This document shows, one piece after another, positions 1-33,951 of a stretch of DNA of 33,951 nucleotides. The position numbers and the translations under genes were made by a program. The first letter of the stretch is position 1, and every line of letters begins with the position of its first letter. The DNA is from Candidatus Neomarinimicrobiota bacterium (lineage in GTDB: Bacteria > Fidelibacterota > Marinisomatia > SCGC-AAA003-L08 > TS1B11): the NCBI GenBank assembly GCA_022560655.1, contig JADFSS010000016.1, positions 1-33,951 on the forward strand, in the 5' to 3' direction. Below the pieces are notes generated by a model. That model was not told the origin of the DNA, made no database searches, and saw nothing but the letters and a program-made list of their open reading frames with translations.

Positions 1-442
1 TCAGCTTATCGAACGCCTCCTGTTCAGCGCGTGAATTTTCTCCCTGGGACCGGGCCAGTTCCAGCTGGTAGCGGACCGCCCCCAGTTTGGCCTGCGTCCC
101 GAAGTAGTTCATGTTGGCGCCAAGGAGATCGCCCTCGGCCGTTGCCAGGAGCGATTCCAGCTCATCGACGCGCTGGCGCCGCTGGGCGAGGGAATCTTGG
201 GCGGCCCGTTGGCGGGCTTCCAACGCCTCCCGGAGGGACTGATCAACGGATATTTGCTCCAGCTGGGCACGGGTCTTTTCGATTTCCAAGCGCCGGAACT
301 CGCGCTGGTACCCCTTCCAGTCTCGAATATAGTCGTCGCCGAACATGACGACCAGAGCAGCCAGAAAAAGAACGCTTGAGATGGCGAACACTTTGTGCAG
401 CTGGTTAGGCTGGTAATAGCGTTCTTCCTTCTGCAAATCCAT
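1..442 (-). CDS. Membrane-anchored coiled-coil protein of the bc complex, probable cytochrome c subunit (partial, C-terminus off left edge)
   Basis: Reading from an ATG at 442 the minus strand stays open to the window edge (147 codons seen). The N-terminus is a short charged, Tyr-containing stretch, then one membrane helix at about residues 17-34, then a DDYIRDWKGYQREFRR segment and a long Glu/Arg/Gln-rich predicted coiled coil at about residues 45-145. It starts 8 nt after the stop of the cytochrome b C-terminal subunit and is the last visible gene of that operon. From memory, membrane proteins with this helix-plus-coiled-coil start sit in similar bc operons and carry c-type haem motifs further on. 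No CXXCH is visible in the part present here, so the cytochrome call is inference. The reading frame itself is secure. Confidence 0.6.
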   Translation of the reverse strand, partial: MDLQKEERYYQPNQLHKVFAISSVLFLAALVVMFGDDYIRDWKGYQREFRRLEIEKTRAQLEQISVDQSLREALEARQRAAQDSLAQRRQRVDELESLLATAEGDLLGANMNYFGTQAKLGAVRYQLELARSQGENSRAEQEAFDKL

Positions 443-450
443 GCTACGGC

Positions 451-1569
451 TCAAATATTAAAGAAGTACTCGGGCATGGCAATGATGTACTTGAGATTGA
501 TGGTCCAGCGCAGGTACATCTTGATGGGCAGCGAGATCATGGCCAGGGCGAGAAAAACAATCAGGGCATAGCGCGTGGGCCCGATGCGCTCTACCAGTGG
601 GCGCAATTTCCCCCGGGCCAGCAAAACCGGGGGCAGCCCGAAGTAAAACAGCACAATGAGGATACCGACGATTTCCCGCAGCAGCGCCTGGGTCGGCAGA
701 CCCACGGCCAGCAGCTTCACCCAGACATATTCCGACAGGTTGACGTTGGTCAACGGCACCACCTTGGCTACGCTCCACTCCTCGAAGGGCCCAAAGAAGT
801 TCCAGTTGGGCCCTCGGAAAAAGGTGCCGACGACAATCAGAAAGACCCACAGTACCAGCCAACCGGTCATGAAGATGAAAATGCCCACGCGGCGGCGGTC
901 AAAACTGAAGTAACCGGACGTGGCGCGATCACTGTCGATGTAGGGGATCGCCATCAGTCCGATGATGATGAAGGTGGGAAAAATCACCCCCGCCAGCCAG
1001 GGATCGAAATAGACCAGCATTTCCTGCAGTCCCAGAAAATACCAGGGTGCCTTGGCCGGGTTGGGCGACAGGGTGGGATTGGCGGGCTCCTCCAACGGAG
1101 CCGGCAGCCCCACCGACCAGACAATCAGAAAGATCGTCATCAGGATCAGGGCGATGAGCTCAATGTAAACCAGGTCGGGCCAGACCAGCACCTTGTCATC
1201 AGGCGACCCCCGTTCCTCAACGGGCTCCCCGGCCGCTAAGCGCGCGTCGTTGGCATAGGCCGACTTCATGGCCAGCCAGAGGAAAAAGCCTGCGGTGTAG
1301 ATCAGGATGAGAATGGGCACATTGTCCGGCTTGCTGAGGATCTTACTGAAGTTGGGATCGGCAAAGCCCAGCAGCATGAAGAGGGTCAGCGCAATAAACA
1401 TCCCCAGCCCACCCCGGTTGGTCCAGAGGTGGTGGATTCCCAGCCGGCGGTGCCACGATTCGAACCAGGCCGTGGGAGGAAAGATGAAGGGGAAAGTCAC
1501 CAGCAGGAGGGTGAACGAAATGCTCGGCGTGGAGACCAGGTCGATGAACGCTTTAAATCCGTCTAGCAT
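451..1569 (-). CDS. Cytochrome b C-terminal subunit (subunit IV-like) of a bc/b6f-type complex
   Basis: This 372-residue, very hydrophobic protein supplies the C-terminal half of a split cytochrome b, which forms part of the quinol-oxidation (Qo) site in the cytoplasmic membrane. The segment PNPAKAPWYFLGLQE at about residues 169-183 corresponds to the Qo-site PEWY region, but reads APWY at 174-177, so the usual glutamate is replaced. The core VWPDLVYIELIAL...FDPWLAGVIFPT resembles subunit IV. There are extra membrane helices on both sides (about 15-30, 55-70, 87-103 before it; about 233-250, 300-318, 335-352 after it), making it longer than plant subunit IV (about 160 residues). It starts at an ATG 33 nt after the cytochrome b6-like gene. 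The family call is firm; the function of the extra helices is unknown. Confidence 0.88.
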   Translation of the reverse strand: MLDGFKAFIDLVSTPSISFTLLLVTFPFIFPPTAWFESWHRRLGIHHLWTNRGGLGMFIALTLFMLLGFADPNFSKILSKPDNVPILILIYTAGFFLWLAMKSAYANDARLAAGEPVEERGSPDDKVLVWPDLVYIELIALILMTIFLIVWSVGLPAPLEEPANPTLSPNPAKAPWYFLGLQEMLVYFDPWLAGVIFPTFIIIGLMAIPYIDSDRATSGYFSFDRRRVGIFIFMTGWLVLWVFLIVVGTFFRGPNWNFFGPFEEWSVAKVVPLTNVNLSEYVWVKLLAVGLPTQALLREIVGILIVLFYFGLPPVLLARGKLRPLVERIGPTRYALIVFLALAMISLPIKMYLRWTINLKYIIAMPEYFFNI

Positions 1570-1602
1570 GGGACGGGCTGCCTGGTCCAGTGGTCCTGGG
1601 GG

Positions 1603-2394
1603 TTAGACCGGTCCAGAAATGCCGCCATCTTTTCGCACCCGCCAGAAATGTATGGCCATAAAAATCATAATAATGAACGGGACGGCGATGCAATGCAACA
1701 CATAGAACCGCAGCAGCGCACCCTCCCCGACAAAGCGCCCACCCAAGAGGCCAAAGCGCACGTCACTGGACATGGTCACCAGGTTGATGTCTCCAATGGA
1801 GAGCAGGGCAGCACCGGGTCCTTCATGGCCCAGGAAGGGGGTGGCCCGGGCCATATTTGAGCCCACCGTGATGGCCCAGATGGCCAGCTGGTCCCAGGGC
1901 AGCAGGTAGCCGGTAAAGGAAAGGAACAGGGTCAGGAACAGGAGCAGGACCCCCACCACCCAGTTGAACTCCCGGGGGGGCTTGTAGCTGCCGGTCATGA
2001 AGACCCGGAACATGTGGAGCCAGACGGCGATAACCATGGCGTGGGCGCCCCAGCGGTGAATCTCGCGCATGATTCCCAGGGGCACCTGCTCGGATAAGTC
2101 CATGATGTCGGTATAGGCATATTCCACGGTGGGGCGGTAGTAGAACATGAGCAGGATGCCGGAAATGGTCAGGACCAGGAAGAGGAAGAACGACAATCCG
2201 CCCATGCACCAGGTATACTTGATTTTGACCGCGTGCTTGGGCAGCCTCACGGGATGCAGGTGGAGGAAGACACTGTTGAGGATACCCATCATGCGCTGGC
2301 GGCGGGTCACGGGAACGCCGGTGCGGAAGATGGATTTCCAGACCTGGGACTCGGCCATTGAGGCCAGGGGGCCCTTACGCTGGCTGTCAGCCAT
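1603..2394 (-). CDS. Cytochrome b6-like N-terminal subunit with probable covalent-haem cysteine
   Basis: This is the dihaem N-terminal half of a split cytochrome b, 263 residues. Haem-ligand histidines are visible as H113 and H127 (IHRW and LHMFR) and H234 and H249 (FYVLH and IHF). The spacings of 14 and 15 residues match cytochrome b6. Cys63, in YTWCMGG just before LLMFYYRPT, aligns with the b6 cysteine that binds the extra haem ci at the Qi site. TGYLLPWDQ at about 161-169 is another family hallmark. The protein has an N-terminal extension of about 28 residues over plant b6. A Shine-Dalgarno-like AAAGGATG lies just upstream of the ATG, and the gene follows the Rieske gene by 17 nt. The family call is firm; covalent haem attachment is inferred from alignment from memory. 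Confidence 0.92.
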   Translation of the reverse strand: MADSQRKGPLASMAESQVWKSIFRTGVPVTRRQRMMGILNSVFLHLHPVRLPKHAVKIKYTWCMGGLSFFLFLVLTISGILLMFYYRPTVEYAYTDIMDLSEQVPLGIMREIHRWGAHAMVIAVWLHMFRVFMTGSYKPPREFNWVVGVLLLFLTLFLSFTGYLLPWDQLAIWAITVGSNMARATPFLGHEGPGAALLSIGDINLVTMSSDVRFGLLGGRFVGEGALLRFYVLHCIAVPFIIMIFMAIHFWRVRKDGGISGPV

Positions 2395-2411
2395 GCAGCA
2401 TCATCCTTTCA

Positions 2412-2963
2412 TCAGGCTTCGAGGTAGGCCTCGGGGTGTCCCCACTGGCCTTTTTCGTACTGGAACTTGGCCGATTTGTCGATGATAATCTGCCCATCCT
2501 CGGCCAAAATAATGCGAAAGCGCTCCAACGGGCGGGGGGCCGGGCCCTCAAAATTGATGCCCGATTTCCTGAACCCACTGCCGTGGCAGGGGCACTTGAA
2601 CTTGCCATCGGTGATCAACCAATTGGGGGTGCAGCCCAAATGGGTGCAGATGGTGGAGAGGGCATAGAGCCCGTCCGGTTCCCGCACAATCCAGATGCCG
2701 CGGCTGGCCTTGAAGCGCTCGTCCACCTCGCCGATCTGGAAATCGTTCGGGAAGCCAACTTTGAAACTCTGGGGAGGCTCGAACAGAACATTGGGAAACA
2801 GGAACCGGACGATCATGGAAAGGAAGCCGCCGGTGGCGGCAGCAAAGGAGAGCCAGCCCAGTGCCATCCAGGAGAAGAATTTCCGGCGCTTGATGGGCTC
2901 GGGCGCAGCCTGCTCGTCGGACGGCCGGTTCAGGGCAGCACGCGGGACTTGCTGCGCACTCAT
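2412..2963 (-). CDS. Rieske iron-sulfur protein
   Basis: This is the 183-residue Rieske 2Fe-2S subunit of the quinol-oxidising complex, which carries electrons from quinol to the c-type cytochrome side. A single membrane anchor lies at about residues 31-56, preceded by KRRKFF. The cluster-binding motifs are CTHLGC at 106-111 and CPCHGSGF at 124-131. By family knowledge C106, H108, C124 and H127 bind the cluster, while C111 and C126 form the stabilising disulfide. The late PAPRPLERF is also typical. It lies between the HEAT-repeat protein (57 nt upstream) and the cytochrome b6-like subunit, in the same operon. Confidence 0.95.
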   Translation of the reverse strand: MSAQQVPRAALNRPSDEQAAPEPIKRRKFFSWMALGWLSFAAATGGFLSMIVRFLFPNVLFEPPQSFKVGFPNDFQIGEVDERFKASRGIWIVREPDGLYALSTICTHLGCTPNWLITDGKFKCPCHGSGFRKSGINFEGPAPRPLERFRIILAEDGQIIIDKSAKFQYEKGQWGHPEAYLEA

Positions 2964-3019
2964 CGTCGGTACTGTTTAAGGGTTGCTCTCATTATCAGCG
3001 CTGTCATCGCTAACTGAAG

Positions 3020-3877
3020 CTAGTACTGTTTCAAGGCAATCAGGGCCGCATTGACGACCCGTAAATTTGGATCATTGCGGGACAGCCTGACAAGGTTTTC
3101 CTTAAACCGGGGGTCTTTCAACCGCGAGGCAACCTCTACGGCCATCTGGATGGCCCAATCCTGTTCACTGGGCTCCACGCCCGGAAACTGGCCGTAATAA
3201 TTCCGGTCCAGCAACGTGTTGATGGTCTCAACACCCGACCGGTCGCCCAGCTGCGCAAGGGCGATGGCCGCTTCCCAGCGCACATTGGGCTCAGGGTGCC
3301 CAAGCAGGGGCTGAAGCGCCGGCACCACCTGATTCTGGCCCAGCCAGCCCAGGGCGATGACGCTGCGGTGCACCGTGGTCGGGTCGGGGTCGTCCAGCAG
3401 CGGGGTCAGGGCCGCAACCGCGGCATCGCCCCCTGCCAGACCGAGCGCATGAATGGCCGCCAGTTGATTGGCCCGGTCGTCGTCCTGTAGCCCCTCCAGG
3501 AGGGCAGGCTCGAAACGGGGGTCACGGGTAAGGCCCATGGCGAGGGTCAAATAAAAACGCAGGAAGGGGGTCCGCTCACTGCCAGCCCGGCGGTATTCGA
3601 AGATCATCTGGTCCAAGAATTCCTGGTCAACCGTCAGCCCCCGCCCCGACTGGAGCATGCCCGCCAACACGCGGGCGGCCTGCCAGCGCTCACGCTCCGA
3701 ACCGCGCGCAATGGTGTTCAGGGCTTCCTTGGACGAGGGCGGCGAGCCCACAGCCATGCCGATGAGGGCCTGGATCAGGACGTAAAAGACGGCGATGAGG
3801 CCCGGAACAATGAAGAAGGAGTGGACAATGACCCGCACCTGCTTGCCACGAGACGGCTCGTTTGGCGGGCTAGCCAC
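3020..3877 (-). CDS. Membrane-anchored HEAT-repeat protein of the bc operon
   Basis: This 285-residue protein has one N-terminal membrane helix (about residues 15-40) and a mainly helical body with HEAT-like repeats. The clearest runs are ALLEGLQDDDRANQLAAIHA, DPDPTTVHRSVIALGWLG and HPEPNVRWEAAIALAQLGD, at about residues 120-220. HEAT arrays are protein-protein interaction scaffolds. Being the first gene of the operon before the Rieske gene, it is probably an accessory or assembly subunit of the complex, but that role is inferred only from position. The start is a GTG at 3877 with no obvious ribosome-binding site. It must lie before the membrane helix, and no other start codon is available upstream. 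Confidence 0.75.
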   Translation of the reverse strand: MASPPNEPSRGKQVRVIVHSFFIVPGLIAVFYVLIQALIGMAVGSPPSSKEALNTIARGSERERWQAARVLAGMLQSGRGLTVDQEFLDQMIFEYRRAGSERTPFLRFYLTLAMGLTRDPRFEPALLEGLQDDDRANQLAAIHALGLAGGDAAVAALTPLLDDPDPTTVHRSVIALGWLGQNQVVPALQPLLGHPEPNVRWEAAIALAQLGDRSGVETINTLLDRNYYGQFPGVEPSEQDWAIQMAVEVASRLKDPRFKENLVRLSRNDPNLRVVNAALIALKQY

Positions 3878-3950
3878 CGCGGCAGACTGACAGGATGAAT
3901 AAACCGGACCGGGAAATAATCAACGGAAAAGGTGTCTGGAAGCGGTCAGA

Positions 3951-4766
3951 TCAGGCCTTGCTGGCAACCATGAGTAGCCAATAACGGGGAGATGAGGTCA
4001 GATTTAGATCCGCAAAGGTGTCGCGCACTGCGTCGGTGAGCACTTCGGCACCGATTTCAAGGGGAATGCCGGGGAGGATGCCGTTGATCCACAGCTCGTA
4101 GCCGCTGATGTCTTCAAAACTTTCCAGCGGCATATCGACCTTGACCATCGCCTTGTTTTTCAATGCAAAGCCGTGGTCCAGCACCAGGCGATCGTATTCC
4201 TCCTCAGTCAGGCGCTGGCGGGCTTGCGTCTTTTCCCTGGTGGGGCTCAGGTTGTAGCGCCCCTTGAGCAGGCGCAGCGCCCTGAGCATCCAGCGCTTGT
4301 AAAATTGCCGCGATTCAGGGGGTTCCGCGCCTTCGAAAAAGGTTGTGTTGAAAGAGAACACACCACCCTGGCGCAACGACCCCCACACAGCCTCCACAAC
4401 CCGGACTTTTTCCTTGACCAGGTGGATGGCATTACAGAAAAAGACAGCGTCGACCGGATTCTTCACGATCTCACTGATTCGCTCGGCCTTGGCCTGTACA
4501 AATCGCACCACGGCACCCTTGGCCTCCCCCAAGTTGCGCCGGGCGATGGCAATGGCCGAGGCAGACGGCTCGACGGCAATGACTTCGGATTCGGCCGAAC
4601 CCGCCACCTTTTCGAGGAGCAGTTGGGTGACAGCGCCCGTGCCGGCGCCCAAATCAACGACCCGCTGGCCGGGCTTCAAATCTGCCAGTGACACCAGCTG
4701 CTTGATCACATCTTTGTAAAAGTCGTGCCGCGCAAAGGCATCAAAGCTGAATGTCTTTTCCTCCAA
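3951..4766 (-). CDS. Class I SAM-dependent methyltransferase, substrate unknown
   Basis: This is a Rossmann-fold methyltransferase. The SAM-binding motif I is VVDLGAGTGAVT, followed by the acidic IAVEPSASAI strand and a PVDAVFFCNAIHLV segment typical of motif IV. The frame is open to a TTG at 4811 (286 residues), but that codon has no Shine-Dalgarno. A second in-frame TTG at 4766 is preceded by GAGAGAGGA about 4 nt upstream and gives 271 residues, so I chose it. The C-terminal half is helix-rich and has no motif that names the substrate. It lies 73 nt upstream of the HEAT/Rieske operon on the same strand and could be co-transcribed with it. I cannot say whether it acts on a small molecule or a protein. 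Confidence 0.75.
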   Translation of the reverse strand: MEEKTFSFDAFARHDFYKDVIKQLVSLADLKPGQRVVDLGAGTGAVTQLLLEKVAGSAESEVIAVEPSASAIAIARRNLGEAKGAVVRFVQAKAERISEIVKNPVDAVFFCNAIHLVKEKVRVVEAVWGSLRQGGVFSFNTTFFEGAEPPESRQFYKRWMLRALRLLKGRYNLSPTREKTQARQRLTEEEYDRLVLDHGFALKNKAMVKVDMPLESFEDISGYELWINGILPGIPLEIGAEVLTDAVRDTFADLNLTSSPRYWLLMVASKA

Positions 4767-4811
4767 GGAATCCTCTCTCTCAGGCAAATATTTTGAAGAA
4801 GTTAGGGCCAA

Positions 4812-5139
4812 GTCAATGGGCGGGCAAGGGGCATCAGCGCCGGTGGCATCGCCCTCCGGAACGGGACGATCTCAACCTGAATTCGGGCAACGCCGATGAG
4901 CGCCAGCAGCATGATTGTGCCATTGATGGGGTCGGGCATTTCAAATCCCGACTGCCTAAAATAGCAGTACTGAAGGTCTATCGGGCGTGATCTACCGACA
5001 GGCGAAAAGTTTGTCTGCGGGCGGCGCTGCAGGGGAGTTTAAGCTTTGGTCGCGGCTCCAACGAAAGTAATCTACGGCAACCGGAATAGTGGGCTGCCGT
5101 TAATGAGGCGCCGCTCGGCGGCGATGCCAGGCGGCCACG
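4812..5139. other. Divergent intergenic region between methyltransferase and aromatic cluster
   Basis: About 330 bases separate the minus-strand methyltransferase from the plus-strand chorismate mutase, so promoters for both directions must lie here. I see a compact imperfect hairpin at 4931-4952 but no convincing paired -35 and -10 boxes. A 45-codon minus-strand ORF (4802-4939) overlaps the methyltransferase frame and does not look like a known protein. Confidence 0.5.
4931..4952. repeat. Imperfect inverted repeat in divergent intergenic region
   Basis: GTCGGG at 4931-4936 and CCCGAC at 4947-4952 pair perfectly. Inside them ATTT and AAAT extend the symmetry around a one-base centre, with one bulged C. 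No T-run follows on either strand, so a terminator is unlikely. Lying between divergent genes, an operator-like site is possible. Confidence 0.4.
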
Positions 5140-5472
5140 GTGGAAAGTACAGAAGAGGAGGTAACAGCCATTCACTCCCGGAAAGCCAACCGAGCGTCGC
5201 TGGAACGCCTCCGCGATGAGATTGATGCGCTGGACAGGCGGCTGTTCACTGTGATCGCTGAACGTATGGCCCTGGTGACCGATATCGGCGGCCTGAAGCG
5301 CAAGCTGGGGCTGCCCACCAGCGACCCCGTGCGGGAGGCGCAGCTGAAGGCTCGGCTGAAGGAACGTACTGCGGGCGTTCTGGAGCCACGGCACATCGAG
5401 GAGCTGTCGACAGCCATTCTGCGTGTTTCCCGGGACCTCCAGGGAGGCGCTGAAACGGTTTCCCAGGACTGA
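5140..5472 (+). CDS. Chorismate mutase, AroQ class (monofunctional)
   Basis: This converts chorismate to prephenate, the first step shared by Phe and Tyr synthesis. The 110-residue, all-helical protein carries the AroQ-fold pattern: LERLRDEIDALDRRLFTVIAERM at about residues 21-43, GLKRK around 51-55, and SDPVREAQLKARL around 61-73. Arg24, Arg42, Lys53 and the DPVRE acid/arginine pair fall where the E. coli AroQ domain has its active-site residues. No regulatory or fused domain is present. The start is uncertain. GTG at 5140 is used here, but a strong AGGAGGT at 5156-5162 lies 7 nt before an in-frame ATT at 5170. It is the first gene of the aromatic cluster and is encoded upstream of the attenuator. 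Confidence 0.87.
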   Translation: MESTEEEVTAIHSRKANRASLERLRDEIDALDRRLFTVIAERMALVTDIGGLKRKLGLPTSDPVREAQLKARLKERTAGVLEPRHIEELSTAILRVSRDLQGGAETVSQD

Positions 5473-5504
5473 GCTGGTGCCCGTTGCTCCGGCAGGCAAA
5501 TATC

Positions 5505-5533
5505 TTGCGGCGTACAACCGGAGGGCTTAACAT
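5505..5533 (+). promoter_or_regulatory. Weak candidate sigma70-type promoter upstream of small ORF and leader
   Basis: TTGCGG at 5505-5510 and TAACAT at 5528-5533 are separated by exactly 17 bases. They match the consensus boxes at 3 and 4 of 6 positions. The site would drive the small Arg-rich ORF, the leader peptide and the supraoperon independently of chorismate mutase. The match is weak and could be chance. Confidence 0.25.
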
Positions 5534-5559
5534 TGCGAAATCCACTCTGGAGCCTCCGG
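5518..5559. repeat. Long-loop inverted repeat before small ORF
   Basis: CCGGAGG at 5518-5524 is matched by CCTCCGG at 5553-5559 with a loop of 28 bases; the pairing extends with GCT/AGC if one base bulges. No T-run follows. It overlaps the weak promoter candidate, so it may be an RNA structure in the leader or an incidental repeat. Confidence 0.3.
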
Positions 5560-5593
5560 GGGAGATGGTTTCAACTGATCAGGAGAAGACGTG

Positions 5594-5794
5594 ATGGCAG
5601 AGAATCGAAGTGGGGATGAACGCCGCGACAATGGCGGGCGTCGGCTGGGGAACGACAGACGGGATGATAACACCACCAATGGCGCAGCCGTTGAGGAGGA
5701 CAGCAGGTCCAAGCCCGGACGCAGAGAGATCGAAGAGCGGAGAATCGGTGTCGAGCGGCGGGATTCCGCCCTGTTTATGACGCCTGTGAACTGA
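5594..5794 (+). CDS. Small Arg/Asp/Glu-rich protein of unknown function, probably translationally coupled to the leader peptide
   Basis: The predicted 66-residue protein is extremely charged and made of variants of an [D/E]RR-x(3-4)-[D/N/E]RR pattern: GDERRDNGGRRLGNDRRDD at the N-terminus and GRREIEERRIGVERRDS near the C-terminus. It has no predicted membrane segment. AGGAGA at 5581-5586 is well placed for the ATG at 5594 (7 nt spacing); a GTG at 5591 directly before it is the alternative. Its TGA (5792-5794) ends one base before the ATG of the aromatic leader peptide, which has no good ribosome-binding site of its own. Translation of this ORF may therefore feed ribosomes into the leader. I do not recognise a family. 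It could be a real protein or serve mainly as a translated leader. Confidence 0.5.
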   Translation: MAENRSGDERRDNGGRRLGNDRRDDNTTNGAAVEEDSRSKPGRREIEERRIGVERRDSALFMTPVN

Positions 5795-5795
5795 C

Positions 5796-5852
5796 ATGAA
5801 CTCGTTCGTGCCAACTTTTTTCTATTACTGGTGGTTTAGGAGTACGGGTTGA
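5796..5852 (+). CDS. Aromatic attenuator leader peptide (Phe-Phe-Tyr-Tyr-Trp-Trp-Phe)
   Basis: An 18-codon ORF encodes MNSFVPTFFYYWWFRSTG and ends with TGA. Codons 8-14 (5817-5837) are TTT TTC TAT TAC TGG TGG TTT, so seven consecutive codons cover all three aromatic amino acids. Such runs of control codons just upstream of a terminator are the hallmark of ribosome-mediated attenuation, as in E. coli trpL (Trp-Trp) and pheL (Phe-rich). Stalling on any of the three uncharged tRNAs would be sensed. An in-frame TGA at 5787-5789 means the ORF cannot start earlier. The Shine-Dalgarno is weak, but the stop of the preceding small ORF is 1 nt upstream, which suggests coupling. The peptide itself probably has no other function. 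Confidence 0.9.
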   Translation: MNSFVPTFFYYWWFRSTG

Positions 5853-5896
5853 CACTGCGACCCTGACGGATAATCCACACCACCACGCACTGTCAG

Positions 5897-5924
5897 CCCT
5901 ATCCAAAGCGGATAGGGTTTTTTT
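5897..5924 (+). terminator. Rho-independent terminator of the attenuator
   Basis: CCCTATCC (5897-5904), loop AAAGC, GGATAGGG (5910-5917), then seven T at 5918-5924. The stem is a perfect 8 bp. The T-run ends immediately before the trpE ATG at 5925. The 3' arm contains AGGG, 7 nt from that ATG, so the same hairpin could also hide the trpE ribosome-binding site. Confidence 0.92.
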
Positions 5925-7418
5925 ATGAAGCGCAATGGGAGCAACCGAAGCAGCATGACCTTCGACCAGTTCAGTGACCTTGCCCAACGGCATACCGCTG
6001 TGCCGGTATACCGCAAAGTTCTGGCCGACCTCCTTACACCGGTGGGAGCCTACATGCTCCTTACCCGGCGCTATGGGCCTGCTGTCCTGCTTGAATCTGT
6101 CGACCGGGGCCGGCAGCTGGCGCGGTATTCCTACATCTGCGTGAATCCGAGCCGTACGCTGACGAGCGCCGACGGCCAGACTACGCTGCGAAACGGCTCG
6201 GTCCGAGAGGAATTACAGGTCCCCTTCCTGACCAGCCTGCGAGACCAGCTGGCCGAGTACCGGGCTCCCCGTCTGCCGGATATCCCCGATTTTTACGGTG
6301 GTTGGGTGGGGTACCTGGGCTACGAGACCGCAGCCTGGCTGGAAGCTATCCCCATTCATTCCGCTGACGATGCAGACATCCCCGACGCCGTATTCATGCT
6401 TTTCGATACGGTCATGGCCTTTGACCACCTCAAGCGGGAAGTGATTATCTGCCACACAACATTGGTGGACCAGGCGGAGCCGCTGGAGCCACAGTACGAA
6501 GCCGCGCTTGCGCTGGTGGATGAACTTGGTGCGGCGCTACACACCGATATCGATTACCAGACGCCTGCAACCGTAGGCCACAGCGTACTCGAGAGTAATA
6601 TGACGCAGACAGGGTACATGTCAGCGGTGGTGCGGGCTAAAGACCATATCGTGGCGGGGGATGTTTTTCAACTGGTGCTGAGCCAGCGCTTCAGCAGGAA
6701 GAGCAAGGTGCAGCCGCTGACCCTCTATCGCGCTCTACGCAGCATCAACCCGTCCCCCTACATGTTCCTGCTGGAGCTGGATGACTTCGCGGTGATTGGG
6801 GCGTCGCCGGAACTGCTGGTCACCGTCGACCAGGGCGTCATGGAGGTGCGCCCGATTGCCGGGACGCGACCCAGGGGGGCCAGCCAGAGCGAGGATGCCC
6901 AGCTGGCCGAGGAGCTGCTGGCTGATGAGAAGGAACGAGCCGAACATCTCATGCTGGTAGACCTGGGCCGCAACGACGTGGGGCGGGTGAGCCGGTTCAA
7001 GTCGGTGTCGGTGAAGGAATTCATGGTGGTGGAGCAGTACAGCCACGTGATGCATATTGTCAGCGACATTCAAGGGGAGCTTGCCGACGGCCATGACGCG
7101 CTGGATGCCCTGGCGGCCGGCTTTCCCGCCGGCACGGTGACCGGCGCACCCAAGATACGGGCCATGGAACTGATCCACGAGCTGGAGCCTGACCGGCGGG
7201 GCATCTATGCCGGCGCCGTGGGCTACATGGATTTCCTGGGCAATCTGAACACCTGTCTCGCTATCCGGACCATGCTGCTCAAGGACGGGGTGGTGAGTTT
7301 TCAGAGCGGTGCGGGGATCGTGGCCGATTCCGACCCCGGCAGGGAGTATGACGAAACGGTGAGCAAGGCCGAAGCGATCATGCAGGCGGTGGATTTTGCG
7401 GAGCGGGGGCTGCAATGA
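5925..7418 (+). CDS. trpE: Anthranilate synthase component I
   Basis: With TrpG this makes anthranilate from chorismate and glutamine, the first Trp step. The 497-residue chorismate-binding enzyme shows KDHIVAGDVFQLVLSQRF, VRPIAGTRPRG, LVDLGRNDVGRVS, FPAGTVTGAPKIRAMELI and a C-terminal GAGIVADSDPGREYDET. LLES at residues 55-58 keeps the serine known to mediate Trp feedback inhibition in enteric TrpE, so allosteric control by Trp is likely. The ATG at 5925 directly abuts the terminator T-run and uses AGGG in the hairpin's 3' arm as the best Shine-Dalgarno. A second ATG at 5955 (MTFDQF) fits the usual family N-terminus but has no well-spaced site. The gene overlaps trpG by 4 nt. Confidence 0.97.
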   Translation: MKRNGSNRSSMTFDQFSDLAQRHTAVPVYRKVLADLLTPVGAYMLLTRRYGPAVLLESVDRGRQLARYSYICVNPSRTLTSADGQTTLRNGSVREELQVPFLTSLRDQLAEYRAPRLPDIPDFYGGWVGYLGYETAAWLEAIPIHSADDADIPDAVFMLFDTVMAFDHLKREVIICHTTLVDQAEPLEPQYEAALALVDELGAALHTDIDYQTPATVGHSVLESNMTQTGYMSAVVRAKDHIVAGDVFQLVLSQRFSRKSKVQPLTLYRALRSINPSPYMFLLELDDFAVIGASPELLVTVDQGVMEVRPIAGTRPRGASQSEDAQLAEELLADEKERAEHLMLVDLGRNDVGRVSRFKSVSVKEFMVVEQYSHVMHIVSDIQGELADGHDALDALAAGFPAGTVTGAPKIRAMELIHELEPDRRGIYAGAVGYMDFLGNLNTCLAIRTMLLKDGVVSFQSGAGIVADSDPGREYDETVSKAEAIMQAVDFAERGLQ

Positions 7419-7984
7419 TCCTGGTGGTGGATAACTACGACTCCTTTACCTACAACCTGGTGCAATATATCGGTGAGTTCGACGCGGATGTGAAAGTGGT
7501 GCGTAACGACGCGCTGACGGTGGAGGAGATACGACGGCTGGGTCCGGAGAAGATCGTCATATCCCCCGGGCCGGGGCGACCGGAGGATGCCGGTTTGTCG
7601 GTGGAACTGGTGCGGACCTTAGGGCCCACCTGCCCCATCCTGGGCGTATGCCTGGGACACCAGGCCGTGGCGCTGGCTTACAACGGTGCGGTGGTGCAGG
7701 CGCCGGAAATCATGCACGGCAAGCTGTCAACCATTGAGCATAACGGCGGCCCGCTGTATGCTGACATCCCTTCGCCCATTCAGGGGACGCGCTACCATTC
7801 GCTGGTGGTGGATGAGGGTTCGCTGCCGCCGGAGCTGGTGGTGAACGCCCGGAGCGAATCGGGGCTGGTGATGGGCTTCGCGCATCGCCGCCACCCGGTG
7901 GTGGGCCTGCAGTTTCACCCCGAGTCGATCCTAACGGATTATGGACTGCAAATCATTGAAAACTTCATCCTGAGGTTCCCTTGA
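7415..7984 (+). CDS. trpG: Anthranilate synthase component II, glutamine amidotransferase
   Basis: This 189-residue class I glutaminase releases ammonia from glutamine for TrpE. It begins MILVVDNYDSFTYNLVQY. The nucleophile Cys79 is in GVCLGHQ, and the partners His168 and Glu170 are in LQFHPES; PGPGRPEDAG at 51-60 forms part of the oxyanion region. It is monofunctional, not fused to TrpD as in enteric bacteria. An ATGA overlap links it to trpE, and another 4-nt overlap links it to trpD. An identical enzyme could also serve p-aminobenzoate synthesis (PabA), which cannot be excluded from sequence. Confidence 0.96.
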   Translation: MILVVDNYDSFTYNLVQYIGEFDADVKVVRNDALTVEEIRRLGPEKIVISPGPGRPEDAGLSVELVRTLGPTCPILGVCLGHQAVALAYNGAVVQAPEIMHGKLSTIEHNGGPLYADIPSPIQGTRYHSLVVDEGSLPPELVVNARSESGLVMGFAHRRHPVVGLQFHPESILTDYGLQIIENFILRFP

Positions 7985-8979
7985 GGGACGTCCTGAACAA
8001 GCTGCTGGAGCGGGAAGAATTGACCCTGAGCGAGGCGCGGGAAACCATGCTGCAAATCATGTCGGGCGCATTTGACGACGTGCAGATGGCCGGTTTTCTG
8101 GTGGCCCTCAGGGCTAAGGGGGAGACCGCTACCGAGATCGCCGGATTCGCTCAGGCCATGCGGGAAAACATGGTGAAAGTGCCGGTCACAGTGGAGGCCA
8201 TCGACATGTGTGGCACCGGGGGCGACGCCAAGGGTACCTTCAATATCTCGACGGTGGCCTCGTTTATTGTCGCGGGGGCGGGGGTGCCGGTGGCCAAACA
8301 CGGCAATCGCTCCATCACCAGCAGTTCGGGGTCGGCGGACGTGCTGGCGGCACTGGGGGTGGACATCGAGATGGCGCCGGAAAAGGTTGGGCGGGCGGTG
8401 GAGACATTGGGACTGGGGTTCATGTTCGCGCCCGTGCTGCACCCGGCCATGCGCCACGTCATGCCGGCCCGGAAGGGGCTGGGCATACGCACGGTGTTCA
8501 ACCTGCTGGGGCCGCTCAGCAACCCTGCGGGCGTCCGGCGGCAGGTGGTGGGGGTTTTCGACGGCACGCTCACCGAAACGCTGGCCGAAGTGTTTAGGAT
8601 ACTGGGCGCCCGGACAGCGTTGCTGGTCCACGGCGAGGACGGGCTGGACGAGCTGACCACCACCGCTGCCACCGGCGTCAGTGAGCTAAAGGATTCGGGC
8701 GACATCACGTCGTTTACGGTCCATGCAGGCAGCCTGGGGCTGCCGCGCGCGTCGCTGGATGATCTGCAGGGGGGCTCCCCGGAGGAGAATGCCGTCATCA
8801 CTCAGGAGATTCTCCAGGGGCAAAAGGGCCCCAGGCGGGATATCGTCCTGCTCAACGCGGCGGCCGGGCTGAAGGTGGGGGGCAAGGCCGCCGACCTGCA
8901 GGAGGGGCTGGTCCTGGCGGCCGAGTCGATTGACAGTGGCCGAGCCTTGAAAGTATTAAACGAGTTGGTGGAGTTCTAG
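7981..8979 (+). CDS. trpD: Anthranilate phosphoribosyltransferase
   Basis: This transfers phosphoribose from PRPP to anthranilate. The 332-residue protein carries the family signatures CGTGGD (77-82), KHGNR (106-110), SGSADVLAALG (116-126) and NLLGPLSNP. It starts with TTG at 7981, within the TTGA overlap with trpG's stop and just downstream of TGAGG. Its TAG stop is followed directly by the trpC ATG in the same frame. The length is normal for the stand-alone enzyme. Confidence 0.97.
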   Translation: MRDVLNKLLEREELTLSEARETMLQIMSGAFDDVQMAGFLVALRAKGETATEIAGFAQAMRENMVKVPVTVEAIDMCGTGGDAKGTFNISTVASFIVAGAGVPVAKHGNRSITSSSGSADVLAALGVDIEMAPEKVGRAVETLGLGFMFAPVLHPAMRHVMPARKGLGIRTVFNLLGPLSNPAGVRRQVVGVFDGTLTETLAEVFRILGARTALLVHGEDGLDELTTTAATGVSELKDSGDITSFTVHAGSLGLPRASLDDLQGGSPEENAVITQEILQGQKGPRRDIVLLNAAAGLKVGGKAADLQEGLVLAAESIDSGRALKVLNELVEF

Positions 8980-9771
8980 ATGTCTCTGCTCGGCGAGATC
9001 ATCGCCCACAAAGAGGTTGAGGTCCGCGGCCGGGAGCAGCGCCTACCGCTGCCGGCGCTACCTCCGCGACGGGACTCGGTGCGGGACTTCGCCGCAGCAC
9101 TGGCCCGCCCCGGTTTGCAGGTGATTGCCGAGGTGAAACGAAAATCACCCTCCCAGGGGACCCTTAACGATCAGGTGCGGCCGGCCGAGTTGGGCAGGGC
9201 CTATGAGGAGGCGGGGGCGGCGGCCATCTCGGTGCTCACCGATACGGCCTACTTCGGTGGTAGTTTGGAGCACCTGGCGGAGGTGCGCGCGGCGGTGACC
9301 GTGCCTGTGCTCAGGAAAGATTTCATCATCGGCGAGTACCAGGTGCACGAATCCTACAGCGCGGGGGCCGATGCCATTCTGCTCATCGCCGACGCACTGG
9401 ATGGACCCACGCTGGAGCGGCTCGCCGGGCTGGCCCAAGCGCTGGGGCTGCACCTGCTGGTGGAGGGCTACAGCGACGAAAGTCTGGCCCGCATAGCGCG
9501 GCTGGCGCCGCCGGTGGCAGGCATCAATTCACGGGACCTCACGACGATGGAGGTGAACCTTGAGGCGCTGCTGGAGCGGCGTATTCTCCTGCCCCCGGGC
9601 GCGCTCCATGTAGCCGAATCGGGCATCGGCAGCCCGGGCGACCTGCGGCGAGTCAGCGCGGCAGGCTACCACGGGGCGCTCATCGGCACGGCTCTGCTCA
9701 CAGGCGGCGACCCGGGCGCCACACTGCGACGCTTTTTGTCAGCCCTGACCCAGGTGGAGGTGGAGAAATGA
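8980..9771 (+). CDS. trpC: Indole-3-glycerol phosphate synthase
   Basis: This closes the indole ring by converting CdRP to indole-3-glycerol phosphate. The 263-residue TIM barrel shows IAEVKRKSPS (Glu51, Lys53), LTDTAYFGGSLEHL, LRKDFII with the catalytic-type Lys113, GINSRDL and AESGI. It is separate from TrpF, unlike the enteric fusion. It abuts trpD (TAG then ATG, same frame) and overlaps trpF by 4 nt. Confidence 0.97.
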   Translation: MSLLGEIIAHKEVEVRGREQRLPLPALPPRRDSVRDFAAALARPGLQVIAEVKRKSPSQGTLNDQVRPAELGRAYEEAGAAAISVLTDTAYFGGSLEHLAEVRAAVTVPVLRKDFIIGEYQVHESYSAGADAILLIADALDGPTLERLAGLAQALGLHLLVEGYSDESLARIARLAPPVAGINSRDLTTMEVNLEALLERRILLPPGALHVAESGIGSPGDLRRVSAAGYHGALIGTALLTGGDPGATLRRFLSALTQVEVEK

Positions 9772-10403
9772 TCGCTGTAAAAATCTGCGGCATCACCCGC
9801 GTGGAGGACGCCCAGCTGGCGTCCGACCTGGGGGCGGTGGCACTGGGCTTTATCTGCTACCCCTTGAGCCCGCGCTATGTAACTCCGGCCAAAGCGACGG
9901 CTATCGTCGGCGAGCTGGATGCAGGTATCCGGAAGGTAGGGGTGTTTGTGAATGCGCCGCCAGGTGAGATCAACGCCGTCGTCCGTAAGGTGGGGCTGGA
10001 TATGGCGCAGCTCAGCGGCTCGGAATCGCCGGAGGAGTGCCAGCAGATTGATGTGCCCGTTATCAAGGCGGTGCGCGTGGGCCTGGATTTCAACCCCGCT
10101 GTTGCCGCCAGCTTCGACGTGCACGCCATCATGGTCGATACGTACAACCCGAGCCTCTACGGCGGCACTGGAGAAACCTTTGACTGGTCACGATTGGATC
10201 GGGACGTATTTGTCCAGCCCATGATTCTCTCGGGCGGCCTGCACCCGGAGAATATCCTACAAGGCATTGAGGCCCTGCGTCCCGACGCAGTGGATGTAAA
10301 CAGCGGCGTGGAGACCAGCCCCGGCGTGAAAGACCCCGCCAAGCTGGAGCGGCTGTTCAGCGTCTTGAAACCCACCGAGGCCAGCAGCGTCCATGTCTTC
10401 TGA
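9768..10403 (+). CDS. trpF: Phosphoribosylanthranilate isomerase
   Basis: This catalyses the Amadori rearrangement of phosphoribosylanthranilate to CdRP. The 211-residue barrel starts [15 protein letters not shown] with the catalytic-type Cys7. Asp124 is in IMVDT, followed by [20 protein letters not shown] and [15 protein letters not shown] supply the phosphate-binding end. The usual QLHG reads QLSG here. The start overlaps trpC by 4 nt and the end overlaps trpB by 11 nt. Confidence 0.96.
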
Positions 10404-11607
10404 TGTGACCAGCAGCCGTTACGCACAGCCGGACAGCCGCGGGCGTTACGGCGATTACGGTGGCCAGTATGTGCCGGAGACCCTGCTCCCGGCCCTGAAC
10501 GAGCTGGCAGCAGCTTATGCCGAGGCGCAGGCCGACCCGGCTTTCCAGACCGAGCTGGACCACCTGTGGCAACACTATGCCGGTCGGCCGACCCCCTTGT
10601 ATTACGCCGAGCGCCTCAGCGACCAGCTGGGCATCGGACTTTATCTGAAGCGGGAAGACCTGGCCCACACCGGCGCTCATAAGATCAACAATGCGCTGGG
10701 GCAGGTGCTGCTGGCCCGGCGCATGGGCAAGCGCCGTCTCATCGCCGAAACGGGGGCAGGTCAGCACGGGGTAGCAACGGCAACCGTGGCGGCGCGCTTT
10801 GGCATGGACTGCGTCGTCTACATGGGCGCGGAGGACATGCGGCGCCAGAGGTTAAACGTGTTCCGCATGGAGCTGCTGGGAGCCGAGGTCCGCGCCGTCA
10901 CCAGTGGCACCCGCACGTTGAAGGACGCCACCAGCGAAGCCCTGCGCCACTGGGTGGCCCATGTGGAGGACAGCTACTATCTGCTCGGATCGGTGGTAGG
11001 CCCGCACCCCTATCCGCTGCTGGTGCGGGATTTTCAATCGGTGATCGGGCGGGAGACCCGTGAGCAATACGCCGAGCAAGTGGGCGGGCTGCCCGATGTT
11101 CTCATCGCCTGCGTGGGCGGCGGCAGCAATGCGCTGGGGCTGTTCCATCCCTTCCTGGACGACCCTGTGCAGATGATTGGCGTGGAAGCCGCCGGAAAGG
11201 GGCTCGCCTCCGGGGCCCACGCTGCAACCCTCGCGCGGGGCAGCAAAGGGGTGCTGCACGGCGCCGCCAGCTACCTGCTTCAATCCGCTGATGGGCAGGT
11301 ACAATTGCCCCATTCCATCAGCGCCGGTCTGGACTACCCCGGCGTGGGGCCGGAGCACAGTTACCTGAAAGACCTGGGCCGGGTAGCATACCTCACCGCC
11401 AGCGATGATGAGGCGCTGGCCGCCATGCGGTGGCTCACCGAAAGCGAGGGCATCCTGCCGGCGCTGGAGACGGCCCATGCCCTGGCCGTCCTGCAACAGC
11501 GCAAAATTGACCTGGCCGCAGGGAGCGACGTGGTCCTGTGCCTGTCAGGGCGGGGCGACAAAGACGTGCAGACCGTTGCGGACGCCCTGGGGAGCCCGGT
11601 GTCATGA
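10393..11607 (+). CDS. trpB: Tryptophan synthase beta chain
   Basis: This PLP enzyme joins indole and serine to form Trp. The 404-residue protein shows [15 protein letters not shown], the PLP lysine Lys97 in HTGAHKINN, the catalytic-type Glu119 in [11 protein letters not shown], and [10 protein letters not shown] for the cofactor phosphate. It is the classical TrpB1 type that pairs with TrpA, encoded directly after it with an ATGA overlap. The ATG at 10393 lies inside the end of trpF. Confidence 0.97.
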
Positions 11608-12407
11608 GGCGCATCGCGGAGCTGTTTCACTCCCCGGGCAAGAAACTCATCCCGTTTATCACGGCCGGGTTCCCCAGCCTGGACAGCACCCTGCCACTCG
11701 TGCTGGCAGCGGAGCAGGCCGGCGCCCACATGGTGGAGTTGGGCGTGCCTTTCTCCGACCCTATGGCGGACGGCCCGGTGATTCAGCAGACCAGCCAAAC
11801 GGCGCTGGAAAACGGCGTTACGCTGCCGTGGATTTTGGACACGGTGTCGGCCATTCGCAAGCAGTCGCGCATCCCGTTGATCCTCATGGGCTATGTCAAT
11901 CCATTGCTACGGATGGGTCTGGAAACTTTTTTGTCCCGGGCCAAAGAGGCGGGTGTTGACGGCATCATTATCCCTGACCTACCTCCCGAGGAAGGGACCG
12001 AACTGTTCGAGGGTGCCCGTGAGCGCATGCTCAGCACCATATTTCTGGTGGCTCCCAACACTCCTGACCAGCGTATCCAGCAGCTGTCGCGGGAGGCGGA
12101 GGACCTGCTGTACGCCGTCTCCATACTGGGCGTCACGGGCTCGGTCCTGGCGGCGCAACAACAGTTGGACGCCTACCTGGACCGGGTGCGGGCGGCATCG
12201 GATGCGCCCTTTGTGGTTGGTTTCGGCGTGGCAACCCCAGACGACGTCAGCCGGGTCGCCGCCAAGGCGGACGGCGTGGTGGTGGGCAGTGCCCTGCTGG
12301 CTCGCCTGCAAACTGCCTCCGACCCGGTAGACGAGGCGCACCGCTACCTGCAGTCCCTGGCCGCGGCACTGCCCGCTGCGGGCCCATCTATAGAGGCAGG
12401 GACATGA
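11604..12407 (+). CDS. trpA: Tryptophan synthase alpha chain
   Basis: This cleaves indole-3-glycerol phosphate to indole, which is channelled to TrpB. The start is the ATG at 11604 in the ATGA overlap with trpB; the frame is open further upstream but that part is not TrpA-like. The 267-residue barrel shows FITAGFPS and [15 protein letters not shown] with Glu45 and Asp56 at the positions of the E. coli catalytic Glu49 and Asp60. It also shows [20 protein letters not shown] and [11 protein letters not shown]. It overlaps pheA by 4 nt. Confidence 0.97.
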
Positions 12408-13006
12408 AAGCACAGCCGCGCACCAGCATTGGCGTGCAGGGCGTTGAGGGGAGTTTCAGCGAGGAGGCGGCGCAGGAGTTCGCCAGCCGACACGGTTATG
12501 AGGACCCCGAATTGGTGTACCTCGTGACCTCGGCGCGGGTGCTGGGGGCCGTTGACGCAGGCGAGGTGGAGGCGGGGGTCATGGCCATGGAAAACGCGCA
12601 GGGGGGCGTTGTCATCGAGAGCATCTACGCCCTGGCCGGTTACCGCTGCGACGTCATCGAGCTGTTTCACCTGCACGTGGAACAGAGTCTGCTGGGCAGG
12701 CCGGGAATGACGCAAGGGGACATCACAGCGATTCATTCCCACCCGCAGGCCCTGCGGCAGTGCCGGGAATATCTGGCCGACAAATTTTGGACCAGACCCC
12801 TGATTGATGAGGACGACACGGCCTATGCTGCCAAGCGCCTCGCCAATGGCGAGTTGGCCGAGACGGCGGCAATTATTGGGAGCCGTCGTTGCGCTGAACT
12901 GTATGGACTCGAGGTTCTGGTCCGGGGCATTCAGGACCTGAAAAATAACCTGACCCTATTCCTGGGAGTTCGGAAATGGCGACCGAGCCGGAACGACCAG
13001 CCGTAA
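12404..13006 (+). CDS. pheA: Prephenate (or arogenate) dehydratase, catalytic domain only, divergent
   Basis: This is the committed Phe-branch enzyme. It removes water and CO2 from prephenate (giving phenylpyruvate) or from arogenate (giving Phe directly). The 200-residue protein covers only the catalytic domain; the C-terminal ACT domain that binds Phe in most homologues is absent. Recognisable motifs are GVEGSFSEEAA (13-23), MENAQGGVV (62-70), SHPQALRQC (112-120) and NNLTLF (181-186). Two hallmark motifs are altered: the usual ENS reads ENA, and the catalytic TRF reads TLF (184-186), keeping the Thr but losing the Arg. Its context between trpA and tyrA (31-nt overlap with tyrA) supports the role. 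Activity is likely but the changes are worth testing. Confidence 0.82.
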   Translation: MKAQPRTSIGVQGVEGSFSEEAAQEFASRHGYEDPELVYLVTSARVLGAVDAGEVEAGVMAMENAQGGVVIESIYALAGYRCDVIELFHLHVEQSLLGRPGMTQGDITAIHSHPQALRQCREYLADKFWTRPLIDEDDTAYAAKRLANGELAETAAIIGSRRCAELYGLEVLVRGIQDLKNNLTLFLGVRKWRPSRNDQP

Positions 13007-13731
13007 GCATTATCGGCTTCGGGCGGTTCGGACCGGTGCTATCCCGCCTGCTGGGTGGGGGCTTTGAGGTGCTGGCTTATGATACTGGTGAAATCGGCGC
13101 GCGGGCCGAAGAAGCGGGCGCGCGCGTGGTCAGCTGGGACGAGGCGACCGCCGCCGCTACGATCTTCGTGGCGGTGCCCATCCGGCGATTCAAGGAAGTG
13201 ATCAACGACCTGGTGGCTCAAGTCAAGCCGGGCACCACCGTCCTGGACGTTTGCTCAGTGAAGGTTTATCCGGCCACGGTGATGAGGGAATACTTCCAGT
13301 CCGACATCACGACCATTGCCTCGCACCCGCTGTTCGGCCCCGATTCGTACACCGCGGGATTCCAGGGCCTGAATATGATGATGCACCCGGTCTCCCCGCG
13401 GGGACTGGCCTACGAGGCATGGACACAGTATTTCAGCGATCAAGGGTTGCGGGTGCTGGAGATGTCGCCGGAAGAGCACGACCGGCTGGCCGCCCGTAGC
13501 CAGGGGATTACCCACTTCATCGGGCGGGTACTGAAGGAATTTGGCATGGCCCCCACCAATATCGACACGGAGGGTTTCCGGGACCTTCAGATGGTTGTGG
13601 AGCAGACCTGCCACGACAGCTTTGAACTGTTCCACGACCTGGAGAATTTTAACCCCTACACTACCGAGATGGTCGCTGACGTCGTCAGCGCCATGGAGCA
13701 GGTGAAGCTGGCCATAGCGAGGAGGGACTAG
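12976..13731 (+). CDS. tyrA: Prephenate/arogenate dehydrogenase, plant-like TyrA
   Basis: This is the oxidative decarboxylase of the Tyr branch. An N-terminal Rossmann fold shows IIGFGRFG (GxGxxG at 14-19). It is followed by VAVPIRRF, LDVCSVKVYP, SHPLFGPDS and ARSQGITHFIGRVL. The late TNIDTEGFRDLQMVVEQTCHDSFELF closely resembles, from memory, plant arogenate dehydrogenases (INTKGY...CSDSFDLY). That suggests arogenate may be the substrate, but specificity cannot be fixed by eye. At 251 residues it has no ACT domain and no fused chorismate mutase. GGGAG lies 7 nt before the ATG. Its TAG stop is followed directly by the aroF ATG in the same frame. Confidence 0.88.
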   Translation: MATEPERPAVSIIGFGRFGPVLSRLLGGGFEVLAYDTGEIGARAEEAGARVVSWDEATAAATIFVAVPIRRFKEVINDLVAQVKPGTTVLDVCSVKVYPATVMREYFQSDITTIASHPLFGPDSYTAGFQGLNMMMHPVSPRGLAYEAWTQYFSDQGLRVLEMSPEEHDRLAARSQGITHFIGRVLKEFGMAPTNIDTEGFRDLQMVVEQTCHDSFELFHDLENFNPYTTEMVADVVSAMEQVKLAIARRD

Positions 13732-14778
13732 ATGCTGGTCATCATGGACCCGCGCGCCACGGAAGCCGACATCCAGCGGGTGAAGGAGCGGATTCAGGAG
13801 CTGGGCTACACGGCCCACCCCATTCCCGGCGCCTCGCGTCTGGCCATCGGGGTGACGGGCAACCGGGGCATCGAGGACCGCATTTACCTGGAGGGGCTAC
13901 CGGGGGTGCAACAGGTGATTCCGGTGACCAAGCCCTACAAGCTGGCGAGCCGGGAGACGCGTCCCGAAAATTCTGTGGTGAAGGTCGGTGAGGCGAGTTT
14001 CGGTGACGGTTCGGTGGCCATGATCGCCGGTCCGTGCGCCGTGGAGAGTCGCGATCAGACCCTGCGTATCGCCGAACGCGTGGCCGAACTGGGTGCCCAT
14101 ATGCTTCGGGGGGGCGCCTACAAGCCCCGGACTTCGCCGTATGCCTTTCAGGGGCTGGGGGAGACCGGCCTGGAGATTCTTGCCGAGGCCCGCGAGCAGA
14201 CCGGATTGCCCGTTGTGACCGAAGTGGTGGACGCCAGTCAGGCGCCCGTGGTAGCGCAATATGTCGATATGCTGCAAATCGGCACCCGGAACATGCAGAA
14301 TTTCGAGCTGCTCAAGGAGGTGGGCAAGCTGGGCATGCCGGTGCTGCTGAAGCGGGGCATGAGCGCAACTCTTGATGAAACCCTCATGTCGGCAGAGTAC
14401 CTCATGTCTCACGGCACGCACGCCGTGGTCATCTGTGAGCGGGGGGTGCGAACCTTCGCCAGCCATGCCCGCAGCACACTGGATGTGAGCGTGATCCCGG
14501 CACTGAAGAGATTAAGCCATCTGCCCATCATTGTGGATCCCAGCCATGCCAGCGGTAACCGGACCAGCGTTATTCCCCTGGCCATGGCAGGGGTAGGCGC
14601 CGGCGCCGACGGCTTGATGGTGGACGTACATGACGACCCCGAGCACGCGCTGGTGGATGGCCCGCAGGCCCTGTTGCCGGAAGATTTCCGTGAGCTGATG
14701 GCCCTGCTGGGTAAGGTGGTCCCAGCCCTGGGGAGAACGTTCCTGGTAGCCCGGGCGAAGAAGCAGGAGGCTCATTAG
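13732..14778 (+). CDS. aroF: 3-deoxy-7-phosphoheptulonate (DAHP) synthase, type I beta with N-terminal regulatory domain
   Basis: This is the first shikimate-pathway step, condensing erythrose 4-phosphate and PEP. The 348-residue protein has a ferredoxin/ACT-like N-terminal domain (about residues 1-75: MLVIMDPRATEADIQRVKERI...), then the barrel with IAGPCAVES, GGAYKPRTSPYAFQGLG, QIGTRNMQNFELL, KRGMSAT, CERGVRTF and IVDPSHASGNR. In the Thermotoga homologue this N-terminal domain gives feedback inhibition by aromatic amino acids, so it may be the allosteric entry control here. The gene abuts tyrA and is 3 nt from aroA. Confidence 0.95.
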   Translation: MLVIMDPRATEADIQRVKERIQELGYTAHPIPGASRLAIGVTGNRGIEDRIYLEGLPGVQQVIPVTKPYKLASRETRPENSVVKVGEASFGDGSVAMIAGPCAVESRDQTLRIAERVAELGAHMLRGGAYKPRTSPYAFQGLGETGLEILAEAREQTGLPVVTEVVDASQAPVVAQYVDMLQIGTRNMQNFELLKEVGKLGMPVLLKRGMSATLDETLMSAEYLMSHGTHAVVICERGVRTFASHARSTLDVSVIPALKRLSHLPIIVDPSHASGNRTSVIPLAMAGVGAGADGLMVDVHDDPEHALVDGPQALLPEDFRELMALLGKVVPALGRTFLVARAKKQEAH

Positions 14779-14781
14779 CCC

Positions 14782-16041
14782 ATGCGCCTGCCGGGTGACA
14801 AGTCCATCTCCCACCGGGCCCTGATGCTGGCCGCCCTGGCCAACGGCCCGTCACGGCTGACCAAGCTCGCCTCCGGGTCTGATGTGCAGGCCACGCGACG
14901 CTGTCTTCAGCAGTGCGGCATTATGATCACCACCGGCGGTGAGGTTACCGTGGTGGAAGGGCGGGGCGGGGCCTTCGATGCGCCTCAGGCTGACCTGGAT
15001 TGCGGCAACTCCGGCACGACGGCGCGGCTGTTGGCGGGCCTGCTGGCGGGGCGCGGGATAGCTGCTCGCATCACCGGGGATGCCTCCCTGTCGCGGCGCC
15101 CGATGGAACGCATTACGGTGCCGCTCAGACAGCTGGGCGCCAACATCGCACCAGCGGCCGGCGGGACCCTCCCGCTGGACATACGGCCCGTGGTGCTTGG
15201 CTCGCTGGACTACACCTTGCCGGTGCCGAGCGCGCAGGTCAAATCGGCCCTGCTGCTGGCGGGGCTGGCGAGCGAGGGCATCGTTACCGTGCGGGAGCCG
15301 GTGCCCACGCGCGATCACACGGAGATCATGCTGCGCGCCCTGGGCATCGATACCGGGGGACCGGATGACGGAGTGACCGTAAGTTCCGGGCGTGCCGCAC
15401 TACCCGCTTTCGACCTGCAGGTGCCCGGCGATGCCTCCTCGGCAGCTTTCCTGGTGGCGCTGGCCGTGCTGGTGCCCGGAGCGGTGGTCAGCTTCGAGCA
15501 CCTGTTGCTGAACCCCACCCGCCTGGGCTTCTATCGCACCCTTCAGCGCATGGGCGGCCATGTAACGTGGTCCGCGCAGGGCACCGAGCTGGGTGAATCG
15601 GTGGGCCAGCTCAGCGCGCAAAGTTCGGGCCTGCGGGGCATCGCCCTCGCTGGGGATGACATCCCCGCCGTCATCGATGAGCTGCCGATTCTGGCGGTGC
15701 TGGCTACCCAGGCGGTGGGGGAAACCGTTGTACGTGACGCCGGTGAGCTGCGCTACAAGGAGAGCGACCGCCTAACGGCTATCTGCGAGAATATTGCTCG
15801 CCTGGGCGGCGAGGTGGAGCGGCGCCCCGACGGGTTCCGCATTCAGGGGCCGACACCCCTGACAGGCGCACCCATCGCCACCTATGGCGACCATCGCATT
15901 GCCATGGCCTTCGCGGTGGCGGGGCACATCGCTTCCGGAGACACTATCCTTGACGACCCCGACTGCGTGGAGGTCTCCCTACCCGGCTTTCATGAGTTGG
16001 CACGCGCCGTGACGATGGGGCGCGAGGCGGTGGAGTCGTGA
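14782..16041 (+). CDS. aroA: EPSP synthase (3-phosphoshikimate 1-carboxyvinyltransferase), class II-like
   Basis: This transfers the enolpyruvyl group from PEP to shikimate 3-phosphate. The 419-residue protein starts MRLPGDKSISHRA, so the catalytic Lys is residue 7. That is about 15 residues shorter at the N-terminus than E. coli AroA. No earlier start exists, because the aroF TAG lies in frame 3 nt upstream. It shows the four motifs used to define class II enzymes: GDKSIS, SAQVK, RDHTE and NPTR. It also has NSGTTARLL, KESDRL and YGDHRIAMA. Class II enzymes are typically less sensitive to the PEP-mimic inhibitor glyphosate; that is family knowledge, not tested here. It overlaps aroE by 4 nt. 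Confidence 0.95.
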   Translation: MRLPGDKSISHRALMLAALANGPSRLTKLASGSDVQATRRCLQQCGIMITTGGEVTVVEGRGGAFDAPQADLDCGNSGTTARLLAGLLAGRGIAARITGDASLSRRPMERITVPLRQLGANIAPAAGGTLPLDIRPVVLGSLDYTLPVPSAQVKSALLLAGLASEGIVTVREPVPTRDHTEIMLRALGIDTGGPDDGVTVSSGRAALPAFDLQVPGDASSAAFLVALAVLVPGAVVSFEHLLLNPTRLGFYRTLQRMGGHVTWSAQGTELGESVGQLSAQSSGLRGIALAGDDIPAVIDELPILAVLATQAVGETVVRDAGELRYKESDRLTAICENIARLGGEVERRPDGFRIQGPTPLTGAPIATYGDHRIAMAFAVAGHIASGDTILDDPDCVEVSLPGFHELARAVTMGREAVES

Positions 16042-16949
16042 AACACTTTGCGGTGATTGGGCACCCCATCGGCCACAGCCTCAGCCCGGTGCTCCACAAC
16101 GAGGTATTCAGACTGCTGGGACTGGCCGCCCGCTATGACACCCTGGACATGGGTCCGGCCGCCCTGCCTGAGGTAGCCCGGCAGCTGCGGGCAGGGGAAC
16201 TGGCCGGTATCAATATCACGCTGCCACACAAGACAGGCTTCCTGCCATACCTTGACGAGGTTGCGCCCGAAGCCGCCGCCATCGGCGCGGTGAACTGCGT
16301 GGCGGTGGAGGAGGGCAGGCTCATGGGCAGCAACACCGACCTGACCGGCCTGGTGGACGCACTGCGGCGGAGTGGCTTTGAGGTCCGGGGGTGCCACGGA
16401 CTCGTCCTGGGGGCCGGGGGGGCGGCGCGGACCGCGGTGCGGGCACTGCTGCTCCTGGGCGCCAGCCAAATCTGCGTGGCGGCCCGGCGGGAGGCACCCC
16501 GGTCGGAGCTCGTCCACGACTTCGAGCCGCGGGTGGGCGAGGCCATCCTTTCGGAGCAGCCACTGGGACCGCAACTTGACACGGCACCGTTCCAGCTGAT
16601 CATCAACGCCACGCCGGTGGGTATGTGGCCGTCAGACCATGAGACCCCCCTAATGCCCCCACAGGTTAACAGCGGACAAGTCATCTTTGACCTGATCTAC
16701 CGGCCGGAGAACACCCTGCTTCTGAACATGGCGCGGGAGCGGGGCTGTCAGACGATCACGGGTCTGGACATGTTTATTGCCCAGGCGCTGGGCTCGCTGG
16801 GAATCTGGTTCCCGCAGACCGTTTACGGCACCACCGGGCAACTGCACCCGGCCCTGGAGCTGGAGGTACTCAAATCGTTGTTGCGCTCAGCCGTGGAGGA
16901 TCACGCGGTCAGTCTTGCTGCGGAAACAGTTGCGGGCGGTAGATCATGA
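16038..16949 (+). CDS. aroE: Shikimate dehydrogenase
   Basis: This performs NADPH-dependent reduction of 3-dehydroshikimate to shikimate. The 303-residue protein begins KHFAVIGHPIGHSLSPVLHN. The catalytic-type Lys65 is in NITLPHK and Asp101 in GSNTD; GAGGAAR forms the nucleotide-binding loop, and NATPVGMWP and DLIYRPENT are also typical. The GTG start at 16038 lies within the GTGA overlap with aroA, and the end overlaps aroC by 4 nt. It is slightly longer than E. coli AroE (272) because of a C-terminal extension. Confidence 0.96.
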   Translation: MKHFAVIGHPIGHSLSPVLHNEVFRLLGLAARYDTLDMGPAALPEVARQLRAGELAGINITLPHKTGFLPYLDEVAPEAAAIGAVNCVAVEEGRLMGSNTDLTGLVDALRRSGFEVRGCHGLVLGAGGAARTAVRALLLLGASQICVAARREAPRSELVHDFEPRVGEAILSEQPLGPQLDTAPFQLIINATPVGMWPSDHETPLMPPQVNSGQVIFDLIYRPENTLLLNMARERGCQTITGLDMFIAQALGSLGIWFPQTVYGTTGQLHPALELEVLKSLLRSAVEDHAVSLAAETVAGGRS

Positions 16950-18112
16950 TGCGCAAACTGCGCTGGCTGACGGCCGGCGAATCTCACGGTAAGGGGCTGG
17001 TGGGAATCATCGAGGGGCTGCCGGCCGAGCTGGAGATCGACGAGGCGTATATCGCCTTCCACCTGGCCCGGCGTCAGCGCGGTCACGGCCGGGGAAAGCG
17101 CATGGCCATCGAGCGCGACCGGGCGGAAATTTTCACCGGCGTAAGGCATGGCAAGACCCTGGGCTCCCCTGTTGCCCTGATCCTGCCCAATAAAGACTGG
17201 CCGAACTGGCAGCACATCATGTCGCTGGAACCCCCCCAACGCGAGGTAAAACCGGTGACCCTGCCCCGACCCGGTCACGGTGACCTGGCAGGGGTGAAAA
17301 AATATGGCTTTTCCGACATCCGCAACGTACTGGAACGGGCCAGCGCGCGGGAGACGGCTATGAGGGTTGCTTTGGGCAGTGTGGCCCGTAAATTCCTGAG
17401 TGAGTTGGAAATGGAGGTGGGCAGCCGCGTGGTATCCATTCACAATGTTTACGACAGAACGGAACCGGCAACTGATCTCACCCCGGAGCAGCTCAATGCC
17501 CGGGTGGATGACTCGCCCGTACGATGCCTTGACTCACAGGCTGAGAAGGCCATGATCGAGGTCATCGATGCCGCCAAAAGTGCCGGTGACAGCGTGGGCG
17601 GCACGTTCGAGGTGATCGCTACCGGCATCCCCTACGGGCTGGGCAGCCACGTGCAATGGGACCTGAAGTTAAAAGCCCGGTTGAGTGCTGCGCTTAGCTC
17701 CATTCAGGCCATTGAGGGGGTGGAGATCGGCCTCGGATTCGCCGGAACAGAGCGGCTGGGAAGCGCCTTTCAAGACGAGATTATCAAGGATGAGGCGAGC
17801 GGCCGGCTTACGCGCGCCAGCAATCACGCCGGCGGCATTGAGGCTGGGATGAGTAATGCCCAGCCTATCGTTGTGCGGGCGGCCATGAAACCGCTGCCCA
17901 CCCTCATTAAGCCGTTGCGCTCGGTGGATATCGCCACCGATGAGCCGGGTCTGGCGCACAAGGAAAGGACCGATTCCTGCGCGGTCCCGGCGGCCTCAAT
18001 TGTCGCCGAGAGTATGGTCTGTCTGGTCCTGGCAGATGCCGTTCTGGAAAAGTTTGGCGGCGACAGCATGACCCAGGTTAAGGCCCACATGAGCGCGACG
18101 GCTCAATATTAG
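16946..18112 (+). CDS. aroC: Chorismate synthase
   Basis: This is the FMN-dependent last step of the shikimate pathway, from EPSP to chorismate. The 388-residue protein shows LTAGESHGKGLVGIIEGLP, RRQRGHGRGKRM, RPGHGDLAGVKKYG, RASARETAMRVALG and MSNAQPIVVRAAMKPLPT, all typical. The double ATG at 16946 lies in the overlap with aroE. A 14-nt gap to aroK containing GGAGGGAG is one of only two intergenic gaps inside the trpE-aroQ block. Confidence 0.97.
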   Translation: MMRKLRWLTAGESHGKGLVGIIEGLPAELEIDEAYIAFHLARRQRGHGRGKRMAIERDRAEIFTGVRHGKTLGSPVALILPNKDWPNWQHIMSLEPPQREVKPVTLPRPGHGDLAGVKKYGFSDIRNVLERASARETAMRVALGSVARKFLSELEMEVGSRVVSIHNVYDRTEPATDLTPEQLNARVDDSPVRCLDSQAEKAMIEVIDAAKSAGDSVGGTFEVIATGIPYGLGSHVQWDLKLKARLSAALSSIQAIEGVEIGLGFAGTERLGSAFQDEIIKDEASGRLTRASNHAGGIEAGMSNAQPIVVRAAMKPLPTLIKPLRSVDIATDEPGLAHKERTDSCAVPAASIVAESMVCLVLADAVLEKFGGDSMTQVKAHMSATAQY

Positions 18113-18126
18113 GGCTGGAGGGAGTT

Positions 18127-18678
18127 TTGACATCTCATAACGCCAGGGGCGGCAGCAATATCTGCCTGATCGGCATGGCGGGTAGCGGTAAGTCTACCGT
18201 TGGGGCGCTTTTGGCCCGGCGCCTGGAGTACGCTTTTGTCGACCTGGATGAAGAAATTGCCAGCCAGTTGGGGCTCAGCATCGGGGAGATATTCGAGCGG
18301 TTGGGCGAAGACCGATTTCGACAGGAGGAGCAGCGCCTGCTGGCCCAGCGATGCGCAGGGGAGCGGCAGGTGATCGCCTGTGGGGGTGGGGTTGTGACGA
18401 CGCCCGCCAACGGGAACCACCTGCGCCAGCAAACGACCATCTACTTACAGGCGACTCCTAAAACCCTGGCCCAGCGGGTGGGTGAGGGATCCGGTCGTCC
18501 GCTGCTGACAGGCATGGCGCCCATAAGGCGGCGGCTGGCGGACCTGCTGAAGGAGCGGGAGGCGCTCTATCGGGGTGCCAGCCAGATGGCCCTTGGCACT
18601 GACGGAAGGCAGCCGGCTGCGCTGGCGGATGAACTACTTCAGATGCTGACGCTGGAGCCCCAGGCATCGGCGCCGTGA
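18127..18678 (+). CDS. aroK: Shikimate kinase
   Basis: This phosphorylates shikimate at the 3-hydroxyl with ATP. The 183-residue P-loop kinase has Walker A GMAGSGKST (16-24), the substrate-binding Asp pair in VDLDEEI (39-41), the GGG loop at 86-88 and the lid arginine in GRPLL (Arg124). The start is TTG at 18127, fixed by GGAGGGAG a few bases upstream and by the position of the P-loop. It overlaps aroB by 4 nt (GTGA). Confidence 0.95.
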   Translation: MTSHNARGGSNICLIGMAGSGKSTVGALLARRLEYAFVDLDEEIASQLGLSIGEIFERLGEDRFRQEEQRLLAQRCAGERQVIACGGGVVTTPANGNHLRQQTTIYLQATPKTLAQRVGEGSGRPLLTGMAPIRRRLADLLKEREALYRGASQMALGTDGRQPAALADELLQMLTLEPQASAP

Positions 18679-19784
18679 CCACTGTCACCGTCGACCTGGG
18701 GCCGAGGAGCTATGATGTTCAGATTGGCCGGGGGCTGCTAGCTTCGGCAGCGGGCATCCTGGCAAAGGTGTGCCCCGGTGAGCGCGTGGGGCTGATCAGC
18801 AACCCGACGGTTCACAAGTTGTACGGCCAGCCATTGGAAACGTCCCTGTCGGCGGCCGGCTACCAGGTGACAAGAGCGCTGGTCCCGGATGATGAGCAAG
18901 CCAAGGAGTTGGCGACGGTGTCCCGGCTTTACGATACCCTTATCAGAGCTGAGCTGGACCGCACCTCGATCATCGTGGCCCTCGGCGGCGGAGTGGTGGG
19001 CGACATCGCGGGCTTTGTAGCTGCCACGCTATTTCGGGGCCTTCCATACATCCAGATACCGACGACCCTGCTGGCAATGGTGGATGCCTCCATCGGGGGA
19101 AAAACGGGTGTCAACCACCCACAAGGCAAGAACCTTATTGGCGCCTTTCACCAACCCCGGGCCGTGATCATCGACCCAGAGCTGTTGCGGACGCTGCCCC
19201 GGCGGGAGATCACTTCCGCCTGCGCCGAGATTATCAAGGCTGCGGTGGTTACAGACGGAGATTTTTTCAAACAGTTGGCCCGGGGAATCCCAAAGCTGGT
19301 GGAGCTCACCGATCTTTCGTTTGTGGAGGATACTATTGTCCGGGCCTGTCGCATCAAGGCCGGCATCGTTGCAGAGGACGAGCAGGAGCGTGCGCTTCCG
19401 GGTGAGCTGGGCCGCAGGGTTCTGAACTTTGGCCACACCATCGGTCATGCCCTGGAGGTGACCATGGGTTATGGTGCACTCAGGCATGGAGAGGCTGTGG
19501 CAATGGGCATGGTGGCCGCAGGGCACATCAGCGTACAGGAGGCAGGCTTTTCTACAGATGACCTGGAGCGGCTCGCTGAACCACTGGGGCATCTGCAATT
19601 GCCGGCACTACCGGCCATTGATAAGTCTGAGGTTCGATCCATTTTGCGTCACGATAAGAAAGTCCACCATGGAGCGCTACATTTTATTCTGCTGGAGTCG
19701 TTGGGACGGCCCATAGCCAACAGCACGGTCACCGATGAACAAATCGATTCAGCACTGGATCATATTCAATGGAGGTTCAATTGA
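18675..19784 (+). CDS. aroB: 3-dehydroquinate synthase
   Basis: This is the NAD- and metal-dependent cyclisation of DAHP to 3-dehydroquinate. The 369-residue protein shows ALGGGVVGDIAGFVAATLFRG, PTTLLAMVDASIGGKTGVN, SACAEIIKAA, NFGHTIGHALE and HGEAVAMGM. The last three supply the metal-binding Glu and His residues. The GTG start at 18675 lies in the overlap with aroK; the gene ends in a TTGA overlap with aroQ. Confidence 0.96.
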   Translation: MTTVTVDLGPRSYDVQIGRGLLASAAGILAKVCPGERVGLISNPTVHKLYGQPLETSLSAAGYQVTRALVPDDEQAKELATVSRLYDTLIRAELDRTSIIVALGGGVVGDIAGFVAATLFRGLPYIQIPTTLLAMVDASIGGKTGVNHPQGKNLIGAFHQPRAVIIDPELLRTLPRREITSACAEIIKAAVVTDGDFFKQLARGIPKLVELTDLSFVEDTIVRACRIKAGIVAEDEQERALPGELGRRVLNFGHTIGHALEVTMGYGALRHGEAVAMGMVAAGHISVQEAGFSTDDLERLAEPLGHLQLPALPAIDKSEVRSILRHDKKVHHGALHFILLESLGRPIANSTVTDEQIDSALDHIQWRFN

Positions 19785-20209
19785 GACTTCTAGTCATTCA
19801 TGGACCTAATCTCAACCTTCTGGGCCGACGGGAGACGGATATCTATGGCACGGAATCCCTGGAGGAGCTCAATGCCTGGCTCAGGGAGCAGCCTGAGCTG
19901 GACAATGATACCCTGACCTTTTATCAGAGCAATCACGAGGGGGGCCTCATAGATTGCCTGCACAACCACGTGGGCAAGGTGGGCGGTGCGGTTATCAATG
20001 CCGGCGCCCTGTCGCACTATAGCTACGCTCTACGCGACGCGATCGCCGCCGTGGATTACCCGGTGGTGGAAGTTCACTTGTCCAACATTGCCAAGCGGGA
20101 GGCCTTCAGGAAAAAGTCGGTGCTGGCGGATGTCTGCCTGAAGCAAATCATCGGGAAGGGCAAACTTGGCTACCTGCAGGGCTTAAAAGCGGCGAGGAAG
20201 GCCAAGTAG
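19781..20209 (+). CDS. aroQ: 3-dehydroquinate dehydratase, type II
   Basis: This dehydrates 3-dehydroquinate to 3-dehydroshikimate. The TTG at 19781 is chosen because GGAGG (19771-19775) is 5 nt upstream, it makes a TTGA overlap like the other junctions, and it gives the usual N-terminus RLLVIHGPNLNLLG. An ATG at 19769 would add four residues. The 142-residue protein shows the catalytic-type Tyr22 (DIYGTESLEEL), YQSNHEGGLID, INAGALSHYS and VEVHLSNI, all type II marks. It is the last gene of the supraoperon and converges on the histidine kinase, 16 nt away. A CCGCCGGCGG palindrome lies between them, without a T-run. Confidence 0.95.
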   Translation: MRLLVIHGPNLNLLGRRETDIYGTESLEELNAWLREQPELDNDTLTFYQSNHEGGLIDCLHNHVGKVGGAVINAGALSHYSYALRDAIAAVDYPVVEVHLSNIAKREAFRKKSVLADVCLKQIIGKGKLGYLQGLKAARKAK

Positions 20210-20225
20210 CCGCCGGCGGGTGGAA

Positions 20226-23200
20226 TCAGTCCCCCAGTACCGCTCCTACAGTCTCAATAACCTCTTTCAGTTTGAAGGGCTTATTCAGAATGCCCTGCAC
20301 GCCATAGCCCTTCAGATCCGCCTCGTCACCTGGGTCGAGGTAGCCCGAAGTAACGATAATCTTCACGCGGGGATCGGCGGAGTGAAGTTTTTGCGCCAAT
20401 TCTCTACCGCCCATCTCCGGCATACCCAGGTCAGTGATGACGAGGTCGATCTCGCTGCCCTTGTCCTGGTAGATTTCCCAGGCGACCCTTCCATTCTCCG
20501 CTAGGCTGATCGCATAGTTTCTTTGTCCGAGTATCTCCTCTAGAAGTGACCGCAGGGCAGGTTCGTCCTCTACAACCAGGATTCGCTCCCCGTGCCCCTG
20601 GCCCGGCTTCTCATCCTTTTGGGCAGGACGGGCCGGGGGAGCATCCGTTGACAGGGGCAGGCTCAAGGTAAATGTGGTACCCTGACCCAGCGACGAATCC
20701 ACATCAATCCATCCCTGGTAGTCATTGATAATCTTGTACACAATTGACAGTCCCAAGCCCGTCCCCTTGCCCGGATCCTTGGTGCTGAAAAAGGGGTCGA
20801 ATATCCGTTCCATGGTCTCCCCGCTCATGCCAACACCGTCATCCTCAAAAACGACGCAGACGTAATTCTTGCCGGGATCGCGACCAAAGCGCGCCGGCTC
20901 GTCAGCCTGTGCCTTGCGCATGCTCAGAGTCAGCCGGCCGCCGTTTGGCATGGCGTCGGCAGCATTCATACAAACGTTCATGAACGCATGGTGTAGCTGG
21001 GCCTTGTCACCCACGGCCAAATCCTTTCCCTGGTATCTTTTCAGTCTGACTGCAATATTTTTCGGAAACATATGCTTGACCACCTGAATGACATCGCTCA
21101 GCTGCGCCATGATATAGAAGGTGTCACGGCTGGGCTCCTGCTGGCGGGAAAATCGCAGGATTCTATCCGTGACAGATTTTCCCCGTTCCACCGACCCCTG
21201 GACGATATCAACGTAGCGCTGAAGGTCCATATCATTGTTACCAGCGGCCAAGAGCTCCGACGCCGCTGATATCTGTGCCATCACATTGTTAAAGTCGTGG
21301 GCGATACCCCCGGCCAGGTGTCCGACGGCTTCCATCTTTTGTGCCTGCCGCAGCTGCGCCTCGCTCTGCACTAGGGCCTCCTCAGCCTCCTTGCGAGCCG
21401 TGATATCAGACAGGAATCCTTCGAACCACAACACCTTACCCCCTCTGTCGCGCACGATGATGGCGTTTTCCTGCACCCAAAATGGAGAACCGTCTCTCCT
21501 GCGCAAGCGAAGCTCGATATTCTGAACGCGATCATCGGGGCCATAAATGCTCAGTGCATGATCTCGATCCTCAGCGCTGGTGTACAACGTCTCGACGCCA
21601 ACCGCAAGAAATTCCTCCACGCTGGGGTAACCAAACATCCTGGCGCAGGCCTTGTTCGCGTAGAGGATCTTCCCGTCCTTCGTCGTGCGGAATATGCCCT
21701 CCAGGGCGTTGTCGTGAATTTCCCTGAGCATTTGTTCAGAGTCAGTCAGAGCATTCATAATCTCCCTACGCTCGGTAATATCCCGGACAACACCCCTGAA
21801 ACCAATGGGTTTATCCTCTAAATCGCGCATCAAAGACGCCGACAGTTCCAAAATGGCCGTGCTACCATCTCCCCGGATGATCTCATAGTCAACGACTCGC
21901 GCGGGTTGCCCAGTCCGATAGATGGTTCTGAAAATGTTATTCATCTTCTGCGACGTAGCCAGGGTGGTATAGTCTCGGTTGTTCAATCCCAGCAGCTGAT
22001 CCCTGGGCACTCCGGCAATCCTTGCCAAGGCTTCATTAAAGAAAGTAAGGTTGCCTGCAAGGTCTACTTCGAAGTAGCCTTCCTCAATGTTTTTCAGGAT
22101 GCTACGATACTTTGCCTCCGACTCTTTCAGTGCCTCTTCAGCGGCGATTCGATCAATCGCAGTAGCCATGATATTGGAGATCGCCTCCATGAAGTAGATC
22201 TCTTCAGAATTGAACTTGTGCCTGTTCGCAGAATGGGCCCCTAGAACCCCAAAGGGCCTGCCTTGGGCGTGAATGATGACAGTGAGCCCGCTGACAACCC
22301 CATGCTGCCGCAACAGCTCGGTAGGGGCAAAGCGCGATTCAGCTCGCTGGTCTTCCACCACCACAGGCTTGTCGCTGGCAAGGGTGTAACCGGCCTGTAA
22401 ATGAGTGCCTGCCGAAACGGTTGCGGTCCCAACCAGACCGTCCCGCCAGCCAACCCCGGCTCTTAATATCAGCCGATCACCCGTTGGTAACAGTTCCAGC
22501 ACTGTGCAAACCTCCACCGCGAGGATTTCCGCCACCATCGTAACAGCGCGATCAAAAAGCGCCGCGATTTGTGAGGTCTCCAAGGCTGCCTGCCCCAGCT
22601 CGGCGATTGCGGCCTGCCGCCTGGCCAGGGACGACTGCTCCTTGGCATAGATACTGGCTTGCTGGAGCGCGAAATTGATTTCCCTGGTGCCCAGATATAG
22701 CAAAGCCAGGGCCAACACAGACCAGATCAAGTACACAGTCCACATGCTTATCGGGCTGTAAATCAGCTGTTGGGGGGGAAGCATTTGCCCTGCGCCGGCA
22801 GCCATGATGATGAGCACGGCGGCGGCGTTTACGACCGTCACGGCGATACCGTAGCGAAGCCCAAAAAGTAGAACAACGCCTAATATTAATGCGATATAGC
22901 CGGCCAGATTGGGCGACTGAATTCCGCCGGAGTAGATCACCAGGAGGGTGATCATGATCCACGCAGTCACGGGCAATAGAATGCTGACCAGCCTGAGGTG
23001 GCCCCTGCGGAAAAGTAGCCATGCGGCCATCAGCCAGAGCAGCAACACCACGAAGGCGATCATCTGAGAGAGGGGCCGGGGTGAGGTCGGCACATTGACG
23101 ATGCCTGCCACCAGTACGAGTGCCAGCCCGCCTACGAGGATTGCGTTGAGCAATCCGGCAGTGCGATTCTTTTCCGCATTGCCAAAATCGGGCGCGGCGA

Positions 23201-23411
23201 TGAGCCGTCGCAGCTGTTCAGTCAGCGATTGCACCAGCCCCGCGATGCCCCGTTGCCCATATTTATTATGGCCGTAACCGTCACTGTTGTGATTTCCCGC
23301 TAGCAGTGTAGAGTCGCCACCCTCTATTTCCGAGGGGTCCCACGTCTGACCGGCGGCTGCATTTTTGCGTCCCAGTGAATATGAGCGAATTGCCGCCGAA
23401 ATGCAACACAA
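20226..23411 (-). CDS. Hybrid sensor histidine kinase (membrane region, GAF, two PAS, HisKA, HATPase, receiver)
   Basis: This is a 1061-residue two-component sensor. The order is several membrane helices (about 85-240), a GAF domain (about 275-425), PAS 1 (about 430-550), PAS 2 (about 555-675), and the HisKA H-box GGIAHDFNN with phosphoacceptor His705. The HATPase follows with N-box NVCMNAADAMP (Asn816), DDGVGM (858-862) and GKGTGLGLS (881-889), and then a C-terminal receiver with Asp994 (ITDLGMP) and Lys1044 (LNKPF). The receiver has no attached output domain, so a separate partner is expected. The start is uncertain: TTG at 23411 gives the full length, while GTG at 23234 would still keep all domains. 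The signal is unknown. It is convergent with aroQ and not obviously linked to it. Confidence 0.9.
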   Translation of the reverse strand: MCCISAAIRSYSLGRKNAAAGQTWDPSEIEGGDSTLLAGNHNSDGYGHNKYGQRGIAGLVQSLTEQLRRLIAAPDFGNAEKNRTAGLLNAILVGGLALVLVAGIVNVPTSPRPLSQMIAFVVLLLWLMAAWLLFRRGHLRLVSILLPVTAWIMITLLVIYSGGIQSPNLAGYIALILGVVLLFGLRYGIAVTVVNAAAVLIIMAAGAGQMLPPQQLIYSPISMWTVYLIWSVLALALLYLGTREINFALQQASIYAKEQSSLARRQAAIAELGQAALETSQIAALFDRAVTMVAEILAVEVCTVLELLPTGDRLILRAGVGWRDGLVGTATVSAGTHLQAGYTLASDKPVVVEDQRAESRFAPTELLRQHGVVSGLTVIIHAQGRPFGVLGAHSANRHKFNSEEIYFMEAISNIMATAIDRIAAEEALKESEAKYRSILKNIEEGYFEVDLAGNLTFFNEALARIAGVPRDQLLGLNNRDYTTLATSQKMNNIFRTIYRTGQPARVVDYEIIRGDGSTAILELSASLMRDLEDKPIGFRGVVRDITERREIMNALTDSEQMLREIHDNALEGIFRTTKDGKILYANKACARMFGYPSVEEFLAVGVETLYTSAEDRDHALSIYGPDDRVQNIELRLRRRDGSPFWVQENAIIVRDRGGKVLWFEGFLSDITARKEAEEALVQSEAQLRQAQKMEAVGHLAGGIAHDFNNVMAQISAASELLAAGNNDMDLQRYVDIVQGSVERGKSVTDRILRFSRQQEPSRDTFYIMAQLSDVIQVVKHMFPKNIAVRLKRYQGKDLAVGDKAQLHHAFMNVCMNAADAMPNGGRLTLSMRKAQADEPARFGRDPGKNYVCVVFEDDGVGMSGETMERIFDPFFSTKDPGKGTGLGLSIVYKIINDYQGWIDVDSSLGQGTTFTLSLPLSTDAPPARPAQKDEKPGQGHGERILVVEDEPALRSLLEEILGQRNYAISLAENGRVAWEIYQDKGSEIDLVITDLGMPEMGGRELAQKLHSADPRVKIIVTSGYLDPGDEADLKGYGVQGILNKPFKLKEVIETVGAVLGD

Positions 23412-23580
23412 TCACAACATCAGCCCAGGCACTCACCGAGGTGCAAGGGCGGGAGAAATCCCTCATGGGGGTGCGTCGAAAAGAGGTCAGGTGGGAGTGG
23501 AGCTGTGGGCGCATATGCTACGGTTGCGCAACCAGGAGTTAAGGCTTCAGCACTGCTCAGGTCAGTGGGCAAGGCGTGTC

Positions 23581-26500
23581 TTACTTGAGCACCACAATCT
23601 TACGCGCCACGCTGAAGTTGCCGGCCTCAAGGCGATAAAGATAGACGCCGGTACTCACCCGGCGGCCACGATCATCCCTGGCATTCCAAAGTACATGATA
23701 TTTGCCGGGCGGCTGAGAAGCACTTACCAACGTGCGGACGCGCCGGCCAAGCAGGTCGTACACCACCAGCTTGACTTGCGACGGCTGGGCCAACTCATAA
23801 TCGATGGTAACTCCCTCGGAGGCTGATAAACTGAACGGGTTGGCGTAGCTCTGGCCCAGGACGAAAGCCAATTTCTCCACGATGACGATGGAACGCCTGG
23901 CGCTGACCAGTTGACCATCGCTTACCGCCACGGCAAAGGTTTGCGCCCCCGAATCGGATGCGGCGGGCTGGTAGGTAAGAACACCGGTTTCGCGGTCGAT
24001 CGAGGCGCTGGCGGGCGCGTTGAACAAGCTGAAAACCAGCGCATCGCCATCGGCGTCCTCAGCGTGGTAAGTGTACGTCAGGAGCTCCGACGCGCCGATG
24101 GTTGTGTCGGGGAGGACGCGGGTCAGCACCGGGGTGTGATTGGCCAGCGGCGGCTGGATAGCGCTGTCCCATAATTGCTGCGCGTTGTCGGCGTGGGTTT
24201 CCAGCGCCTGCCTGGTGGTGGCGCCGATGATCGCGAAGCCCACCTCCACTGACTCCCCGCGTTGAAGGGCCAGGGGTCCGACGGTTGTCAGGGTGGAAGC
24301 ATCCACGTTGTTCAGTGTTTGCGTCTGGATCCCGTTGGTCAGGTAAGCCCACTTCTCAAGGGCGGTAAATCCGTCTAATCCTGGCCCTCCATAAATTTCG
24401 TTGGGGTTGTGAATGGAGCGATAGGACAGATCTGCGTTCTTGCTCAACAGCCTTGTGGCAGCAAGGAACGTTGGGGCTGAATCATCGTTCTGAACGTTGC
24501 CCATCCGGCGGTCGGCATCGAAGCGCGCAAAATCCATGGCATCTGCGTTAATGTCCCAATCGAAAAACAGTCCCGCATAGAGGTTGGTCAGTTCACTGAA
24601 GCTGGTATTGGTGATCACGTATCGAAGGATGATAAAATCGTTGTACTCGTCGGAGGTGTCGGCGTAGCTCTGCTGCTCCACTTTCAAACCAATGGGAAAG
24701 GAAGCCACCTGATCGCCGATCACAACCAATCCCTCCTCGTGGGCAATCGGCCCCTCGCCGATGGTCAGCGTTTCTCCGGGAATAAGCCCGAAATCCCGCT
24801 CCAGCTCCTCGTTGACTCCACGGATGCAGTCTGAAACCCTACTGGCGGATGTGGCCACCAGCAGGCCGCCTTCAAATAGCAGGTTGGTGCCGTTATAGAC
24901 AAACCCCTCGCCCAGCGAAAGATCGGCGAACCCGGTCCAGCCGATGTTCCCCTCCGCTGTAAGGGAGACGCGCAAAGGCCCGGTATCGTGCGTGAATACA
25001 AGGGGCTCGTTGGCATGGAGCTTAAATATCTCCCTGTCCCGGTAGGTACCAGCGTCGATTTCCAGTATGAAGGGCAAGGGATGCTCATCGCCCAGCTCCC
25101 CAACACTGAACTGAAAGTCCGCGCGAGCGGTATCGCCAAAGGCCAGGGCGGGGATGAATGCGCTACTGCTGGTGATTACAATTTCGGGATCGTCCAGAGC
25201 AAGGGTCAGGCCGACGCCGGCGGCATCACCACGATAATTGGTCAGGCTTACCGTAAGGTTTACCCACTCACCATTCCCAATGATTCCATCCTGTCCCTGA
25301 TCAAAAAAGGTAACCTCCACAATGCGGAGGGCGGGCGTTGTGCTATCGGTGACGGCCCGCAGGGCATTCACCTTGCCCCTGCCCAGCAACCCCGCAAGGA
25401 GGGCAGAATTGGCGGCATCGATGGGATCAGCCGTCACACGAAGCTGTTGTGCCAGCTGTTTTGGCGTAAGGCCTGGAAAACGCGTCTTAACCAGGGCGCC
25501 TATCCCCATGACCTGTGGCGTTGAAAAAGACGTTCCAGAGGTCGTGGAGCTATAGTCATTGCCGGGCAAAGTAGAATTGATGCCTATCCCCGGCGCGAAG
25601 ACATCCACCGTGATGCCATAGTTGGAAAAGCCTGCGATGGCATCCGATGACTTGCCGATGGCACCCACCGACAGTACATCAGGTCCGCTGGCCGGCAAGT
25701 GGAGTCCCAAGTCGTTATTCAGGGGACCATTGCCCGCTGCGGCAACAATCAGCGCGCCATTTTCCGTTGCAAAATCGGACACGTCCTGCCAGAATTTCAG
25801 GAGTAAGCGCTCCTCGCTGGGCGTGAGATCGGTATGTGTCGATCCCCAACTGATGTTGATGAGGTCTGCACCGTTGGCGGCGGCGTACACCACCCCCTCG
25901 TATCCAAAGCAAATGAAAGAATCCAATTCACAGCTGGCATTGACAGCCATGAGGCGTGCATTCCAGCTGGCTCCGGCTATCCCCACCACATTGTCCGTCA
26001 CTGCCGCCGCCACGCCAGCCACGGCTGTGCCGTGCTCTGCATTGAGAGGGGCACCGACGATTCCGTCAGGGTCGCCCGAATCGTTGGCGAAATTCCAGCC
26101 GTGAATGTCATCGGGGTAGCCGTTGCCGTCGTTGTCCAGACCGTCCATGGGTATTTCGCCCGGGTTGATCCACATATTGGCCTGCAGGTCCTCGTGCCGC
26201 CAGTTGGTGCCGCCGTCCACCACTGCCATCACCACATCGCCCTGCTCGCCTTTGACCACATCCCAGGCTGCGGGCACCGACAGGTGGGACAGGTGGGACA
26301 TCAGAGCATAAAGGGAGTCGTTGGGTATGGCTGCAGCGGGAGTGGGCGCGGAGATCCTATGCACATATTTAGGGACGGCATACTCTACGCTGGGGTGGCG
26401 GGCGATCCGTGCCGCCATCTGGCGGGGATTCAGTCCACCGCTGAAGGTCACGCTATAGACCCGAAGCAACTGGCGACCGGAGCTGAGCTGCAGACGAGCC

Positions 26501-26811
26501 GGGACGTGAAAAGTGGGCTCGATAGCAGTTACCTGTTGCGCAGCCAGCAATTTGTCCAGAGACCGTATCCCGGTGCGGGAAAGCCTCGGGGTGGGAGGAA
26601 GCGACTCCCTGAATTTGACAATGATCATTCCGTCCATCATGCGTGCGTGCGGGCCGCCCACCAACAGGGAACCTGCAGCTGCGTTTGCTGGTCGCTGGCT
26701 GCCCTTCGGGCTAGCCGCCAGCAAGCCCGTGCCGAAGGCAAGCAGCACCCCTAACACCACGGCCAGCCGTGGCGGATGGCCGGGTAGTATTGCGTTAATG
26801 CATCCGATCAC
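23581..26811 (-). CDS. Secreted subtilisin-family (S8) protease with FlgD/T9SS-type C-terminal sorting domain
   Basis: This is a 1076-residue exported protease. A signal-like hydrophobic segment lies at about 14-33 and a prodomain at about 60-152 (MIIVKFRES ... YAVPKYVHRI). The S8 catalytic domain (about 165-490) has Asp199 (VVDGG), His260 (EHGTAVAG), the oxyanion Asn361 (AAAGNG) and Ser428 (GTSFSTP). All-beta regions follow, with a cadherin/He-PIG-like repeat near 925-985 (DADGDALVFSL). The C-terminal domain of about 90 residues (NPFSLSASEGVTIDYEL ... YDLLGRRVRTL ... TGVYLYRLEAG ... KIVVLK) is the FlgD-like/T9SS type A kind that directs export and surface attachment in FCB bacteria. The start is a GTG with weak support. 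Confidence 0.92.
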   Translation of the reverse strand: MIGCINAILPGHPPRLAVVLGVLLAFGTGLLAASPKGSQRPANAAAGSLLVGGPHARMMDGMIIVKFRESLPPTPRLSRTGIRSLDKLLAAQQVTAIEPTFHVPARLQLSSGRQLLRVYSVTFSGGLNPRQMAARIARHPSVEYAVPKYVHRISAPTPAAAIPNDSLYALMSHLSHLSVPAAWDVVKGEQGDVVMAVVDGGTNWRHEDLQANMWINPGEIPMDGLDNDGNGYPDDIHGWNFANDSGDPDGIVGAPLNAEHGTAVAGVAAAVTDNVVGIAGASWNARLMAVNASCELDSFICFGYEGVVYAAANGADLINISWGSTHTDLTPSEERLLLKFWQDVSDFATENGALIVAAAGNGPLNNDLGLHLPASGPDVLSVGAIGKSSDAIAGFSNYGITVDVFAPGIGINSTLPGNDYSSTTSGTSFSTPQVMGIGALVKTRFPGLTPKQLAQQLRVTADPIDAANSALLAGLLGRGKVNALRAVTDSTTPALRIVEVTFFDQGQDGIIGNGEWVNLTVSLTNYRGDAAGVGLTLALDDPEIVITSSSAFIPALAFGDTARADFQFSVGELGDEHPLPFILEIDAGTYRDREIFKLHANEPLVFTHDTGPLRVSLTAEGNIGWTGFADLSLGEGFVYNGTNLLFEGGLLVATSASRVSDCIRGVNEELERDFGLIPGETLTIGEGPIAHEEGLVVIGDQVASFPIGLKVEQQSYADTSDEYNDFIILRYVITNTSFSELTNLYAGLFFDWDINADAMDFARFDADRRMGNVQNDDSAPTFLAATRLLSKNADLSYRSIHNPNEIYGGPGLDGFTALEKWAYLTNGIQTQTLNNVDASTLTTVGPLALQRGESVEVGFAIIGATTRQALETHADNAQQLWDSAIQPPLANHTPVLTRVLPDTTIGASELLTYTYHAEDADGDALVFSLFNAPASASIDRETGVLTYQPAASDSGAQTFAVAVSDGQLVSARRSIVIVEKLAFVLGQSYANPFSLSASEGVTIDYELAQPSQVKLVVYDLLGRRVRTLVSASQPPGKYHVLWNARDDRGRRVSTGVYLYRLEAGNFSVARKIVVLK

Positions 26812-26856
26812 GTCGTCATCGAGTGTTGCTGCGCCCCCATGAACTCACAGAATATA

Positions 26857-26876
26857 AAAACGGGGACTGTGCCCCG
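26857..26876 (-). terminator. Probable Rho-independent terminator, minus strand
   Basis: Read on the minus strand, CGGGG (26876-26872), loop CACAGT, CCCCG (26865-26861) is followed by TTTTTATA. It lies about 45 nt upstream of the protease start. It would therefore end a minus-strand transcript coming from 26880-27660, or act as a leader terminator for the protease gene. The plus-strand reading has no T-run. Confidence 0.6.
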
Positions 26877-27155
26877 CACATTCAAATTAGCCCCTTGCCG
26901 TGCAGGCGGCAATATCAAGCTTAGGCCCGCTACCACCGACCATGACAGGGTGTGCTATCCTCGGTAAGCGTGATCCTTTTGAGGGACCGCCTCTGGTTGT
27001 CATCGGAGGGGTGATTGGCGTAGAGCTAGCGCCCGTTACCCCCTGAGATGGACGAGATGGGGGCCTCCTGCGCAGTGATCAAACAAATTATTCACGACTG
27101 CTTCCAAGGTCAAACCTGGGAACGTCGTTGAGGCGACAGGAGCTTGCCTAGGACG

Positions 27156-27314
27156 TGTCCGGAGGGACTTTCCTGCCCGGGAAAGACAGGGCCTGTCCCG
27201 GACAGGTTCAACTGATCGTAGGGTGGCACCCGTCCAATGGATACCCAGGGAATAAGGTGCCACGCTTAGGTGCTCCGCCTGCCCCATAGTGGGTTGGGGC
27301 AGGGCCCCTGGGTA
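27156..27314. repeat. Cluster of perfect inverted repeats with potential pseudoknot
   Basis: TGTCCGG (27156-27162) pairs with CCGGACA (27198-27204), enclosing CTTTCC/GGAAAG (27168-27173/27180-27185). CCTGTCC/GGACAGG (27192-27206) competes with the first pair. GTGGCACC (27223-27230) pairs with GGTGCCAC (27256-27263). TACCCAGGG (27242-27250) pairs with CCCTGGGTA (27306-27314) and encloses TGCCCCA/TGGGGCA (27280-27286/27295-27301). The 27223 and 27242 pairs cross each other, as in a pseudoknot or an alternative fold. The repeats alone do not tell the strand. Confidence 0.5.
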
Positions 27315-27458
27315 CAATGCTGCGTCAAAAATAGCCGGCCCCGGCGCCGTCACACAAATCACCGCAATTATCATACCAAAACCACGGTTCGCCCTGATTT
27401 CTGCGGCCAATACTGCTCCGGCGGTCAGATCAAGGCTGGGTGGGCTCTTAAATGGCCG

Positions 27459-27495
27459 CAGGCCTGCTGATAGAGCGGTCACCGTCAGCAGCCTG
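27459..27495. repeat. Strong long hairpin
   Basis: CAGGCCTGCTGA (27459-27470) pairs with TCAGCAGCCTG (27485-27495) over 11 base pairs with one bulged C. Inside the loop CGGT (27476-27479) pairs with ACCG (27481-27484). No T-run follows on either strand, so it is more likely RNA structure or a protein site than a terminator. Confidence 0.45.
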
Positions 27496-27724
27496 CAAAT
27501 AGGTTGAAATGAGCCCGTGGTGTGGATAGCTTGCCGCTGCCGTGGGCTCCCGGAGAAGAGGTCGCCCGAAAATCACTTGTCGGGGCCACTGGAGAACCAT
27601 CAATTCAAGTAGTCCCAAGTAAGCAGCAGCGACCCCTTGCCTGGGGGAAGTATTTTTCCACGCGGTGGATGAGTTGCGGCCTTCACGAACCCAAATTAGG
27701 CTGCCTGGCTTCCGAAAAGCTGCG

Positions 27725-28720
27725 ATGAAGTTAGGTATTATCACGAGGGACGAGCCGGTCTACAGCCTGCAAATCTACCGTGAGAATCTAGAGCAGGAGC
27801 TCATCAAACTGGGTGTGGAGCCCGTTTCGCTGCCCACAGAGCAACTAGACTTGGGTCAGGTGGATCTCATCTGGGACCCGGCTCTGATCAGTGCACGCTT
27901 CCCCGTGGCCGGGTTGCGCAACTGGAAGCGACCCATCGTAGGCACCGTGCATGGCCTGGCTTCCCACACTCTAAGCATGCGTGAGTTCTATCCCGACCCG
28001 TTAGAAGCCTCCGTTGGAGAGACCTTCAACCGGCAGGTGGCTCGCGAATGGAAGTGGTTCCGCAAGAAAGTCGACAAGGTGATTGCCGTTTCCCGCTTTG
28101 GGGCCGAGGAGGTGATCACCGTCTTTGGCGTGCCCAAAACAAAAGTGGTCCACATCTACCACGGCGTAAATCACGAGGTCTTTCACCCCGCTGGTGAAAA
28201 GCATCGTCCCGCCAAGCCGTATCTGTTACAGGTCGCCCAATACGCTGCTAAAAAAAACGTGGATCGGGTCATTGAGGCCTATACGCAGCTCGCGGTGGAG
28301 AGCCGTCCGGATTTGCTGGCCATTCTACCCAACTACGAGGGGCTCGATCCAGACATTCCTGGCTTGTTGCTGATGCGCGAGCGTGTCGCCAACCAGGATT
28401 TAGTCAAGTTTTACCGGGGTGCACTGGCCTTTGTTTTCCCATCCATCCATGAAACCTTCGGATTACCCATACTGGAGGCCATGGCCAGCGGTTGTCCGGT
28501 CATCACCTCCAATGTCACCGCCATTCCTGAACTGACGGGTGATGCGGCCCTGCTGGTGAACCCGCGCTCGGTGGAGGAAATCTATGCTGCCATGCACACC
28601 TTGGTGGAGGATGAAAAGCTGCGCCAGACCCTGCGGGAAAGGGGTCTCGTCCAGGCAAGCAAATTTACGTGGGAGCGCTCGGCGCGGAAACATTTCGAAA
28701 TATTCGAATCCGTGCTGTAG
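27725..28720 (+). CDS. Glycosyltransferase, family 4 type (GT-B)
   Basis: This 331-residue protein probably transfers a sugar from a nucleotide-sugar donor during cell-surface glycan or glycoprotein synthesis. The GT-B layout is visible: an N-terminal half with VGTVHGLASH and VIAVSRFGAEEV, the hinge-like VVHIYHGVNHEVFHP, then a C-terminal half with LLQVAQYAAKKNVDRVIEAY. The E-x7-E motif is at Glu243 and Glu251 (HETFGLPILEAMASGCPVITSN). The frame is open from 27665, but the ATG at 27725 gives the normal family start KLGIIT and is preferred. The next gene, flagellin, is 252 bases downstream with its own promoter. Flagellin glycosylation is a possible role, inferred only from proximity. Confidence 0.85.
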   Translation: MKLGIITRDEPVYSLQIYRENLEQELIKLGVEPVSLPTEQLDLGQVDLIWDPALISARFPVAGLRNWKRPIVGTVHGLASHTLSMREFYPDPLEASVGETFNRQVAREWKWFRKKVDKVIAVSRFGAEEVITVFGVPKTKVVHIYHGVNHEVFHPAGEKHRPAKPYLLQVAQYAAKKNVDRVIEAYTQLAVESRPDLLAILPNYEGLDPDIPGLLLMRERVANQDLVKFYRGALAFVFPSIHETFGLPILEAMASGCPVITSNVTAIPELTGDAALLVNPRSVEEIYAAMHTLVEDEKLRQTLRERGLVQASKFTWERSARKHFEIFESVL

Positions 28721-28843
28721 CGTGATGCCCGGATCCTCTATCGGGCTGGGCGTGCGCCCGCATAAAATTCTCGAGCAGCCCCGACGGTCCCACCGCTATC
28801 GAAACGATGGGCGACAAAGCTCAACAAAATCAAGCACAACAAC

Positions 28844-28872
28844 TTGCATTTGGTCAAATCCATGGCTATAAT
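28844..28872 (+). promoter_or_regulatory. Near-consensus sigma70 promoter for flagellin
   Basis: TTGCAT (28844-28849) and a perfect TATAAT (28867-28872) are separated by 17 bases, the ideal spacing. The start of transcription would be near 28879, leaving about 94 nt of untranslated leader before the flagellin ATG. I do not see the TAAA/GCCGATAA flagellar sigma28 pattern or a correctly spaced sigma54 pair. Confidence 0.7.
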
Positions 28873-28972
28873 GAGGCACAATCATAAATATTGATGCCTG
28901 ATGGCTCTCATTGCGCTGGAGAGGCCATTTCGTTCGAGACTTTAACCACTTCATGCCGCAATGTGAGGAGCT

Positions 28973-29791
28973 ATGAGTCTAACTCGAATACGGTTCAATC
29001 TAGCCGCGCAACAGGCCCTTAACAGCCTGAATGAAATCAATAAGGCCGTCACGGAGGGACTGCTAAGACTGTCCACCGGCCGCCGCATCAATTCGGTCGG
29101 GGATGACCCCGCTGGATTCTCCATAGCCAGAACCTTGGAAGCCAATCGCCGCGGGCTGGAGCAGGCCCTGGCGAATGTGGAGACCGGCCAGAATGTACTG
29201 AGCATTGCTGAAAGTGGCTTTCTGGCCATCGGCGACCTGCTGCAGACCATTCGCGAAAAGGCGCTGCAGGCAGCGGACGACACCTTCACCACCACGGAGC
29301 GTACCGCAATTCAGGGGCAGATCGATTCCCTCGTGGATGAAATTGACGCGATCGTGGATGACACCACCTTCCTGGATACCAAACTCATTGACGGCAGCTT
29401 TACAAGCAAGGTCATTCAGACGGGCGCCAGTGCTGGTGATGTTCTCACGATCTCACTGCTGAGCGCCGACTCGGCGGCCTTGTCGATCACAGCCTTGTCC
29501 GTCTCCGATGCTAGCGCCGCGTCAGCCGCTATCGCTACGCTGGACACCGCCATCGAGACCTTGAATACCCGGGCACAGGACGCAGGGGAATTCACCATCC
29601 GCCTGGAGTCGCGGGCAGACCAGCTGAGCGTGACCATCACGAATATTGAGGGGGCCCGCAGCCGTATTGAAGATACCGACTTCGCCAAGGAGCAGCTCAA
29701 GCTCATCCAGGCGCAAATTATTCAGCAGACGGCCCTGGCGGCACTGGTTCAGGCCAACCTGGCGCCACAACTGGTGCTGTCGCTCTTTTAG
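28973..29791 (+). CDS. Flagellin
   Basis: This is the flagellar filament subunit, 272 residues. The N-terminal D0/D1 part (about residues 1-135) shows RIRFNLAAQQALNSLNEIN, LSTGRRINSVGDDPAGFSIA and NVETGQNVLSIAESGFLAIGDLLQ. The C-terminal part (about 200-272) shows RIEDTDFAKEQLKLIQAQIIQQTALAALVQANLAPQLVLSLF. The variable middle is short (about 60 residues), so there is no large surface-exposed domain. GAGGAG lies just before the ATG. No other flagellar gene is visible in the window, so it stands apart from any flagellar operon here. The glycosyltransferase upstream might modify it. Confidence 0.95.
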   Translation: MSLTRIRFNLAAQQALNSLNEINKAVTEGLLRLSTGRRINSVGDDPAGFSIARTLEANRRGLEQALANVETGQNVLSIAESGFLAIGDLLQTIREKALQAADDTFTTTERTAIQGQIDSLVDEIDAIVDDTTFLDTKLIDGSFTSKVIQTGASAGDVLTISLLSADSAALSITALSVSDASAASAAIATLDTAIETLNTRAQDAGEFTIRLESRADQLSVTITNIEGARSRIEDTDFAKEQLKLIQAQIIQQTALAALVQANLAPQLVLSLF

Positions 29792-30279
29792 TCTGATCCT
29801 GGCATAGCCAAGCGGGATTCTGCCCTCAGGCCTCCCGACCATTCGAACCCGGAAACTCATGTCAACCGGAGCTGCGCCTTTGCGGCGCATGACGGGCAAA
29901 AGTCACCGGGCCGGGCTTTTATCCCTAAGTCATAGCTCTGGCCGCTATCATGTAAGTCGGCACAGGTGCTGCGCTACATCGCCCGATGCCATCCGCAGCT
30001 GCACTCCTTGCTGAGCGAGCATGATGCGGCGACCTGGCGTGTGCAGTACCGGCATTACGATTGGCGCCTCAATACCCAACCTTGACGCCCCGCCCGGGAA
30101 ATCCAACCAACTAAGCGCCAGAAGTGGCCCTTTCGCTGGCTTGAAAGTTGAGCGATGGTCAGCTGGAAGGCAGTTTCCGGGGCAGCGTTTGAGGCGCTGA
30201 TGACAGCTGCCGCCGATGTCGACAACTCACTGACAATTAAGGATCTATAAGAGCCGCTACCTTACATTGGGGGCATATC
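29792..30279. other. Intergenic stretch after flagellin
   Basis: About 490 bases hold no convincing gene. A perfect hairpin TGCGCC/GGCGCA lies at 29873-29889, and a possible weak plus-strand terminator follows at 29898-29920 (AAAAG...CTTTT closing a GC-rich interior). A 49-codon open stretch ending at 30085 reads LRYIARCHPQLHSLLSEHD... and may be a remnant of a lost gene, but I cannot name it. Confidence 0.4.
29898..29920 (+). terminator. Possible weak terminator downstream of flagellin
   Basis: AAAAG (29898-29902) pairs with CTTTT (29916-29920), with U-G and C-G pairs inside and a GC-rich interior; four T form the end. It is 107 nt after the flagellin stop. The stem is mediocre. Confidence 0.3.
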
Positions 30280-30576
30280 ATGAGCACCATGTTTGAGGGA
30301 TTGATCAGCGGGACCCGGCTGGCGCTCGGTTTGGCGGTAGCGCTCCCGTTGATCTTTGCAGCCGGCTTGCAGGCCATGACAAATATGCGGACACTTTCTG
30401 ATCAACCGGAAAAAGTAATTCCGGGGATCTTCGCAGGTGGCGCTCAAGATGTGGTCAAGTGGATAAGGCGCCGTAGCAAGGCAGCCAATCAGTCGTTAGC
30501 GGCAAAGGTTGGGCGAATCCCCTCAACAAACACTATTTCAAGAACCTACTCACGCGGTCGGGCTGAAGGTGGATGA
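30280..30576 (+). CDS. Small hypothetical protein with one membrane helix
   Basis: A 98-codon ORF starts at an ATG preceded by a G-run (TTGGGGGC, about 6 nt upstream). Residues about 13-34 (RLALGLAVALPLIFAAGLQAM) form one hydrophobic helix or signal-like segment. The rest is basic and looks disordered, ending in RTYSRGRAEGG. I recognise no family. It could be a small membrane protein or a chance ORF; the second half has no strong protein character. Confidence 0.35.
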   Translation: MSTMFEGLISGTRLALGLAVALPLIFAAGLQAMTNMRTLSDQPEKVIPGIFAGGAQDVVKWIRRRSKAANQSLAAKVGRIPSTNTISRTYSRGRAEGG

Positions 30577-30618
30577 TAGGGTTCCGCCCGATAAGTTAGC
30601 TGATCTAAATTGCAGCAG

Positions 30619-31599
30619 ATGCCTCTGTTGCTCCGAAGTCTCATCGCAGTCGGGTATCTCAGCCTTCTGCCCCTGGGACATTCCGTAGTCCTGTCCGCTG
30701 GCGGGAACTCCCGCGGGGCAAGCGCGCCGCTCGGCTCATGGCGCTGGCTGGACAGGGATTGGCACGCCTTTGTGGTGCCCGGACCTTACCGCACCTACGG
30801 CAGCCTGCTGGTTCAATTTCGCGAGGATGACGATTTCACCCTCTGGGAGGAGGACGAGGTGCGGCTCTATTGGGAGTTGCTGCGTAAATCCGCCCGGCCC
30901 CAATATTTTCTAATCGAGCTGACCACCTACCCCCTCGCGGCACTCTCATCCTGGACCGAATCGACCAGCAGCCGCATTTACCACGCGTTCGATTTGTGGC
31001 CGGGTTTCAACCTGCTCAGGAGCCTGGGCGCGGGCTATCAGGAGCCGTGGTCCATGAGCCTGTTTCTGGGGCAGCTGGCCACGTTCTGGGACCTTAATGA
31101 CAGGGATGAGTTGGTGGTCGAGGCAACCGGAGTGGCAGGGCTGGTACTGACCACCGGCCTGCATCAGCTGTTTGACAATGTGATTGTTCCCGGCCCCTGG
31201 TTTCGAGCCGAATGGAAAATCAAGGGGGCAGGTAAAGATGGTGATCGCCGGCGATCATGGGACCTGAAAGTAGGGTATCGGTGGTATGGGTCACCGGACC
31301 TCGCCAATACTGCAGGCATAACCCTGACGCGGCAGATAACCGCAAGAGGGTTGAAAGATCTTGGACTTGGCAAGAACAGCTTGATGGCGCTGGAGATCCA
31401 GGTGCCTACACTGGGATTTGACGGCGGCCCTTCAAGAGTCATGCTTGAATACGGTAAGTTCTACCCGCTGCGGAACTGGCTTGTGGGGCTCAAGGCCGGT
31501 TTCGTATATGAGAATCGTAAGACCTACGATGGGCAAAAATTCAGTGACGAGCCGATGTCAGTCACGGAATTTTTCCTGAAACCGCTCATTCTTTTCTAG
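30619..31599 (+). CDS. Predicted outer-membrane beta-barrel protein, function unknown
   Basis: This protein of about 326 residues has an N-terminal signal-like segment (LLLRSLIAVGYLSLLPLGHSVVLSAG). The body is rich in alternating aromatic and polar strands (RAEWKIKG, WDLKVGYRWYGS, LVGLKAGFVYENRKTY) and it ends in phenylalanine (KPLILF), which is typical of outer-membrane barrels. FDLWPGFNLLRSLGAGYQEPW and WFRAEWKI are distinctive but I do not know the family. The ATG at 30619 is preferred; a TTG at 30610 in the same frame is the alternative, and neither has a clear ribosome-binding site. It lies alone on the plus strand. Confidence 0.55.
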   Translation: MPLLLRSLIAVGYLSLLPLGHSVVLSAGGNSRGASAPLGSWRWLDRDWHAFVVPGPYRTYGSLLVQFREDDDFTLWEEDEVRLYWELLRKSARPQYFLIELTTYPLAALSSWTESTSSRIYHAFDLWPGFNLLRSLGAGYQEPWSMSLFLGQLATFWDLNDRDELVVEATGVAGLVLTTGLHQLFDNVIVPGPWFRAEWKIKGAGKDGDRRRSWDLKVGYRWYGSPDLANTAGITLTRQITARGLKDLGLGKNSLMALEIQVPTLGFDGGPSRVMLEYGKFYPLRNWLVGLKAGFVYENRKTYDGQKFSDEPMSVTEFFLKPLILF

Positions 31600-31716
31600 A
31601 CCTGCCTGCGAGTCAGGATGCGCAACTACTGCTTGAACTACTGCGGTGGCGCCGATAATTTTGAACTCCACGAAAGACGGCATCATCCTATTTGACTGCT
31701 AATTCAGGCCGATCAT

Positions 31717-32592
31717 ATGACTGCCAACAACGCTAAGTCCGCCGCGAGGCAACCGCTAGCTCTCAGGATTATCCGGGCTATCACCGTGTTCCTGTGCAGG
31801 GTTTCACCGGCTCTGGCCACCAGGTGGGCTGACAAGCTCTTTTTCACCCCCAACTCGCCCAAAAGGCCTGCGTCCGAACGACCGTATTACGATTCGGCGG
31901 ACAAGTCCAGCTATGCTTTTGAGGGCCGGAGGGTGGCCCTTTATCAATGGGGGGCCGGAGAGCAGACGGTACTGCTGGTGCACGGCTGGGGCAGCCGGGG
32001 AACCCGCCTTGGGCACCTGGCAGAGCCGCTAAATCTGAGGGGCTACCGTGTTGTAACCGTCGACTTGCCGGCCCACGGCGATTCAGATGGCAAGACGACC
32101 AACCTCCCCGAGATAGTAGAACTGCTGGCGCGCCTGCACGAGGAGTTCGCCCCCGTGCATGCCATGGTGGGGCACTCGTTCGGAGGGCTGGCCACCGTGG
32201 CGGCGCTCCACAAGCACAGACTGCCCGTTAAGAGGGTGGTGCTCATTGCAGCGCCCTACTCCATGGACTATGTCTTTGACCAGTTTGCCGAGAAAATCAG
32301 CCTGACCCCCAAAGTCAGGGCGCGGCTGGCCTCCAGGATCGTTGAGCGTTTCGAGCGCACCCGGCAGGTCAACGTTTACGACTTCTCGCCCGACCGGCTG
32401 GTGGCCTCTCTCGTAATGCCATTCCTGGTGGTTCACGACAAGGAGGACCGGGAAGTAGCGTTCGAGCAAGGGGTGGGATTTGCGCAGGGTCTGCCGGACG
32501 TCGAATTCATAGGCACGGAGGGTCTCGGCCACCGACGGCTTCTCAGAGACGAGGGGGTGGTCAAGGCGCTCATCGAGTTTATCGCCCAATAG
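31717..32592 (+). CDS. Alpha/beta-fold hydrolase
   Basis: This 291-residue serine hydrolase has unknown substrate. The canonical triad is visible: nucleophile Ser154 in GHSFGG, Asp244 in VVHDKEDREV and His272 in GLGHRRLL. HGWGSRG at 89-95 supplies the oxyanion loop, and VVTVDLPAHGDSDG at 112-125 is typical. Residues about 1-60 precede the fold and include a hydrophobic stretch (ALRIIRAITVFLCRVSPALA) that could anchor it to the membrane. No neighbour points to a pathway. Confidence 0.85.
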   Translation: MTANNAKSAARQPLALRIIRAITVFLCRVSPALATRWADKLFFTPNSPKRPASERPYYDSADKSSYAFEGRRVALYQWGAGEQTVLLVHGWGSRGTRLGHLAEPLNLRGYRVVTVDLPAHGDSDGKTTNLPEIVELLARLHEEFAPVHAMVGHSFGGLATVAALHKHRLPVKRVVLIAAPYSMDYVFDQFAEKISLTPKVRARLASRIVERFERTRQVNVYDFSPDRLVASLVMPFLVVHDKEDREVAFEQGVGFAQGLPDVEFIGTEGLGHRRLLRDEGVVKALIEFIAQ

Positions 32593-32601
32593 CGACCGAT
32601 G

Positions 32602-32904
32602 ATGCACGAGTTGGCTGCCTGTGCCGCGGATAGGACTCGAACCCGACCTGCCCCCCAAAGTCTTGAACCCGAGCGCATGGCGTTAGTCAGTGACCAAAAA
32701 AGATGCAATCTTTATCGGAAGGGACAGATCGTCTTCTATGAATGCAATCCTCCCTATGGCCTCTTTTGAATTAACTCAGGAAGGGTGAAGCTCTTCAGGA
32801 CGATGCCGGAAGTATGGAATCGGAACAGGGTACTGGCTGCACCATCTAGCGATATCTATGATATGGAAGTGTCGACGTATATCCTTGAGAGCCACACACA
32901 GTAA
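32602..32904 (+). pseudogene. Decayed Crp/FNR-type regulator, N-terminal cyclic-nucleotide-binding-like region only
   Basis: In one frame from an ATG at 32602 (or 32677) the translation reads ...YRKGQIVFYECNPPYGLF, then TGA at 32767-32769, then INSGRVKLFRTMPEVW... to a TAA at 32902-32904. This matches the Crp/FNR sensory-domain pattern (y-KkGq-iFyegnpp-GLfcI-sGrVKLfrt), with the stop exactly where homologues usually have Cys. After RVKLFRT the similarity fades, and neither the rest of the beta-roll nor the DNA-binding helix-turn-helix is present. I judge it a pseudogene remnant. Selenocysteine readthrough is very unlikely because the rest of the gene is missing. Confidence 0.6.
32622..32643 (-). 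other. tRNA 3'-end-like fragment (T-loop and acceptor side)
   Basis: On the minus strand the segment reads GGTTCGAGTCCTATCCGCGGCA. That looks like a tRNA T-loop (TTCGAGT) followed by the 3' acceptor strand (CCGCGGC plus A). No matching 5' acceptor strand (GCCGCGG) or anticodon arm is found within tRNA distance, and the T-stem is poorly paired. It could be an integration-site remnant or chance resemblance. It overlaps the decayed Crp/FNR gene. Confidence 0.3.
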
Positions 32905-32933
32905 TTGAGCAATAAATTTGCTAGAAACGGATA

Positions 32934-33557
32934 ATGATTATGACCGCACCGCAACCATATGCTTTTCCCTTTACCCTGCCTGAGGGCGACAACGTACTTC
33001 TACGCCAGGTATTGCCGACGGATAAAGAGCGCCTTCGGGAGGGTCTACGCCAGCTCTCTCCCCGCTCGCGTTATCTGCGGTTTTTCTCATCGGTGGATCA
33101 TCTGACGGAAAGCCAGCTTGACTATCTTACGAACCCAGACCAGATCGACCACGTCGCCTGGGGCGCCATCAATCCGGCGATTCCCGATCTCCGTGGTTTG
33201 GGAATCGCACGCTTTATACGCCAGGACGACCCGCCGGATAGCGCGGAGATTGCCATCACCATCGCTGATGATTATCAGCATCGGGGCCTGGGGAAAGTGC
33301 TCCTGGGGATCCTCTATCTGCTCGCAGGCCTAAGAGGTATTCGGTCACTGCGAGGTATTCTACTGCCTGAAAATCGGGCCGTAGCCCACAGATTGCAGGA
33401 TATCGGGGCCAGGCTGACGCGGGAAGGCAATCTGTTTCAATTGGCGCTCCCGGTGCATCAGGACTTGTCCCACTTGCCGGCAACACAATCGGGTGAAATG
33501 TTCCGGATTCTGCTGCATAACCTGAACACCCAACTGGGCCTCGGCGCCGGCATATAG
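32934..33557 (+). CDS. GNAT-family N-acetyltransferase
   Basis: This 207-residue acetyl-CoA-dependent acetyltransferase opens with VLLRQVLPTDKERLREGLRQLSPRSRYLRFF, a pattern shared with Pat-type protein lysine acetyltransferases. The acetyl-CoA pyrophosphate loop is QHRGLGKVLL (about 115-124), and the acidic strand AEIAITI (about 104-110) precedes it. Substrate is unknown. In mycobacterial Pat a cyclic-nucleotide domain is fused to a similar GNAT domain; here a decayed Crp/FNR-like sensory domain lies just upstream, but as a separate, broken frame. The ATG at 32934 has no strong ribosome-binding site; a second ATG at 32940 is possible. Confidence 0.82.
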   Translation: MIMTAPQPYAFPFTLPEGDNVLLRQVLPTDKERLREGLRQLSPRSRYLRFFSSVDHLTESQLDYLTNPDQIDHVAWGAINPAIPDLRGLGIARFIRQDDPPDSAEIAITIADDYQHRGLGKVLLGILYLLAGLRGIRSLRGILLPENRAVAHRLQDIGARLTREGNLFQLALPVHQDLSHLPATQSGEMFRILLHNLNTQLGLGAGI

Positions 33558-33851
33558 CGGATTCTCTCCGACAGCAGGCCTTGTGAGCGTTCAAGTATAG
33601 TCAATTCCTTAATTCCGTCTACCCGCTTGCGTTTGCAGTGAGCTCAGCTTGAGGTCTGCCAACTGCCACTGCCGACGGATCCCGTCGGGAAGAACGGTTA
33701 GGGTGTCATCCGCCTGCTGGCGGGGTTAACTCAGCAAAAGTGCCTCTTAGCAATAACACTCCAGTGGTCCACAATGCTCTGACGCCGTACAGACACAAAG
33801 CCCCTTCCGCTGTCAGCAGGGGCTATTTGAAAATTGATGGCCGGCCCTTGT
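33558..33851. other. Convergent intergenic region
   Basis: About 290 bases lie between the GNAT gene and the minus-strand gene at the right edge. It holds a perfect 7-bp hairpin CCGACGG/CCGTCGG at 33672-33688 without a T-run, and a terminator-like hairpin at 33799-33824. No ORF of interest is seen. Confidence 0.5.
33799..33824 (-). terminator. Probable terminator of the right-edge membrane protein gene
   Basis: Read on the minus strand, AGCCCC (33824-33819) pairs with GGGGCT (33804-33799) with an inner GCTG/CAGC pairing, followed by TTGTGTCTGT. It is about 28 nt after the minus-strand stop. The T-run is interrupted, so strength is moderate. Confidence 0.5.
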
Positions 33852-33951
33852 TTAGAAGCCCGGAACCCTGGCTGATTTCTTATAAAGCCAGGCCACCACC
33901 AGCCAGCCGATGGCGATGATTACCAGCATACCCAGCCAGGCTGTGCCGGTC
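33852..33951 (-). CDS. Membrane protein C-terminus (partial, runs off right edge)
   Basis: Reading in from the right edge, the minus strand encodes about 32 residues ending in TAA at 33852-33854. One membrane helix (WLGMLVIIAIGWLVVAWLY) is followed by a short basic tail KKSARVPGF. This looks like the last helix of a polytopic transporter or membrane enzyme, but the fragment is too short to name. A terminator-like hairpin follows at 33799-33824, which supports this being a real gene end. Confidence 0.6.
   Translation of the reverse strand, partial: TGTAWLGMLVIIAIGWLVVAWLYKKSARVPGF

Follow-up and report, generated by a model that had tools for sequence, protein, structure and literature searches.

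The ilvGMEDA and thrABC operons of Escherichia coli include multivalent attenuators, and in Yanofsky's model of attenuation of the E. coli trp operon the antiterminator and the terminator exclude each other and the ribosome is released at the leader stop codon. Multivalent attenuation has been established for branched-chain operons, and the ilvL leader of Corynebacterium glutamicum includes Ile, Val and Leu codons in a single peptide, MTIIRLVVVTARRLP (PMC11857589). The AroR leader from C. glutamicum has the sequence Phe-Tyr-Phe and responds to Phe, while the availability of Tyr is without effect despite the Tyr codon (PMC11802643). A 2005 study predicted attenuators upstream of aromatic supraoperons, the part of it considered here giving no leader composition (PMC1173090).

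We describe a locus found in a 33,951-nucleotide stretch of DNA from a Candidatus Neomarinimicrobiota bacterium (contig JADFSS010000016.1; the whole stretch is referred to as the window). As in the ilv leaders of C. glutamicum (ilvL) and E. coli (ilvGMEDA), its leader includes codons for all the end products of a shared pathway, but the amino acids are branched-chain in the former and aromatic in the latter. C. glutamicum aroR is similar in having more than one aromatic amino acid in a leader that precedes a shikimate gene (PMC11802643), but no Trp is reported in its motif and it controls the aroF operon only. The E. coli trpL leader shares with the window leader its location before trpE, the exclusive antiterminator and terminator, and the predicted release at the stop codon (PMC11802643); the window leader adds Phe and Tyr codons to the Trp pair, and its operon adds pheA, tyrA and the shikimate genes. 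Attenuation by the availability of charged tRNA-Phe, as proposed here, is also a property of the E. coli pheL and pheST leaders (PMC11802643), which sense one amino acid each. The uORFC-13-1 motif has a comparable organization, a predicted upstream ORF that includes one or more Phe codons being combined with a terminator ahead of the shikimate gene aroF, but it concerns one gene and Phe only, with no Tyr or Trp run described (PMC8632094). The Sinorhizobium meliloti trp attenuator RNA, rnTrpL, starts at the leader AUG, like the probably leaderless leaders of many relatives of the window; unlike the window leader, it is a Trp leader and precedes trpE(G) only (PMC7298713).

Multivalent attenuators are already known, and what is new is the combination of sensed amino acids. 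The earlier note on this DNA had taken known leaders to sense one amino acid, a premise that is not supported by ilvL (PMC11857589) and AroR (PMC11802643), which carry codons for several. The note knew of no described attenuator of this composition, and the literature searched gave no leader that reads all of Phe, Tyr and Trp, the coverage being incomplete with most subscription journals outside it. If the reading proposed below is right, this would be the first documented attenuator reading all three aromatic amino acids; its control would extend over the entire pathway, from DAHP synthase down to each of the three end products, and it predicts regulation in a group known here from mostly fragmented genomes.

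The leader and its operon

Translation of the region preceding trpE (Table 1) confirmed the 18-codon leader with consecutive Phe-Phe-Tyr-Tyr-Trp-Trp-Phe codons that had been claimed before. In all six reading frames of the window there is no other run of at least five aromatic codons, and the genome has a single copy of the 18-nt core of this one. No Rfam match above the gathering score was obtained anywhere in the window. Sixteen genes identified with Pfam, trpEGDCFBA-pheA-tyrA-aroF-aroA-aroE-aroC-aroK-aroB-aroQ, follow the leader, all in the same orientation and with short gaps or overlaps between neighbours, in agreement with the earlier claim of an operon for the synthesis of all three aromatic amino acids. 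The locus has the short leader ORF with a codon run for the product of the operon that is typical of ribosome-mediated attenuators and, as in the multivalent attenuators of the ilv and thr type, a single leader includes codons for several end products. Nucleotide 5955 is more likely than 5925 to be the start of trpE, because alignments with relatives begin at MTFDQF.

The search for prephenate dehydratase and prephenate dehydrogenase genes covered the 2.33-Mb genome (128 contigs, 95% complete) and gave one of each, both in this operon. A second DAHP_synth_1 match in this genome, on contig C8, could be KDO-8-P synthase, which belongs to the same family. The chorismate mutase gene, which also precedes the leader in many relatives, is located 5' of the attenuator and is therefore outside its control.

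Table 1. Features of the aromatic locus in the window
Feature	Position	Strand	Evidence
Chorismate mutase gene (CM_2)	5140..5472	+	Pfam PF01817, E 2.3e-18
Putative sigma70-type promoter, TTGCGG-N17-TAACAT	5505..5533	+	Weak consensus match, recurrence in relatives; inferred
Small Arg/Asp-rich ORF	5594..5794	+	Translation; stop 1 nt before leader start (TGA-C-ATG)
Leader peptide ORF, 18 codons and stop, MNSFVPTFFYYWWFRSTG	5796..5852	+	Translation; homologous position in 55 leaders
Regulatory codons Phe-Phe-Tyr-Tyr-Trp-Trp-Phe	5817..5837	+	Translation; stall scan: 7/7 inside sensing window
Antiterminator 5' arm, overlaps leader stop codon	5846..5859	+	Duplex search, stall scan, f1 alignment
Antiterminator 3' arm, shares 5897-5899 with terminator stem	5886..5899	+	Duplex search, stall scan, f1 alignment
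Intrinsic terminator, stem 5897-5904/5910-5917 and seven T	5897..5924	+	Folds, alignment, scan
trpE	5955..7418	+	Pfam; TIGR00564 above cut-off; start by homology; in-frame ATG also at 5925
trpG	7415..7984	+	PF00117
trpD	7981..8979	+	PF00591
trpC	8980..9771	+	PF00218
trpF	9768..10403	+	PF00697
trpB	10393..11607	+	PF00291; conserved trpB position and HMM
trpA (ORF limits; true start probably further in)	11538..12407	+	PF00290
pheA, prephenate dehydratase; sole one found in genome	12404..13006	+	PF00800
tyrA, prephenate dehydrogenase; sole one found in genome	12976..13731	+	PF02153
aroF, DAHP synthase (class I, B. subtilis type)	13732..14778	+	PF00793; TIGR01361 above cut-off
aroA, EPSP synthase	14782..16041	+	PF00275
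aroE, shikimate dehydrogenase	16038..16949	+	PF08501 (N-terminal domain only)
aroC, chorismate synthase	16946..18112	+	PF01264
aroK, shikimate kinase	18127..18678	+	PF01202
aroB, dehydroquinate synthase	18675..19784	+	PF01761
aroQ, type II dehydroquinase	19769..20209	+	PF01220

Alternative structures of the leader RNA

An intrinsic terminator, CCCTATCC-AAAGC-GGATAGGG followed by seven T, lies between the leader and the first gene, and the 8-bp stem proposed for it in the earlier note was borne out; its pairs are kept in 98.6% of cells in an alignment of nine leaders from the family of the window (f1). The leader fold is more stable than those of dinucleotide shuffles, with a z value of -2.4 for the whole and -3.9 for nucleotides 5845-5924. 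An antiterminator is formed by pairing of nucleotides 5846-5854 with 5891-5899 and of 5856-5859 with 5886-5889. Its existence had been claimed correctly, but not its limits, given as 5842-5854/5891-5902, for which the folds give 5846-5859/5886-5899. The protector stem that had been proposed at 5808-5815/5848-5855 is complementary at seven of eight positions by eye but is absent from the predicted folds. Many leaders still form the antiterminator when no ribosome is present, and the protector stem 1:2, which would maintain termination of an untranslated leader, is not predicted in the window.

The evidence for the antiterminator comes from a duplex search and from the f1 family alignment. The duplex is stronger than in shuffles at p≤0.05 in 43 of the 55 leaders; in the nine f1 leaders its pairs are found in 93.6% of cells, compared with 34-40% when the partner is slid, and compensatory evidence consists of nine two-sided changes, with four pairs changed on both sides. 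Pair counts are limited to these nine leaders because MAFFT alignment of the whole leader class shifts the terminator arms between groups. A gapless helix search was rejected since it missed leaders in which the arm is further from the stop.

In equilibrium folds the terminator wins at every ribosome position; equilibrium folding alone was dropped as a test of the switch for this reason, and the model therefore requires that the structures compete kinetically, as they do in E. coli trp. We carried out a stall scan, in which the nascent RNA up to the terminator 5' arm was folded with a ribosome mask at each codon. With the A site on codons F8 to F14, 4.0-8.2 nt of the terminator arm were paired by the antiterminator, a number that fell to 0.9-2.1 nt from R15 to the stop codon, and varying the ribosome mask from +8 to +15 shifted the outcome by at most a single codon. 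The masked folding that the earlier note had suggested as a check shows no switch at equilibrium but does show it in nascent RNA with a ribosome mask. In these computations, and consistent with the covariation, the antiterminator and the terminator exclude each other according to the position of the ribosome. The position predicted for the switch codon, relative to the last aromatic codon, is between -1 and +2 in 28 of 33 genera versus 17.7 expected when positions were permuted between genera, and none of 5000 permutations reached 28.

Codon set, operon content and competing readings

A TrpE search covered 245 genomes of the phylum, and the surroundings of the matches were compared. Leaders precede trpE in 55 genomes of the phylum, that of the window and 54 others. 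Within the family of the window (e.g., MIAVRKHNYFYVWFTGAG, MATYNQLAYYYFWFLRTG, MISTRLSLFYFYYWWQPPQG and MKQTYTTNYFSYYWWFTPTG) the order of the codons and their neighbours vary and the aromatic set is kept, and in a group with the sequence NYYSWYWFF the variation in the aromatic codons consists of synonymous third-position changes and Tyr/Phe exchanges. Both the run of F/Y/W codons and the covarying stems, whose lack in relatives the earlier note had named as a refutation, are kept.

To compare leaders and operons, the latter were typed with profiles built for this analysis and the densest nine codons were taken as the core of each leader. The core includes Phe, Tyr and Trp in 31 of the 34 leaders that precede operons with shikimate, pheA or tyrA genes after trp. 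Phe is missing from the core in L109, L113 and L120, all of them before operons without pheA, and Phe codons are less numerous in leaders of operons without pheA (p 0.003, with no adjustment for kinship). Related genomes are not independent of each other. Before trp-only operons there are seven leaders in five genera; their cores are dominated by Trp, with all three amino acids in two of the seven, and some Phe and Tyr codons are still present in L080 and L101. The mean core has 0.4 Phe, 0.6 Tyr and 2.6 Trp codons in trp-only leaders compared with 1.7, 2.5 and 1.9 in trp+aro leaders, and the difference in Phe plus Tyr has p values of 0.0001 by leader and 0.001 by genus, both unadjusted for kinship. 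In the tree of TrpE, f23 and f29, both of them trp-only families, are one clade, sister to f25, which has operons without pheA and leaders rich in Tyr and Trp.

Outside the phylum, 30 Bacteroidota loci with the closest TrpE were compared, and WWW or WW is present in the leaders of most of them. One Bacteroidota group (L132-L135, L137) has an HYFGWWWF leader, and its operon, as read in L183, includes only trp genes among the profiles tested. The same pattern as in the window was found in the Acidobacteriota genome G705 (L182, L178), in which the leader MKPAIQNYYFWWYYLSGWLVPF and a terminator precede trpEGDCFBA-aroF-tyrA; the aromatic codon pattern had 28 matches in Acidobacteriota, with one located before trpE among 20 loci examined. 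We lean slightly towards the view that the leaders represent a phylum-wide class of aromatic OR-gate attenuators, whose codons would have been rewritten with each gain or loss of a pathway branch by the operon (Trp alone; Tyr and Trp where pheA is missing; Phe, Tyr and Trp where the supraoperon is complete), with independent origin or spread in Acidobacteriota. The relatives constitute a natural experiment that sets leader codons against operon content over dozens of genomes, and as a consequence the evolution of multi-input attenuators is directly testable.

The codons, the switch geometry and the downstream genes all match the sensing of Phe, Tyr and Trp by one attenuator, as the earlier note had proposed, and we consider it very likely that the locus attenuates transcription by a ribosome-mediated mechanism and serves as an OR-sensor for the three amino acids. 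A ribosome would follow the RNA polymerase on the leader along the FFYYWWF codons. When all three charged tRNAs are plentiful it would reach the stop codon inside the antiterminator 5' arm and cover this arm, and the terminator would end transcription before trpE. A shortage of any one charged tRNA would cause a stall on the cognate codon, leaving the 5' arm free to pair with the 3' arm, which would block the base of the terminator stem and allow transcription of the whole 16-gene operon. Actual translation of the leader, kinetic competition between the structures and a response to each amino acid are elements that we infer, and AroR, with a Tyr codon and no response to Tyr (PMC11802643), is a warning for the last of them.

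That example also bears on a different reading, in which the locus would in effect be an attenuator for Trp, or for one amino acid, and the Phe and Tyr codons would be passengers with little regulatory effect. Trp codons are present in every leader, trp-only operons and the Bacteroidota sampled often have WWW leaders, and AroR responds to Phe and not to Tyr (PMC11802643). Passenger codons are nevertheless difficult to reconcile with the retention of Phe and Tyr codons in 31 of 34 trp+aro leaders and their scarcity in most trp-only ones, with the location of all seven codons inside the predicted sensing window, and with the dependence of the only Phe and Tyr branch enzymes of the genome on this operon, and we regard this reading as unlikely. 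Less likely still, at a level that we consider slight, is that a terminator and a translated small ORF operate without codon-specific stalling, for example by sensing general translation or growth rate. The stability of the terminator in all equilibrium states and the formation of the antiterminator without a ribosome in many leaders would be compatible with such a device, but a codon-specific design, in which the switch codon is near the end of the aromatic run, is found repeatedly in different genera, and the antiterminator covaries. Chance association of an aromatic-rich short ORF with an ordinary terminator has nothing in its favor other than the small size of the ORF; it is already refuted by the conservation of the same arrangement before trpE in 55 genomes, the window has no other run of five aromatic codons, and its probability is negligible.

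Translation start of the leader and other loci

The OR-sensor reading supposes that the leader is translated, and a Shine-Dalgarno motif is absent within 18 nt of the start in every leader, that of the window included. In the window the leader follows the small Arg/Asp-rich ORF, which is preceded by an AGGAG motif and had no match in Pfam or NCBIfam. The UGA-N-AUG spacing between the stop of this ORF and the leader start, found in the window, L064, L065 and L066, suggests that translation of the leader is coupled to it. Eight of the nine f1 genomes (the window, L064, L065, L066, L067, L068, L082 and L083) have an ORF of this kind, with repeated DRR motifs, between the chorismate mutase gene and the leader. 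The putative promoter ahead of the small ORF was not detected by a consensus promoter scan of the window, but five other f1 genomes also have a TTGC..-N17-TA..AT pair ahead of this ORF. Outside f1, many families (f3, f6, f7, f9, f17, f24, f25 and others, without Shine-Dalgarno motif; e.g., L110 and L104) have a -10-like hexamer whose end is 5 to 10 nt away from the start codon of the leader, on its 5' side, and because of this location the leader mRNAs of many of these families are probably leaderless.

No recognisable leader or terminator was found in L074, L075 and L076 (genus g8), all of which have a trp operon; those of L074 and L076 also include pheA, tyrA and aro genes, and the sister genome L073 keeps the leader. 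In L064 (G009) a break within trpC interrupts the operon and a 1537-aa ORF follows, the remaining aromatic genes being outside the stretch examined, which points to either a rearrangement or an assembly error. L120 and L122 (genus g44) have TrpE on a very long branch and operons with trp and shikimate genes without pheA or tyrA, the L120 leader including IWWYNY; a replacement by transfer is possible. A class II DAHP synthase identified with Pfam takes the place of class I in L079, and a gene of about 1.3 kb is found at the position of the class I aroF in L070, L079, L089, L100, L103, L081 and others, its size and place suggesting that class II enzymes are present in families beyond that of L079, with the leader type kept.

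As a positive control, a leader with His codons, MLYNVHHHHHHTDSHGDPGGTAP, followed by a terminator was found before hisG in the genome of the window (L126, contig C43), where attenuation is probably in use. Similar leaders with His runs are present in two other genomes of the family (L124 and L127).
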